From a virus, in the IMG/VR virus record IMGVR_UViG_3300042402_005186, positions 1-57,852 of that record: DNA of 57,852 bases; one strand, given 5' to 3'. Position 1 is the first letter of the stretch. Every line of letters begins with the position of its first letter. Shown in pieces: positions 1 to 57,852 of the stretch. The notes under the pieces are model-generated. The model saw only the letters and a list, made by a program, of their open reading frames with translations, made no database searches and was not told the origin of the DNA. A program made the position numbers and the translations under genes.

Positions 1-255
1 GATACAAACTCTCTCAAGATTAATCGTAGGTGTATCTGGATGCCCAAGTTCACCTAGAGCACGATTACTTTTAATATACTCTTCAGTATATCTACCAACT
101 TCTTCTCTGAGTGTATCAATTTTATACATGCGGCGATTTCTATTAGCTTGTTCACCAACAAGAAATGGACCTTCAATGTATAAATTCTTTTTACCTGACT
201 CTGTAGTTTCTGTTAGATATCTAACATTCTCTACGGTTTCTTTAATTAGTTTCAT
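1..255 (-). CDS. gp21: Prohead core protease gp21 (N-terminal part, cut by window edge)
   Basis: Only the first 85 codons are present; the gene runs off the left edge. The translation begins MKLIKETVENVRY and contains GELGHP around residues 68-73, where His72 matches the catalytic His of the T4 gp21-type prohead proteases. In T4 this serine protease degrades the scaffold core and trims head proteins during maturation. The ATG (255-253) overlaps the TGA of the upstream gene in an ATGA arrangement, indicating translational coupling. Its place after gp68 fits the T4 order 67-68-21. The rest of the catalytic site lies outside the window. Confidence 0.88.
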   Translation of the reverse strand, partial: MKLIKETVENVRYLTETTESGKKNLYIEGPFLVGEQANRNRRMYKIDTLREEVGRYTEEYIKSNRALGELGHPDTPTINLERVCI

Positions 256-611
256 AGAGTTTCCAATGCGGTAGAATATGTTGCTATTTTCGAAACCTCG
301 ATTGCAACTGATCCGCCAGTAACAATCGTAACCACAACATTACCAGTATTAGTATTTGCGACTGAATAACCTAACTCATCGAAATACATTTGACCTGCAT
401 TATGAAGTGCTAACATTGGAGTAGGTGTTGCTCCTCTTCCAATTGAAATAGATCCATTTGATGACCATACTACGCGCTTAATGTTTACTGCCGATACTGT
501 TTCTAACTGAGTATTGGAAGATAAATTATTAAGAGTGATAGTGTATGTGCCAGGATCAACAGCACGAATAATACTGGTGCTTCTAAGATTATTTACGACT
601 TCGTATGGCAT
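252..611 (-). CDS. Hypothetical small beta-rich protein between gp68 and gp21
   Basis: This 119-residue protein has no family I recognise. Its sequence is rich in Thr, Val, Ser and Asn with alternating hydrophobic strands, for example VVVTIVTGG near residue 92, and has no signal peptide, membrane segment or metal-binding cluster. That composition suggests an all-beta virion or decoration-type protein rather than an enzyme. It overlaps gp21 by 4 nt and starts one base downstream of the gp68 stop, so it is co-translated with prohead genes. T4 has nothing at this position. A head-associated structural role is an inference from location and composition only. Confidence 0.6.
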   Translation of the reverse strand: MPYEVVNNLRSTSIIRAVDPGTYTITLNNLSSNTQLETVSAVNIKRVVWSSNGSISIGRGATPTPMLALHNAGQMYFDELGYSVANTNTGNVVVTIVTGGSVAIEVSKIATYSTALETL

Positions 612-612
612 G

Positions 613-1047
613 TTATCTTATTCCCATTGATTTGCGGCGGCGCATAGACATTTTTCTTTTTAGTAAAGTTCTATTCAGTCTTGCTCTGCCTTTTGTTTTC
701 CAGTATCGTTTTAACTTTCTTGCTTTCTGTAATCTCTGAGTAACTGGTATTCTTTTTACCGTACTACCAACTACTTTATATCCTTGTACCGCTGAACGTC
801 TTACATTACGCTGTACAATTATTCTACCTTTAGAATCTCTTCTTATTCTTCTACGAATCTTTTGTATTCTGCCTTGTTTTATTATATTACCTTCATCTAG
901 TATTTCTATATCTTCACCGTATATATCAGCAGATATTTCACGACGTTTTTCTTCTAACCTCTTAGAAATCGTTTCACTCAGTTGGGCAAAAAATATTTCT
1001 TTAGCTTCAACTAATTTATTTTCCAATACTAAATCTACAAATCTCAT
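613..1047 (-). CDS. gp68: Prohead core scaffold protein gp68
   Basis: The 144-residue product is close in length to T4 gp68 (141). It starts MRFVDLVLENKLVEAKEIF, a helical N-terminus, and ends in a very basic Arg/Lys-rich tail with runs such as KIRRRIRRD and KRKMSMRRRK. In T4, gp68 is an internal prohead core component needed for correct head shape and is cleaved by gp21. The start ATG overlaps the stop of the upstream 259-residue gene (ATGA), and gp67 lies just beyond. The call rests on position, size and charge pattern more than on any single motif. Confidence 0.75.
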   Translation of the reverse strand: MRFVDLVLENKLVEAKEIFFAQLSETISKRLEEKRREISADIYGEDIEILDEGNIIKQGRIQKIRRRIRRDSKGRIIVQRNVRRSAVQGYKVVGSTVKRIPVTQRLQKARKLKRYWKTKGRARLNRTLLKRKMSMRRRKSMGIR

Positions 1048-1823
1048 TTTGCTTTACTAAATGCAAATGCTGCTGCTTTTTCAAAATGAGCAGGTGATTT
1101 GTGAACCATATCAGCAAATTTTTTCTTATTCTCATCATTTAGTGCTTTATGAACTTGAGTAATCGCAGATGCAGTAAAGTGATCAATTTTTCGAGTATGA
1201 CCCGAAGCAAATTTAACACTTTGTGCAGATTTATTATCTACGATCTTATGAAGGGTGTCCATAACCGCTTCTTCAATATATTCTTCCGACTGAACTATTC
1301 CCGTTTCACCATCATTAAATGGAATGGCAAAATCTCTATTTAATCTGTCGCTATGGTAAATAGCAACACGCATTCCATTTGGATATAAACGTATTGCAGT
1401 TCTCTTTAGTAAAACTACAAAAGGCGGATCGGAAGAAAGAGCTTCACCGATGAGCATTTCTTCTTTGACCTCTTCTTTTTCTTCATCATCAAAACGTATA
1501 CGATGAGCTTTTACTTTTTTACCAGACTGACTAAGTTTGTAATCCGAAGTATCATGAATACTTTCACTCACTGCTTTTTTAGTTTGTCTGAATAGTTGAG
1601 GATTATTCGTAATTAAATCGACCATTTTATTAAACAAATTTTGTATAATTTGTTTATCAGCATTTGTGAAAGATGGTCTCTCTTCTTCCATTTTTCCAAG
1701 AATTTGATGCAAACGCTGTATTTGCGCTTTGTTACCTAGGCCTGCTCGGACTAAAGCATCGAATTTGCTATAGTCTTTTTTCTCTTCTTCTAGAATAACT
1801 TTAAATTCTTGTAATGATTTCAT
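1044..1823 (-). CDS. Extra prohead-core operon protein (unknown, possible gp21 substrate)
   Basis: I do not recognise a named T4 counterpart for this 259-residue protein, which sits between gp67 and gp68 where T4 has no gene. Residues 1-90 are helical and begin MKSLQEFKVILEEEKKDYSK. Residues 110-123 are very acidic, and the C-terminal half looks like a folded alpha/beta domain. Between the halves is L-I-G-E-A (residues 124-128), matching the gp21 cleavage preference (I/L-X-E before a small residue). Its start overlaps the gp67 stop and its stop overlaps the gp68 start, both as ATGA. A propeptide-plus-packaged internal head protein is a plausible but untested reading. Confidence 0.65.
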   Translation of the reverse strand: MKSLQEFKVILEEEKKDYSKFDALVRAGLGNKAQIQRLHQILGKMEEERPSFTNADKQIIQNLFNKMVDLITNNPQLFRQTKKAVSESIHDTSDYKLSQSGKKVKAHRIRFDDEEKEEVKEEMLIGEALSSDPPFVVLLKRTAIRLYPNGMRVAIYHSDRLNRDFAIPFNDGETGIVQSEEYIEEAVMDTLHKIVDNKSAQSVKFASGHTRKIDHFTASAITQVHKALNDENKKKFADMVHKSPAHFEKAAAFAFSKAK

Positions 1824-2035
1824 TCTTCTTGTTCCGTCTCTGAAGTTGTTTCGTTACTTTCAGAATCATCAAATTCTTCACCTTCTTCTTTTCCATTAAA
1901 TAACGTCGAAGCTACTTCTTGTTTTTTTGCTTCGAGTGCTTCCATAGCCTTTGTTGAAAGTAAATCTGCAAATGCATCTTTAGCTTCCGAACTTTGTCCT
2001 GAAGCTAGTAAATCTAAAAATTGTCTTGCATCCAT
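1820..2035 (-). CDS. gp67: Prohead core protein gp67
   Basis: The 71-residue product compares with 80 residues for T4 gp67 (PIP). It starts MDARQFLDLLASGQSSEAKD, a short amphipathic helical part, and ends in a highly acidic Glu/Asp-rich tail. This layout is typical of gp67, which is cleaved by gp21 into small internal peptides. The start is supported by an AGGAG ribosome binding site a few bases upstream and a late-promoter octamer beyond it. It lies directly downstream of the portal gene, as in T4. Confidence 0.82.
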   Translation of the reverse strand: MDARQFLDLLASGQSSEAKDAFADLLSTKAMEALEAKKQEVASTLFNGKEEGEEFDDSESNETTSETEQEE

Positions 2036-2045
2036 AATTAACTCC

Positions 2046-3698
2046 TTATCTTGTATTTATTACCCGACTAAATCTTTTTACTACTGAGTCTAGTTCAGGT
2101 GTATCAGACTCTTCACTCTCTTTTTCTGTTGTATTATCAACAGGCTCTACTTCTTGTTCTTCTTGTGGTTGTTCGATTGGTTGTCCACTCGCATCCATAG
2201 GTTGAGGCGCTGGTTCTGAATCGATTTGTTTTTGCATTTCTTTTATATCATCATCAGTTAACTGTAGAACATTTCTCTTCACCCATTCTTGTGAGAAATA
2301 ACGACCGACATAAGGATCTACTAAACCTAAAAGTTGTAATCTATTTTGCAATAACTCTGCATCACGCAATTCGGTAAAATTATTATCTTTTTTATAATCG
2401 TAATAAATTTTATCTTTAAACTCTTGCCATTCTTCTTTGGTGCAAATACCTTTTAGAATTAATTGAGTCTCTAATGCATAGTCGAATATTTTCGAAAACT
2501 TGTTACGAATCTTAGTAATAAATTTATTGAATTTTAATTCATCACGAGTAACTTCAGTTGTTCTACCTAATCCAACAAGACCTCCAGACTGGGCTTCAAG
2601 TCTTGAGTAAGGAACATTCATTGATTGTAGTAATTTTTTCTGAAAATAAACAACATCATCCATTTGACCAAGATTTTGACCAGCAGGCAGTGTTGTAATT
2701 TCTGTGCCTTTTCCACCCTCTCGTCTTGGTAACCAAAAATCTTCTAGCATTGAAAGATGTTTTCTATCGTCTCTCAGTTCACCAGTGCTCGCATCATAAA
2801 CCATTTTATTGCGATACTTGATCATGATATCTCTGATGTACTGTTCAGCTTTACCTTTTGGCAAATTACCAACGTCAATATAAAATACTCTTCGTTCAGG
2901 CGCTCTGCTAATACGATAAATGACTGTAGCATCTTCAATCATTCTTAGTTGATTGAGAGGCTTAATTGCTTTATGTAAGAATGAAATGACGAAGGTGTTT
3001 TTAGCATCCATCAATCCAGAATTCACATTAATAATTGATTCTGGAGAAATTCTTAAACCTTGATTCGCTGCTGCGGTAAAAGATTGTGTTGTAGTGCCAC
3101 GATCATTGTAGATATAATATTCGGCAATCGATTTGATGATATCCGCGCCAGTTTTTGGATCTCTTCCTTTTTGTACTTCACGAACTTTACGTATTTTTCT
3201 CGGATCAATATAACGTAATTCTTTTATACCTTCTTTTGGATTAGCTTCATTTACAATTACATGATAATAAATTCTTCCGTCTATGTACCAACGACGAAAC
3301 ATATCATCAGCTAAATTGGAAAAGTTTAACATTTTGAGAATCGTGTCAAACTCTTCTCTAATTTTTTTCTTAATAGATTCTGGTTGTTTCAAATCATCCA
3401 TAACTATATCGACAACTCTGCCATCATCATCGTGACAGATAGCTTCATCAACGATTTCTGTAATTGCTTGATCACACTCAGGATGATTTGACATTTCACG
3501 ATAACGAGTGATAAGTTCAAGTTCATTACGTACTGAACCTTCCAAATCGACATAGGTACCAAAGTGAGCATTTTGAGTGATGGTAACTGCACCATCATCC
3601 AATGTATCAGTAGGTATAGAGAAGGAAGCCTGTTGAGGGTCTTCCTTCTTTACTATATCTTTTTGTCCGAGTGTGAATCCGAATAAGCGAATTGCCAT
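2046..3698 (-). CDS. gp20: Portal vertex protein gp20
   Basis: The 550-residue product matches the T4 portal in length (524) and gene position. It opens MAIRLFGFTLGQ and shows portal-family stretches such as GRIYYHVIV around residues 141-149, LRYIDPRKIRKV, and SGGLVGLGRTTEVTRDELKF in the second half. The C-terminus is acidic and Pro/Glu-rich. The portal forms the dodecameric ring through which gp17 pumps DNA and to which the neck attaches. A hairpin terminator separates it from gp19 upstream. The ribosome binding site is AAAGG just before the ATG. Confidence 0.95.
   Translation of the reverse strand: MAIRLFGFTLGQKDIVKKEDPQQASFSIPTDTLDDGAVTITQNAHFGTYVDLEGSVRNELELITRYREMSNHPECDQAITEIVDEAICHDDDGRVVDIVMDDLKQPESIKKKIREEFDTILKMLNFSNLADDMFRRWYIDGRIYYHVIVNEANPKEGIKELRYIDPRKIRKVREVQKGRDPKTGADIIKSIAEYYIYNDRGTTTQSFTAAANQGLRISPESIINVNSGLMDAKNTFVISFLHKAIKPLNQLRMIEDATVIYRISRAPERRVFYIDVGNLPKGKAEQYIRDIMIKYRNKMVYDASTGELRDDRKHLSMLEDFWLPRREGGKGTEITTLPAGQNLGQMDDVVYFQKKLLQSMNVPYSRLEAQSGGLVGLGRTTEVTRDELKFNKFITKIRNKFSKIFDYALETQLILKGICTKEEWQEFKDKIYYDYKKDNNFTELRDAELLQNRLQLLGLVDPYVGRYFSQEWVKRNVLQLTDDDIKEMQKQIDSEPAPQPMDASGQPIEQPQEEQEVEPVDNTTEKESEESDTPELDSVVKRFSRVINTR
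2054..2061 (-). promoter_or_regulatory. T4-type late promoter upstream of gp67
   Basis: The minus strand reads AATAAATA, fitting the NATAAATA late consensus of T4-like phages. It lies 18 nt before the gp67 start, with an AGGAG ribosome binding site between. It overlaps the end of gp20, so it could boost core protein transcripts independently of the portal gene. Confidence 0.6.
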
Positions 3699-3718
3699 TA
3701 GTTTACCTTTTCATAATG

Positions 3719-3746
3719 AAAAGAGAGGAGCAAAGGCTCCCCTCTC
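3719..3746 (-). terminator. Rho-independent terminator after gp19
   Basis: On the minus strand an inverted repeat with arms GAGAGG and CCTCTC, extended by AGC/GCT around a CC bulge with loop CTTT, is followed by TTTT. It sits right after the gp19 stop and before gp20, where it would end or attenuate the sheath/tube transcript. Confidence 0.72.
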
Positions 3747-3747
3747 A

Positions 3748-4293
3748 TTAGACTACTGCGTCCTCTACTGCTTCCCACCATTGATAGGTCAAGTTGACAG
3801 AGAATTCTTCAATCGTATCATTGGCTGACCAATCAACATCGATTGCAGAAATGTCAGTAGGAAATAATCCGATGAATTTATATTTCTTGAGAATATTTCC
3901 TGCTTTACCATATTGACGAACTTCTCCGTCTACGCTATAGCTAAGAGCAGTTGCGGCAGCAGGATTACGAACATTAAGACTATGACTATTAATACCATTA
4001 AGCCATCTTTCAAAAGCATTACGAATTACGAAATCTTCATCATTGATAATAGTAATAGACCAATCTGTGAACGTTCTATTTCCTGCAAATTTTAGTTCGC
4101 GTCCAAAATATTGAACTGGAACTGCGCCAATTGTTGAGCCCGGCAATTGGGCTGTTTTGCACATAAACGACATTTTGGTTTGTGCATTTCCTGGCAATGA
4201 GAAAGCTGGGAAAGGAAGCGTTACCTCAAATAAATTTGGGCGCGCTCCATCTCCCTGCATCTGAGAGCGGAATTCGTTAATATTGAAAGCCAT
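3748..4293 (-). CDS. gp19: Tail tube protein gp19
   Basis: The 181-residue product is similar in length to T4 gp19 (163). It begins MAFNINEFRSQMQGDGARPN, and has the tube-family pattern of 'NLFEVTLPFP', 'CKTAQLPGSTIG', 'YFGRELKFAGNRTFTDW' and a C-terminal 'NLTYQWWE'. The protein stacks as hexameric rings forming the inner tube inside the sheath. It follows gp18 by 29 nt, preceded by a strong AGGAG site and a late-promoter octamer, and is followed by a terminator, consistent with very high expression. The plus-strand gp54 product shares the same fold signature. Confidence 0.93.
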   Translation of the reverse strand: MAFNINEFRSQMQGDGARPNLFEVTLPFPAFSLPGNAQTKMSFMCKTAQLPGSTIGAVPVQYFGRELKFAGNRTFTDWSITIINDEDFVIRNAFERWLNGINSHSLNVRNPAAATALSYSVDGEVRQYGKAGNILKKYKFIGLFPTDISAIDVDWSANDTIEEFSVNLTYQWWEAVEDAVV

Positions 4294-4316
4294 TTAATTT
4301 TTCTCCTATCTCTCTT

Positions 4317-4324
4317 TATTTATT
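4317..4324 (-). promoter_or_regulatory. T4-type late promoter upstream of gp19
   Basis: AATAAATA on the minus strand, 23 nt upstream of the gp19 start, with a GATAGGAGAA ribosome binding region between. It overlaps the end of gp18, so gp19 can be transcribed alone. Confidence 0.55.
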
Positions 4325-5981
4325 AAAATTTTCCAACAACTTCTTCGAACGCAACACCTGTTCTAACTGCAACAAAGTTAAGTTGAATGAAGTTGATAGA
4401 ACGAGCAGGCTTAATGTAAATGTCACCAACAAACTCATTTCGATCAATAACTTCAGGTGTGTTATTAGTTGTATCGCAGACAACTCTGAAGTCATAAATT
4501 CCTCTGCGACCTTGCACTTCACGTAGATAAGGCTCTACTAAATTCACGAATGCAGCACGAGTAAATTCATCATTGAATTCGAAAAGTGATGAACGTGCAG
4601 CACGAGCGATTGTTTTTTCAAGAACAATAAACAATCTACGAACATTAATTCTATCGAATGCGCTTGGCTTATTTAATAAAGTCTTATCGCCATATAGAAT
4701 TGTGCCTTCGCCTGGGAAAGTAACTACAGGATTTACGCCCGCTTTGTATAAAGCATCTCTATTTGCTTTAGTAGGATTCCAAGCAAGTTTAACGACATTT
4801 TTAATAACTCCACGATTTATACCGGCTGGTGAGAACCATGGATCTCTTTCGTTATCGGTACGAACGCAAAGACCTGCGATATCACCATTGAGAGGTACCC
4901 AACGATAAACGTCATTATATTTGTCATACTGATATTTCCAACCGCTATCCATAACTGCGAATGAAGATTTAGTATATGTACCGGCTGTCGTAGTAATATT
5001 TGTTTGCTCTGAACCGGAAGCATTGACTACATCATCAAATTCTGGAGAGACGAAAACTAAACAATCTTTACGAGTATCTGCCAATGAAATTAGATGATTT
5101 GGTGTTGTTGTACCGGTTGTTGCGCCAGCCATAATTAATGAAACATCTACGGAATCTGGATTAGCAAATAAATCGAAAGCAGTATTTACATTAGCAGCAC
5201 TAGGCTCGGCATCTACTCCACCAACTAATACAGAATTCAAATTTGCGGTCATTTGAGCATATGCGGTGTTTGATGCGGTATTTCCCCAATTGCCATGTAA
5301 ATGTTTCCCAACCCACAAATATTTCGAACGACTATTGATTACTTGTTTGTAATAATTTGATGATCCATCAGAATTCTTTGCATCACCTGCTTTTGAAACG
5401 TAAGCAAACTTTTCTAAAACTGTATTTGCTGTTCCTGAAATTTGTCCTGTCGCATCAATTACTATAATATGAAGTTCGTCATTTGTAGAACTTCTTGTTG
5501 AGGCCCAGGTAGATGTTGATGGTGCTGAATCGAAATTATCTTTATAATCCCAAGTAGTATGTGTATTTCCGTCAGACATAGAAACGCGAATAGAATTCCC
5601 CAATTCACCAGGATACTTAGCATAAAAATATGCTCCAGTATTTGCGCTATGGTTCAATTCATAATCTGTAGTATTTTCTATCAGTGCTGCGGCATCTCCA
5701 ACATTAGCATTTAATGCTCCTGTTCCTACTGCGCGAACTACTCTTAGGTCTGTTCCATATGCTAAAAAGTTTGCGGCAGTAAAAAATGCATTTGCGGTAT
5801 TTGCATTAGGTTTACCGAATGTTTGTGCTAATTGAAGTTCGTTATTAATTACTGTTATTTCATTAACGGGACCCCACGCAAATGCTCCAGCAAACCCACC
5901 TACCGTAGTTGCAACAGATGGAACAACTGTTGTCAGATCTACTTCGGAGATATTCACTCCTGGTGACAGTTGAAAAGCCAT
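4323..5981 (-). CDS. gp18: Tail sheath protein gp18
   Basis: The 552-residue product starts MAFQLSPGVNISEVDLTTVV, the classic sheath N-terminus, and has the equally typical C-terminal half: INRGVIKNVVKLAW, GVNPVVTFPGEGTILYGDKT and INVRRLFIVLEKTIARAA. It ends with the 'NFIQLNFVAVRTGV' strand region. T4 gp18 has 659 residues; the shorter length suggests a smaller protruding domain. The sheath polymerises around the gp19 tube and contracts on infection. Transcription likely starts at the octamer near 6020. Confidence 0.96.
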   Translation of the reverse strand: MAFQLSPGVNISEVDLTTVVPSVATTVGGFAGAFAWGPVNEITVINNELQLAQTFGKPNANTANAFFTAANFLAYGTDLRVVRAVGTGALNANVGDAAALIENTTDYELNHSANTGAYFYAKYPGELGNSIRVSMSDGNTHTTWDYKDNFDSAPSTSTWASTRSSTNDELHIIVIDATGQISGTANTVLEKFAYVSKAGDAKNSDGSSNYYKQVINSRSKYLWVGKHLHGNWGNTASNTAYAQMTANLNSVLVGGVDAEPSAANVNTAFDLFANPDSVDVSLIMAGATTGTTTPNHLISLADTRKDCLVFVSPEFDDVVNASGSEQTNITTTAGTYTKSSFAVMDSGWKYQYDKYNDVYRWVPLNGDIAGLCVRTDNERDPWFSPAGINRGVIKNVVKLAWNPTKANRDALYKAGVNPVVTFPGEGTILYGDKTLLNKPSAFDRINVRRLFIVLEKTIARAARSSLFEFNDEFTRAAFVNLVEPYLREVQGRRGIYDFRVVCDTTNNTPEVIDRNEFVGDIYIKPARSINFIQLNFVAVRTGVAFEEVVGKF

Positions 5982-6019
5982 TTTCTGTTCTCCTTATTTT
6001 AGAACTATTCTTATTCTTC

Positions 6020-6027
6020 TATTTATT
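6020..6027 (-). promoter_or_regulatory. T4-type late promoter upstream of gp18
   Basis: AATAAATA on the minus strand lies in the 49-nt gap between gp17 and gp18, 38 nt before the gp18 start, with an AAGGAGAAC ribosome binding site in between. This is one of the best placed late-promoter candidates in the window. Confidence 0.68.
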
Positions 6028-6030
6028 ATT

Positions 6031-7665
6031 TTACAAAATTGAAGATAAATATCCGCGATTTCTGACATTTACCCATAAATCCTTACCATCAGACTCTTTT
6101 TCTTCTTGTAAACCGTCGTTCAATTCGCCAATAGGAAGCATTTCTTCTTCTAGTTGAAGATTTCTTTCTTCGATTAATTTCTGTCGAATATCAGAATCCG
6201 TCAATTCTTTGAAATAACTTTGTGCTGTTAGCCAAGAAAATAACACTAAAGTCATCACAATATCATCATTATTTCCTTCTTCTGCTTTATAAGTATCGCC
6301 ATTACGAACAAAAGTATTAAATTCTGCGATAGTATCGAAATCGGTTGTAACTAATTTATCATTTTCGACTAACGTTTTTAAGTTGGCGCAACCTATTTTT
6401 TTGACTGTTTTAGAGGTTTTTACACCATAAGCGGCACCTTTTTTGAATCCGCTAGATATATGTTGACCTTTAATATCATGACTTTCTATTCTAAAAATGT
6501 TTTCGTACTCAAGATCGTAGTGTAGAATGTCGACTACCTGCTGTCCTACGCTATTCGTTTCAACTAAAATGAATGCGCGATTATAACGATTTGCTATATT
6601 ATACAAATATGTTGGAAGTATGAGGGGTGATATTTTATTGTCCCTATATTTTGCGACATGCTTATATGGTATTTCCGTTACATCTACAATCGAAATTACC
6701 GAATAATCATATCCGACTCCTTCAGAACAATCTACAATTGCTATGTAAGTATGTCCTTTTTTCGGTTCTTCATATACATCTAAGTGTTCATCTTTTCTTA
6801 TTGGATTATTGAATATTAAAGTTTTCAGTTTAATGCCTGGGATCAAAGTCATACTTGAACCTAGGAATTCGGTTTCAAATTCCTGTCTGAATTGTTCTTC
6901 ACTGGTGTTTCTTATAGTCTCTTCTTTCCAAGCTTCATCTCTACCTGGTACCATGGACCAATGAACTTCAAATGGCACATAAAGGCTTCTTTTTTCTACG
7001 GCATCGATCCACATTTTGTAGAACATATTCAGACCATTGGGTGTCGAAACTATGATAACTTTTGTGGTTTTACCTGATGATATAACTGGATATGTTGATG
7101 CAAAGAATTCTGTTGCCATGTTTTGTGGCACGAAGGCAAACTCATCAAGAAAGATTAGATTGTAAGTTCCTCCACGAACACCGGAAGCACTTGTAGCAAA
7201 CGCTGAGATTTCGGATCCATTTTCAAGAACAATATTACCTTTGTTCCATTCAAGAATGCCTTGTTGCATCCAAATAGGCAAATACTCATAAGCGTATTTG
7301 ATTCTACCTAAAATATCTCTTGCAAGATCGCCCTTATTAGCTAAGATTGCTATTTTATAATCGTCATTGAATAGAACATTCCATAACATATAGCCAGAAA
7401 CCGTAGTAGTTTTACCTACCTGTCGTGGCATTTTACAAATAGAAAATCGATTAGAATGAAATCCATTGACCATTTCTTCTTGAAATGGCCACATTTCAAA
7501 CGGAACAAGACCAAGATCTACGTTAACAATCTTAACGTATTTCTTGATGAAATATATCGGATCTTTAATACACTTGGTAATCTCAATTAATTGTTCTCTG
7601 GAGTATTCAATTTTAACTCCAGGACGTTTTAAATTGGGATTACCTTGATAACCACCAAGAGACAT
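6031..7665 (-). CDS. gp17: Terminase large subunit gp17 (ATPase-nuclease)
   Basis: The 544-residue product has the two-domain layout of T4 gp17 (610). The Walker A motif is MPRQVGKTTT with Lys85, and the Walker B is NLIFLDEF with Asp174-Glu175. STPNG around residue 207 fits the coupling motif. The C-terminal RNase H-like nuclease starts at IAIVDCSEG (Asp312), with further acidic residues at Glu369 and Asp467/468. It drives DNA into the prohead and cuts the concatemer. Its start overlaps the stop of the Dps-like gene (TAATG), so the two are translationally coupled. No intein is seen. Confidence 0.96.
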   Translation of the reverse strand: MSLGGYQGNPNLKRPGVKIEYSREQLIEITKCIKDPIYFIKKYVKIVNVDLGLVPFEMWPFQEEMVNGFHSNRFSICKMPRQVGKTTTVSGYMLWNVLFNDDYKIAILANKGDLARDILGRIKYAYEYLPIWMQQGILEWNKGNIVLENGSEISAFATSASGVRGGTYNLIFLDEFAFVPQNMATEFFASTYPVISSGKTTKVIIVSTPNGLNMFYKMWIDAVEKRSLYVPFEVHWSMVPGRDEAWKEETIRNTSEEQFRQEFETEFLGSSMTLIPGIKLKTLIFNNPIRKDEHLDVYEEPKKGHTYIAIVDCSEGVGYDYSVISIVDVTEIPYKHVAKYRDNKISPLILPTYLYNIANRYNRAFILVETNSVGQQVVDILHYDLEYENIFRIESHDIKGQHISSGFKKGAAYGVKTSKTVKKIGCANLKTLVENDKLVTTDFDTIAEFNTFVRNGDTYKAEEGNNDDIVMTLVLFSWLTAQSYFKELTDSDIRQKLIEERNLQLEEEMLPIGELNDGLQEEKESDGKDLWVNVRNRGYLSSIL

Positions 7666-8099
7666 TACTTAGTAATACTTTTTAGGAACCAACTATGCTT
7701 GGCATGCTGATCTAAAAGATCTTGTAAAAAGTTGCTGATTGCCGGCTCACCTGCACCATCCGCTGCAACTATACCTGCTCTTAAATGATACATAAATCTT
7801 TCATTCGAAGCTAAAACTTCTCTCATCATAGTAAGAGCATCGGGAATATTTTCAGTTTCAGCTATATCTGCTAGTTCATGAATTCTCGTCATGTTAGCTG
7901 GCGCATATGCTCCGAGCATACGGATTTTTTCTGCAATCAAATCGGTATTGTTCCAAACTGCGGTATAAAAATCCCCTAAAAAAGTATGGTACTGAACGAA
8001 GTCTGGACCCTCGATATTCCAATGAAAACTATGAGCTTTAAAATAAAGACCAAAGTTTGTGCCTAAAATTACTCTAAGTTGTTCGATTAGTTTTTCCAT
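7665..8099 (-). CDS. Dps/ferritin-like protein between the terminase genes
   Basis: This 144-residue all-helical protein has the Dps ferroxidase signature: HWNIEGPDF (His26, Trp27), His38, then Asp53 and Glu57. The spacing (12, 27 and 31 residues from the first His) equals that of bacterial Dps proteins. Dps family members form 12-subunit cages that oxidise and store iron and often bind or shield DNA. There is no long basic N-terminal tail, so DNA binding is not evident. The gene lies between gp16 and gp17: 4 nt after gp16 with no clear ribosome binding site, and overlapping gp17 by TAATG. Roles could be protection of DNA or host from peroxide, or iron supply for the window's Fe-dependent oxygenases. 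Both are inferences. Confidence 0.85.
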   Translation of the reverse strand: MEKLIEQLRVILGTNFGLYFKAHSFHWNIEGPDFVQYHTFLGDFYTAVWNNTDLIAEKIRMLGAYAPANMTRIHELADIAETENIPDALTMMREVLASNERFMYHLRAGIVAADGAGEPAISNFLQDLLDQHAKHSWFLKSITK

Positions 8100-8103
8100 G
8101 TTT

Positions 8104-8493
8104 TTAATCCATGTTTTTGATTTGTTTAATTAAATCTGAAGTTGATCCAACGAAAACTGCTTTATCAACATGAACTGCTGGTGTTGATTGTTTTTCTGTA
8201 GGAGTTAAATCTTTTCTTTTCTTTTGCAGTTCCATTAAATCTTTATTGATATCTGACATATTTTTGATCAGTGTAGCAGCTACTTCATATGCTCTTGGGT
8301 GATCTGTTGCAGAAGCTACCTGAAGAATATTATCAACAGCAATTTTACCTTTTTCCGCTAATTCGCGTATATTTCTTCTTGCAAATTCAAAATCAGAATC
8401 TACCTGACCAGGATCTATAATCTCAATTTCCTGTTTCTTTGGCAAAGGATCTATATCAAATAATTGAGACATTTTTTCATCAAATTTGTTCAT
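8104..8493 (-). CDS. gp16: Terminase small subunit gp16
   Basis: The 129-residue product is somewhat shorter than T4 gp16 (164). It has the helical core typical of this family: FEFARRNIRELAEKGK followed by AYEVAATLIKNMSDINKDL and a Lys-rich 'QKKRKDLTP' segment. The small subunit forms rings that recognise viral DNA and stimulate gp17. Its start overlaps the gp15 stop as ATGA. Unlike T4, where gp16 and gp17 are adjacent, a Dps-like gene intervenes. Confidence 0.85.
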   Translation of the reverse strand: MNKFDEKMSQLFDIDPLPKKQEIEIIDPGQVDSDFEFARRNIRELAEKGKIAVDNILQVASATDHPRAYEVAATLIKNMSDINKDLMELQKKRKDLTPTEKQSTPAVHVDKAVFVGSTSDLIKQIKNMD

Positions 8494-9494
8494 GTTATAG
8501 TATTAGGAAATTCTGTTATGGTATCTGTAAATCCAAAATCATCATCAGGAGATGCATTTAAAGGATCGGTTTGTGTGATAATCGAAACTACTTTTAATGG
8601 GTTTAAGTCTACGGTATTTATAGTATATTCTGCATTGGAGTAATCTCCGACAATTATCTCACCCTCTTCGAATGGATCTGAAACCTCAGATACGACTAAT
8701 GTTCCTAAACTATTATTTGCAAAGTAAACTACTGTTCCGGTTTTCTGTTTGTTTTGTATTCTAACGGTTTCGCCAGTAGTAAACACACCATTGCCGGATG
8801 CTGGGTCTACATAAATTTGCTGTGTCATTTTACTTCTTGAATCTAGATAAATGTTTGTATTTGCAGATTTGATAATCTTTGCATCAGAAGAAACGGGAGG
8901 AAAAATGTATCCCTTAACTGTAAATGTTAAATTCCAAATGATAAGTCTAGTTGTAGACATATCTCCTTCATAATCAATCTGAGGTGTTACAGAATTCAAC
9001 ATTACCGGAATATCATATTTACGTCCCAACTTAGGAATCAAATCTACCGTTACTGTAAAATCAGGAGTAAAGAATGGTAGTATCTGTTCTAGTAACTGTG
9101 TTCCGTCTTCCGTATTTCTAACGTAGATATTAACATCGAATTCGAAATTATATGGTATTGCAGAATACTGTGCTGATACAGAATTCGTTGTACTATTAAC
9201 TGCATAATTTCGATTTAGTGTATTAAATTTTCTTGTAGAATCATATGTTATTCCAACCAAATCGAACGAAATTCTAGGCACATAAACATTAATAGATTTA
9301 GTAAGTGTTGGATCAGAAGTTAATCTTGTGATATATTTTTCTTTTGCACCATAAGAAAGTGGAACTCTCGTTCTCTCATATTCTTGAGTGCCTGCTTTAT
9401 TGTAACGAACAAGGACGAGATCATTGAACAGAGTACCAAATGCAACAACTATTTTTCGTATTGTTCGATTGTAGAAATGATTGTTACCTAACAT
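8490..9494 (-). CDS. gp15: Tail completion / sheath stabiliser gp15
   Basis: The 334-residue product starts MLGNNHFYNRTIRKIVVAFG, followed by 'LFNDLVLVRY', the typical gp15 opening, and contains the 'YNFEFDVNIYVRNTEDGTQ' and 'PFFTPDFTVTVDLIP' family stretches. It caps the contracted-tail end as a hexamer and joins tail to neck. It is longer than T4 gp15 (272) because of an added C-terminal beta module after about residue 225 (GETVRIQNKQKTGTVVY...), similar to modules in gp14 and gp8. It overlaps both neighbours by a few bases. Confidence 0.93.
   Translation of the reverse strand: MLGNNHFYNRTIRKIVVAFGTLFNDLVLVRYNKAGTQEYERTRVPLSYGAKEKYITRLTSDPTLTKSINVYVPRISFDLVGITYDSTRKFNTLNRNYAVNSTTNSVSAQYSAIPYNFEFDVNIYVRNTEDGTQLLEQILPFFTPDFTVTVDLIPKLGRKYDIPVMLNSVTPQIDYEGDMSTTRLIIWNLTFTVKGYIFPPVSSDAKIIKSANTNIYLDSRSKMTQQIYVDPASGNGVFTTGETVRIQNKQKTGTVVYFANNSLGTLVVSEVSDPFEEGEIIVGDYSNAEYTINTVDLNPLKVVSIITQTDPLNASPDDDFGFTDTITEFPNTIT
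8615..8622 (-). promoter_or_regulatory. Possible late promoter inside gp15, ahead of gp16
   Basis: The minus strand reads TATAAATA, a perfect T4 late octamer, within the gp15 coding region about 120 nt upstream of gp16. It could serve the gp16-dps-gp17 genes, though a chance match in AT-rich coding sequence is possible. Confidence 0.35.
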
Positions 9495-10399
9495 TATGCC
9501 TCACCAAAAGGATTTTTTTCTGTCCAATCTAATATAGCATCAGACTCAGATTCTATTCTCGTGTTATCTGAAATATCTTCGAATACATTATCATCAACTT
9601 GAGTGTCGGTATTAAACACAAGAACGCTTCTGAGAGCACCGCTTGTATTACCATAAACATTACCTGATGCGAAAATTCCTTGAACTTGAATAACGGTAAC
9701 CGCACTGTTTGGTGTATAAGAATAAACTATAGCTTGAGCATTTGCTGAAGCTAGGGAAGAACCTTGGTATATAATTTCTCCGGGAGTAAATATTCCCGTT
9801 CCTGCTGGAAAAACTGTCGTATTTGCAAGAGATAGTGTTGATCGTTTATATTCATCGAAGGCTTGATCATCTATTTCTTTAACGCCAGTAGATATAATTT
9901 CTTCACTAAATACGAACTGTTTCATGCGAAGAGCATAAACATATACGTTTCCACCTCGACCTCGACCAAGTGTATAAAACATTGCTTGATCATTTTCATG
10001 TTCTACGAATGTTATCTCAAAGAAATTTTGAACCAGAGGAATATAAATTAAATCGCCCTCTCTTGGTCTAGTCAAAGGCACAGTATACTTAAATCTTCTT
10101 CTCGACATGAGTAGAGTAACTTCATCTCGGATTTCAAGACCAAACTTAGAGATGAAATCACCTTCGCCGTCCATACCAGTGACATTTTCCATATACATTT
10201 CTATGCCGTAAGCATTTCGATACTCTTTCAAGGTGTCTTCACCATACAGCATATCGACTTGATCTCTACTTGTTCTAGGCAAATAATATACGTCCATGCC
10301 ATTAATTTGCATAGCTTCGATCACCAAATCTTCTACCAGTAATTGTTCACTGGTAATTTGATGTTGTGGAAAATTATTGAAATAAAAATTTGTAGACAT
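9494..10399 (-). CDS. gp14: Neck protein gp14
   Basis: The 301-residue product starts MSTNFYFNNFPQHQITSEQL and has the gp14 hallmarks 'YYLPRTSRDQVDMLYGED' and 'FGLEIRDEVTLLMSRRRF'. The head-completion neck protein works with gp13 to link the portal to the tail. T4 gp14 has 256 residues; the extra length is largely a beta insert around residues 185-265 (GEIIYQGSSLASANAQ...), which resembles inserts in gp8 and gp15. One base separates it from the upstream gp13 stop; its own stop overlaps gp15. Confidence 0.94.
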   Translation of the reverse strand: MSTNFYFNNFPQHQITSEQLLVEDLVIEAMQINGMDVYYLPRTSRDQVDMLYGEDTLKEYRNAYGIEMYMENVTGMDGEGDFISKFGLEIRDEVTLLMSRRRFKYTVPLTRPREGDLIYIPLVQNFFEITFVEHENDQAMFYTLGRGRGGNVYVYALRMKQFVFSEEIISTGVKEIDDQAFDEYKRSTLSLANTTVFPAGTGIFTPGEIIYQGSSLASANAQAIVYSYTPNSAVTVIQVQGIFASGNVYGNTSGALRSVLVFNTDTQVDDNVFEDISDNTRIESESDAILDWTEKNPFGEA

Positions 10400-10400
10400 T

Positions 10401-11354
10401 TTAGCCTATGAAAATTTCGCTTGGCATGGAAAGAGTGCTCTTCGCATCTTCTTCCAACTCTTTCATTTCTTCTAATGCTTCATTCATGATTCTGGGGCCA
10501 TCTAGTGTAACTCCACCAGGCATTTGAATACCAGCAAATTTACTTAGATTTGTTCCCCACTGGTATTTAATTTTTGCTGTAGCATATGCTTTTAGAAAAC
10601 GATCATTCCAAACATCGGGATATCCTGTGATTGTCATAGAATTACCTGATGAAGAAGATGCATATGAGGAACTTACATTTAAGGAAGTATCTGATTCAAT
10701 GTTAACAACCCTTTTTGTTTCCCCTGCGATTACGATTTCTTCTCCGATAGAGATTTCTTTAGTAAAACTTGTTCCGCTTCCGGTTACTGTATTTGAAGAA
10801 TTGCTTATTGTCGCAGTGCCCGTCATCGTTGTATTATCAGGAGAAATGTATCGATAACATTCGATGATAATCCAATCACCTTCTTTTAGATCCCTAGTCC
10901 AGTCGATATCTAAGAATAACTTATCCATCTTTCGATTAAATCTTACCTGCGGAGTACCAGAGAATAAAAGATTCAATGTTCGAATATGTTGCATTGTGAT
11001 TTCATATGACACATAAGATACGGAAGTAAAGTCATATAAATCATGCAATCTAAGTTGATATCTCAAATCGAACATATTCACTGATGAATTTGATTGATCG
11101 AACGGAAGAATTCCCGTAATAAACTGAATTGCATCTGGGCAATTAATCCACTGCCTGTCTATATCAATTTGTTTTATTTGGTGCTTCAGGTACATTTGTT
11201 GCGTACCGTCATAGTGATAATCGTTGAAAAAAGCTAGGGCATCATCTATTCTATCTTCAACTTGATCGTCATCCACGTTAATTTGTACAACGGGATGCCC
11301 TAGGCGTCTTAGGCAGTATTCTTTAAATTGTGTTCTTGTTGATATTTTTGCCAT
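10401..11354 (-). CDS. gp13: Neck protein gp13
   Basis: The 317-residue product is close to T4 gp13 (309). It begins MAKISTRTQFKEYCLRRLG and shows the family segments 'VQINVDDDQVEDRIDDALAF', 'YWQW'-type aromatic stretches and a C-terminal 'GVTLDGPRIMNEALEEMKEL'. Around residues 175-241 there is a beta module with the pattern GSGTSFTKEISIG and SDTSLNV that is also found in the gp7-like protein. It is the first gene of the neck unit behind a perfect late octamer. Confidence 0.94.
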   Translation of the reverse strand: MAKISTRTQFKEYCLRRLGHPVVQINVDDDQVEDRIDDALAFFNDYHYDGTQQMYLKHQIKQIDIDRQWINCPDAIQFITGILPFDQSNSSVNMFDLRYQLRLHDLYDFTSVSYVSYEITMQHIRTLNLLFSGTPQVRFNRKMDKLFLDIDWTRDLKEGDWIIIECYRYISPDNTTMTGTATISNSSNTVTGSGTSFTKEISIGEEIVIAGETKRVVNIESDTSLNVSSSYASSSSGNSMTITGYPDVWNDRFLKAYATAKIKYQWGTNLSKFAGIQMPGGVTLDGPRIMNEALEEMKELEEDAKSTLSMPSEIFIG

Positions 11355-11377
11355 TTTCCACCCATAGTTTTATTAGG

Positions 11378-11385
11378 TATTTATA
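11378..11385 (-). promoter_or_regulatory. T4-type late promoter upstream of gp13
   Basis: Minus strand TATAAATA, an exact T4 late consensus, 23 nt before the gp13 start. It overlaps the end of the glycosyltransferase-methyltransferase gene and would separate the neck/terminase unit from the modification genes. Confidence 0.75.
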
Positions 11386-12640
11386 TCTTCAGAGGACCAG
11401 GCAATCTCTGCATACCATCTTTAACTGCTACAAGCCATGCATCAGTGACACAAACATTGAGATTTTTGAGCCAATCATTCGGAAACCAAGTCATTTTTCT
11501 GTATTCCTGAAAACGAATCGATTTATTTTCTATAAATTGTGCGAGATATGCATCCGTATAATATAAGAAACTGTTTTCGTTCCAATAACTTACATGGGTG
11601 GGATCTTGAAACGCTCCTCTCCCATCAGTGCTTGGAACCTGAATAAATGCCCATCCGCCTGGGGCTAAAACCCGATGAATTTCTTCCATGATTTTTGTCT
11701 TATCATGAAGATGTTCGAGTATATGGCTTGCATTTATGACGCCTACAGTATTATCGGGTAGTGGAATTCCATTATTTAAATCGTGAATAATATCTGCGTC
11801 TTTTCTCAAATCTACAGAAATATAGTTCGGATACGGATTTAAACCACCACCCAAATCAACACAAAGTAAATTTTTATCTTTTGCATCTTTTTCTGCTAAT
11901 TTTTGAGCATATTGATTAAACAATTCAACAGTCTTAATTTGAATATCTTGATTTCTTTGTAACCATGTATTGTTACCAGTTATTCTATAAATGTACAAAA
12001 CTTTAGGAATGCGTTTCATCTTAGAGGCAAGATACGTTCGAATCATCAATTCATGATCATCACATATTGAAAGTTCTGGATTATGTCCACCAACTGATTG
12101 GTATACCGATTTTCTCCAACTTCTAACATGATCAGGTGCATACCAAATATAACCGAGAGAATGAGAGGATGGTTCAAAACTGTTCATCGCAATCAACCAT
12201 TTGTCTTTCCATTCAAATAATCGGTGAGTCCATCCAAAGTTACCATCGAAAGGAACAAACTTATCTTCCATATGCAAAACCGCATTGTCGCTGTATACAA
12301 ATCCAATAGACTCATCTTTATATGCTTGCGACAATTCTTCAAGACAATCAGGCGTGAGTAAATCGTCGTGGTCTACTTCAACTAAAATATCTCCTGATCC
12401 GGCATTAAATGCTTTATTTTTAATTGCACCGACATTCGTTTCACCTGAACCATCATAAAAAATACGAACTTTTTCATCTTTTAAAATATCAGGAGGAACT
12501 AAATCTTCAGTGAACTTGTTGTTCAAATATAGTATCCATTCCCAATTTGTATACGATTGATTCTTGATCGTATCGTAAAGCTCAAGTAAAAAAGGAATAT
12601 TACCAGGGTCATGTTCTGGCGTAATAATGCTGAATTTCAT
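11381..12640 (-). CDS. Glycosyltransferase (GT2)-methyltransferase fusion
   Basis: I chose the ATG at 12640, giving 419 residues; the longer reading frame to 12655 would need a TTG start. The N-terminal half is a GT-A fold family 2 transferase: KFSIITPEHDPGN, then 'NAGSGDILVEVDHDDLLTPD', whose DHDD motif (Asp90-Asp93) is the nucleotide-sugar/metal site. From about residue 257 a class I SAM methyltransferase follows, with DLGGG (motif I), SHILEHLHD and RVLAPGGW. The enzyme may add a sugar and methylate it or a nearby group. It is the last gene of a run beginning with collagen-like fibre genes, 7 nt after the previous stop, so virion fibre glycosylation is the likeliest role. Host surface or DNA targets cannot be excluded. 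Confidence 0.85.
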   Translation of the reverse strand: MKFSIITPEHDPGNIPFLLELYDTIKNQSYTNWEWILYLNNKFTEDLVPPDILKDEKVRIFYDGSGETNVGAIKNKAFNAGSGDILVEVDHDDLLTPDCLEELSQAYKDESIGFVYSDNAVLHMEDKFVPFDGNFGWTHRLFEWKDKWLIAMNSFEPSSHSLGYIWYAPDHVRSWRKSVYQSVGGHNPELSICDDHELMIRTYLASKMKRIPKVLYIYRITGNNTWLQRNQDIQIKTVELFNQYAQKLAEKDAKDKNLLCVDLGGGLNPYPNYISVDLRKDADIIHDLNNGIPLPDNTVGVINASHILEHLHDKTKIMEEIHRVLAPGGWAFIQVPSTDGRGAFQDPTHVSYWNENSFLYYTDAYLAQFIENKSIRFQEYRKMTWFPNDWLKNLNVCVTDAWLVAVKDGMQRLPGPLKI

Positions 12641-12647
12641 AATATAC

Positions 12648-14357
12648 TCACTCAAAAAAGAATAAATGTGTCAGTCTTCCGTCTTGATCATTTTGACCAA
12701 AATATGGACCCGCAGAATGTATTGCTCTTGCATCCATAATGAGAAGTCTATTGTATATATTTCCTATATTATCGACGATATCAAACTTAGTGCTATCGTA
12801 AAAACCGGAAGAGAATGACATATCAATACCTTCTTGACTCGAATGTCTAAGACCTGTAATCTTAGAACGGTGCGACCTTGTTCCGCTTTCTAATGGAGCG
12901 TTTGGTGTTAAATAAATCATTCCCGCCCATCTTTGTTGATCATAGTGATAAACTTGTGGATCATTTGAAGTTGTTATTTGAAAACAACCATTGTACCCAT
13001 CATCCCAAAGGGTAATCGTTTGACCTATAATATTTTCAAATGCTCTCTTGATGCTATGAGGTCTATAAGTTTCTTTCGATCTTAACCCTTTATACCAACG
13101 GATATCGGAAGAAAATTCTACAGAAAGTGCATAGTCACGAATACGATCAGGCTCATCATAAAAATTATCAACAACAAAAACTTTTCTATCTAAACTTTTC
13201 TTGATTGAAAAAAGAGGCAACCCTCTCGGTTTAGAATTCTCATACTTACGTAAAGCTCTTTCGTGTATTTCTTGAATTCTTCCTGTTGGACTATCCCAAT
13301 ACATCGAAGTATCAATAAAATTTACATATTTCGGAAAAGCATTCGTTCTTTCTGGTAGCATCATTCTCGAAGTTTGATTAAACATATTTTCATAATCACC
13401 TAGCTTTTCATATAAATTTGCAAGTGCCAATATATGATCATTTCTTCCTGGAGCGAATTTTTCAGAAAGATTATAAGACGTAATCGCCGCTGAATAATTA
13501 TTCAACATTTCATAACATTCACCGCAATATATCATTGATAGATATGAAGTTTCATCAATCGGAACTTCTGTTTTATTTTTATAAAGAAAATTTACATATT
13601 CTTCAAAATAGTAAATAGCTCTTCTTGCATATTCTTTTTGATGAGATAAACCCAAAGGCATTTCTTTACATTCTCTAGCGTCGTAATAACTTTTGCCTAT
13701 GTACCAAAAATGATATAGATTGGATAACATAGTGCGATCAGAGATCATATCTTTTTCTAGAATCAAAGAATGTTTTATGAATTTATATGGATCGCTCCAA
13801 CTTTCTCCTGTATTAAAACCTGTTTGCCTGAAGCTTGGTGGCAAGTCGAATCTTTGGAAGTCTTTTCCTATTTCAGGTAAATCACAGTAAACTGTCTCGT
13901 GACAAGGATCATGATTGAATCTCCACGGCATCTTTGCATTGTACATCCATGCTCTATGATAAATTGAAGTTCCTTGGACAGCAGGGATATGAAAACTGTG
14001 GATTGTTTTATCGTCTAAAAGTGACCAATCAAAATCGTCATCGACTTCTAAAATCTCGTCGCAGTCCATTTTCAAAATCCAATCGCACCCATGGTCTGCG
14101 TTTTGTTGACAATACTGGATTAGATGATCGCGGTTCCAACCGAAACCTTTCCACCCCTCTTCACAAACATATATTTCTCCAGAGAGTTGATTGTCTAATA
14201 AAAATTTTCTAGCAATCTCATCTGTACCATCAGTAGATCCGTTATCTTGCATAACATAATAATCGACATAAGGTAAACACGAATTCAACATTCTAAGAAT
14301 GCTCTTAGATTCATTCTTGAACATTGTAATCATGACGATCTTAGACTTCTTATTCAT
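12648..14357 (-). CDS. Glycosyltransferase fused to 2-oxoglutarate oxygenase-like domain
   Basis: This 569-residue protein combines three parts. Residues 5-240 form a GT2-type glycosyltransferase: IVMITMFKNES, 'MQDNGSTDGTDEIA' and a metal-site motif KMDCDE (Asp98, Asp100). Residues 240-340 are helical and TPR-like. Residues 390-569 look like an Fe(II)/2-oxoglutarate oxygenase domain: FVVDNFYDEPDRIRDYA, then His471-x-Asp473 in VYHYDQQRW, and His547 with Arg561 fourteen residues later. The arrangement H-x-D...H...R fits iron and 2-oxoglutarate binding. A single chain carrying hydroxylase and glycosyltransferase recalls bifunctional collagen-lysine enzymes, though the order and families differ. 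Its ATG overlaps the upstream oxygenase stop (ATGA). Confidence 0.8.
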   Translation of the reverse strand: MNKKSKIVMITMFKNESKSILRMLNSCLPYVDYYVMQDNGSTDGTDEIARKFLLDNQLSGEIYVCEEGWKGFGWNRDHLIQYCQQNADHGCDWILKMDCDEILEVDDDFDWSLLDDKTIHSFHIPAVQGTSIYHRAWMYNAKMPWRFNHDPCHETVYCDLPEIGKDFQRFDLPPSFRQTGFNTGESWSDPYKFIKHSLILEKDMISDRTMLSNLYHFWYIGKSYYDARECKEMPLGLSHQKEYARRAIYYFEEYVNFLYKNKTEVPIDETSYLSMIYCGECYEMLNNYSAAITSYNLSEKFAPGRNDHILALANLYEKLGDYENMFNQTSRMMLPERTNAFPKYVNFIDTSMYWDSPTGRIQEIHERALRKYENSKPRGLPLFSIKKSLDRKVFVVDNFYDEPDRIRDYALSVEFSSDIRWYKGLRSKETYRPHSIKRAFENIIGQTITLWDDGYNGCFQITTSNDPQVYHYDQQRWAGMIYLTPNAPLESGTRSHRSKITGLRHSSQEGIDMSFSSGFYDSTKFDIVDNIGNIYNRLLIMDARAIHSAGPYFGQNDQDGRLTHLFFFE

Positions 14358-15064
14358 AATGTTCTTTCTTGTATTAATTTCAAAATTTCTGGATCATTTT
14401 TTTGTTTCTCTGTTGGTGAATATAATGCTCTTTTTCTTTTATTCGTATTTTCGTTCGAAGAAACCAGATAATACATTGCGATACTTTTCCTATAAACATT
14501 TTCTGGACAATCAATTGGATTTGAAAACCCATGCCAAGAATTGTGTGTTGTATCGAAAAGCAACAAACGATTAAATTTATTTTCAATAGTTTTTACTAAT
14601 TCTTTAGGTGAATTATTTTCTTGATCATGGGACCAAAATTCTAAATTGCCTCCCCACTCGGGTTTCCATTCCGGTGTTAGATAATATATTAAGTTAAACT
14701 TTCTTTCCATATCCAATTTCGGATGTAGCGAATAATCTAAATGAACATTCAGTCTACCTTCATTGCCTTGGATATGCCAACCCGCACCATGCAGACCTGC
14801 ATCCGGAGTTAGCTCTTCACAGTTAGTCAAACCGCGAAGAAAATTTACAAACTGTGGAGATAAAATGTGTTGAAAAAATTGATATGTTGTTTTTGGAAAG
14901 TAATACCAATTGTTCAGAGCCTTCTTTTTTTCGAGTGGATTATCATAAACAAACCAGTGCTCCGAATTGTAATCAATAAATTCGTTCGATAGTTCTTCTG
15001 CTAAATGATGCGGTAAAAAATTGTCTATAATACAATGCGGAAAAGGATCATTATAAAATTCCAT
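14354..15064 (-). CDS. Fe(II)/2-oxoglutarate-dependent oxygenase
   Basis: I place the start at 15064 (236 residues) because it has the good site GGAGATAAC before the ATG and lies one base after the previous stop. The longer frame to 15118 would overlap that gene by 53 nt. The protein begins MEFYNDPFPHCIIDNFLP, the usual N-terminus of Tpa1/2OG-FeII oxygenases. Metal ligands are visible as His108-x-Asp110 in NVHLDYSLHP and His178 in SWHGF; Arg192 is the likely 2-oxoglutarate contact. GGNLEFW lies between. It probably hydroxylates a protein side chain; given the operon, the collagen-like fibres are the natural candidates, but the substrate is inferred. Confidence 0.85.
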   Translation of the reverse strand: MEFYNDPFPHCIIDNFLPHHLAEELSNEFIDYNSEHWFVYDNPLEKKKALNNWYYFPKTTYQFFQHILSPQFVNFLRGLTNCEELTPDAGLHGAGWHIQGNEGRLNVHLDYSLHPKLDMERKFNLIYYLTPEWKPEWGGNLEFWSHDQENNSPKELVKTIENKFNRLLLFDTTHNSWHGFSNPIDCPENVYRKSIAMYYLVSSNENTNKRKRALYSPTEKQKNDPEILKLIQERTL

Positions 15065-15065
15065 G

Positions 15066-15638
15066 TTATCTCCATTTCGGACCTTCAAACCAAGCAGCAA
15101 TACTATATCTCGTTCCACGAGTCACTGGATTTGCCCTATGTCTGAATAGAGATGGAAAATAGATGAATGATCCTTGTTCTCGAACTTCTTTATCAAGTTG
15201 AGTACCTGTATCGGTAAGTTCTAAATCACCACCAACATAATCATTTGGATCTGACAATTGAATAACGCAGGAAAGTTTTCTGTGGTACACTGGATCATTA
15301 TTTAACCAAAATACATCATGATGTTCTTTATATTCACCTTTATAGCTCTCATCATATTCAGCGAATTGTATGAAGTCTAATTTAGTAATATGAAGACCGA
15401 AGAAGTCACGATTTGCTTCGAGAGCAGTTTTCCATAGAGCATCGAAGATATATTGATATCTCCAATCTCCCGAATTCATAAATCTAATTTTACTTCTTCG
15501 TGTGCTGTAATTTACGCCTTCACCATTACCAAGACCTACAATTCCATCTTGAACTGGTAATACTTGAACATCTTGTATGATTTTTTCGCAGGTTTCTTTA
15601 CTGAAGTATGATTTAAAATAACACCATTCACCTTTCAT
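15066..15638 (-). CDS. Prolyl 4-hydroxylase-like (PKHD family) oxygenase
   Basis: The 190-residue product has the full prolyl-hydroxylase / PKHD layout. The HxD motif is His106-x-Asp108 (KEHHDVFW), followed by CVIQLSDPNDYVGGDLEL, the distal His167 in FPSLFRHRANPV, and Arg177 ten residues later in the TRGTRYSIAAW segment for 2-oxoglutarate. This arrangement is shared by collagen P4H catalytic domains and by bacterial YbiX-like PKHD hydroxylases. The gene starts 9 nt after the stop of a collagen-like fibre gene, with ribosome binding site AAAGG. I infer it hydroxylates prolines of the fibre Gly-X-Y repeats. Modification of another protein is possible. Confidence 0.88.
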   Translation of the reverse strand: MKGEWCYFKSYFSKETCEKIIQDVQVLPVQDGIVGLGNGEGVNYSTRRSKIRFMNSGDWRYQYIFDALWKTALEANRDFFGLHITKLDFIQFAEYDESYKGEYKEHHDVFWLNNDPVYHRKLSCVIQLSDPNDYVGGDLELTDTGTQLDKEVREQGSFIYFPSLFRHRANPVTRGTRYSIAAWFEGPKWR

Positions 15639-15647
15639 ATTATACCT

Positions 15648-17819
15648 TTACAATTTTGTTTTTATATACTCGATTTGATCCTTTTGTTCTTTGAGGGCTT
15701 GTATGAGTAAAGGAACAACTTTTTCGTACATAATCGTTAAATATTTTTCACCGCTAATGCTGTTTCCATATTTATCACTATCAAACGGAGCAGGTACTAT
15801 TACTTCTGGCAACACTTTTTGAACTTCTTGAGCAATAAAACCTACCTGTTTGATGCCTTGTTTGGTATAGCCTAACTCTTTTGCGAGTTCATTTTCTTCA
15901 TAATAAACCCCTCTAATTTTTTCAAGCTTCTCTAAAGATTTATCTACAGGCCCCAAAATGTCTTTCAGTCTTCTATCCGAATAAAATGAAGTAATTTCTT
16001 GTGTTGCTCTGACTGTTCCTTGTGGTCCTAAAGCAGATCTTATACCAAGAACATCGACTCGGTTTGGATCAACTCCTCTAGGACCTTGCGCTCCGGTTAA
16101 ACCCGTGGGGCCTGCTGCGCCAGCACGACCCATCGGACCACCTAAACCCTGAGCACCTTGTGGGCCGGTAACTCCTGGGGGTCCCGGAGCTCCCATCGCC
16201 CCCTGAACACCTGAAGGTCCTACTGGCCCAGGAACACCTATTGCTCCTTGACGACCTTGGCGACCTTGATTTCCTTGAGGTCCTTGAACACCTTGAGGTC
16301 CTTGAGCACCTGATACACCTTGGCGACCTTGAACGCCAGTTGCACCTTGAGGCCCTTGAACCCCTGTAGACCCTTGAGCGCCTTGTGCGCCTTGAAATCC
16401 TGTTGGTCCTTGAATTCCTTGGAATCCTGTTGGTCCTTGAATTCCTTGAGCACCAGGCGAACCTTGAACACCTTGACGGCCTTGAAACCCCGAAGGTCCT
16501 TGGGCGCCTTGAGCACCAGGAACACCAGTAGCACCAATTACCCCTTGAGCTCCAGGTGCTCCGGTAGGGCCTTGAAATCCTGATGGTCCTTGAGCACCCT
16601 GAACCCCCTGAGCACCAGTATTACCTTGAGCACCAGCGACTCCTGGAACGCCAGCAGCACCTGGAGGACCAGCAGCGCCTTGAGGACCTACCGCTCCCTG
16701 TGCACCTTGGGGACCTTGAGCGCCCGTTAATCCTTGAGCACCGGCAACACCAGGAACACCAGTAGCTCCTGGAGATCCAGTTGCTCCTGAAGGTCCTGTT
16801 AAACCTTGAGCTCCTTGAAATCCTGCTGCTCCATTATTTCCTTGAGCACCGGCAACACCAGGAACACCAGTAGCTCCAGTTGAGCCTGTGGCACCTTGTA
16901 CTCCTTGTGCGCCTTGAGGTCCTTGAGCACCAATCGCACCTTGAGGTCCTTGGACACCAGAGACTCCTGGAACTCCAGTAGCTCCAGTTGAGCCTGTGGC
17001 ACCTTGTACTCCTTGTGCGCCTTGAGGTCCCTGTGCGCCTTGAACACCTTGAGGGCCTTGTGCTCCAACGACCCCACTTACTCCCTGCGGTCCAGTTGAA
17101 CCCAAAGGTCCCTGAAAGCCTGAAGGTCCCTGAACCCCTTGAGCTCCTTGTATTCCTTGGGGGCCAACAGAGCCAGTTACACCAACAATTCCTTGTGGCC
17201 CGGAATTACCTGAAGGTCCTTGAAACCCTTGCGGCCCAGGTGATCCTGCCGCACCCGTTGCTCCAGGAGAACCTTGGGCTCCAGTCGTTCCTATTACACC
17301 AGAAACCCCTGTAGAGCCTGTTAATCCTTGAAATCCTGCTGGTCCTGTAGGACCCTGTGCGCCTTGAGGTCCTTGAGCACCTTGAACGCCTTGTAGTCCT
17401 TGGAACCCTTGCGGTCCAGTAATTCCTTGAGGTCCTTGTGGTCCTTGAGACCCGACAAGCCCTTGAGGTCCTTGAGCACCTTGCGGGCCTTGTGCACCAG
17501 AAACTCCTTGTGAACCGACAGCACCTTGAGCACCAATAGTACCCGGAGCGCCTGTTGGTCCTTGAGGACCTTGGGCACCTTGAGCACCCTGTGGACCTTG
17601 AGCACCCTGTGGACCTTGAGCGCCTGAAGCTCCCTGTGTGCCTGAAGATCCTTGAGGACCTTGAGCCCCGGCAATACCAGGCACTCCAGAAACTCCCTGT
17701 GGGCCCTGAGGACCTTTTATATTAAGTGTGTCTCCAATCCAAACACCATTCGCAGCAACGACGCCATAAGTTTCGATTGTAAGTCCGTTTTTAACTACGA
17801 AAGGTTTTGTTGTAGCCAA
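15648..17819 (-). CDS. Collagen-like tail fibre 1 with S74 chaperone domain
   Basis: The 723-residue product uses a TTG start (17819-17817), supported by alignment of its opening residues with the two sister proteins and by an AGAGG site. Residues 1-35 are a short head ([13 protein letters not shown]) probably attaching to the virion. About residues 36-580 are nearly unbroken Gly-X-Y triplets dominated by GPQ and GAQ, with prolines also in the third position (GVP, GAP, GSP, GPP). The C-terminal 112 residues are a peptidase S74 intramolecular chaperone: YSDRRLKD (cleavage Ser near 614 with following Lys) and [15 protein letters not shown]. Such domains trimerise fibres and then cut themselves off. 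Part of the repeat shows 108-bp periodic duplication. Confidence 0.93.
16867..17030 (-). repeat. 108-bp periodic duplication in collagen-like fibre 1
   Basis: A 56-bp segment at 16867-16922 recurs identically at 16975-17030, an offset of exactly 108 bp (36 residues, 12 collagen triplets). It encodes a stretch around [13 protein letters not shown]. The DNA identity beyond what the protein needs suggests recent unequal recombination or slippage. Confidence 0.8.
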
Positions 17820-17821
17820 AA

Positions 17822-20497
17822 TTATTTACCTCTTCTTTCTATTTCTTTTAACAAATCGGCTATCATAACTTGCTGTTCTTTAATTGCTTGTGTAATAACT
17901 GGTATTAATCTCTCGTATTGTACGGCTAAAAAGTCATGACCGGATTTACTATTTCCGTGTTCATTAATATCGAAAGGTGCCCTATCGATAACTTCAGGAA
18001 CAGATGGTTGTATTTGTTGAGCAATCAATCCAACTCTTCGCTTTTGATCCTTCTCATAACCATATTTTTCTGCTAAACGATTTTGCGTAAAGTATATACC
18101 AGTCATGCTTAATATTTTTTCCAAACAATTATCTATAATAGAGATTTTCGTCTTCAATCTTTTATCGGAGAAATTAGAAGTTATCTCTGCTGTAGCTCGA
18201 ATAGTACCTTGAGGGCCTGCGGCCGTGTTTAATCCAAGTGCATTTAAACTGGCACTAGAAGTTGTTCCTTGTATCCCTTGTGGTCCAATAAATCCTTGTC
18301 TTCCCGTAGGACCAGGAGGACCTTGAACGCCTTGAGCGCCCGTTGGTCCTCTAGGTCCCTGAGCACCAGCGAGCCCTTGTGCGCCTTGTGCGCCTTGTGG
18401 ACCATTATTACCCGGAAAACCAAAAACGCTACCTTGGGGTCCTTGAGCCCCTTGAGCGCCTTGTGCGCCTTGTGCGCCTTGAGCTCCAGCAATATTTTGT
18501 GAACCCGCAGATCCCTGTACACCCTGTGCACCTTGAACACCTTGAGGTCCTCTTGCAGGAAAACTTGAAAAATTATTAAAAGCAACATCTATAAAACCAG
18601 AAGTGCCAGTATAATAAAAAGATGAATCTATATAAAAAGTTCTATCAGGTCCATCTAACATTTCTCGCTGAAGAGATCCATTTATCCAATACCTAACATA
18701 AACGTTATCATATGTTATAGAAAATTGTGTAGTGGAATCATATCCTGGAAATTCTCCAACATATGTTCCATTTTCATATATTTGAGTGCCTCCTCCATAA
18801 TAAGGATACCAAGCATAGTCGATGGTGGCATAACCTGCATTTGTTGCAGGATCACTATTCAAACCGCACATTACATAATTGAGATTATCATTTCTTCTAA
18901 AAGAAACGAAAGCACCACTCGTAAATCCAGTTGACGAATAAAACTGACCGTCCCAATCTCCATTAGTTCCCGTGTTTTTATAAAAATAACTTGCATCCGA
19001 TGAGGATTGAATGACACCACCAGAAACTACTGCGGTAAAGTTGCTTGATGAACCTGCATATCCTTTTCTGGCAAATCCTTGTGGACCTTGAGCACCAGCA
19101 ACTCCCTGTGGACCTTGAGCACCAGCAACTCCTTGGGCACCGACAACTCCCGGTGCCCCTTGCGGGCCTTGTGGTCCTATATTATTCGAAGGTCCTTGAG
19201 GTCCCTGAACGCCTTGAGCCCCTTGACGACCTTGAAATCCAGCGGGCCCTTGTGCTCCGACAACACCTTGTGCTCCAGAAATACCAGCAACACCTTGTGC
19301 TCCAGGAGAACCTGTCGCGCCTTGAACACCTTGGCGACCTTGAAAACCAGCAACAGCACTTGTTGGTCCAGTGATTCCTTGTACACCTACAGGCCCCTGA
19401 AAGCCAGAAGGTCCTTGTGCTCCAGTCGCACCTTGAGCCCCTTGACGACCTTGAGCACCAACAAGCCCCTGAACTCCTGCAACTCCCTGAGGGCCTATAG
19501 TTCCTTGAGGTCCTTGAGCACCGGGAGCACCTGTTGCACCCTGAACACCTTGACGTCCCTGAAATCCGGTGGGACCTTGTGCACCAACTACCCCTTGTGC
19601 GCCAACAGGAGCAGTACCCTGAGCGCCGGGAATCCCTGTTGCACCCTGAACACCTTGACGGCCTTGAAAACCAGTGGGACCTTGAACACCAACTGCTCCT
19701 TGTGCTCCGACCGGTGCAGTACCTTGAACTCCTTGAGCCCCAACTGGTCCCTGAACTCCCTGAACACCTTGAAATCCAGTGGGGCCTTGAGAACCTTGTG
19801 GTCCTTGGAATCCAGCAGGAGCATTACCTTGAGCGCCTTGTCTACCAGAAGCGCCTTGTATTCCTTGAACTCCTTGAAATCCTTGCGGGCCAGTAGCACC
19901 CTGTGGTCCTTGAAAACCAGAAGGAGAAGATCCTTGGATTCCGGGTGGCCCAAATGGTCCTTGTGATCCTTGAACACCCTGAAACCCCTGCGGACCAGTA
20001 GATCCTTGCGGACCTTGAGCGCCCTGTACGGAAGATCCTTGTGGGCCTGCAAGACCCTGAGCACCTTGTGAACCAGGGGAACCTTGAGCGCCAGGTGCTC
20101 CTGTTGTTCCTTGAGGACCTTGTGCACCTGGATTTCCTTGAGAACCAGCAACTCCTATATCACCGATTTCACCAGAGAACCCAAGAGCTCCTGCGCTACC
20201 AGATTCGCCTTGTGCGCCTTGAGGTCCTTGAATACCAGAAGCTCCTGTTGACCCCTGTGGACCTTGTGCTCCAGGTGATCCTTGTGGGCCTGGTTGTCCA
20301 ATAAATCCGGTGGGTCCCTGGATACCTGGAGCCCCTATATTCCCCTGAGCGCCCTGAGAACCTTGTGCTCCCTGTGCACCTGCGTAAGATGATGGCTGAC
20401 CAACCCATTTTCCTAATGAGTTAATTATGTTATGGGTGCCTGTAGTATTACTGACAGACACTCCATTTTTAACTATAAAATTTCTATCGGTTGCCAT
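17822..20497 (-). CDS. Collagen-like tail fibre 2 with internal globular domain and S74 domain
   Basis: The 891-residue product starts at an ATG, overlapping the stop of fibre 3 by 14 nt. The head [14 protein letters not shown] matches its sisters. Collagen triplets run from about residue 40 to 475. A non-collagen domain of about 170 residues follows (475-650), rich in Tyr, Ser and Gly, with [15 protein letters not shown] typical of a jelly-roll or lectin-like fold. A second collagen segment follows, then the S74 domain from about residue 775 ([17 protein letters not shown]). The first collagen part carries recurring breaks of the Gly-X-Y rhythm ([24 protein letters not shown]). The inserted domain is the best candidate for receptor binding. 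Confidence 0.92.
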
Positions 20498-22697
20498 TCA
20501 ATCTTTCTCTGAGAGCTTCTATTTCTTTTTGTTGTTCTTTGATCGTTTCTACAATAAGTGGTATCAAATATTGGTAATGAACCGTTAAATAATTTTCACC
20601 GCTTCTACTCTGTTCATTCTCATCAATATCAAATGGAGCAAGAGTAACGATTTCAGGTAAAACTTTTTGTACTTCTTGTGCTATTACGCCTATTTGTTTT
20701 TTATAGTCGTGATAACCAAATTTTTCTGCATGAGAATTTTGTTTGTAAAAAATGCCATTCAGTGAATAAAGTTTTTCACCAGCATTCTTTATGTATTCGA
20801 TGTTATCTTTTAATCTGATATCAGAGTAAAATGAGGTTATCGTACTTGTAGCTCTGAGTGTTCCTGTTGGACCTGCGGCAGTATTTACACCTAATGAAGC
20901 AATAGAAACGCTTGGTGTTCCTGGGACTCCGGCTGAAAGATCTCCTGGAGTACCTTGAGCTCCTGTTGGTCCTTGGGCACCTTGAGCTCCCGAAGTACCT
21001 GGAGGACCTTGGGGTCCTGTAACACTTGACGGAGGACCTGTATTTCCTTGAGCCCCAGGCGACCCATTAGCACCAAATGTAAAAGATGAAGGTCCTTGTG
21101 GACCTTGGACTCCTTGAGCACCAGGAACTCCCGGAGCACCAGGAACACCAGTAAAACCCACTCGTCCTTGAAATCCTGATGGGCCTTGTGCCCCAGAAAC
21201 TCCAATTGATCCTTGTGCTCCTTGTCTTCCTGCGGCCGCGGTTGGACCTATGGCTCCGTTTACACTAGTATTGCCTTGAGCACCGGCAATTCCTTGAACA
21301 CCTTGAGCGCCAGCGATTCCTTGAGTGCCTTGAACTCCCTGTCTTCCTTGGATCCCAGAAGGACCAGTTGTACCAAGAACTCCTTGAGGACCTGTTGCGC
21401 CAGTAGGATTAGTTCCTTGTGCTCCCTGAGGTCCTTGAAATCCTGCGGGTCCTTGAACGCCTTGAAAACCTTGTCTTCCTTGTGCGCCTTGAAATCCTGC
21501 AGGACCTTGAACGCCAGCGGGCCCCTGAGCTCCTTGAGGTCCTTGAATTCCAGTCGGACCTTGAATACCCTGTGTTCCCGTAAAACCCACTTGTCCTTGA
21601 AAACCCGAAGGGCCTTGTGCACCAGCAGGACCCTGTGCGCCCTGAGCGCCTGGAGGTCCTTGAACACCTTGAGCACCTGTGACTGAAGATGCTGCACCTT
21701 GAGCACCTTGAAATCCCGCAGGACCTTGTGCACCCGCAGGACCTTGTGCACCCTGTGGACCCTGAGCACCTGCAACTCCTGGTACACCTTGAGCACCTGC
21801 TGTTCCAGTGGGCCCCTGAAATCCCGCAGGACCTTGTGCACCCGCAGGACCTTGTGCACCCTGTGGACCCTGAGCACCTGCAACTCCTGGTACACCTTGA
21901 GCACCTGCTGTTCCAGTGGGCCCCTGAAAACCTTGTGGTCCGAGTGAACCTACTGAACCTTGTGCACCTTGAGGTCCTTGAATACCAGAAGCTCCTGTTG
22001 ACCCCTGTGGACCTTGTTCTCCAGGAATTCCAATCGGTCCTTGAGCGCCTTGAGCACCCGGAGAACCCTGAGCGCCTTGAGGTCCTTGAGCGCCTGATGA
22101 TCCTGTTGTTCCTTGAGGACCTTGCACACCCGATCCTCCTTGAACACCTTGAGCGCCTTGAGGGCCGACTGCACCTTGAGTTCCTTGAGGACCTTGTGCA
22201 CCAGAAGCACCGGATGAACCTTGAGGTCCTTGAGCTCCTGGGGCTCCGGTATCTCCAGTCGTTCCCACCATTCCAGGAACGCCAGTATTTCCAGTTAGTC
22301 CTTGAAACCCTATAGCTCCGTTAGCGCCAACATTACCAGTAAATCCTATTCCACCTTGAAATCCTTGGGGACCTTTTGAACCTTGAGGGCCTTGTGCACC
22401 AACTGCTCCCTGTGCGCCTTGAGGGCCTTGTGCTCCAGAAGCGCCTGGATCTCCACCAACTCCGGGAGCTCCATCAACACCAGAAAAGCCCGGTGTGGTA
22501 CTTGCAGATCCTTGGGGTCCTTGTGCTCCCGGTGTTCCTTGAGCTCCCGGTGAACCAGGAGAACCTGAAGCTCCTGCAAAACCTGCGTCACCTGTTATAT
22601 TATCTGGCGGTCCAACCCATCGACCGTCCGAATCAATGACTGATTCAGTACCGACGTTTATGCCATTTTTTACTACGAAATTTTTATCTGTTGCCAA
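20484..22697 (-). CDS. Collagen-like tail fibre 3 with S74 chaperone domain
   Basis: The 737-residue product begins at a TTG (22697-22695); an in-frame stop lies just upstream, so no longer ATG version exists, and the residues after it ([15 protein letters not shown]) match the ATG-started sister. Residues 38-620 are collagen triplets, mostly GPQ, GAQ, GPA and GPT, with Pro in the third position in GAP, GVP, GSP and GIP. The C-terminus is an S74 domain ([27 protein letters not shown]). A perfect 108-bp tandem duplication lies in the repeat. This is the first of the three collagen genes in transcription order. Confidence 0.93.
21709..21929 (-). repeat. Perfect 108-bp tandem duplication in collagen-like fibre 3
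   Basis: Bases 21709-21816 are repeated without mismatch at 21817-21924, with five more bases of a third copy. The unit encodes 36 residues (12 triplets) including [19 protein letters not shown]. Complete DNA identity including silent positions points to a recent copy-number change. Confidence 0.92.
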
Positions 22698-22725
22698 GGT
22701 TCATTATCCCCTTTACCAAAATTAT

Positions 22726-23319
22726 TTAGATGGGTATTAGGGTGATCGAAGCTTTGACTGTTGTCGATGAAAAGGTGGGAGTGAATAAGACACTTAGTGT
22801 TCCTGTTGTAATAGATGCATCGAATGCGCCGAGAGAATTTGCTGTTGTTTTTATTTCGCCGTATTGAGTTAAGAAAACGTTTGCGCCATCATGAGTCATT
22901 GACAATTCAATTACGTTATATTCCGAACCGCTTGTTATTTGAACGAAGTATTTTGCTGAACGATAGGTTCCTGAAGGCCATGAATCGAAAGTAATTTGTG
23001 ATAAACCTGATGTTGTAACTGTAGTAGATTCAATTAAAGCATGAGCATTTACACTAATCTTTTCTGTGCTTAATGTGCTTGTGCTTGTGTTATACTTTAG
23101 CTTATTTGATGCACCAAATGATCCGAGATTGTTAAATTGAATCTCACCATCAAGCCCCGCTGGTTCAGTTACAGTATCTAACTGTATTACGTGATTAGTA
23201 TTATTACCATAGTATAATTTACCATCACTTGAGTTGATGGCAAGTTCTCCAGGCTGTAGCGTTGAAGGTACATTACCTGAAGAACCAGAATGTCTTAACT
23301 GTATTATTGTATTTGCCAT
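22726..23319 (-). CDS. Fibre/adaptor structural protein
   Basis: The 197-residue product begins MANTIIQLRHSGSSGNVPST, then LQPGELAINSSDGKLYYGN. This 'PGELAIN..DGKLYYG' element is common at the N-terminus of phage fibre proteins and tropism determinants, where it docks to the baseplate. The rest is beta-rich with Ser/Thr strands and no repeats; no collagen or S74 part is present. The opening resembles that of the 472-residue protein two genes upstream. It ends 28 nt before collagen-like fibre 3. Virion structural function is well supported; the exact role is unknown. Confidence 0.7.
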   Translation of the reverse strand: MANTIIQLRHSGSSGNVPSTLQPGELAINSSDGKLYYGNNTNHVIQLDTVTEPAGLDGEIQFNNLGSFGASNKLKYNTSTSTLSTEKISVNAHALIESTTVTTSGLSQITFDSWPSGTYRSAKYFVQITSGSEYNVIELSMTHDGANVFLTQYGEIKTTANSLGAFDASITTGTLSVLFTPTFSSTTVKASITLIPI

Positions 23320-23329
23320 CTAGTGAATC

Positions 23330-23929
23330 TTAGAATGTTCCTCCAGACCTAACACTATTATCCGGAGTTTCCGTTTGAATTATTTTTTCGGAGACGGCAG
23401 ATCCATTAGTTTTAATTTTCTTCAACTTATTTGCCGGCAACTCTGTTTCTAACTTTTCGATATATTTAGTTAGCTCATCCAAACGGGTGTTATTTCTGAG
23501 TAAAACATCCTGTGATTCACTTTTTGCTCGCAGTAATTCGTTTTTAGCCTCATTAAGCTGTCTCATATAATCATTAACAGCTTGTTGTAGCCTAGTTTTC
23601 TCTTGTGCTATAGAATTTAAATTAGAAATTTCTGAAGATTTGGAATTCAAATCATTTTTTAATGCATCTCTTTCAACAGTTAAAGCATTTATGATTCTAT
23701 CTTTTTCGACTGTTGAAGAATTAATAACTCTATCTTTTTCTACAAGAGTTTTTTGCAATTCTGTATTAGAATTCGAAAGCTCTTGAACTTTTCTTTTCGT
23801 TTCATTCGCTTCTTGAATTTCTGTTTTCAGTGTTTCTAACTGAGCCTGAAATAAAATGTTTTGCTTGACAACCGCTAGAAAATTGTCAAGCAAAACCTGA
23901 GAGTAAGCATTTTGCAATTTCACATCCAT
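23330..23929 (-). CDS. Coiled-coil protein in fibre operon, C-terminal GGTF
   Basis: Most of this 199-residue protein, about residues 25-165, is a long heptad-type coiled coil rich in Glu, Lys, Asn and Leu, including two near-copies of VEKDRxIN. It ends SVRSGGTF; the final GG[TR]F is shared with the next two upstream virion genes. It starts behind a GAAAGGGG ribosome binding site. A perfect 14-bp inverted repeat lies within codons 12-24. A spacer, chaperone or fibre-oligomerising role fits, but no specific family is recognised. Confidence 0.65.
   Translation of the reverse strand: MDVKLQNAYSQVLLDNFLAVVKQNILFQAQLETLKTEIQEANETKRKVQELSNSNTELQKTLVEKDRVINSSTVEKDRIINALTVERDALKNDLNSKSSEISNLNSIAQEKTRLQQAVNDYMRQLNEAKNELLRAKSESQDVLLRNNTRLDELTKYIEKLETELPANKLKKIKTNGSAVSEKIIQTETPDNSVRSGGTF
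23858..23896 (-). repeat. Perfect 14-bp inverted repeat inside coiled-coil gene
   Basis: GTTTTGCTTGACAA at 23858-23871 is the exact reverse complement of 23883-23896, with an 11-base loop. It encodes part of residues 12-24 and begins about 34 nt into the message. It could fold as a strong mRNA hairpin affecting translation or as a protein-binding palindrome. Confidence 0.75.
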
Positions 23930-23951
23930 GATAAACCCCTTTCAAAATAAT

Positions 23952-25370
23952 TTAGAATGTTCCACCGTTCAAGTGTTCAAATACTGGAATACCAGAAGCA
24001 TTAATTTGAAGTATTTGGCCCTGTGTTCCAGTAACCGCAGTAAGTGCTCCTGTAGAAGACTCAGCAGAAATTACAACACCATTCGCAGTGAATGAAGAAG
24101 ATCCTGTACCACCTCTAGGGACACCTAATGTTCCAGAAATGATTTGTGATGTATCTATCGCTATTGCAACATTAGAAACCGCACTAACTCTTCCATAAGT
24201 ATCAGTAGTTACAATTAATGTTCTACTATTTCCACCATATGTTTCTGCTGTTCCAGTATTAGCAAGCTCATTTAATCCGCCAGTTCCATTACCAATTAAG
24301 ATTGCGCCAGAAGTAAAGGTGCTTCTTCCGGTACCGCCATCTGCAACTGCAATATCAGAAAATAAACTTGAAACATTACCACCGACAATATCCGCATCTA
24401 GTGTAGCTCTTTGGAATGATGTATTCGCTACATCAATAATATTATTTGGTGTATTTGTATCTAATGATGCATCTGTGTAATTCTTAAACAGATAATATTT
24501 ACCATCCGATGCATGACGAACAAGACCTGTATGTCTCTTTGTTACACCAGCATCATCGCTGTAATGACCTAAGAATCCAATATCAACAGCATCAGACGAT
24601 TCATTGTTTGCTGCTAACTGAATCATCGGATCATCTACTCTAATCGTATCGATATCGAGAGAGGTTAAATTTCCTGTTACAGAGAGGTTGCCTGTAAGAG
24701 ATAAGTCACCAGTAATAGATTGATTACCAGTTGTTCGAATGATTGTATTATCTACATTAAAAGTTATCTTGTTGTTGCCTGCATCGGTAACGGTACTGAT
24801 TCCATCTCCACCGATTAAATTCAGGGTATCTGTAGCAAGAGCAATTGTGTCTTGTCCGGTATCAGAAGCAACAGTTAGACTTGTAGAAATCGATACGTTT
24901 GCTGCATATGAAATACGACCTTTCGTATCTACAGTAAAGACTGCAATGTTTGATGTTCCACCATATGTTCCTGAACTCACACCAGTTGTTTTCAAATTAC
25001 CCTGAAGAACAACGGGCGAAGTTCCGTCAAATCCTACCGTAGCAGAATCTACGTCATCTCCGTTTATACTGAAGTTTCTACTTGTTTCTAATGCAGTCGC
25101 AGTATTAGAATTACCGTAAATTGTAGCAGTGATTACATTAGCAGAAAAGTTTCCGCTGTTATCTCTCTTAACTAATGTATTGGCAGTATTCGCATCTGTG
25201 GAAGAATTAATTTTGTCTGTATACGCTTTACCACCAATAGCAACGACACCCGTTCCGTCATCAATCCATAGGGTATTGGTTACGTTCGAGTAGGCTGGTT
25301 CCGCTAAATTTAATGTTGGTGGAACCCCTGTCGCATTAGAATACTTTAGCTGAATTACTGTATTAGCCAT
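23952..25370 (-). CDS. Tail fibre-like structural protein, C-terminal GGTF
   Basis: The 472-residue product begins MANTVIQLKYSNATGVPPTL and continues LNLAEPAYSNVTNTLWIDDG, a fibre N-terminal docking element like that of the 197-residue protein. The rest is a low-complexity Asn/Thr/Gly beta-rich shaft with repeats such as TVASDTGQDTIAL, LSVTGNLTSLDIDTI and 'ADGGTGRSTFTSGAI'. GGTG[RS]S is common in phage fibre shafts. It ends HLNGGTF. It is probably a trimeric fibre or whisker component. A late octamer lies close upstream. Confidence 0.75.
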   Translation of the reverse strand: MANTVIQLKYSNATGVPPTLNLAEPAYSNVTNTLWIDDGTGVVAIGGKAYTDKINSSTDANTANTLVKRDNSGNFSANVITATIYGNSNTATALETSRNFSINGDDVDSATVGFDGTSPVVLQGNLKTTGVSSGTYGGTSNIAVFTVDTKGRISYAANVSISTSLTVASDTGQDTIALATDTLNLIGGDGISTVTDAGNNKITFNVDNTIIRTTGNQSITGDLSLTGNLSVTGNLTSLDIDTIRVDDPMIQLAANNESSDAVDIGFLGHYSDDAGVTKRHTGLVRHASDGKYYLFKNYTDASLDTNTPNNIIDVANTSFQRATLDADIVGGNVSSLFSDIAVADGGTGRSTFTSGAILIGNGTGGLNELANTGTAETYGGNSRTLIVTTDTYGRVSAVSNVAIAIDTSQIISGTLGVPRGGTGSSSFTANGVVISAESSTGALTAVTGTQGQILQINASGIPVFEHLNGGTF

Positions 25371-25383
25371 TTTTTTTACCTTT

Positions 25384-25391
25384 TATTTATT
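25384..25391 (-). promoter_or_regulatory. Possible late promoter before the 472-residue fibre gene
   Basis: Minus strand AATAAATA, 13 nt upstream of the ATG. The expected start of transcription would leave a leader of only about 7 nt, so either translation is nearly leaderless or the match is accidental. Confidence 0.35.
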
Positions 25392-25393
25392 TT

Positions 25394-25651
25394 TTAAAAT
25401 CTTCCACCGTTAATATTTGTCGGAATCGCAGCAATATCACCGAGTCTTTGATTAGTAAATTTTCCCTCGGTTGCATCAAAAGCTACAACATCCCCTTCTT
25501 CCGGATTGATTACTTCAGTATCAGACAATTCAATCAAAGCTACATTTGGCTTTGGTTTGAATCTCGGATCCGCAATAACAGTTCTATTTGGAGAAGATAT
25601 CGCTACTTGTAGTGACGCATTTCTTGGTGATATTGAAGCCTTTATTGACAT
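25394..25651 (-). CDS. Small virion-region protein, C-terminal GGRF
   Basis: The 85-residue protein MSIKASISPRNASLQVAIS... is unknown to me. It is beta-rich with a 'GDVVAFDATEGKF' stretch and ends NINGGRF, sharing the last-residue motif GG[TR]F with the next two genes downstream. It sits between a 110-residue fibre-region protein and a fibre-like protein, so a small adaptor or baseplate-bound role is likely. The ribosome binding site is CAGGA. Confidence 0.6.
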   Translation of the reverse strand: MSIKASISPRNASLQVAISSPNRTVIADPRFKPKPNVALIELSDTEVINPEEGDVVAFDATEGKFTNQRLGDIAAIPTNINGGRF

Positions 25652-25663
25652 TTATTTTCCTGT

Positions 25664-25671
25664 TATTTATT
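25664..25671 (-). promoter_or_regulatory. Possible late promoter before the 85-residue gene
   Basis: Minus strand AATAAATA, 12 nt before the start codon, next to the stop of the upstream 110-residue gene. As at 25384, the implied leader is very short. Confidence 0.35.
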
Positions 25672-26004
25672 TTACCTAGTAACTGAGGGTAAAACAGTAA
25701 CAATTCCTTCAACCACTCTCGTCACTACATTAGTTGGAGAGGTAATAATCACATCATAAACATATCTTCCTGGTGTTAAATTTGCAGTATTTGATGAAGT
25801 CATTGAAAGAGTAACTTCACCATTTGCTATTCCGGTAACTGTAGCAGTAATCTGATTATACGAAGAAGAATAGTAAGACTTTCTCATCATTGAGTTTGCT
25901 GTATATGCATATAAATTTAATGCTGTTCCAGCAGTATCTTCGATATTGATTACAGTGCTAAATGTAGCGCCCTGTTCTATAGCAAGTTCGGAAAAAGCAG
26001 CCAT
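25672..26004 (-). CDS. Small beta-sandwich virion protein
   Basis: The 110-residue product, MAAFSELAIEQGATFSTVIN, has the pattern of a single immunoglobulin-like beta domain as in BppU-type N-terminal domains of phage receptor-binding complexes: 'EQGATFS' strand, 'NLTPGRYVYDVII' and 'VTRVVEGIVTVLP'. Proteins of this type occur next to fibre genes in many marine T4-like phages. It follows the 1761-residue fibre gene with one base between them. An adaptor between fibre and baseplate is a reasonable inference. Confidence 0.65.
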   Translation of the reverse strand: MAAFSELAIEQGATFSTVINIEDTAGTALNLYAYTANSMMRKSYYSSSYNQITATVTGIANGEVTLSMTSSNTANLTPGRYVYDVIITSPTNVVTRVVEGIVTVLPSVTR

Positions 26005-26005
26005 T

Positions 26006-29000
26006 TTATTTTTTCTTTAATTCTTCGAGTTTATTGTCTATTTCTTTAATTGCTTCGATTAATAACGGTATCAATCTTTCATAATGTACTGTCATATACT
26101 GCGAACTTATCGGTGCAGAAGACACTACTTCAGGGAGAACTTTCTGAACTTCTTGTGCGCTGACACCAACTTTTCTTTCATCGGTAAATCCAAGCTCTTT
26201 TGCTGTTTCGTTTGCTTTGTAGAAAAAACCCGAAAGTTGTTTTACTTTATCGAGAGCATTTTCGATATTGCCTAATTTATCTTTGAGTCTATCATCAGAA
26301 TAAGAAGATGTTATTTCACCGGTTGCTACAATTGATGCATCAACATTTATTTTACCTGAAGATCCGCTTCTACTAATCAGAACAATATCATTATTAGAAG
26401 CAATTACGATTTCAGCTCCAAGTTCTGCTGCGTCCATTACTCCCGTACCAGCTCCAACTCTTATGTAATTTTTTACGTTTGAAGTTGTACTGGTTGTACC
26501 TCCAGTTATAATAACTCCTCCTCCCCGTTCAACTCCTACCGATGCAGATAATAAATTGTTTGGAATAACCATTATTCCAGTAGATAGATTATTAGCATGC
26601 TGTATTACAAAAGGAACATTTGCAACAGAATCGACAGAGGTAACTCCTGTTAGAATACTATTAAAAGAGGAAGCATCACCAGCTAGTATCGTGCCTGATC
26701 CATTGATATCATAAGATGGTTTTACTACCATCTTAACTTTATTATTGTTTTGATAACTTGTTCTAGATTCACTTACGGTAACATCACCGAAGTTTAGAGA
26801 ACCTGTAAGAGTATCGCCGGCTTTAGCGACTTTAAGTGCAGCTAGATCATAAGCAGTCTTAACTGAGTTTGGCGTTGCTGCTGTTGTTGTACTCGTGCTC
26901 GAAGTAGAGTCAGTAAGTTGAACGATACCAGTTTCGCTAGTTGTGCCGGAACGAATCGTAGTATTTGTTACTCCGGTTATATGGCCTGTCGCATTTACTA
27001 CTATAACTGGAACTGCAACACTTGTTCCATGCGTTGCTGCGGTAACACCAGAAGCCTCATGAGAAATTGATATCGTACCAGAAGACGTTGTTACACTTAT
27101 CGGGGTAGTGTTACTTGCACTACGAATTACTCGTGTACCTGTATCAAATACTCCAGTGGCACTATAAACAGGACCCGTTGAAATTATGTTTGCTGACCAG
27201 AGATTCGCTTGTGTACTGATACCTCCGGTAACTCTCAAAGCTCCGGTTGTCGTACTTGTTGCCGTGCTAGTATTACTGATGATCAGTCTTCCTGTCATCG
27301 TATCACCATCTCTAGCAACTTTATTATCTGCTAATCCATAAGCGGTGTCTGCTGCGTCTTGGGCAATAACGACCAAATCATAAACAGTCTTAACGGAATT
27401 TGGCGTTGCCGCATTTGAAGTGCTTGTGCTTGTTACAGAATCTTGAAGAAGAACAATACCAGTGTGTGTTGTATTCGCAAGTCGTAATCTCGCAGCAGGC
27501 AATTCGCCTGAACTAATGTTCGAAGCATTTGTTGTATCAATGGTAGCCGAAGGAGCAAGTCCAGAAACTGCTGCTGCGGCTATAGCAATTGCAACATTAC
27601 TTGCCGCCATTATATGACCAGTATTGCTTACTTGGAATGTAGGTACTTGTGATGCGCTTCCGTAGTATGCATTAGCTGATGTAGTAACACCAGAACCGGC
27701 GTGGTAGAATAGACCATTCGTCGAATCATACTGTATAGGTTGTGTAGAATTTGCAGTTGCGCTTACAGAAATATTTGAAGCATTAACATTATTTCTAACT
27801 CTAGCAGCAGTTAAAAATAAATTAGAAGTTGCTTCTGTAATATGGGAAGTTGATCCGGGTATTGTTATTACGCCAGTAGAATTATTATATGCTGCTGAGC
27901 CAGTTGTTGCAGAAAGTGCTTGTCTTGCTCTCGAATCTAGGTAATAGAGATTTGTTCCTTCTGTGAGATACGATGTACTATTAGCTAATCTAAATTCACC
28001 TGCGGTTATTCCATTATTTGCAACCCATGCATCAATAGATTCATTCCAACGAATATAGGTATTAGTATTAGCGCCTCTATTAATTATTATTCCTGCATTT
28101 TGCGTTGCTTGAACATTTGTTGGTAAATTAGAATTCAATACGATTTCGTTGTCTGCTAAATTTATTTCTTCAGTGTTTATAGTAGTGACGCTACCAGATA
28201 CCGTAAGGTCTCCGCCAATAGTTACATTATTATTAAAAGTAATATTTTGATTTACTGCTTGTGCTGCGCCTGGACTTAGTTTAACGAAAGTTGAGTCTGT
28301 ATAACTTTTCAAATTAGTGTTAGCAACATCAACATAAGACTTCATGTTAGTGTTGGCCACATCAACATATGACTGCATATTAGTGTTGGCCACATCAACA
28401 TAAGACTTCATATTGGTGTTGGCCACATCAACATAAGACTTCATATTGGTGTTGGCTGTAACTAAATTATCTTGAACAGTTTTAACTGCTTTCGAACTTG
28501 CTAAATTATCCGAACTGTTTAATGTTATACTATCACTAATCAGATTTGCAGTTAATGCTTTCGAAAATCCTGTAGAATCATTTAAATTGTTTACATCTCT
28601 AAATTGCCATACTTTATTAAGATCATCCCAACGAATTTCAGCGTCTACATTGTCCAAATCTTGGATAGCAGTATTTCCCGTTCCGTTAAAATCAAGTAGG
28701 GTTCCAGGATATCCAGCCGAAGTAGAAAGTCTGAAAGTATTAGTTCCTGTAACGGTAACTCGATATGTCGTTCCGTTAGCAAGACCTGTTATACCTGTAC
28801 TTAATGAAGAAAGTCTAACATTTTGTCCATTTGTAAACCCATGGCTACTCAAAGTTATTACATCAGTAGTTCCATTTACTGCGGCTAATGATGCTGCGGT
28901 ATTGGTTCTATTGACAGTAAAGTAATCGTATCCGGCACCTAAAGTTTGTTTCGTAGATGCCATTAATTTAATACGATTCGTATCAACTAATTGTTGGCCT

Positions 29001-31291
29001 GTTACTGTGAAATCTCCACCTACAGATAATCCACCTAAAACTGTCGCAGACTGTATTGATGTTACCCCACTTATAACTAAAGGACTGGAAATGGTTTGTG
29101 CCGAAGCAGATGTTAATTTTAAGAAAGTAGAATCTGTATAATTTTTAAGATTCGTATTTGCTGTTGTTACTGTCGTATCAACATAAGACTTCATGTTAGT
29201 ATTAGCAACATCAACATAAGACTTCATGTTAGTATTAGCAGTGGTAACATGATTCACTGTTGGTGCTTTTGTTGTACTTGTTCCACCAAGTGTGTCTTCT
29301 AGTTGAATAACCCCTGTTCGTTCAGTAGTCGCCGAACGAATTGTTGTATTCGTTACTTCGGTTATATGACCAGTGTCATTTACTATAATAACCGGAATAG
29401 CAATATTTGTTCCGTGTGTTGCTGCGACAACACCAGAAGTATCATGCGAAATCGATAACGCCCCTGTGCCTGCATTTAAAGACGTAGCAATTGGTGCTGT
29501 TGCAGATGCGGTTCTAGCTACTCTGTTTCCATTATCATAAAGCGCGTTTCCGTGAACATTTGCGCTTACTGCTAATCCACCATTGATTTGTAATGCGCCG
29601 GCAGAAGTTTTAGATGTAGATTCTAAGCCGCTTCCGAGTGTCAAATTACCAGTAATTGTTCCATTACCCTGAAGAGTGAGCGATGCATTTGCGCCACCAT
29701 TAGCAGTGTTTGCCGCATAAATGAATAAATTTCCAGCAGAATTAGAAGTTCTATCCCCAACCGCTACTAGAACTGATGTATTGACGGCTCCGGCTGCATC
29801 ACCTTTTATAGTTAAATTGCCAGAAATGAATGCAGACTTTGAAACCCCGATTCCACCCGAAGTTATAATTGCACCGACAGTATTCGAAGAAGTTTCTGTT
29901 GTAGACGTAAATCTTCCACTAGGAGAAACTACAGAACCCGATGCAACAAAATGAGCACTTGTTGTGTTTGCAGCAATTCTAGCACTATCTGAAACTACCG
30001 AGCCAGAAGCATTGAAGTGTGCAGCAGAGGTATTTGCGGCGATTCTAGCAGTGTCAGCTACAACAGCCCAAGTTGAAATTAAGTTTCCTGTTGTCGTATT
30101 TGCGGTGATTCTAGCACTATCGGAAACTACAGAACCCGATGCAACAAAATGGGCACTTGTTGCGTTTGAAGTAATTCTAGCATTATCGGCTACAACAGTC
30201 CAAGTTGAAACTAAATTTCCCGTTGTTGTATTTGCTGTGATTCTAGCACTATCTGAAACTATCGAGCCAGAAGCATTGAAGTGTGCGGCAGTGGTATTTG
30301 CGGTGATTCTAGCACTATCGGAAACTACAGAACCCGATGCAACAAAATGAGCACTTGTTGTATTTGCGGTGATTCTAGCACTATCAGAAACTAAAGAATT
30401 TGTCGCAATTACATCAGTCGTATGAATATTGGCAGAAACACCGAGTCCACCTGTTACTGTGATCGCACCAGTAGTTTTGTTAGTGGAAATTAAACCGCTT
30501 CCGACTGCTAAATTTCCTGTTATTGTTCCGTTACCTTGAACCGTTAATGATCCATTGGCTCCTCCGCTTAGTGTGTTTGCGGAAGAAATATACAAATTAC
30601 CAGCAGAGTTTCCAGAGTAATCACCAAGTGTTATTGTGACTTTAGAATTAACTGTTCCTTGATCATCACCTTTTACTATAACATTACCTGAAACGAAAAG
30701 AGATTTTGCTATACCAACTCCACCAGATACAAAGGCTGCACCCGATGAATTTGAAGTTGTTTCTGTAGTATCATTAACTCTTATAGAACCAGTAGAGGTT
30801 GAATTCGCAGTCGTTAAGTTTCCGGCAGTTGTATTGCCAGTTATAATTGCAATTTTATCGACAAGTAAATTACCAGATTGTGTAGTTCCTGATACCGTAA
30901 CATTAGTATTCGTTGTAATGTTATTCGTTGTTATTGTCTGTGTTACTTGTAAATTATTGTTTACTGTAGCGTTGTTTGCTACAACTAATGCAATGTCTTT
31001 TCCAGAAATTGTAAGGTTTGCACCAACAGTTAAATTACCTGATACGCCTGGTGTTCCTAAAACTATATTTTGTCCGACAGTTACATTTGATGAAAAGAGT
31101 GCGTTATTCGATACGGTTAGTGGTGTGCCTTCCGCAGTTAACGAAAGTGCTCCAGTACCCGAAATCGTTAATGTTCCAGCAGTTTTATTAAAATTGCCCG
31201 TCTCTATTTGATTAACGGCATTTGCAGATTGATTAGTCTGAATTCGCCATTCATCGACTGTGTTTACTCTGGTAATATTTGGTATAGGCAT
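26006..31291 (-). CDS. Giant tail fibre (1761 residues) with S74 chaperone domain
   Basis: The product starts MPIPNITRVNTVDEWRIQTN and is mostly an Asn/Thr/Ser-rich beta shaft. Two sorts of internal repeat are clear. About residues 295-455 carry units of 22 residues with SARITANTT and AHF[VN]ASGSVVSD. Two places carry tandem 11-residue units ANTNMKSYVDV, possibly short coiled coils. Other shaft elements (GGLGVSANIHTTD, SGTTSETGIVQL) are typical of long phage fibres. The last 110 residues are a peptidase S74 domain: SYSDDRLKDKLG and [16 protein letters not shown] regard it as the long tail fibre, functionally like T4 gp34-37, though homology to those is not evident. Confidence 0.85.
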   Translation of the reverse strand: MPIPNITRVNTVDEWRIQTNQSANAVNQIETGNFNKTAGTLTISGTGALSLTAEGTPLTVSNNALFSSNVTVGQNIVLGTPGVSGNLTVGANLTISGKDIALVVANNATVNNNLQVTQTITTNNITTNTNVTVSGTTQSGNLLVDKIAIITGNTTAGNLTTANSTSTGSIRVNDTTETTSNSSGAAFVSGGVGIAKSLFVSGNVIVKGDDQGTVNSKVTITLGDYSGNSAGNLYISSANTLSGGANGSLTVQGNGTITGNLAVGSGLISTNKTTGAITVTGGLGVSANIHTTDVIATNSLVSDSARITANTTSAHFVASGSVVSDSARITANTTAAHFNASGSIVSDSARITANTTTGNLVSTWTVVADNARITSNATSAHFVASGSVVSDSARITANTTTGNLISTWAVVADTARIAANTSAAHFNASGSVVSDSARIAANTTSAHFVASGSVVSPSGRFTSTTETSSNTVGAIITSGGIGVSKSAFISGNLTIKGDAAGAVNTSVLVAVGDRTSNSAGNLFIYAANTANGGANASLTLQGNGTITGNLTLGSGLESTSKTSAGALQINGGLAVSANVHGNALYDNGNRVARTASATAPIATSLNAGTGALSISHDTSGVVAATHGTNIAIPVIIVNDTGHITEVTNTTIRSATTERTGVIQLEDTLGGTSTTKAPTVNHVTTANTNMKSYVDVANTNMKSYVDTTVTTANTNLKNYTDSTFLKLTSASAQTISSPLVISGVTSIQSATVLGGLSVGGDFTVTGQQLVDTNRIKLMASTKQTLGAGYDYFTVNRTNTAASLAAVNGTTDVITLSSHGFTNGQNVRLSSLSTGITGLANGTTYRVTVTGTNTFRLSTSAGYPGTLLDFNGTGNTAIQDLDNVDAEIRWDDLNKVWQFRDVNNLNDSTGFSKALTANLISDSITLNSSDNLASSKAVKTVQDNLVTANTNMKSYVDVANTNMKSYVDVANTNMQSYVDVANTNMKSYVDVANTNLKSYTDSTFVKLSPGAAQAVNQNITFNNNVTIGGDLTVSGSVTTINTEEINLADNEIVLNSNLPTNVQATQNAGIIINRGANTNTYIRWNESIDAWVANNGITAGEFRLANSTSYLTEGTNLYYLDSRARQALSATTGSAAYNNSTGVITIPGSTSHITEATSNLFLTAARVRNNVNASNISVSATANSTQPIQYDSTNGLFYHAGSGVTTSANAYYGSASQVPTFQVSNTGHIMAASNVAIAIAAAAVSGLAPSATIDTTNASNISSGELPAARLRLANTTHTGIVLLQDSVTSTSTSNAATPNSVKTVYDLVVIAQDAADTAYGLADNKVARDGDTMTGRLIISNTSTATSTTTGALRVTGGISTQANLWSANIISTGPVYSATGVFDTGTRVIRSASNTTPISVTTSSGTISISHEASGVTAATHGTSVAVPVIVVNATGHITGVTNTTIRSGTTSETGIVQLTDSTSSTSTTTAATPNSVKTAYDLAALKVAKAGDTLTGSLNFGDVTVSESRTSYQNNNKVKMVVKPSYDINGSGTILAGDASSFNSILTGVTSVDSVANVPFVIQHANNLSTGIMVIPNNLLSASVGVERGGGVIITGGTTSTTSNVKNYIRVGAGTGVMDAAELGAEIVIASNNDIVLISRSGSSGKINVDASIVATGEITSSYSDDRLKDKLGNIENALDKVKQLSGFFYKANETAKELGFTDERKVGVSAQEVQKVLPEVVSSAPISSQYMTVHYERLIPLLIEAIKEIDNKLEELKKK
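28314..28459 (-). repeat. 33-bp tandem repeats in the giant fibre gene
   Basis: Four to five near-identical 33-bp units encode ANTNMKSYVDV. Two further units occur near 29180-29240. The DNA copies differ at only a few bases, which suggests expansion by slippage. Confidence 0.8.
29925..30410 (-). repeat. 66-bp repeat block in the giant fibre gene
   Basis: About eight imperfect units of 22 codons encode the pattern SARITANTT...SGSVVSD. Two alternating unit types are visible, one with AHFxASGS and one with GNLxSTW, so larger two-unit duplications may also have taken place. Confidence 0.75.
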
Positions 31292-31524
31292 TATTCTTTA
31301 CTCTGTTTCAACAATGAGTTTAAAAGATTTTTTATTTCTTTCATATCCGAAGAAAGATCATCAACCTTGATTTTAAGATTATTTATCTCATCATCTTTGC
31401 CGCGAAGCCTTTCCCCCATTCTTTTTCTAGCTTCATTTTCTATAATAGCGGTCTTCGAAGTCATTAAAAGGGCACCAGTATTCATATCTTTTACGAAGTT
31501 GGTGCCTTCTACTTTAACTCTCAT
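31291..31524 (-). CDS. Small coiled-coil protein between giant fibre and large baseplate protein
   Basis: The 77-residue product begins MRVKVEGTNFVKDMNTGALL, a short beta region, and ends in a coiled coil of about 40 residues (DEINNLKIKVDDLSSDMKEI). The stop overlaps the start of the giant fibre (TAATG). Small proteins of this shape beside fibre genes may act as capping or assembly factors. No family name can be given with confidence. Confidence 0.65.
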   Translation of the reverse strand: MRVKVEGTNFVKDMNTGALLMTSKTAIIENEARKRMGERLRGKDDEINNLKIKVDDLSSDMKEIKNLLNSLLKQSKE

Positions 31525-31527
31525 AGA

Positions 31528-34500
31528 TTACTCCGCGGGCAATGCAATAGCTCTCAAATCTTTGACTCTTGGAACGACAGCAGGATCAGAAGAAGTCAAT
31601 ACGATTTTAATTGCAAAGGTTTTAAACGTATCATATGTAACGCCAGAATCGGAGGTATAGGTTACATAACTATTTGTTGCAGAAGGTCTATATTCATATT
31701 CTGTAAACTCAGTTGCGGTTTTTGAAGCAACTGCACTCGGATTTATTAATGTCATTTTTTGATATGGTCTATCTTTAAATGCGGTATCATCAAATTGACT
31801 TAATAATTTGTAGTACACATGAACTTCTGTTCCTTGAGGCTTATTCGCCGCAAGATAAACTTTTAAGTCGCCGGAATCAAAACCATCAGCTAAAACAATT
31901 GGTTTCGTAATATAACGAGCTTCGCTTGGTCCACCAGATGGATCAAATTCGCTATTAATAACTATCGATGCATTAGAAGAAACGTTTGCATCATTACCTG
32001 TATCGGGATATGTTATATAAAAATCGTCTGTGTAACCAGATCCACCTGAGGTAACATAAATCGACAGAATATTTCCATTAGCATCTACTTGCGTATTCGC
32101 ATTCGCGGATGTTCCACTCGAACTTACAACAATGACGCTATTCGCATTAGTGTATCCTTCACCCTGATCGATTATGGTAAAATCTTCGGAACTTATTTCT
32201 GCATTATCTACGAAATTTTCCCAAACATTCAAATATAGATTTTGAACAGAAACTACAGGAGAAACATGATTGCTTATGGTAGAAAGAGTTAATTTGACTT
32301 TAAAATCGCCAGCGTTTGTGATCTTTCTTCTTCTGTTTCCTATTGCATATTTTTGTGATTGTCCATATTCATATACTTCATCGGGCGAAATATCTTCATA
32401 ATCCGTTTCTGCAAATCCGTTAGCTAATTTAGTAATTATCGAATATTTTGATAAAGCAACTCCGTTTGTGAAGTTAGTTATTTCATTCGTCAAAAGTCTC
32501 AGTCTATCTACGTTATAACTTAAGTTTGGATCAGTTAATAGATTCGGATAATTGGTCCCAGGTTTCTCGTTATCGAAAACGAAAACTGCTGGTGCACTTG
32601 TATTAAAAGAGCATCTATTAAGTCTGAACATCAAATCTTCATTAATATAAGGAACATATTCCATCGTATTTTGTGATTTATATAATGTTCCGATGTGAGG
32701 TTGACGAGAAACCGTTTCATTATTAACAGTAATTTTTCCTTTCTCCGCAACCCAAACCGAGTAGTCTGGAGAATCTGTAATAATTACTACGGCATATAAT
32801 CCAGGTTTTAAATACACTGGAGAATAAAACTTGAAGTTAGTTGTTGCTGCTGTATTTGTGAAAGAAGGAGGTAACTGAGACGTTTTGATATCTGAAGGAT
32901 AAAGAACAGACACAGACTCGGGGTACCAAAAATCTGCGCTTGGTGTTCCATTCACTGTAGGTCTAATCTGAACCGTTACTGGCAAGTTAGAATCATCTTT
33001 AGCTTTAAAGAAAAGATCGACACTATCTAAAAATATACCATTCGGATAAACAGACTCATCAACAAAGAAGGTTTGCGCTAAAGGATCCGATCCACCATCA
33101 CCGCCACCATCACCTCCGGCGTTACCTCCTAAATCTTGCACTGTAGGTTCAGCAGTAACTATTTGTCCTACTTGGAAGCTAGAAGTATCTGTTCTTGTGG
33201 TCGAAGAGATTGTTCTATCGCTTGTTGTACGACCCAATATTCTATTTTCTACTCCGACAGTTAAAACTGTATCCACGAGAGTAGTTTTCTTTACATTTAT
33301 TCCTGAAGACGTATAAACCGCTTCTGCAAAAGAAATTGCATCGGCATCATACGTATTATTAAATGATTCGGTAACTCTAAGTGTTCTTTGTCCCGAAAGG
33401 AAAGTTCTTGGAGGTAAGAAAAAGTAAGCAGATAAACGACCTAGTGAATCTGTTTTATTTTGTCCGATAGAATATAAAAATTTGCCTGCTTTGCTTGGTG
33501 TTCCACTCAATGTGGCAGTTCTTGTTGATCCAACATAATCGGTGATTGTAAACTGTTCATTGATCCAAGTAGTAGGATCAGAAACGCTTGTCATCAAGAC
33601 ATTAATAGTATTTCCATTATAATAATCATCAACACTTGAGGAATCTCTGGTAGACCCTCCGTACAAACCTGAAGTAGAGTCGCCAAGAACGATTGTATTA
33701 CCTACTACTAATCCGTACCCACCTCGATGTTTGACCGATGAAACTTGAAATGAACGACCAGATTCAACACCATATAAGTACAAACCGTTCATATCATATT
33801 GAGTGAATATAGTCGCGGTATTCGAAGAAGATTCGCTAAACCCTGCGGAAGCAAAACCAATACCTGTATTTCCTGGATTAGCTCTATAAGAAGCTATGTG
33901 TTGATTTAATGTAGTAGTATTATTGTAAATGAAAACTCTTTCACCAGGAATAAATTTAGGTAATCCTACCGTACTTCCTCCTGTAGTAGTTGTCAGAGTT
34001 ACTTCGTTTGGAAGCCATATAGAATCATCAACATTAACTCCATCGAAGAAATGATAAAATGTCGTATTTGGTCTTAACTTCTGGGCATTAAATAAGATGC
34101 CCGTTTGTTTCATATTTGGGCGAATAGCCAAATCGGTAATAAACGATCCCATTTCAACTTGTGAAGCGGAGGTTGTAAACTGTCTTCCTGTAATCTGTGT
34201 TCCAGCAGCTACTACGTTGTTGACGGTAGTAGTTGTGGCGGATTCCCAAACACCAGATCTTCTTCCGTCAATTACGATACCGTTGTTGAAATCAACTATT
34301 TGACGTTCGGTTGATGATGTTGCAACTCTTTGTTGGAACCAATCTTGGCTTGATATTTGTGCAAAAGGATTATTTCTATCCAATATCCAATCAGTATTGT
34401 TTAGTGCTTGATATTGAATTAAATTATTAATTGCGGTAAATGCTTGATTTAAACCTTGAGTGGAGTTTAAAACTACTCTAGCGGACGAACTCGTATCAAC

Positions 34501-37500
34501 ATCACCTTCAAATTCAGGAGATAATTGCATCACTCCTTTAAAGTTTGCGAATAATGCTCCTGCTACGACCACTTCTTTTGTCGCAAATTGTTGTCTCGTT
34601 AATTCGGTTGTAGTATAACTTAAAGTTAATACTTTTTTATCCCCGACTCCATTAAACTTCGTAGATCCTGAACTTAATGAAGTATTAGAAAATAGTTTAA
34701 CCGTTCTCATTAAAGAAGCAGGTCTAAGTTCACCGTTTTCTACAAGATTGCGATTATCATATCCGACTTCTTCTCGACTTGCTTGAAGATCTTTTGTAGA
34801 AAAATTATCAACGAAAATACCATATTTCGAACGTTCAAGACCATTAGCATCAAGAATTTTTAATGATAATGTATCTTTTTCAAGGGCATTTAATGTGACA
34901 TAATATTCTAATTGTTTTAATCTATTTTCGATTCTGTCAATATCTCTCATCGTATATCTACGATGGTTTTTAAAATCTGCTCGAATTAATTCTACAGTAT
35001 CAGTATAAGGAGGAATATACAAAGTATAAAGAATCATATCATCAGTACCTACGGTTGCAGGTATTGGATTTACTGCTGATTTGCCTTGAACTATAGCAAA
35101 TTCTCTAGAAGGTTTAATAACGATATGATCAATTCTTCCCAAATAATAATCAAAATCCATTGATATATTTTCTAATGGCTCAGGATTTACTGCTCCAGAT
35201 AGAGAAGTTCCACCGATTGCTCTTGTGGGTCTGAAATCAAATGCGGAGCGAAGTGGGACTATTTTTCCGTCTTCCGTATTATTGTAGTAAAAAATCTGAT
35301 CGTAGGTAAAATTAGAACCAGTTTTAAGATAAGAATCTACTGTAAATAATCCATTATTTTGTGGACTTGGGGCCGCACTATGTTTTAGATATTTGTATTG
35401 AACAAAAACTCTTCCTCTTGGTGGCGACACACCTCTTTTAAGTTTAATAGTGGCATGATCATAGTGAGTTTTTCTTTGCCCAGTATCAAATTCATAATTT
35501 CTGGTAACATCATAAGAATCATTACTTAACATTGCGGTTGTTACGTTTGCAGAGAGATTTTGCGAGTCTGTAATTCTTACGATTTCGATTACATCAGGAA
35601 CTTGAAGGCTGACAGAAACTCCTGGTGTTCTAAGTTTTACGAGAGTAGAAATCAAAGTGAAATTTGTAGCGCCTATATCTTCAAATACCATTCCACCAGA
35701 AAATGAAGTATTTGTCACAGTATTAGCATCTTCTAGAGTATTGGCGCCTCCCATTTCATAAGGAACTTTAGCATGCAAATTGGCACCAGAAGTCAAAGGT
35801 ATTAATTGTTTTCCTCTTATTGCGCCAGTAGTGGAATTGTTTGCTGCATTTATTTTTGTTGTAATATACAAATCTAATTTGACACCAGAAACATTCAAAT
35901 CTATCGTAAAAGATTGTGTCGAAACAGAAGTTACAGTAAAGTTATTATTAGCAAGTGCTAATATTCTTCCAGGAAAGATTCCGCTTGCTGAATCGGAAAC
36001 GGAATCAGTTCTTACAAATGCTAAAATATTTTCAGTAATTAAACTATCTGAAATAGTTCCGCTTCCTGGAGAAAATGCAAAGGTATCGGTTCCTGACGCG
36101 CTAATTGTTATTAAGCCACCAGCATCCGAGGTTTTATCTTTATATGCTTTTCTGCCATACAAATTCATATCCGAGATTGTTCCAGCTTTAATTGCGGCAA
36201 AAGGAACTTCAAATATTTTACTTGTTCTCTGAGGTTCAGTTATGAATGCATATCCGGTAGAAGATTGTATAGAATCGGAATTAATATCACCAGCAAAAGT
36301 AACACCCGATCCGCTATTTGCAATCAAAGATCTTGCTGATTTAAAATCGGTTTTTATCTGAACAGTATTCGATGCAGGTATGAAAGGTAGTGCAGAAGAA
36401 AGATTAATTGTAGCCGAATTTGAACTTGTAATTAAAATCGGCGATACGACTGTTCCCAATCCATCAGTAATTTGAAAGTACATATTTGCATAGGCATTTA
36501 CAACATTAGGTGTTAATGTTGTTGGAAGAGCTATTGTTGTTGTAGATGATCCTGATGCGGGAAGGGTTCCCAATAATGGAATAGTATTTGCGTTAAACAC
36601 ATTTACAGTTAATGAATACGTATTTCCTAATGTTCGATCTGTCGAATCATTATAACGAAGCATAGAAACGTTTAATGATCCAATCTTAGTTTCGTTATAC
36701 TCGCTTTGGGATGAATTATTAACTTTATCTTGAGCTACGCAATGAATATCTAAACTTGGATACGTAGTTATGTCTAAAGCACCGAATACGTTTTCGACAA
36801 CTATTGAGCTTTCATAGTTCGTAGGTAAATCGTAATTGGCTGCATTCGCTACCGATCTACCTCTATCTAAAGAAAGTGTGGTGGGAGCGATAGTTTGAAA
36901 TTCATATCCTGAAACATATGCTTTTCCAGGATCAAGAATTGCGCTAAATTTTCCATTAGCTACATCACCCTCTTCAATCGCAATTACGAAAGGATCTACA
37001 GTATAGTTTCCTGACTCATCATATGTTCTTCTAGCTAATGTTTTTTCGATTTCGCTGTAAACAGGATACTCTATCTCTTTCGTTTTAACGTCATCTACAA
37101 GACGAATAACTTCGAAGAAGGTAGAAATATCTGAAGAATCAATAGTTCTTTTTGATAGTCTTGTTATGACTTGAAAACGATTTGCACCAGGAGCTTGGTA
37201 ATTGAATGCTCCCTGAGCAGGGTCTAAAAGAGAAACGTCATCGATTTCGTCAACGATGTTTTCTTCAAACTCAACGCCAATTTTATAAGAAGGTTTAGCA
37301 TTGATCGTAGAACTATTTCCTATACGGTAATAAGTTTCAATAACTAAAAATTGAGGAATAACTTTTACAAATTGCCCTTTAAAATAGTAGACACCTTCTT
37401 GAATGCTTGCAACGAAAGAACCTCCAGTTGCCGAAGTGCTCTTTAGTGTTGCAAAAATATCTTGTCCGCGGATACGCAATGATTCACTCTCCGCAAAACG

Positions 37501-37887
37501 ATCACCGCTCAAATATTTAATGACAAGAACCGGATTTGTAGCCGAAGTGTCTACCGCAATAACTTTAGCAACAGCAGACTTAGATCCACCAAAAGAAACA
37601 ATAGTTTTATCTAAAAATTGACTTGGTGCTATATCAATACCATTATACTGAGTTTCTAATACAATATAATTTGCCTTTCTATCGAGAGAAATTTTTCCAC
37701 CGATGATTGGGCTTCCATTTTTAAAAATATGATTCCCGAACTTTTCAATTTGATTGGCTAAAATCGTTTGTAGTTGAGTTAGTTCTCTAGCTTGTACGGA
37801 ATAGCCTGGACGAAATAAAACTCGTAAAAAGTTTTTATTTTCGTCAAAATCGTCGTAATATGGGTCGTAATTGAAAAGAGTTGTCAT
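31528..37887 (-). CDS. Very large baseplate/tail structural protein (gp10-position, DUF4815-like)
   Basis: The 2119-residue product starts MTTLFNYDPYYDDFDENKN, followed by 'LFRPGYSVQARELTQLQTIL', the signature of the DUF4815-type N-terminal region of large structural proteins of marine T4-like phages. The middle is long and beta-rich. Near residue 1590 a Gly/Asp linker GGNAGGDGGGDGGSDPLAQT precedes a conserved segment with SVDLFFKAKDD and VQIRPTVNG. A later part (about 1900-1970) has the GEGYTN/GGSGYTD module found in gp6, gp8 and the gp7-like protein. By position after gp8 it may combine wedge-pin (gp10-like) and fibre-attachment roles; sequence homology to T4 gp10 is not shown. Ribosome binding site GAGGA. 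Confidence 0.75.
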   Translation of the reverse strand: MTTLFNYDPYYDDFDENKNFLRVLFRPGYSVQARELTQLQTILANQIEKFGNHIFKNGSPIIGGKISLDRKANYIVLETQYNGIDIAPSQFLDKTIVSFGGSKSAVAKVIAVDTSATNPVLVIKYLSGDRFAESESLRIRGQDIFATLKSTSATGGSFVASIQEGVYYFKGQFVKVIPQFLVIETYYRIGNSSTINAKPSYKIGVEFEENIVDEIDDVSLLDPAQGAFNYQAPGANRFQVITRLSKRTIDSSDISTFFEVIRLVDDVKTKEIEYPVYSEIEKTLARRTYDESGNYTVDPFVIAIEEGDVANGKFSAILDPGKAYVSGYEFQTIAPTTLSLDRGRSVANAANYDLPTNYESSIVVENVFGALDITTYPSLDIHCVAQDKVNNSSQSEYNETKIGSLNVSMLRYNDSTDRTLGNTYSLTVNVFNANTIPLLGTLPASGSSTTTIALPTTLTPNVVNAYANMYFQITDGLGTVVSPILITSSNSATINLSSALPFIPASNTVQIKTDFKSARSLIANSGSGVTFAGDINSDSIQSSTGYAFITEPQRTSKIFEVPFAAIKAGTISDMNLYGRKAYKDKTSDAGGLITISASGTDTFAFSPGSGTISDSLITENILAFVRTDSVSDSASGIFPGRILALANNNFTVTSVSTQSFTIDLNVSGVKLDLYITTKINAANNSTTGAIRGKQLIPLTSGANLHAKVPYEMGGANTLEDANTVTNTSFSGGMVFEDIGATNFTLISTLVKLRTPGVSVSLQVPDVIEIVRITDSQNLSANVTTAMLSNDSYDVTRNYEFDTGQRKTHYDHATIKLKRGVSPPRGRVFVQYKYLKHSAAPSPQNNGLFTVDSYLKTGSNFTYDQIFYYNNTEDGKIVPLRSAFDFRPTRAIGGTSLSGAVNPEPLENISMDFDYYLGRIDHIVIKPSREFAIVQGKSAVNPIPATVGTDDMILYTLYIPPYTDTVELIRADFKNHRRYTMRDIDRIENRLKQLEYYVTLNALEKDTLSLKILDANGLERSKYGIFVDNFSTKDLQASREEVGYDNRNLVENGELRPASLMRTVKLFSNTSLSSGSTKFNGVGDKKVLTLSYTTTELTRQQFATKEVVVAGALFANFKGVMQLSPEFEGDVDTSSSARVVLNSTQGLNQAFTAINNLIQYQALNNTDWILDRNNPFAQISSQDWFQQRVATSSTERQIVDFNNGIVIDGRRSGVWESATTTTVNNVVAAGTQITGRQFTTSASQVEMGSFITDLAIRPNMKQTGILFNAQKLRPNTTFYHFFDGVNVDDSIWLPNEVTLTTTTGGSTVGLPKFIPGERVFIYNNTTTLNQHIASYRANPGNTGIGFASAGFSESSSNTATIFTQYDMNGLYLYGVESGRSFQVSSVKHRGGYGLVVGNTIVLGDSTSGLYGGSTRDSSSVDDYYNGNTINVLMTSVSDPTTWINEQFTITDYVGSTRTATLSGTPSKAGKFLYSIGQNKTDSLGRLSAYFFLPPRTFLSGQRTLRVTESFNNTYDADAISFAEAVYTSSGINVKKTTLVDTVLTVGVENRILGRTTSDRTISSTTRTDTSSFQVGQIVTAEPTVQDLGGNAGGDGGGDGGSDPLAQTFFVDESVYPNGIFLDSVDLFFKAKDDSNLPVTVQIRPTVNGTPSADFWYPESVSVLYPSDIKTSQLPPSFTNTAATTNFKFYSPVYLKPGLYAVVIITDSPDYSVWVAEKGKITVNNETVSRQPHIGTLYKSQNTMEYVPYINEDLMFRLNRCSFNTSAPAVFVFDNEKPGTNYPNLLTDPNLSYNVDRLRLLTNEITNFTNGVALSKYSIITKLANGFAETDYEDISPDEVYEYGQSQKYAIGNRRRKITNAGDFKVKLTLSTISNHVSPVVSVQNLYLNVWENFVDNAEISSEDFTIIDQGEGYTNANSVIVVSSSGTSANANTQVDANGNILSIYVTSGGSGYTDDFYITYPDTGNDANVSSNASIVINSEFDPSGGPSEARYITKPIVLADGFDSGDLKVYLAANKPQGTEVHVYYKLLSQFDDTAFKDRPYQKMTLINPSAVASKTATEFTEYEYRPSATNSYVTYTSDSGVTYDTFKTFAIKIVLTSSDPAVVPRVKDLRAIALPAE

Positions 37888-37898
37888 TTATTCCTCGT

Positions 37899-39224
37899 TT
37901 AAAAACTCAATACAAAACGAATTCTTTCTGTTTGAGATGCATCTCTTGTTATTGGTAATTTATCAGATATGTATAATATCTTTCCGGAGTAAGGTTTTAG
38001 AGTAGGATTTAAAAATGAATTTACGACTCTAATAGAACCTGACGATAGACCCCAGATTGTTTTATTTTCCTGTAAAGTTCCTTTTACATTATTCAAATAT
38101 AGTAAATTTAAAACACTATCAAATGAAATAACTTCGGCAGAAAAAGTTGATGAAGCATAAGAATCGCCTTGATAAACGATTTCATCAGTATTGTAGTCAC
38201 CGACACCAGGAGAAACTTTCACTCTCGTATATAAAGTATATGCAGTGGATGATGCTAAAGTAGTAGATCCATATATCTGAGGATTCTGTACTAAAAATAT
38301 TTCTCTGAAGTCGTTATTTGTTGGTAAAGAAGAAGATTCACTTTCTGCAAATTCTACTGTAAATAGTATAGTCGAAGCACCTAATTCGTATACTGGATCA
38401 TAACCATGCCCATCAGTCGGGGCAATCAATACTGTAGCAGCAGCACCCGTTCCTACGCCACCGGAAACATCAGAAAACGATAGATTTGCATAAGTGTAAT
38501 TCGTTCCGCGATTCTGTATAATTATATTTTGTACCCTATTATTTGAGACATTGGCTTTTAAAATTGCACCTGTTCCGTCTCCATCGATAGTTATAATATC
38601 TTGGGTTGTTCCATTAGTGTAATTATTACCAGAATTAGTTACTGTAACGATATCAATAGAACCTGGCTCGGCTGCTGCACGAACGAATTTATTATATACG
38701 ACTGGCATCCACTCGGAAGTTAAAAATTTTTGCTTCTGAAGTGTCGATAATGTCATCAGATATTTCCACTTGTAACCATCCGAAGTTTGAACGAAAGGTT
38801 CTTCTAATGAAGTTGTGGAAAGCGTAAGTTCTGGCTGATCTGTCGAAGCAACACCACCATTATTAAATAAACATTTAAAAACCTGATCTTTACTATTCAA
38901 AACATAAAAATTTGTATTTGATTGATAATTATTATAAACAGTATTGGATGTCCAATTAATTCTGGGAACAACTAAAGAAGCGTTTTCTATTGAGAGTTGT
39001 TTTGCATAAATTGATCTTTTGTAATAATCATTTAATGCAGTAATAGATTCTGTTGGAACTGGAGCAACTTCTGTTCCGGTATTCCACGGAAGTTGTTTTC
39101 CTATTACCGCATAAACATATGACTTTCTATCAGTCGGAAGATAGGAATTTGCACCAACTTCAAGTAAATTATATACTTGTTTGGCTAAGGTTATTTTGAA
39201 ATTTTTTGTTATGAGAGATGGCAT
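37899..39224 (-). CDS. gp8: Baseplate wedge protein gp8
   Basis: The 441-residue product starts MPSLITKNFKITLAKQVYNL, then 'YVYAVIGKQLPW' and 'PRINWTSNTVYNNYQS'; the YKWKYLMTLS segment near residue 150 is typical of gp8-family wedge proteins. T4 gp8 has 334 residues. The excess is explained by two inserted beta modules: GNNYTNG...GTNYTYA near residues 195-265 and DEIVYQGDSYASSTF...TIWG near 340-400. Gp8 dimers form part of each wedge of the T4 baseplate. Confidence 0.85.
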   Translation of the reverse strand: MPSLITKNFKITLAKQVYNLLEVGANSYLPTDRKSYVYAVIGKQLPWNTGTEVAPVPTESITALNDYYKRSIYAKQLSIENASLVVPRINWTSNTVYNNYQSNTNFYVLNSKDQVFKCLFNNGGVASTDQPELTLSTTSLEEPFVQTSDGYKWKYLMTLSTLQKQKFLTSEWMPVVYNKFVRAAAEPGSIDIVTVTNSGNNYTNGTTQDIITIDGDGTGAILKANVSNNRVQNIIIQNRGTNYTYANLSFSDVSGGVGTGAAATVLIAPTDGHGYDPVYELGASTILFTVEFAESESSSLPTNNDFREIFLVQNPQIYGSTTLASSTAYTLYTRVKVSPGVGDYNTDEIVYQGDSYASSTFSAEVISFDSVLNLLYLNNVKGTLQENKTIWGLSSGSIRVVNSFLNPTLKPYSGKILYISDKLPITRDASQTERIRFVLSF

Positions 39225-39229
39225 ATTTT

Positions 39230-39237
39230 TATTTATC
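39230..39237 (-). promoter_or_regulatory. Possible late promoter before gp8
   Basis: Minus strand GATAAATA only 5 nt ahead of the gp8 ATG, overlapping the stop of the gp7-like gene. If used, the transcript would begin at or next to the start codon. Confidence 0.3.
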
Positions 39238-42200
39238 TAACTTTTTGAACGGTTGCACTCAAATTGTACCCATTAGACCTAAAGTTTGTAGTCGTTATGA
39301 TCGTATTCGCATTAATAGAATTTGCTATTGCAATCTCAGAATAAACGAGATTTGCAGTTACCGTAGTTGAAGTGACATTGATTGTGGTGTTCAGTATTGC
39401 AAAATTAGAGTTTGTTACCGATTGAATTTGTACTGTATTACCGGTCGACAAGTAAATTACATCACCTTCTTGTAAATCATTAATAAAGTTGACATTGTTT
39501 GCTATTCCAGTAAGAACATTTGAACCGGAAGTAACGTTTACCGTATTCTGTAGCGTTCGATGAACATTCGATAGAAGAATCGTATCTCCAACATTTACTT
39601 GTGCTAACAGATTTGCAGTTACATTAGTCGAAACTATCGTATTCGAATTGACTGCTATATTAAATGTATCCAGTAAACTTGTTATTGTTATGAAATTCGA
39701 AACATTTGTAGTATCTAAAACTTCAGAATGATCTACATTTCTAACAACGAAAGTTTTTGTTCCTATCGGGTGAACGAGATCGCCAAGAGGTTTCTTAAAG
39801 TCTGCATAATCAGTCTTTGTTTTTAGAACATAGGAGAAATTGTGATATTTTTCTCCGTCTTGCAGTTTTTTATCTGAACTTACTTGTCCGTCGGTATTCA
39901 AGTATATGCCTGGATAACGAATCAACCCGTTTTCGAATTTGGCGGTCGCTTTCGCATTTCCATCACCATAAGGGCTAAACGATGAAGCTAAAGCACTGAC
40001 TGCATTCAATTCTGTTTCACTATCATACAGAATTCTAGCCTGAAGGTTTATGGATCCAAGATAATCAAAAACTCTGAGCAATCCAGTCGTCGGATTATAA
40101 GAATCCACTGTTGCTTTAAATGTAAAGTTTGTATTTGATGCACCCTGATAAATTGATGAATTAGATACAAAAAGAGAACCCTCAGTAATATTATATGTAA
40201 CAATATCTGCATTTCTTAGAGAAACATTTGGTGCAGATACGTAGTCGTAACCATAACTTATGACTCGTATTGAAGATACTGCTCCAACTCGGGAAGTCGT
40301 AAGTGCATAAGATTCTCCGTCTCCTGTGATTTCCGAAACCGTTAAGTTAGCCCCAGTACCAGATGCAGACTGTACCGTAATAACAGGTAATGAATCTCTC
40401 GTATAACCTTCTCCGCCAATTACATAAGCATTAGATGAGTGATTGTTGATTGTGACCGAAACGATTGCTCCGCTTCCGTTAACATTCACATAACCGTTAG
40501 CTCCGTAACCACTACCTCCAGTAAATACTAAAATATCACCATCCGAATAATTCGAACCTCCAGTGTTTATCTTGATTGTTCCGATAGAACCAAGTTTATA
40601 TAAATCTCTTCGATTTATTTTGAAAACTCTAGCTACAACATCATTTGCGAAAGATTGACTGAAATACAAAGTGTTCGTATCTACAAATGACAATTCACGA
40701 ACTTCTTCACCAATCTGTGCACCAGATAATGATGAGAGATATACGATTCGAACATAATCACCGGCTTCAATTAATGACGGTAAATTGCCGGTTGAAGTCG
40801 CATTATTTGCTATGATTGAAGTGCCTTTTACAACGTTTACATTATTCAAAATTAAATCGTCATCAGATTCTTCATTATAAAAACTAAACGTTTCAACGAT
40901 AGGTTTACTTCTATATCCACCGCCCGAACCATCTAATGTGATAAAGGAAATAGGATGAACATTAATTGTTGCAAAAGAAGATATAGAATTTATTGTGCTA
41001 GATCTAATATTGGCTATCGTACCACCAGCTTTCATGATGGTGATATTATTTCCGGTTGCGGCAAAATTGCTTGTTACATTTAAAACAGTATCGCTCGTTA
41101 TAATAGTAACTTCGGCAAGATTGCTTCCGATATAAATTGCATCCCCCACTGACAAATTTGAAGTGAAATATGTTCCGCTACCACGCACAACATTTTCGGA
41201 AATACTAACATTCGCGGTTCCAGGTAAAGTAATATTAGACCCAGTAGATATTTCAGATACAAGAGTGCTCGATAAATTCATTACTCTGTAAATATCATCA
41301 TCTATCAAACTTATATTTGCTTTAGCTTCTTGTCCAAAAGAAACGCTTTCGAAACCACCCCGAAAATCTAATATAGAAGATTTGGGATAATCTAGAATAC
41401 TTCTAAATCCAAAACCTCCTTTTTCAACAACTATGTCTGTTATAGATCCTTTTGTCGTTTGCCCAACATAAGCAACGGCACCGATAGGATTTGGTGAGTC
41501 AGGATTTAATCCACCGACAATACTTAAAGGATCGCCATCATAGTTGTTTTCTGGTTCATAGCCTCGATAAAAGAGACCCCGATTATTTGGGTCGACTTTT
41601 ATTTCTGAAAGTGAACCGATCAATCGTCCTGATACTGTTACAGGTAATCCTGTAATCGAATCAATATAGGTTGCGGTTAAAGTTTCACCTGTTGCGAAAA
41701 GTCGTTCTACATTCGAGATATAAACTTCAATGTATGAAACACCTAATTGTCTATCAATTGAACGAATTACTTTTTCTACAATAGCAGTTGCTTTAGAGGT
41801 TTCGCCTTGAAGAAGACATTTCTCGATATTGAAGATGTTGTTATCATTCGTATCAATTCGAAGTGCTAAAGGAAGAACCCATTTACCATCAGAAGCAATT
41901 AATATTTCTTCTTTTGGATAATAAATTTCGATATCATCATTATAAAGTGCTTTAAAAAGAAACTTGACGGATTCTTGCGTTCCACTAGATTTATAAAAAC
42001 TTGTTATAAGTTTTAAAAATAATCGTTTATCTGCTACTACATTTTTAGGAAAATATGGTAACAAATCATTTCTTAACTTATCGATATAAAAAGAATCTGC
42101 TTCGTCAATATCATTCGCATCACGAAGAGCATCTATTTCGTAATGAGGATTATTGTTTAATTCAAGCCATTGATAATATTTTTCCAAAAAAGTGACAAAT

Positions 42201-42271
42201 AAAGGGTAGTCACTTCTAACAAACTCTGGAAGTTGTTTATTAACTGACGATGATAATTTAAAAGTATCCAT
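39233..42271 (-). CDS. Baseplate wedge protein, gp7-like by position and size
   Basis: The 1012-residue product compares with 1032 for T4 gp7 and lies between gp6 and gp8, as gp7 does. It begins MDTFKLSSSVNKQLPEFVRS and continues YPLFVTFLEKYYQWLE and 'LITSFYKSSGTQESVKFLFK', a conserved opening of marine T4-like baseplate proteins. The rest includes several small beta modules: GSGTYFTSNLSVG...SDTVLNV near 350-410, a GGSNY/GEGYT/YGYDY series near 565-690, and IYQGASNTNF near 710. Direct homology to gp7 is not proven here; a wedge role is inferred. It overlaps gp6 by one base. Confidence 0.72.
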   Translation of the reverse strand: MDTFKLSSSVNKQLPEFVRSDYPLFVTFLEKYYQWLELNNNPHYEIDALRDANDIDEADSFYIDKLRNDLLPYFPKNVVADKRLFLKLITSFYKSSGTQESVKFLFKALYNDDIEIYYPKEEILIASDGKWVLPLALRIDTNDNNIFNIEKCLLQGETSKATAIVEKVIRSIDRQLGVSYIEVYISNVERLFATGETLTATYIDSITGLPVTVSGRLIGSLSEIKVDPNNRGLFYRGYEPENNYDGDPLSIVGGLNPDSPNPIGAVAYVGQTTKGSITDIVVEKGGFGFRSILDYPKSSILDFRGGFESVSFGQEAKANISLIDDDIYRVMNLSSTLVSEISTGSNITLPGTANVSISENVVRGSGTYFTSNLSVGDAIYIGSNLAEVTIITSDTVLNVTSNFAATGNNITIMKAGGTIANIRSSTINSISSFATINVHPISFITLDGSGGGYRSKPIVETFSFYNEESDDDLILNNVNVVKGTSIIANNATSTGNLPSLIEAGDYVRIVYLSSLSGAQIGEEVRELSFVDTNTLYFSQSFANDVVARVFKINRRDLYKLGSIGTIKINTGGSNYSDGDILVFTGGSGYGANGYVNVNGSGAIVSVTINNHSSNAYVIGGEGYTRDSLPVITVQSASGTGANLTVSEITGDGESYALTTSRVGAVSSIRVISYGYDYVSAPNVSLRNADIVTYNITEGSLFVSNSSIYQGASNTNFTFKATVDSYNPTTGLLRVFDYLGSINLQARILYDSETELNAVSALASSFSPYGDGNAKATAKFENGLIRYPGIYLNTDGQVSSDKKLQDGEKYHNFSYVLKTKTDYADFKKPLGDLVHPIGTKTFVVRNVDHSEVLDTTNVSNFITITSLLDTFNIAVNSNTIVSTNVTANLLAQVNVGDTILLSNVHRTLQNTVNVTSGSNVLTGIANNVNFINDLQEGDVIYLSTGNTVQIQSVTNSNFAILNTTINVTSTTVTANLVYSEIAIANSINANTIITTTNFRSNGYNLSATVQKVR

Positions 42272-44343
42272 TAAACTGTAACTGTCTTAACTGTTATGCT
42301 TGAAGAATCGTCTGCATCTAAAACTAACATATGATTCAATTTAGATTGAATGATATTTATTTTAGGTTTTATGTGAACCATAATATCACCGAAAGAATTG
42401 TTTACGGCAGTAGGATAAAAATCATTTATGTATATTTTACCTAGAACATAATCGATTGTTCCTGTGATACCGTTGTTTCGATTTCGATTAATTACCACTT
42501 TCGTGCTTTGACTGCTGATTGCATCTGTTTTGAAATATGAAATTCTTATTTGGCCATATCTTCCTTCTAATACTGCGGTTGCTGCGCCAAGATATCCGCC
42601 ACCACCTACAACTTGAATTGCTGCGGTAGTATAACCAACCCCAGGATTTGTTACTTCTATTTTAGAAAGTTTACCGTTAACTATTGTTGCTACCGCTGTT
42701 GCGCCTTCTCCATCACCGATAATGTTTATGGTTGGAGTAGAAGTATATCCATAGCCAGGATTTGTTACCGTCACAGCCTCAAGTCCAGTGAATGAAGAAG
42801 GTATTTCTTCAAAGAAACACTGCCTCGAAACTCCTTCTTCATCAACGACAGTGAAATCTGGTGATGAATAAAAGTTATCGTTCGTTGTTCCTCGCGCTAG
42901 TTCGAATCCATAATCTAAAACATAACTATCAGATTGACCGAGAACTGGTCTAAACTTCTTCGCAACAAATAATTCGACCTCATTTGAAACTATCGAATTA
43001 CTATATGAATCGATTGAGGTTTCAAGACCTGAGTATTTAAAATATGAATTGAATTTATTTAAATTAGTGTTGCAATAATTTAATATAACTGTGCGTATAG
43101 AATTCTTAAAATCTTCATTCGATTGAGTAGTTTTAGTCGCATCATAAAAAACAGTAGAAGTCACTTTAAGATAATTATAGTCTATGTCAATTATCTCAGG
43201 TGTAACCGTCAAAATACTAATCGGCTTCAGTACGGTTTCTCTTACAAAATCTTTTTCTGTTTGAGTAATTTCAAAACCCTGTTTAGGTTTAGCAGAAACA
43301 AAAACTTTTCCATATACTGGAGGGTCATTTTCTTCTCCACCCCAAACATTTACTGCTTCGAAGGTTGGATATTTTTGTTGAATTAAACGAATATAATCAT
43401 TCTTTGTCACCGCTCTATTTTGTGATAACAATGAGAGTGGAGCAGCAAATTTAATTTGTTCAACGGTTTCTCTTATTGTTCCGCCAGATGCCGCTTTAAT
43501 CGGATTTACTGCAATCGAGGTAAATCCACCAATACTTGCTGTTGAAATGAAATTATTTGCTTGATTAGCTATATCAGAATTCGTAACAAGATATTCTAAA
43601 TTTACTACGCCTCCATCGGGTATTTTTTTACCAATAACATCATCCCCGAAATAAACTTCATAACGACCGTTTCTTCCTTCTTGTAAAAAATAAACTTTCG
43701 AATTCGCAGTGATATTTAAAATGTCTTCCGCTCTATCATAAACCTCAGTTTGAGTATTTGCAGTAGACTGTCTAACACTTACTCTTAAAGTAGAAGTATC
43801 CACTTTATCGGACGGAACGACGAATAACTGTTTTGGATTTGATGTATAACTATTTACATAACTGTAAGACGAAAACTGACCTTCATATATTTTTACATTA
43901 TTGAACGTATAAGTCGTTCCAACTTTTGTTGCAGAATATGCATCAAGAGTTACGAAACGATAAGATACTCCGTCTATTTGTGAAGAAAGAAAAACATACC
44001 CTCTCGGTAAAGATAATGTGCCTGGAGAACTATTTCCCGTCTCAACAACAACTCGAATGATTGCGGTTGGCGCGGTCGAAGACCTTGGAACATATCCCAA
44101 CTTTTTAGCATGCGAAACTACAGAATTTCTAAGAACCGAACTATCTAAAAATGATTCGTTTGCTACCATATTTAAATAGTATGCATTATAGTGCGTATTA
44201 TATGCTAAAACATCGAGTAGAATATTTAAACCCGACCCCTCAAAATCATAATCTTGAAACTCACTTTGTTGTCTAAGAAAGTTTCTCAGATTTGTTTTAA
44301 TTGTATCGAAATCTAAATCTGTTACTGTTAAACGGTCAGCCAT
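42271..44343 (-). CDS. gp6: Baseplate wedge protein gp6
   Basis: The 690-residue product (T4: 660) opens MADRLTVTDLDFDTIKTNLR, followed by 'FLRQQSEFQDYDFEGSGLNI' and 'AYNTHYNAYYLNMVANESFL', a very characteristic gp6/baseplate J-type N-terminus. 'VTKNDYIRLIQQKYPTFEAV' and 'GKVFVSAKPKQG' in the middle also fit. Gp6 dimers form the continuous inner ring of the baseplate. Near residues 520-595 is a pair of GYGYTSTP/GVGYTTA modules shared with gp8 and the gp7-like protein. It begins one base after the gp25 stop. Confidence 0.94.
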   Translation of the reverse strand: MADRLTVTDLDFDTIKTNLRNFLRQQSEFQDYDFEGSGLNILLDVLAYNTHYNAYYLNMVANESFLDSSVLRNSVVSHAKKLGYVPRSSTAPTAIIRVVVETGNSSPGTLSLPRGYVFLSSQIDGVSYRFVTLDAYSATKVGTTYTFNNVKIYEGQFSSYSYVNSYTSNPKQLFVVPSDKVDTSTLRVSVRQSTANTQTEVYDRAEDILNITANSKVYFLQEGRNGRYEVYFGDDVIGKKIPDGGVVNLEYLVTNSDIANQANNFISTASIGGFTSIAVNPIKAASGGTIRETVEQIKFAAPLSLLSQNRAVTKNDYIRLIQQKYPTFEAVNVWGGEENDPPVYGKVFVSAKPKQGFEITQTEKDFVRETVLKPISILTVTPEIIDIDYNYLKVTSTVFYDATKTTQSNEDFKNSIRTVILNYCNTNLNKFNSYFKYSGLETSIDSYSNSIVSNEVELFVAKKFRPVLGQSDSYVLDYGFELARGTTNDNFYSSPDFTVVDEEGVSRQCFFEEIPSSFTGLEAVTVTNPGYGYTSTPTINIIGDGEGATAVATIVNGKLSKIEVTNPGVGYTTAAIQVVGGGGYLGAATAVLEGRYGQIRISYFKTDAISSQSTKVVINRNRNNGITGTIDYVLGKIYINDFYPTAVNNSFGDIMVHIKPKINIIQSKLNHMLVLDADDSSSITVKTVTV
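42354..42361 (-). promoter_or_regulatory. Possible late promoter inside gp6, ahead of the gp7-like gene
   Basis: Minus strand AATAAATA about 83 nt upstream of the gp7-like start, inside the gp6 coding end. Chance occurrence in AT-rich sequence cannot be excluded. Confidence 0.25.
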
Positions 44344-44344
44344 G

Positions 44345-44749
44345 TTATCTGTCTCGTTCTAAAAAGAATTGTATTGTTACAGGATCGGACATATTCATAA
44401 TCAAAAAAGTCATACCAACAGAATAAGCATTTTCATCATAGTTCGGAGAAACGGACACTTCTTTAACAGAAACCCTAGGTTCAAAATTTTCTAAAACCTG
44501 ACGAATTTCTCTTTCGAGCAACGATGAGCTTATTCCATCCATTGGCTCAAATAGCATACGTTTTACATTTGAACCAATTTCTGGTCTAAACGGTCTTTCG
44601 TAATGATCTGTAAGAATTAAATTTTTTACAGAATTGATAACTGCCATCTCATCCACGTGCTTATTTACATCCTTTTTTACGGGATGTTTCGTGAATGACA
44701 AGTCCAAATCTTTATATGTTCTTGTTGTTTTTGCGACTATTGTTGCCAT
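44345..44749 (-). CDS. gp25: Baseplate wedge protein gp25
   Basis: The 134-residue product equals T4 gp25 (132) in length and has the gp25/lysozyme-like fold pattern: YKDLDLSFTKHPVKKDVNK, then 'AVINSVKNLILTDHYERPFR' with the conserved ERPFRPEIGS, and 'LLEREIRQVLENFEPRV'. Gp25 triggers sheath polymerisation at the wedge core. It sits directly before gp6, as in T4 (53-5-6 neighbourhood). Confidence 0.95.
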   Translation of the reverse strand: MATIVAKTTRTYKDLDLSFTKHPVKKDVNKHVDEMAVINSVKNLILTDHYERPFRPEIGSNVKRMLFEPMDGISSSLLEREIRQVLENFEPRVSVKEVSVSPNYDENAYSVGMTFLIMNMSDPVTIQFFLERDR

Positions 44750-44753
44750 TGTT

Positions 44754-44761
44754 TATTTATT
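44754..44761 (-). promoter_or_regulatory. Possible late promoter before gp25
   Basis: Minus strand AATAAATA just after the upstream gene's stop and only 4 nt from the gp25 ATG. The spacing would make the message leaderless, as suggested also for gp8 and for the gene at 51262. Confidence 0.3.
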
Positions 44762-45638
44762 ATGTGTTTGCCGAGATTTTATCGATATATTCTTGAGTAC
44801 CAACTAAATTCTTGATTAAATATTCTTGAGTTTGCCCAACATCTTCCAATCTAGTTACTTTATCGTAATCCTGTAATAATTCTAATCCTTCTCTATAATA
44901 AAACCAATCCGATTCTCTTCTACCCGCAATTAAAGTATTAGCAACATTTAGTGATTCAAGAATTGAATTAGCGACTGCTTGAGAAATATTTGATATGTTT
45001 CCGGTCGCTGGAGCGGGAGGATCCCCAACATAAATTGTTCCGGATCTTATAGTATTATTTGCAGTAGCAATATACGTAAAAATCGTATTGTTATTTGCTC
45101 GTATATCACTTTCAATAAACAAGCTTGTCATACTTCCTAAGGCTGGAGAAGCATCTAAAATACCATCTGTGGCATTTAAAAGCATCACCAAATCTTTTCC
45201 GAGAGCAATTGATTTATCATAATCTGGAAATTCTACGCTCGAATAAGTATCTTCGGTAACGGTGGCATCAGCCGATTGAATGCCAGAAATATTATCCGTA
45301 TGAGATTTGAATGCATCAATTTGAATAATTAAATTAGCAGCAACAGATATTATATTTGCACTTTGGACCATATTGTCATACTGGTCTATTCTAAGAAAAA
45401 CATTTTTTAAATTATAAACATTGGCTCGTAATTGATTCGATACGTTCAATACAGGATTTTTATAATAATTTCCAGATGTTGCTACATTAGAATTTGCTAA
45501 ATCAGATATTTGCCAATCTGTAAGAACTATAGGTTTTGTGTTTAAAAAATCTTTCGTATCTTGGCTTAAAACTATAGCATCGCCAAATTTAGTTTTGTCG
45601 AAATTAAAATTTAATCTAGAAGTGAATATGTTTGCCAT
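44760..45638 (-). CDS. Unknown baseplate-region structural protein
   Basis: This 292-residue protein starts MANIFTSRLNFNFDKTKFGD and is mainly helical with Asn- and Ile-rich stretches. It has no motif I recognise. The C-terminus 'EYLIKNLVGTQEYIDKISA' is helical. It lies between the spike gene and gp25 in the baseplate block and starts one base after the spike gene stop. A baseplate or fibre-attachment role is likely from position only. Confidence 0.6.
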   Translation of the reverse strand: MANIFTSRLNFNFDKTKFGDAIVLSQDTKDFLNTKPIVLTDWQISDLANSNVATSGNYYKNPVLNVSNQLRANVYNLKNVFLRIDQYDNMVQSANIISVAANLIIQIDAFKSHTDNISGIQSADATVTEDTYSSVEFPDYDKSIALGKDLVMLLNATDGILDASPALGSMTSLFIESDIRANNNTIFTYIATANNTIRSGTIYVGDPPAPATGNISNISQAVANSILESLNVANTLIAGRRESDWFYYREGLELLQDYDKVTRLEDVGQTQEYLIKNLVGTQEYIDKISANT

Positions 45639-45639
45639 T

Positions 45640-46470
45640 CTATATCATTTTTCTCAGGGGTGTTGATGAAATACCTTTTGGAACTTTATGAATATGCGAA
45701 TTGAATTGTAATCTCATCATCATCATTGTTCCCGTTGCATCTTTAACTATTGAACCATTGATTAAAGGGGAGTTTACGGATACCGCAGCATCTACAGTTA
45801 GAGGTCTTGCTATTGGTGACCCTACTGCCAAACCGCCAGATTCGGATACAAACCCGAGAGGTCCAGCAGTGACCTGTGTTCCACCATTGACTTTGGTAAT
45901 CGCAGTAACCATATCGGCAACTATAGATCCAGCAACTTGAAGATCGCTATCAATATAGACTAAATCGCCAGCACGAAGATTAATCGTTCCATCAGGAATC
46001 AATCCTTCTGGGTTTCCAGAATTCAGAGACATTTCAGAAAGTGAAGTTAGTGTAGTTTCACCTACAACAGTTTGCGTATAGTTTCCTCGAACTTCTTGAT
46101 AATAGTTACCATCAACTCTTTCGTACTTATCTCCCTTGACATGAACTACAGAATCTCCCTCAATCGTTATATTGCATACACCTTTTATTAAAACATTATT
46201 TGTTCCTGCGATAATATGATAGTTATCTTTAATAACTTTTGTTACCATATCACCATTTGATTGCATTTCGAAGAAAGTTCCTTTTCCTTCAGTCTTAGCA
46301 CCACCGTGCTGCAAACGAATTCTTTCACGACCTTTCGTATCATCGAGTTCGAATGAGTGTCCAGAAAGTGTTACTTTCGCATCATTGAACGGATACTGAG
46401 GTGGATTTTCTACACTTGCTTCGGATTCAGGCTCAGTCCACGAATAATCTTTATCAGGTTTTGTTGTCAT
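45640..46470 (-). CDS. Baseplate spike beta-helix (gp5 C-terminal part equivalent)
   Basis: The 276-residue product contains gp5/VgrG-type beta-helix strands: HIIAGTNNVLIKGVCNITIE and 'VKGDKYERVDGNYYQEVRGN', followed by a tip region. Near the C-terminus His259-Ile-His261 in the motif NSHIHK resembles the HxH iron site at the tip of P2-type spikes. In T4 this beta-helix is the C-terminal part of gp5; here it is its own gene, directly downstream of the gp5 OB-fold gene, sharing a base. The trimeric needle would pierce the outer membrane. Confidence 0.82.
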   Translation of the reverse strand: MTTKPDKDYSWTEPESEASVENPPQYPFNDAKVTLSGHSFELDDTKGRERIRLQHGGAKTEGKGTFFEMQSNGDMVTKVIKDNYHIIAGTNNVLIKGVCNITIEGDSVVHVKGDKYERVDGNYYQEVRGNYTQTVVGETTLTSLSEMSLNSGNPEGLIPDGTINLRAGDLVYIDSDLQVAGSIVADMVTAITKVNGGTQVTAGPLGFVSESGGLAVGSPIARPLTVDAAVSVNSPLINGSIVKDATGTMMMMRLQFNSHIHKVPKGISSTPLRKMI

Positions 46471-47474
46471 TATAGTTTAATTCCCTTTACGGAATTTACT
46501 GCTGATGTTGCTGCTGCATAAGTCGTTGCTGCGTTCGTAGCAGTTGAAAGAAGATTACCAGTTGTTTCGATTGCAGCGTCGAAAGTTTGTTTAACTTCTC
46601 CTGCGATTTGTGATATCGCACTTAGCGAACCGCCGCCAGGAGTAGACGATTTAAACAACTCAGCGAAACTTAAAGACAGGGCTCTTCTTAATTCAGCAAG
46701 GCAATCGGCTAAAAGTGCTATCAATTTTTGTGGAAGAGAAAGTATCCATTCAATCATTTGATTCACCTGTCGAATAAAATTATTAATTGCTTGCAGTCCT
46801 AGATTAACATCATTTAAAAACTTTCTTAGTCTTTTTGCTTCTCGTGCAACACTCTCCGCTATCTGTTTAAGTCTAGAAGAAACCCCATCTGGTTGAAAAC
46901 CCAAAGCATTCAAAATGGCTCTAATACCATTACGAATAAAAGTCATAAATTCGCTAAATTTGACTCTGATCCAACCAGCAGCATTTCTCATCGGTCCGGA
47001 TATGTCGCAAATATGAGTTCGTGTATTGTTGGCTACATTAACTGAAGTTCCCTCAACTTTTCCCCTCGCAAGAAAATTGACTGTAGATTCACCCTTGGTT
47101 TTTGTGAAAATATTTTTTGCGGTCACGGGCAACTTATCTATTTGTTCTTCAGTCAACTCTGCGGTAATATCTTCTCCATTCCAAATACCTTCAATCACGC
47201 CATATACTATAGGCTTCTGTCTATCTCTATCCGAAAAATAACCAATAACGATATCGGAAAGATTTATTCTTATACCAGAATTTGGATTAATAGGCTCAGC
47301 CCACGGTAAGTGTTCCGTTGGCAATTCGGTTACATTAAAAGAATGAAAACCAAAACAACGTACTCGAATTCTTCCCTTTTGGCTTGGGTCGAATACATCA
47401 ACAACTCTTCCAACAAACCATGTGTGCCAATTAAGTCCAGCAAAATTGGGATCTAAATTATTAGCAATGTACAT
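46470..47474 (-). CDS. gp5: Baseplate hub gp5 OB-fold protein without lysozyme domain
   Basis: The 334-residue product starts MYIANNLDPNFAGLNWHTWF and continues 'VGRVVDVFDPSQKGRIRVRC', the gp5 N-terminal OB-fold; 'GYFSDRDRQKPIVYGVIEG' closes that domain near residue 122. What follows is a linker and amphipathic helices, not a T4-lysozyme domain: no catalytic Glu-Asp-Thr triad is apparent. T4 gp5 (575) carries OB-fold, lysozyme and beta-helix in one chain. Here the helix is a separate gene and a lysozyme-like domain occurs on the tape measure instead. Confidence 0.83.
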   Translation of the reverse strand: MYIANNLDPNFAGLNWHTWFVGRVVDVFDPSQKGRIRVRCFGFHSFNVTELPTEHLPWAEPINPNSGIRINLSDIVIGYFSDRDRQKPIVYGVIEGIWNGEDITAELTEEQIDKLPVTAKNIFTKTKGESTVNFLARGKVEGTSVNVANNTRTHICDISGPMRNAAGWIRVKFSEFMTFIRNGIRAILNALGFQPDGVSSRLKQIAESVAREAKRLRKFLNDVNLGLQAINNFIRQVNQMIEWILSLPQKLIALLADCLAELRRALSLSFAELFKSSTPGGGSLSAISQIAGEVKQTFDAAIETTGNLLSTATNAATTYAAATSAVNSVKGIKL

Positions 47475-47481
47475 TTTTATC

Positions 47482-48798
47482 TCAATAAATTTCTAATGAT
47501 TCGTTTTGTAAATTTGTACTCGTATAGACTGCATCTCGATTATTGGAGTCTGTTGCAACTTCAATAACGGTTTCATGTTTTTGATAATTTATAATATGTC
47601 TTGCTGCGATAATCAAATACTTACCACTTAAGGATTTATCTTCAATATTTTCCGATACTGCTTTCTCACCTCGTTTAGGCACAATTAGATTAGCTGTCAG
47701 TCCTGAAGTTAAATCGAAATTTCCAGGCATCACAGCACGAATTCTTTTTGACATTAAATTTCGGAATAACGCTTCTCTCTGAACGAGATAATTATAGTTG
47801 TCATCAGAAACATCTATCGAGTATGGATCTTTTTCTTTTGTCCACGAACTGGTTTGATCTAAGACATTCGTCGGTTGAAATACAACTTTCGCATCATATG
47901 CGGTTGTAATTTTACCAAGTTTATTTGTAATAAGTCCTATATTAGGCATTTTGTTTGCATGTTCACTGAGTTCGTAAGTATTAGAAAAATCTATATTTTT
48001 AACTACAAGTGATCTATTACTAGTATCAAATCCAATGTAACGAGATCCATAAACTCCAGAAGTGATATTCTTGTTTAAATCAAACTGTGAAACAACTTCG
48101 TAGTGTCTTGCGCCATACAATTCGAATCTATCATCTTTCAAATTTTTTGGTTGAAAATTAATAGTAAAAGATTCCTTCGAGCCTAATAATGTAGATGTGG
48201 TAACAAAATTATAACCAAACTTATTTTCAAAGAATAAAAAAGTCGGTGAATTTATATAATTAACTGCTCTTCTGCTGCAAAGATTTATTGCATCAAAAGG
48301 TGATAAGCTCGGAAAAACCATAATTCTATTTCCGAGTGATTGTTCAATCATACCAATCGAGGCATCTTCAATCTGCAAGTATTCTTTTAATATATTACTT
48401 ACCATTTTAGAGTAAGTATCTTTATACGATCTTCGCAACTTCAATAGTTGAGACAGAATAAATTCTTCAGAAATAAAATATAGCATGTAAGATTCTGAAG
48501 ACATATTAGCAGAGGTTCTAGGCCCCTGTTTATAAATTCGAAATGATTTCTTCAAAATGCCAGCATCAGAGGTTTTTCCCATTTCGATTACGATTGTTTC
48601 AGATCCGTCGAACGAAAGTTTGTCTGATAGCCCTATAGAATCAGAAATGATGACTGTTCCGTTCATACACGGATATAAAATACTATCGTAAATATTAATC
48701 TCTTCAAAAATTCCAGTGATATCAATCTCACCTATCTTAGAGACTATGCTTAATTTTTTAGTAGTATATTGTGTAGACTGAACAACTCTTTTATCCAT
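47482..48798 (-). CDS. gp27: Baseplate hub protein gp27
   Basis: The 438-residue product is close to T4 gp27 (391) and is placed directly before gp5. It starts MDKRVVQSTQYTTKKLSIVS and includes 'INIYDSILYPCMNGTVIISD' and 'RIMVFPSLSPFDAINLCSRR', both typical of gp27/VgrG-like hub subunits; the C-terminus 'LSGKYLIIAARHIINYQKHE' fits as well. Gp27 trimers link the six-fold tube to the three-fold spike. It overlaps gp53 by 8 bases. Confidence 0.9.
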   Translation of the reverse strand: MDKRVVQSTQYTTKKLSIVSKIGEIDITGIFEEINIYDSILYPCMNGTVIISDSIGLSDKLSFDGSETIVIEMGKTSDAGILKKSFRIYKQGPRTSANMSSESYMLYFISEEFILSQLLKLRRSYKDTYSKMVSNILKEYLQIEDASIGMIEQSLGNRIMVFPSLSPFDAINLCSRRAVNYINSPTFLFFENKFGYNFVTTSTLLGSKESFTINFQPKNLKDDRFELYGARHYEVVSQFDLNKNITSGVYGSRYIGFDTSNRSLVVKNIDFSNTYELSEHANKMPNIGLITNKLGKITTAYDAKVVFQPTNVLDQTSSWTKEKDPYSIDVSDDNYNYLVQREALFRNLMSKRIRAVMPGNFDLTSGLTANLIVPKRGEKAVSENIEDKSLSGKYLIIAARHIINYQKHETVIEVATDSNNRDAVYTSTNLQNESLEIY

Positions 48799-49432
48799 CT
48801 TTCATAATCTCACGAAACTCGGTTTCTATAGGAGCGATATACTCAGATTTCAAAATCTTTATACTTCGTTTCTTTTCGTTCTCTTCAAGTTCATATTCGT
48901 AGTATGTTTTTGATTTTTTATTGATAGAAACAGTAATTGGATTTGAATCAGGTAAAATATAATTATTTGATGAAACAGATACATTAGAGTATGTATTAGC
49001 ATCGATCTGTATTTCGTCTACAGTCTTTTCACCACTTTCAGTAAGGGTTCTAGTTTCTATTAAATAATAAGAGTGAGTATTCGCTTTTGCCCATTGAATA
49101 CCTGTCTGACCGAAAGAAATTGCTACATTCGAATATTTCAAATTAATCGATTCTACTAATGAGGTATAGTCTAAAACCCAATCATTTTTAACATCATAAA
49201 CGTCATTCATTTTCAAAACTAACCAATGTTTTTCTGAAGATCCGTAAACTTTATGAGCAACTATTTCGGGCGTTTCCCCATCTTGAACATCATACTCATA
49301 ATAAAGAACTGAGTTATCTAATATATTTTTATCAAAAGAAAAGTTTATTGTCAGATTTGTAACAGAGTCTAAACTACTGGAATCACCTTGATTGTAAATA
49401 GTTTTGGGAAAATAATTAAAAAATTTTGCCAT
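48791..49432 (-). CDS. gp53: Baseplate wedge protein gp53
   Basis: The 213-residue product is near T4 gp53 (196) in length and begins MAKFFNYFPKTIYNQGDSSS, then 'LYYEYDVQDGETPEIVAHKV' and 'YGSSEKHWLVLKMNDVYD', the LysM-like core that characterises the gp53 family. Gp53 clamps gp6, gp7 and gp25 together in the wedge. It shares one base with the gp48 stop and overlaps gp27. Confidence 0.9.
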   Translation of the reverse strand: MAKFFNYFPKTIYNQGDSSSLDSVTNLTINFSFDKNILDNSVLYYEYDVQDGETPEIVAHKVYGSSEKHWLVLKMNDVYDVKNDWVLDYTSLVESINLKYSNVAISFGQTGIQWAKANTHSYYLIETRTLTESGEKTVDEIQIDANTYSNVSVSSNNYILPDSNPITVSINKKSKTYYEYELEENEKKRSIKILKSEYIAPIETEFREIMKDG

Positions 49433-50709
49433 TATACGCCTCCAACAGTTCCGGTTCCTCTAGCTGACTCTGGTCCATTTTCACTATAATTATTTTCCCT
49501 TCTTTTATCATAGTCGGCTTTCGTAACAATTTCAGTTTCGGTGAATGATAAGGTCATTCGTATGCTGACTGGGCTACCTGTTCTTCCTGGTTTTGGTTCG
49601 CTTGCATCCGAAGGGACTTCATATGCAGTAAAACCGGAAGGAGCATAATCTACATTTATATTCGTCAATACACAAGTGGATATTTTGGGTATATTTGGAT
49701 TTTGAAAACCATTATAGAAAAATTCAATATCGAATTCGGAGGGAGGAACTAAAAAATAACCAGCAGTACCTTCTGCAAGTTCAGGAGCTTGATGAAAATA
49801 TAATCTCTGTATTATTTTATAAACCTCAAAAGCCTCTTTTTCACTTCTAGGATTAAAAACGAAATCGAATCTAAATGACCTAAAACTAGGTTTGGTATAA
49901 ATCAACTCCATCATTGGATTTTGAACAACACCAAAAGCACTTGCGAAAATCGCTTGAACTGAATTGCGCCCAAAAGACTCTAGAGCATTTCTGGCTGCAA
50001 CCCCAATAAATGGAGATAAGTTAGTCGTTAATTGTCGTTCATCTATTCTTCCGCGCGAATAATCTGAAATGATCGATCCCAATGAAGAGAATCCCGCTAT
50101 TGGTTCTCCGCCCATTTCCAAACCGCTGTATTGTTGATCGTGAGAAAACGCGAGCGTATCAGGCATGTAAAGAGCGATACTATCTTTCGTTCTTTTTATC
50201 GTTCTCAAAAAATTCACATTACTAAGTGGACTTTCAGTCAAAGCACCAGAAACACCCTGTGTAATATTTCTAATTAAAGCATTATCAGTAATTTTGGATG
50301 ACTGAGAAATCAAATTTAATGCGGCTTTACCAACGGAAGTTTGAGCGTCTACTTTTGTTCCCCAAGTTGCGGCGTCGTACTCAGAATACTCTACATTTTT
50401 TCTCAACTCACCTACGGTTCCGCCAGCCCATGCGCCAAGACTATCCAGAACATTTCCTATGTTTCCGCCAACGCTTACTCGATTTTTACTTTTGAATATG
50501 GAAGGAAGATTGCTGGGATCTAAATTAGAAACATAACTTGATTTTTCTTGAGTGTTTATATGAATCAACATATAGTGCCCTTTATCGGCACTCCCAACAT
50601 CAATTGGATATTTTAAAACATCAGTTGAATAATTATCGGAAACGTTCTTAAATTTTCTAAACTCATCTTTCACATAACGAATATCTTTGAGATTGAATAG
50701 TGATGGCAT
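49432..50709 (-). CDS. gp48: Baseplate tail tube cap gp48
   Basis: The 425-residue product (T4: 364) has the gp48 features 'IALYMPDTLAFSHDQQYSGL', 'SFRSFRFDFVFNPRSEKEAF' and 'HQAPELAEGTAGYFLVPPSE' plus 'TCVLTNINVDYAPSGFTAYE'. Gp48 forms the ring on the hub from which gp54 and the gp19 tube grow. It is the first gene of the minus-strand baseplate operon and lies behind a perfect late octamer at the divergence point with gp4. Confidence 0.88.
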   Translation of the reverse strand: MPSLFNLKDIRYVKDEFRKFKNVSDNYSTDVLKYPIDVGSADKGHYMLIHINTQEKSSYVSNLDPSNLPSIFKSKNRVSVGGNIGNVLDSLGAWAGGTVGELRKNVEYSEYDAATWGTKVDAQTSVGKAALNLISQSSKITDNALIRNITQGVSGALTESPLSNVNFLRTIKRTKDSIALYMPDTLAFSHDQQYSGLEMGGEPIAGFSSLGSIISDYSRGRIDERQLTTNLSPFIGVAARNALESFGRNSVQAIFASAFGVVQNPMMELIYTKPSFRSFRFDFVFNPRSEKEAFEVYKIIQRLYFHQAPELAEGTAGYFLVPPSEFDIEFFYNGFQNPNIPKISTCVLTNINVDYAPSGFTAYEVPSDASEPKPGRTGSPVSIRMTLSFTETEIVTKADYDKRRENNYSENGPESARGTGTVGGV

Positions 50710-50733
50710 AGCCTATCCTAAAAGTTGACTATA

Positions 50734-50741
50734 TATTTATA
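50734..50741 (-). promoter_or_regulatory. T4-type late promoter for the gp48 baseplate operon
   Basis: Minus strand TATAAATA, the exact consensus, 24 nt ahead of gp48. Its last base is also the first base of the gp4 ATG on the plus strand, so the two divergent units share about 30 bp. Confidence 0.72.
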
Positions 50742-51190
50742 TGTCATACGGAAAGAATACATACAAAGGGTGGTTTAACCCGCAAAACCCCAAAAAATAC
50801 AACGGAAACCCCGAAAATATCATTTATCGATCCTCTTGGGAATTACGCTGTATGAAGTATTTTGATGATCATCCAGAGATCATTTGGTGGTCATCAGAAG
50901 AGCTGGCTATTCCATATATCTCTCCAGTTGATGGAAAGAGACATAGATACTTTCCAGATTTCATCATCAAAGTAAAACGAAAAGATGATACCGTAATGAC
51001 CTATGTAATCGAGGTCAAACCAGAAGCACAGACAAGAAAACCAGTACAAAGAAAGAAAACTAAGAAGTTTCTACAAGAAGCAGCAACATATGCCATTAAT
51101 CAAATGAAGTGGAAAGCTGCTGATGAATTCTGCCATGAACATGGATGGCAATTCAAGATACTGACTGAGAAGGATATTGGTATCAACTGA
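50741..51190 (+). CDS. gp4: Head completion protein gp4 (PD-(D/E)xK nuclease fold)
   Basis: The 149-residue product equals T4 gp4 (150; also called gp50). It starts MSYGKNTYKGWFNPQNPKKY, and shows Glu34 (SSWEL), Pro72-Asp73 (FPDF) and Glu91-Val-Lys93 (IEVK), the catalytic pattern of PD-(D/E)xK nucleases of TnsA type. In T4 the protein is required to finish packaged heads before tail joining. It is the first gene of the plus-strand unit. I see no clear ribosome binding site before its ATG. Confidence 0.93.
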   Translation: MSYGKNTYKGWFNPQNPKKYNGNPENIIYRSSWELRCMKYFDDHPEIIWWSSEELAIPYISPVDGKRHRYFPDFIIKVKRKDDTVMTYVIEVKPEAQTRKPVQRKKTKKFLQEAATYAINQMKWKAADEFCHEHGWQFKILTEKDIGIN

Positions 51191-51248
51191 ACCCAGGACA
51201 CCAATACTTATACAAAAACTACAGAAAAAAGTCGGTTATAATAAGGCA

Positions 51249-51256
51249 AATAAATA
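51249..51256 (+). promoter_or_regulatory. Possible late promoter in the gp4-51262 gap
   Basis: Plus strand AATAAATA, 5 nt ahead of the next ATG. A TATAAT hexamer, which could be a sigma70-type -10 box, lies about 10 nt further upstream, without an obvious -35. The 71-nt gap holds nothing else clear except a weak TATTGG/CCAATA inverted repeat. Confidence 0.4.
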
Positions 51257-51261
51257 GCATC

Positions 51262-51840
51262 ATGGCTTACCTAATGGATCGAATCAGTCAACAGTTATTG
51301 AAAACTGGGTATCAAGCTCGCTCTCGGCAAGCTAGGGATTGGTTACGCACAAAACTTCCAGACTTGAAACCAACCCCACAAAAACTGATGCAAGATAGAG
51401 AAAGAAAGACTTCATCCCATTTTATTGGGCATATGTACTTTTTCTACTACGATCCGAAAACGAAAGAAACGCTGCCATATTACGATAGGTTCCCTTTGGT
51501 GATACCAATTCAACTATACCCAGACGGTTTTCTAGGGCTGAATCTGCATTATATTCACCCAAAGCAGCGAATCATTCTTTTAGATAAGTTAAGTGAACTT
51601 GCAACAGATAATCGTTTTGATATGCAGACAAGACTCAGAATAAACTATCAAGTTCTAAGAGCGTTTTCTAAAGCATATGAAGCAACACCATGTGTGAAGA
51701 GATATCTTTCAAATCATGTTCAGTCTAGATTTGTTGAAATATTTGGGGATGAGTGGGATATTGCAGCATTATTACCAGTTGAGCAGTTTGAAAAAGCGTC
51801 CACAAGCAAAGTCTGGGCAGACTCAAGGAAGAAATTCTAA
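51262..51840 (+). CDS. Conserved T4-like phage protein, function not assigned
   Basis: The 192-residue product begins MAYLMDRISQQLLKTGYQAR and contains GHMYFFYYDPKTKETLPYYD, then 'FPLVIPIQLYPDGFLGLNLH' and 'CVKRYLSNHVQSRFVEI', all with the look of a well conserved family. I recall similar proteins encoded near gp4 and baseplate genes in marine T4-like phages but cannot give a secure T4 name (a baseplate or tail-completion role is possible). The gp53 role is already taken by the gene at 48791. Its stop overlaps gp54 (TAATG). Confidence 0.75.
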   Translation: MAYLMDRISQQLLKTGYQARSRQARDWLRTKLPDLKPTPQKLMQDRERKTSSHFIGHMYFFYYDPKTKETLPYYDRFPLVIPIQLYPDGFLGLNLHYIHPKQRIILLDKLSELATDNRFDMQTRLRINYQVLRAFSKAYEATPCVKRYLSNHVQSRFVEIFGDEWDIAALLPVEQFEKASTSKVWADSRKKF

Positions 51841-52610
51841 TGTCATTCTTACCGCAACTATTTTATTCAAATATAAACGCAAAAGACGGATTGGCGAGAC
51901 CGAGCCGTTTTCAAGTCGTTTTACCTATACCAAAATATATTAGCGAATTTGTCGAAACTAGCGTTATCGAAAGATTGTTAAATTTACCGAATTCGATATT
52001 TTCTGATATTACCGCAAAAGTAATCGGCGATAATGAGGTGGGAAAAAGTTTCGATCCAACAATCAGTAGATATCTCGCTCTGCAATGTGAGGCAGCAGAA
52101 TTGCCAGGCAAAGCATTACAAACTATAGAAACGAAAGTGTATGGACCTACATTTCAAGTTCCATATCTCGCTTCTTACGGTGATACGTCCTTCACATTCA
52201 TTTGTACGAATGACTTTTATGAGAGAAAACTTTTTGATAGATGGTTAGAAGCAATCGTACCAAATGATACTCATAATCCTAGATTTGCTCGTGGTGAACG
52301 AACACGATTTTTGTCCGATATAAAAATAATTCAGTACAATGATTTTTTCAAACAAATATATGCTGTAAATTTAATTGATGCTTTTCCAAAAAGTATTACT
52401 GCACAAAATTTAAGTTGGTCCGATGACGGATTTCATAGATTGACAGTTCAGTTTGCATATCAAAAATATGAAACAATTTACAGAGGCGCCTATGATACTA
52501 GCTCAATTGCTGCGGCTCTTGTCGGTGCAGGGATTGCAGGAACACCAACTGGAAAAGCATTGCAAGCACTTGCGAAAGGAACATTGGCTGAGGTAAAACA
52601 ACTTTTTTAA
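51840..52610 (+). CDS. gp54: Baseplate-tail tube initiator gp54 (tube-like fold)
   Basis: The 256-residue product has the tail-tube fold pattern also seen in gp19: 'RPSRFQVVLPIPKY', 'LALQCEAAELPGKALQTIET' and 'YGPTFQVPYLASYGDTSFTF', then 'ERKLFDRWLEAI' and 'LTVQFAYQKYETIYRG'. T4 gp54 (320) is the tube-like ring that starts gp19 polymerisation on gp48. Placement between gp4 and gp26 in the tail-assembly unit fits. Since gp48 is separately identified, gp54 is the best name. Confidence 0.8.
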   Translation: MSFLPQLFYSNINAKDGLARPSRFQVVLPIPKYISEFVETSVIERLLNLPNSIFSDITAKVIGDNEVGKSFDPTISRYLALQCEAAELPGKALQTIETKVYGPTFQVPYLASYGDTSFTFICTNDFYERKLFDRWLEAIVPNDTHNPRFARGERTRFLSDIKIIQYNDFFKQIYAVNLIDAFPKSITAQNLSWSDDGFHRLTVQFAYQKYETIYRGAYDTSSIAAALVGAGIAGTPTGKALQALAKGTLAEVKQLF

Positions 52611-52625
52611 TTATTTGGAGTTTTT

Positions 52626-53366
52626 ATGTTACCCAAAATTGATGTGCCGATATATGAACTGAAATTACCTCTTTGTAAAAAGAAAATTAAGTTCAGACCA
52701 TTTCTAGTAAAGGAAGAAAAAATATTATTGATGGCAATGGAATCTGATGATCAAGATGCAATATTATTAGCGATTAAACAAATTATCAATAACTGTATCG
52801 TTTCTAAGATAAACATAGACGATTTGCCAATATTAGATTTTGAGTATTTGTTCATGCACTTAAGGGCAAGATCAGTCGGCGAAATGATCGATCTTCAATA
52901 CAAATGCAATAATGATGTTGGTGAAGAAAATGGGGAAAAAATTAAATGTAATAATCTTGTGAAACTAAGTTTTAATGCTCTTGAAGTCGAACCAGATTTG
53001 AAAAGCGTGAATGAAAAAATTGAACTCACTTCGAATCTTGGTGTTGTGTTGAAGTACCCAACGTTTAAGGGAATTGAAAAACTCAATAGAGAAAATGCTC
53101 CAGCTTCTGCTGCTGAAATTGTAGCGAGAACTATAATTAATTCGATTGATTACATTTATGACAAAGAGAACGTTTATTATGCAAAAGATGTTCCAGAAGA
53201 AGAGTTGATTGAATTTGTTGATAGTTTAACGAGAGAACAGTTTTTGAAGATACAAGAATTTTTCGATAATCTTCCTAAATTAAAAAAAGACCTGTCTTTC
53301 ACTTGCCCAAAATGTAAGTATGAAGAACAGATTGTTGTAGAAGGAATCCAAAGTTTTTTCGGATAA
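52626..53366 (+). CDS. gp26: Tail assembly protein gp26 (baseplate hub/chaperone family)
   Basis: The 246-residue product starts MLPKIDVPIYELKLPLCKKK behind a TTTGGAG site and has the gp26-family core 'FRPFLVKEEKILLMAMESDD' and 'LPILDFEYLFMHLRARSVGE'. Two Cys pairs (Cys94/Cys108 and CPKC at 227-230) could bind zinc. T4 gp26 has 208 residues. It ends SFFG at a T-run that forms a -1 slippery heptamer, giving an extended form with the next reading frame. This gene pair lies directly before the tape measure, as tail assembly chaperones usually do. Confidence 0.88.
   Translation: MLPKIDVPIYELKLPLCKKKIKFRPFLVKEEKILLMAMESDDQDAILLAIKQIINNCIVSKINIDDLPILDFEYLFMHLRARSVGEMIDLQYKCNNDVGEENGEKIKCNNLVKLSFNALEVEPDLKSVNEKIELTSNLGVVLKYPTFKGIEKLNRENAPASAAEIVARTIINSIDYIYDKENVYYAKDVPEEELIEFVDSLTREQFLKIQEFFDNLPKLKKDLSFTCPKCKYEEQIVVEGIQSFFG
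53354..53360 (+). promoter_or_regulatory. -1 ribosomal frameshift site (T TTT TTC) at end of gp26
   Basis: The gp26 reading frame passes through T TTT TTC, a canonical X XXY YYZ slippery heptamer, two codons before its stop. The -1 frame is open from here for 67 codons to 53563. This is the architecture of lambda G/GT-type tail chaperone frameshifts. Confidence 0.75.
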
Positions 53367-53563
53367 TTTTTCGTTATGATACTTTGGCAAATTATTTTCA
53401 AACAAACTTCGCGCTAATGCAACATCACAAATATAGTTTAGCAGAGTTAGAAAATATGATGCCGTGGGAAAAAACAGTTTATGTAAGTATGCTTCTCAAA
53501 TATATTGAAGAGGAAAATGAGAAGATTAAACAACAAAATTTAGCTAGAAGAAGGCAACAATAA
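53360..53563 (+). CDS. Frameshift extension of gp26 (tail chaperone T-like part), or 48-residue gene
   Basis: In the -1 frame relative to gp26, 67 codons follow the slippery site: RIIFRYDTLANYFQTNFALM, then QHHKYSLAELENMMPWEKTV and a charged helical tail ending ARRRQQ. The fusion would be 312 residues. If translated alone, an ATG at 53417 gives 48 residues, but there is no good ribosome binding site for it. The Trp-Glu-Lys helix followed by a charged coil is typical of the extension of tail assembly chaperones. The stop overlaps the tape measure start (TAATG). It occupies the place of the second chaperone component, as gp51 or gpT do elsewhere. Confidence 0.72.
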   Translation, partial: RIIFRYDTLANYFQTNFALMQHHKYSLAELENMMPWEKTVYVSMLLKYIEEENEKIKQQNLARRRQQ

Positions 53564-55599
53564 TGGCAACTAAATTTTCTTCCATATACAAACAAGAACT
53601 TAAATCTAGAGGCGCACTCGAATCTCTGGGCTCTACTGTAGTCAAGTCTATGGCGGAACGAGTAGATTTGAGAAATGTATTATTTGGTGGTAAAGGTTTT
53701 GTAGCGAAAACTGGAAGAAGAATATTTGGTAAAGGTTATGATCCAATTGACCGAGCAAGAAAAATAACACCTGATTCTTCAGCAGCAGTTGCCGCAGTTG
53801 CATCTCTACAAGAATCGAATAAAAGACAAGAAGATGCACTGAAAGTTATTGTCAAAAACACTATGAACATGAATATGATGGCGAGAGACATGAACATCAC
53901 TCGCCAAAATATTGCTTCATTGACAAAAGCGGTAACGGGAAAATCTTCTAGAGGTGCTGATGCTCTTTGGATGAATGCTGAGAGAAGAAATAAACTAATA
54001 AGTGGTGGAACAGATGGATCTAATATGCTTTCACCAACAAAAACTGGCGGATCTACAGGTTCTATATTATCCGGAGTTCTAGGTGGCGTAATGGGTATCG
54101 GTGGTTCGATAGGATCGGGAATTTTTAGAGCACTCGGATCAATCATAGCAATATCTCCAATACTCGGAATCGTAGGAATCGCAGCAGCAGGTTATGCAAT
54201 TAAAAAGATGGGTGAGAGTATCGATTTTTCTGGAATTTTCGATTCAATTAAAACTAATATATTAAACTTTTTAGGAATAGATCCGAAATCTGATACACCG
54301 ATAATGAAACAATTAGCGGCTAGATTAGATGGAATTTTTTCGACGGATAAGTTCACTAGCATTTATGATTGGGTCGGTAAAAACTTTGGTGAAGATTTTA
54401 AGAAAATAGGAAAAATGATTTCCGATACAACAAAAGAAATCATGATTTATTCTGAGTCGGCGTTTAGAGTTTTAGGAAACGGTTTTGCAAAGTTAGGGGA
54501 AATCTTCGCATTTCATTTCGGACAATTCATCAATCAATATAAACCTGAATTGCTTGCTACCTTAGGAGCTTCAATAGGGGCATCAGTTGGAAGTATCTTT
54601 GGAATTAAAGGAGCTGCTTTAGGAGGACTAATAGGTGCCGGTGCAGGATACATTATGAGTAAAGTTACCGGAAGTAGAACAGAAGAAGACGTTCAATCTG
54701 ATATAGAAAAAAGTAAAGCCCAAAGAGAGGAATTGTTACGACAAATACAAATAGAAGAAGGAAAATTACCTTCGAAAAAAGAAGGCCAGGAATATAAACA
54801 ACGATTTGAAAAAATACAAGGAATGAGAAGGGAGTTGTTATCTGTAGAAGATAGAATTGGAATTTATGGGGAAGAACTAATTCAAGGAAAAGAAAAGGTT
54901 GAATCATTAAGATTGAATATGAAGAACTTAGGATTCACCGGAGAAAATTATACGCAACAACTTGAAGAAGTCAGAAAAAAATATGAATCGTCTACCTATC
55001 CAGAAAGAATTTCTTCACCAACAGAAATGGCAGCATTAATTTATAAAAAATTTACTGAGAAGGGATATTCAGACATACAAGCAAGAGCCGCTATTATAAA
55101 TGCCATGGCGGAGTCTAACTTAAATCCTTATGCTCAAAATTCTACTGGAAAAGAAGAGAGTTACGGGCTATTTCAAATTAATAGAAAAGCTCATCCATCT
55201 TTCTCTAAAGAGCAACTTTTAAATCCAGAAGGTAACATTGATGCTATATTAAAAATAATGGAAACAGATTATAAAAAATATGGGGCTGAATTCAAAACTT
55301 TAAATAATTTAGATGAAGCTACGAAATATTTCATGACACATATCGAAAGACCTCGATTGAGTGCGGAAGAAACAGAAAGAAGATTATCTTTAATGAATAA
55401 AATCCCTGCTGGTTCCGTGGACTTAGGAAGTAGAATGTTAGCTGAATCTTACAGATCAGGAGGAGAACAATCTGCTCCTGTAATTCAAAACATCAATAAC
55501 AATAATGTAACAAAAGCTGCTCCACAGTCGCAACAAGTACCAGGAGCATTTAATCATGAAATTACTGAACTCTTGATGGGCTTAGCAATAGGTCGATAG
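53563..55599 (+). CDS. Tape measure protein (gp29-like) with C-terminal lysozyme domain
   Basis: The 678-residue product has the tape-measure layout. It has a basic N-terminus, a helical region, a Gly/Ile-rich hydrophobic zone (about residues 160-212; GIVGIAAAGYAIKKMG) and a second one near 325-365 (SIGASVGSIFGIKGAALGGL). A long coiled coil follows at 375-480. Residues 485-610 look like a phage-tail lysozyme/transglycosylase: 'ARAAIINAMAESNLNPYAQN' with Glu517 as likely catalytic acid, then SYGLFQIN. T4 gp29 (590) has no such enzyme domain. The domain probably opens peptidoglycan when the tape measure is expelled, replacing the one missing from gp5. Confidence 0.83.
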   Translation: MATKFSSIYKQELKSRGALESLGSTVVKSMAERVDLRNVLFGGKGFVAKTGRRIFGKGYDPIDRARKITPDSSAAVAAVASLQESNKRQEDALKVIVKNTMNMNMMARDMNITRQNIASLTKAVTGKSSRGADALWMNAERRNKLISGGTDGSNMLSPTKTGGSTGSILSGVLGGVMGIGGSIGSGIFRALGSIIAISPILGIVGIAAAGYAIKKMGESIDFSGIFDSIKTNILNFLGIDPKSDTPIMKQLAARLDGIFSTDKFTSIYDWVGKNFGEDFKKIGKMISDTTKEIMIYSESAFRVLGNGFAKLGEIFAFHFGQFINQYKPELLATLGASIGASVGSIFGIKGAALGGLIGAGAGYIMSKVTGSRTEEDVQSDIEKSKAQREELLRQIQIEEGKLPSKKEGQEYKQRFEKIQGMRRELLSVEDRIGIYGEELIQGKEKVESLRLNMKNLGFTGENYTQQLEEVRKKYESSTYPERISSPTEMAALIYKKFTEKGYSDIQARAAIINAMAESNLNPYAQNSTGKEESYGLFQINRKAHPSFSKEQLLNPEGNIDAILKIMETDYKKYGAEFKTLNNLDEATKYFMTHIERPRLSAEETERRLSLMNKIPAGSVDLGSRMLAESYRSGGEQSAPVIQNINNNNVTKAAPQSQQVPGAFNHEITELLMGLAIGR

Positions 55600-55600
55600 T

Positions 55601-55630
55601 AAAAACCCCGCTTTTGGCGGGGTTTCTTTT
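55601..55630. terminator. Bidirectional terminator between tape measure and gp32
   Basis: AAAAACCCCGC, loop, GCGGGGTTTCTTTTTT: a 6-bp G+C stem extended by A-T pairs, flanked by A and T runs, lying exactly between convergent genes. It can end transcripts from both sides. Confidence 0.93.
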
Positions 55631-56512
55631 TTACTCTTCTTCTGCTAAAGATTTGAAGAAATTCAAATCCTCATCATCAGCACTAGATGGAATATTTACT
55701 CCACCTTTAGCTTTGACAACTGGAATCTCAGCGTCTTCAGCACGAGATTGTGCTACAACTCCCTCGAAACCAAGAACTTTCTCTAGACGAGCCTTCAGTG
55801 CTTCATGAGACTTAAAGTTTTTCTTATCTAGAAAATCTTTAAGTGAATGCTCTTGCGAATAAATCTTTTCGAGCTTAGAATCATCACCATCAAGCAGAGC
55901 AGATTTATCTGCAAACTCTGATTTGTCATAGTTGCGATAACCTTCAACATTGCGAATTTTTAGTTTGAAGTTGGCGCCTTCCCACATATCAAACGGATTC
56001 AATGGCTCTTCATCAGCAAACTCGGGATTCATTGCTTCGGTGATTTTGTCGAAGATTTTTTTACCAAATTTGAAGAGTCGAACAGTTCCTTCATTTTCAG
56101 GATTTGAAGGATCAGAAATTACATAAACATTAGCAACATAACTTAGTTTGCGCTTTTGCTTACGAACAATTTCTTTATTAGCTTCGATACCAGAATTCCA
56201 GAGAGCGTTATTATGCTCACACACTGGACACTTCTCATTCAAAGTAGTCAAACAGTTATCGATGAACCATCCGCCGGGTCCTTGAAAACCGTGACTGAAT
56301 GTGCGAATCCAAGGAAGACCATCATCACCATCTACTGAAGGTGCTGGTAGAAAGCGAATAATAGCCATGCCATTACCTGACTTATCTACACTTGGTTGCC
56401 AGAATCGGGTATCGTCTTTTGAGCCAGCTTCTGCGGCTTGTGTGGTAGTCTCAATTGCTTTCGTAAGTTTTTCGAGACTGTTGCGGTTGCGTTTCAAATT
56501 TGCAAAACTCAT
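55631..56512 (-). CDS. gp32: Single-stranded DNA-binding protein gp32
   Basis: The 293-residue product is close to T4 gp32 (301). The basic N-terminus has NLKRNRNSLEKL, matching the LAST-type cooperativity region. The zinc site is visible as His74, Cys87, Cys95 and Cys98 (EKCPVCEHNN), close to T4 spacing. The core 'IIRFLPAP', 'GGWFIDNCLTTLN' and 'LSYVANVYVISDPSNPENEG' is typical, and the C-terminus is acidic (ADDEDLNFFKSLAEEE) for binding partner proteins such as gp59. It coats single strands in replication and recombination. Confidence 0.95.
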   Translation of the reverse strand: MSFANLKRNRNSLEKLTKAIETTTQAAEAGSKDDTRFWQPSVDKSGNGMAIIRFLPAPSVDGDDGLPWIRTFSHGFQGPGGWFIDNCLTTLNEKCPVCEHNNALWNSGIEANKEIVRKQKRKLSYVANVYVISDPSNPENEGTVRLFKFGKKIFDKITEAMNPEFADEEPLNPFDMWEGANFKLKIRNVEGYRNYDKSEFADKSALLDGDDSKLEKIYSQEHSLKDFLDKKNFKSHEALKARLEKVLGFEGVVAQSRAEDAEIPVVKAKGGVNIPSSADDEDLNFFKSLAEEE

Positions 56513-56591
56513 ATTATTTCCTTTCGTATGTCGTAGTATAAACGGAGTATGTTTTGTTATCCACAGTATGCATTATGTGAATGTATTTATG
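56513..56591 (-). promoter_or_regulatory. gp32 upstream region: late octamer and possible sigma70 -10 box
   Basis: The 74-nt gap before gp32 has CATAAATA (late-type octamer, 56584-56591, overlapping the stop of the HAD gene), a TATACT hexamer about 28 nt from the ATG that could be an early -10 element without a clear -35, and a ribosome binding site GAAAGGAAA. T4 gp32 is likewise served by more than one class of promoter. Confidence 0.5.
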
Positions 56592-57093
56592 CGCTCGGGC
56601 GTCCAGGGCGAATAATTTCACTTACTAATGCCATTGTTTCATCAACATCAGTGTGTAAAATTCCATGTCCACCTGCTGCATTGAATGCATCGATAATTTC
56701 TGGTGTATCATCAATCAAAATTGTATCGGGTGTCGCATATTGTGCTTTATAAGACCTGCCAGGTACAATGTTTGCTTTAAAGAAAACACCATTTTTATTT
56801 AACCAATACATTTTTTGCTCTTTCACCTGTTCATGAAATTCCAGTCCGCCAGATGATGAAAGAATCTCTAAATTTTCCGCTCTCTGAGTTAGGAATACCA
56901 AACGTGCTAAGAGAGATCGTCCACCTGGAAACCAATCTAGCGTTTTGAATTGTTCAGTGGTCACAAATTGTTGCCAATTGACTGACCATGCTTTATCGTC
57001 TCTCTCTTCACGATGAAGAGGTCCGAACATAGATTCATAGCGCGATTGAAAATCACAAAGTACGCCATCCATGTCTAAGTAAACTTTTTTCAT
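56587..57093 (-). CDS. HAD-superfamily phosphatase (5'-nucleotidase-like)
   Basis: The 168-residue product begins MKKVYLDMDGVLCDFQSRYE with the HAD nucleophile motif DxD (Asp7, Asp9). Motif II Ser is in ILSSSGG, the motif III Lys in SYKAQYA and motif IV in ILIDDTPEII. This size and motif set fits small cap-less or C1-cap HAD phosphatases, including 5'(3')-deoxyribonucleotidases. It may adjust nucleotide pools during replication; a polynucleotide phosphatase role is also possible. It is inserted between gp32 and gp59, which are neighbours in T4, and starts by ATGA overlap with gp59. Confidence 0.83.
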   Translation of the reverse strand: MKKVYLDMDGVLCDFQSRYESMFGPLHREERDDKAWSVNWQQFVTTEQFKTLDWFPGGRSLLARLVFLTQRAENLEILSSSGGLEFHEQVKEQKMYWLNKNGVFFKANIVPGRSYKAQYATPDTILIDDTPEIIDAFNAAGGHGILHTDVDETMALVSEIIRPGRPSA

Positions 57094-57671
57094 TGTAGTC
57101 CTTCTAGTGCAAGTTTTCTGAATTTTGTTTTATCAAACTCTATAAAGGGAGTATAGCACACCCACTTCTTAAATACAAGAGGCCAGCGAATTGTATCCGT
57201 TATTTTCCGGTTCCATACCGGTAAGAAATTCGCAAATGAATTTAGAATACATACCGTCTCATCAGATACCTCTTCCCTATTTGCGAGAGTCAAAAGTAGG
57301 GGATAATCACCATTAGTTTTCAAAACACTATTGAAATCTGAAGTTTCTCTTATTTTCTGGCAATCATTTCGAAAGTGATAAGAAAGAGATTGTATTCTTG
57401 CCATTCGCGCCATGTGTATTTCTTTAGATGAATCTGCAAGCAAATTGCCAGCCCAAATGTTAGACTCTTTTAATAGACTTGAAATGACAAATTGTTTAAA
57501 TTCTTCATGATCATATTTTCTCGACAATTTATAAAAATGATATTTGTCTTTCCTCTTTTCGAAAGAATCTATCTTAATATTACATTTACCATTATATTTG
57601 AAGTAATCGTAGCTAGTGGTAAAATGCAACTTCAAAACGTGAAATATACTGAAGGCTTCATAACCAGTCAT
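57090..57671 (-). CDS. gp59: Helicase loader gp59
   Basis: The 193-residue product (T4: 217) begins MTGYEAFSIFHVLKLHFTTS and continues YDYFKYNGKCNIKIDSFEKR, the recognisable start of gp59, followed by 'FYKLSRKYDHEEFKQFVISS'. A C-terminal helical part contains 'VWNRKITDTIRWPLVFKKWV'. In T4, gp59 binds forked DNA coated with gp32 and loads the gp41 helicase. Both ends overlap neighbouring genes as ATGA, so the 33-59-HAD series is translationally coupled. Confidence 0.93.
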   Translation of the reverse strand: MTGYEAFSIFHVLKLHFTTSYDYFKYNGKCNIKIDSFEKRKDKYHFYKLSRKYDHEEFKQFVISSLLKESNIWAGNLLADSSKEIHMARMARIQSLSYHFRNDCQKIRETSDFNSVLKTNGDYPLLLTLANREEVSDETVCILNSFANFLPVWNRKITDTIRWPLVFKKWVCYTPFIEFDKTKFRKLALEGLQ

Positions 57672-57852
57672 ATTGGAAGTCTGTGTGTTTTTGGAAGCAT
57701 ATTGAGTTCTTGTGCATCGATTTCGATTTTAGCTTTCAAGTCTTTATTGACAAGTGTTGAAGCTACTTCGATTTCCATGCCAGTTCGATTACAATATTCA
57801 ACGATTGCTTCCATGTAATTGTAATCAGTACCAGAGACAATACTTTCTATCT
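57668..57852 (-). CDS. gp33: Late transcription co-activator gp33 (C-terminal part)
   Basis: The gene enters from the right edge. The visible 60 or so residues read YMEAIVEYCNRTGMEIEVAS, then 'TLVNKDLKAKIEIDAQELNM' and end LPKTHRLPI. This 'EYC..TG.E.E.A..L....LKAKI...A..LN.LPK' pattern is that of T4-like gp33, which bridges RNA polymerase, the gp55 sigma factor and the sliding clamp at late promoters. It shares ATGA with gp59, keeping the T4 order 33-59-32. Its presence agrees with the NATAAATA late promoters seen here. Confidence 0.85.
   Translation of the reverse strand, partial: IESIVSGTDYNYMEAIVEYCNRTGMEIEVASTLVNKDLKAKIEIDAQELNMLPKTHRLPI

Follow-up and report, generated by a model that had tools for sequence, protein, structure and literature searches.

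A T4-like phage module that probably encodes collagen-like fibres together with their own modifying enzymes

Known collagen-modifying systems and the layout of the phage locus

The hydroxylation and glycosylation of collagen is already known in animals and mimivirus, and hydroxylation also in a chlorovirus. In human LH3/PLOD3 and COLGALT1 and in mimivirus L230 and R699, collagen is the substrate of oxygenase and glycosyltransferase (GT) functions, some of them joined in a single chain (PMC5802723, PMC9546862). Phage and bacterial collagens, in contrast, have been regarded as unhydroxylated, and the prolyl hydroxylases required have been described as absent from bacteria and viruses (PMC3368898). 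Prophages of E. coli O157 are a case in point: their collagen-like tail fibres are described as unhydroxylated and, as recombinant proteins, unglycosylated, and no enzyme cassette is described with them (PMC3368898). In Bacillus, oligosaccharides are attached to the collagen-like region of the exosporium protein BclA, according to work cited in PMC3368898. BclA is likewise a prokaryotic collagen-like protein, though of another organism and structure. We know of no 2OG hydroxylases in its pathway. A survey of Baltic viruses stated that the use of the viral prolyl 4-hydroxylase (P4H) "remains cryptic" (PMC9301287), and our search of the open-access literature (subscription literature lay outside it) found no paper joining phage collagen with the enzymes described here.

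The window analysed is a whole 57,852-base IMG/VR virus contig whose minus strand carries a T4-like structural module, in which portal, sheath, terminase, gp16-gp13, fibre and baseplate genes were recognised. Of the named phages, Synechococcus phages gave the best portal matches, with identities of up to 54%. An earlier note on this DNA had described three fibre genes and four enzyme genes as one tightly packed minus-strand run, and the positions, gaps and ATGA overlap all agree with it (Table 1). The fibre 3 stop (15648) and the P4H-like start (15638) are 9 nt apart, the P4H-like stop (15066) and the ATG of the second oxygenase (15064) 1 nt, and the GT-oxygenase stop (12648) and the GT-methyltransferase ATG (12640) 7 nt, while the second oxygenase and GT-oxygenase genes share the ATGA overlap (14354-14357).

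Table 1 Genes of the fibre and enzyme run and the adjoining anchor gene
Feature	Position	Strand	Remarks
Collagen-like fibre 1	20484..22697	-	737 aa, TTG start; S74 chaperone at C-terminus
Collagen-like fibre 2	17822..20497	-	891 aa; non-collagen insert at about residues 477-649; S74 chaperone at C-terminus
Collagen-like fibre 3	15648..17819	-	723 aa, TTG start; 183 Gly-X-Y triplets uninterrupted; S74 chaperone at C-terminus
P4H-like 2OG-Fe(II) oxygenase	15066..15638	-	190 aa; prolyl-hydroxylase fold (predicted)
Second 2OG-Fe(II) oxygenase, OGFOD1/prolyl-hydroxylase-like	14354..15064	-	ATG at 15064; longer GTG ORF from 15118
GT2-TPR-DUF6445 fusion (GT-oxygenase)	12648..14357	-	569 aa; SunS/GmaR-like glycosyltransferase, TPR and C-terminal 2OG-oxygenase-like domain (about 391-568)
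GT2-methyltransferase fusion	11381..12640	-	ATG at 12640; longer TTG ORF from 12655
gp13-like head-tail adaptor	10401..11354	-	edge of module; anchor for control searches

Domain searches identified collagen repeats (E 5e-86 to 3e-72) and a Peptidase_S74 chaperone in each fibre, and the long Gly-X-Y runs, the S74 chaperone at the C-terminus and the place among the tail/neck genes mark these proteins as phage collagen-like tail fibres. Antisense ORFs within the collagen genes are low-complexity shadows. Both small oxygenases matched 2OG-FeII_Oxy_3 (1.5e-15 and 5e-16), the GT-oxygenase matched Glycos_transf_2 and DUF6445, and the last enzyme matched Glycos_transf_2 and Methyltransf_11. The metal and co-substrate residues noted earlier in all three oxygenase domains, and the sugar-transfer motifs in both GT domains, proved invariant (HxD...H...R and DxD-type motifs) across 12-23 relatives. 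They are H106/D108/H167/R177 in the P4H-like protein, H126/D128/H196/R210 in the second oxygenase (numbering from the GTG start), DCD 98-100 and, in DUF6445, H471/D473/H547/R561 in the GT-oxygenase (13 members), and DHDD 89-92 and D194-H195 in the GT-methyltransferase. DUF6445 thus carries the 2OG-oxygenase motif. The names "minor coat protein", "ferrochelatase" and "DNA endonuclease V", given to these oxygenase families in databases, were ruled out because HxD...H...R is invariant.

The P4H-like protein had profile matches to PKHD/PiuC, prolyl 4-hydroxylase and prolyl 3-hydroxylase 1, and the top fold matches of its model (pLDDT 87) were P. putida P4H, PHD2 and the PBCV-1 collagen prolyl hydroxylase (vCPH). 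The modelled double-stranded beta-helix, with HxD...H and a basic 2OG-binding residue, suggests a member of the P4H/PHD group; the prolyl-hydroxylase fold and the HxD...H...R/K site are common to vCPH, P. putida P4H, PHD2 and the PKHD-type PiuC, although identity over the fold is only about 15-22% and the putative target of the window enzyme is likely X-, not Y-position proline. The second oxygenase matched OGFOD1 (1.5e-12, profile), which is a ribosomal prolyl hydroxylase. In the GT-oxygenase, a GT2 domain with DxD is followed by TPR helices, as in the peptide S-glycosyltransferases SunS/ThuS and the Listeria flagellin glycosyltransferase GmaR. The match was to GmaR by sequence and to SunS/ThuS by fold, the latter of moderate weight because the model has a pLDDT of only 73; fold matches of the same model to LH3 and AspH had low TM-scores and carry little information. 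The window protein differs from SunS/ThuS/GmaR in its fusion to the oxygenase-like DUF6445 domain, and its acceptor would presumably be hydroxylated collagen. It resembles LH3 in joining an oxygenase and a glycosyltransferase in one chain, with a GT part of the SunS/GmaR type. The profile matches of the last GT were polysaccharide-type GT2 enzymes.

Conservation of the enzymes and their co-occurrence with collagen fibres

Related loci were collected with the P4H, GT-oxygenase, GT-methyltransferase and second oxygenase as queries and gp13 of two clades as control. The searches yielded at least about 400 loci, which were grouped by shared 31-mers into 243 clusters; distant clades are under-sampled, as each search comprised the best 80 loci. 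All four enzymes occurred together in at least 32 dereplicated clusters, and their order (P4H, second oxygenase, GT-oxygenase, GT-methyltransferase) was the same in 31 of 32, a recurrence far beyond chance. Collagen genes were visible upstream in 21 of the 32, and several others end just upstream of P4H. Of the 45 clusters that carry P4H and reach 3 kb or further upstream, 36 show collagen upstream and 21 have it as the directly adjoining gene; where it directly adjoins P4H the distance is mostly 2-16 nt.

We also compared contigs of at least 40 kb, defining enzyme-bearing contigs by P4H (E<1e-60) or GT-oxygenase/DUF6445 (E<1e-30) and collagen by PF01391. PF01391 was present on 31/31 enzyme-bearing contigs vs 4/25 of the enzyme-lacking contigs listed (G033, G035, G062 and G067; Fisher 9e-12, with contigs not independent by descent). 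The earlier note had proposed a search for such co-occurrence and held that enzymes kept without any collagen-like fibre would speak against it; the enzymes do track collagen fibres across phages, and no such case was found for P4H or the GT-oxygenase among the large contigs. The second oxygenase alone was found on contigs without collagen (G052, G054), and a stand-alone DUF6445 lies within a sugar-nucleotide cluster in S-SSM7, a phage with a single collagen match, which falls under the cut-off. A search of genome contigs with the GT-oxygenase profile returned no relatives.

A gp13 tree built from 80 dereplicated loci shows at least 22 changes in the presence of the enzymes. Among well-supported independent pairs differing in enzymes, collagen on average differs in the same way in 6.0, in the opposite way in 0.1 and is unchanged in 4.9 (median sign-test p 0.03; independent pairs are few). 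The enzymes and collagen fibres mostly change together on this tree. The fibre locus is hypervariable among these phages.

Fibre composition and the lysine branch

The window fibres contain 528 Gly-X-Y triplets, with proline at position X in 121 (23%) and at Y in 48 (9%), threonine at Y in 63, and a single lysine. For the composition test we used 65 clusters of 40 or more triplets each and scored P4H without an ORF-overlap filter. X-position proline was 0.325 with a P4H orthologue vs 0.063 without (p 4e-5), and Y-position proline 0.047 vs 0 (p 1e-4); within the GT-oxygenase type only, X-position proline was 0.248 vs 0.054 (p 4e-5). GC or genomic/proteome proline bias was not enough to account for the X-position difference. 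In that control, as in the GT-methyltransferase tree and the 62-cluster lysine control, P4H was scored with the ORF-overlap filter, which misses P4H genes in overlapping ORFs, as in L051. On the GT-methyltransferase tree, P4H and X-position proline above 0.15 change together in 3.7 of the 4 supported independent pairs, a number too small to reach significance. The exceptions are L083 and L051 (P4H with low X-position proline), G062/L310 (about 0.9, with only a distant P4H match of 28% identity), S-CRM01 (0.17-0.24 without P4H), L285, the short fibres of L159/L162, and L147/L151 (0.19). Threonine as a glycan acceptor was not supported by covariation, Y-position threonine being lower, not higher, with the GT cassette. 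We regard composition as support and not proof because E. coli prophage collagens, like the window fibres with proline mainly at X, are X-Pro-rich and Lys/Arg-rich without such enzymes (PMC3368898).

A different pairing was found in the cultured phages S-CAM9, S-PRM1 and S-8S56. Here, a P4H orthologue (47-49%) lies between a Lys-rich collagen tail fibre upstream (with runs such as GQKGEKG and GPTGPK) and a "hypothetical" protein downstream. This protein matched GT25 (1e-28), GT_PLOD (8e-47) and, at its C-terminus, a 2OG oxygenase, and aligns to the glucosyltransferase and lysyl-hydroxylase domains of LH3, to mimivirus R699 and L230, and to COLGALT1, the expected active-site residues being invariant in eight diverse members. 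Judged by these alignments, it is a predicted phage branch of the single-chain LH3/COLGALT kind, encoded, in S-CAM9-type relatives, beside collagen genes. Further GT25-PLOD-lysyl-hydroxylase fusions were found on uncultured viral contigs and in Roseobacter phage CRP-6. Lysine occupies position Y in 18-53% of triplets of the adjoining fibre in 8/8 lineages tested, whereas none of 62 other clusters exceeds 10% (p 3e-9); CRP-6, a ninth lineage, has 26% Y-position lysine and 6% X-position proline, without P4H. That two enzyme types pair with two different fibre residues is the strongest argument for the enzymes acting on collagen.

In contrast to the S-CAM9-type relatives and to LH3, COLGALT1, L230 and R699, the window has GT2-TPR-DUF6445 and GT2-methyltransferase fusions: the domain search found no GT_PLOD on its contig and no GT25/PLOD in its enzymes, and its fibres are nearly free of the Y-position lysine that PLOD/COLGALT enzymes act on. 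Lysyl hydroxylation of its collagen repeats is thus refuted by composition, with one lysine in 528 triplets. Fibre proline also departs from the Y-position-rich substrate of animal P4H, which disfavours animal-type Y-position hydroxylation as the main reaction. The prolyl and lysyl hydroxylation proposed in the earlier note therefore loses its lysyl half in this phage, the lysine branch belonging to S-CAM9-type relatives.

A proposed modification route and its alternatives

Conserved linkage, co-occurrence and composition tracking give strong comparative-genomic support to a collagen-modification module in phages, and we consider with good confidence that this T4-like module encodes collagen-like fibres together with their own post-translational modifying enzymes. 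That the phage modifies its own fibres, the central idea of the earlier note, agrees with the protein-modifying enzyme types and their place in one run with the fibres. In the proposed route, the P4H-like enzyme would hydroxylate fibre proline, most likely the X-position proline in Gly-Pro-Gln/Thr, perhaps helped by the OGFOD1-like oxygenase, and further hydroxylation could come from the OGFOD1-like and/or DUF6445 domain. The GT2-TPR-DUF6445 protein would hydroxylate a fibre residue and/or put a first sugar on a hydroxyl (hydroxyproline, threonine or serine), and the GT2-methyltransferase may add a second sugar and then an O-methyl cap. The likeliest effect would be a stabilised and/or sugar-coated fibre, with stability, protease resistance, receptor choice and masking as candidate purposes. 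X-position hydroxyproline and glycosylated threonine can stabilise Gly-X-Thr helices. Such stabilisation would fit the GPT-rich fibres of clusters with P4H and without the fused GT-oxygenase.

It also seems somewhat probable that the modules form a swappable, residue-matched code, in which Pro-rich, Lys-free fibres go with P4H-like, GT2-TPR-DUF6445 and GT2-methyltransferase enzymes, and Lys-rich fibres with one polypeptide of the LH3/COLGALT kind that joins lysyl hydroxylase, galactosyltransferase and glucosyltransferase. If so, the glycosylated-hydroxylysine pathway of animals and giant viruses would also exist in bacteriophages, and an enzyme family linked to human disease would gain a phage branch. 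The module would likewise give a role to many 2OG oxygenases and glycosyltransferases of aquatic phages and could provide tools for modified collagen production in bacteria. The question can be tested directly in the cultured S-CAM9, S-PRM1 and S-8S56, in which a P4H orthologue and an LH3-like enzyme lie beside Lys-rich collagen.

We consider it unlikely that the GTs and methyltransferase instead alter the O-antigen or capsule on the surface of the host, for instance to keep other phages out, with only the oxygenases, or none of the enzymes, acting on fibres. The enzymes would then lie near the fibres because receptor-related genes cluster there, and the resemblance of the last GT to polysaccharide GTs, the GT-oxygenase relatives sitting among sugar-nucleotide genes (L194, S-SSM7) and the S-CRM01 GT-methyltransferase, which lies far from the fibres, would agree with this. 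Against it stand the collagen on every large contig with GT-oxygenase/DUF6445 or P4H, the protein-GT type of the fusion's GT and its joining to an oxygenase, and the collagen-specific type of the LH3-like sister enzyme. Modification of another virion or host protein (such as neck, baseplate or S74 part) is a poor candidate: the block does lie directly before gp13 in the hypervariable fibre locus, and the collagen linkage could arise only because it is one exchangeable gene block, but collagen X-position proline and Y-position lysine follow the enzyme type, and the block accompanies gp13/gp14 backbones that differ widely and recurs in CRP-6, an unrelated phage. For the window's phage, a scheme of prolyl plus lysyl hydroxylation and subsequent animal-type glycosylation is highly improbable; the presence of two GTs and three oxygenase domains next to the collagen genes would suit it, and the scheme does suit the S-CAM9 relatives, but besides the near absence of lysine and of GT_PLOD and GT25 domains in the window, the GT-oxygenase clusters together have only 28 lysines in 11,900 triplets.

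The gene architecture of the module varies among relatives. The DUF6445 domain and the GT2 are separate adjoining genes in one clade (L176/L207), and an additional methyltransferase is fused at the front in L098 and L132.

Probable collagen-modifying enzymes in the window and other phages

Fusions of GT25, GT_PLOD and lysyl-hydroxylase-like domains are annotated in phages as 'hypothetical', and Lys-rich collagen fibres adjoin their genes. Judged by sequence, these proteins are a predicted phage version of LH3/COLGALT, the human collagen lysyl hydroxylase and glycosyltransferase enzymes. The window GT-oxygenase has larger counterparts (774-1002 aa) with an added methyltransferase domain at two viral loci, L098 and L132. 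In its C-terminal domain, DUF6445, HxD...H...R is invariant, and a 2OG oxygenase is the most likely identity; PHROGs and RefSeq cyanophage records call DUF6445 'minor coat protein', which looks like a carried-over name.

Positions of the features discussed (L, viral loci from homology searches)
Feature	Locus	Position	Strand
gp13	window	10401-11354	-
DUF6445 (PF20043 / phrog_1644), C-terminal domain of GT-oxygenase	window	12648-13187	-
TnsA-like endonuclease (PF08722, 9e-24)	window	50741-51190	+
GT-methyltransferase (54%), standing alone	L002 (S-CRM01)	15007-16260	
Same	L428		
Sugar-nucleotide-type genes before P4H-less cassette	L194	108-3912	
Same, arranged alike	L120		
Methyltransferase-GT2-TPR-DUF6445 fusion	L098	9386-11707	
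Same	L132	8675-11680	
GT25 + GT_PLOD + lysyl-hydroxylase-like fusion	L003 (S-CAM9, AOV60406.1)	12549-14396	
Same	L426	9926-11695	
Same, further loci	L004, L005, L405-L419		

Exceptions and split cassettes

The clearest exception to the rule that X-position proline is commoner with a P4H orthologue is L431 (contig G062, shared with L310), where collagen fibres with ~90% X-position proline have no close P4H orthologue. On the 144 kb contig of L061, a P4H orthologue (59%) adjoins a GT-part relative in opposite orientation with no adjacent fibre; this contig differs in gene context and contains one weak collagen match. The cassette can be split, since in S-CRM01 the GT-methyltransferase lies alone near psbA, with ~50 kb between it and the genome's collagen genes. 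P4H-less cassettes at L194 and L120 are preceded by cytidylyltransferase and mannose-6-phosphate-isomerase cupin, GT9-like and kinase-like genes, which perhaps make their donor sugar.

Other window genes

The gp13 protein has 317 aa in the window and its close relatives versus ~257 aa in others. Residues 177-269 of the window protein match tail fibre family segments, which suggests an inserted domain. The phage also carries a TnsA-like endonuclease gene.
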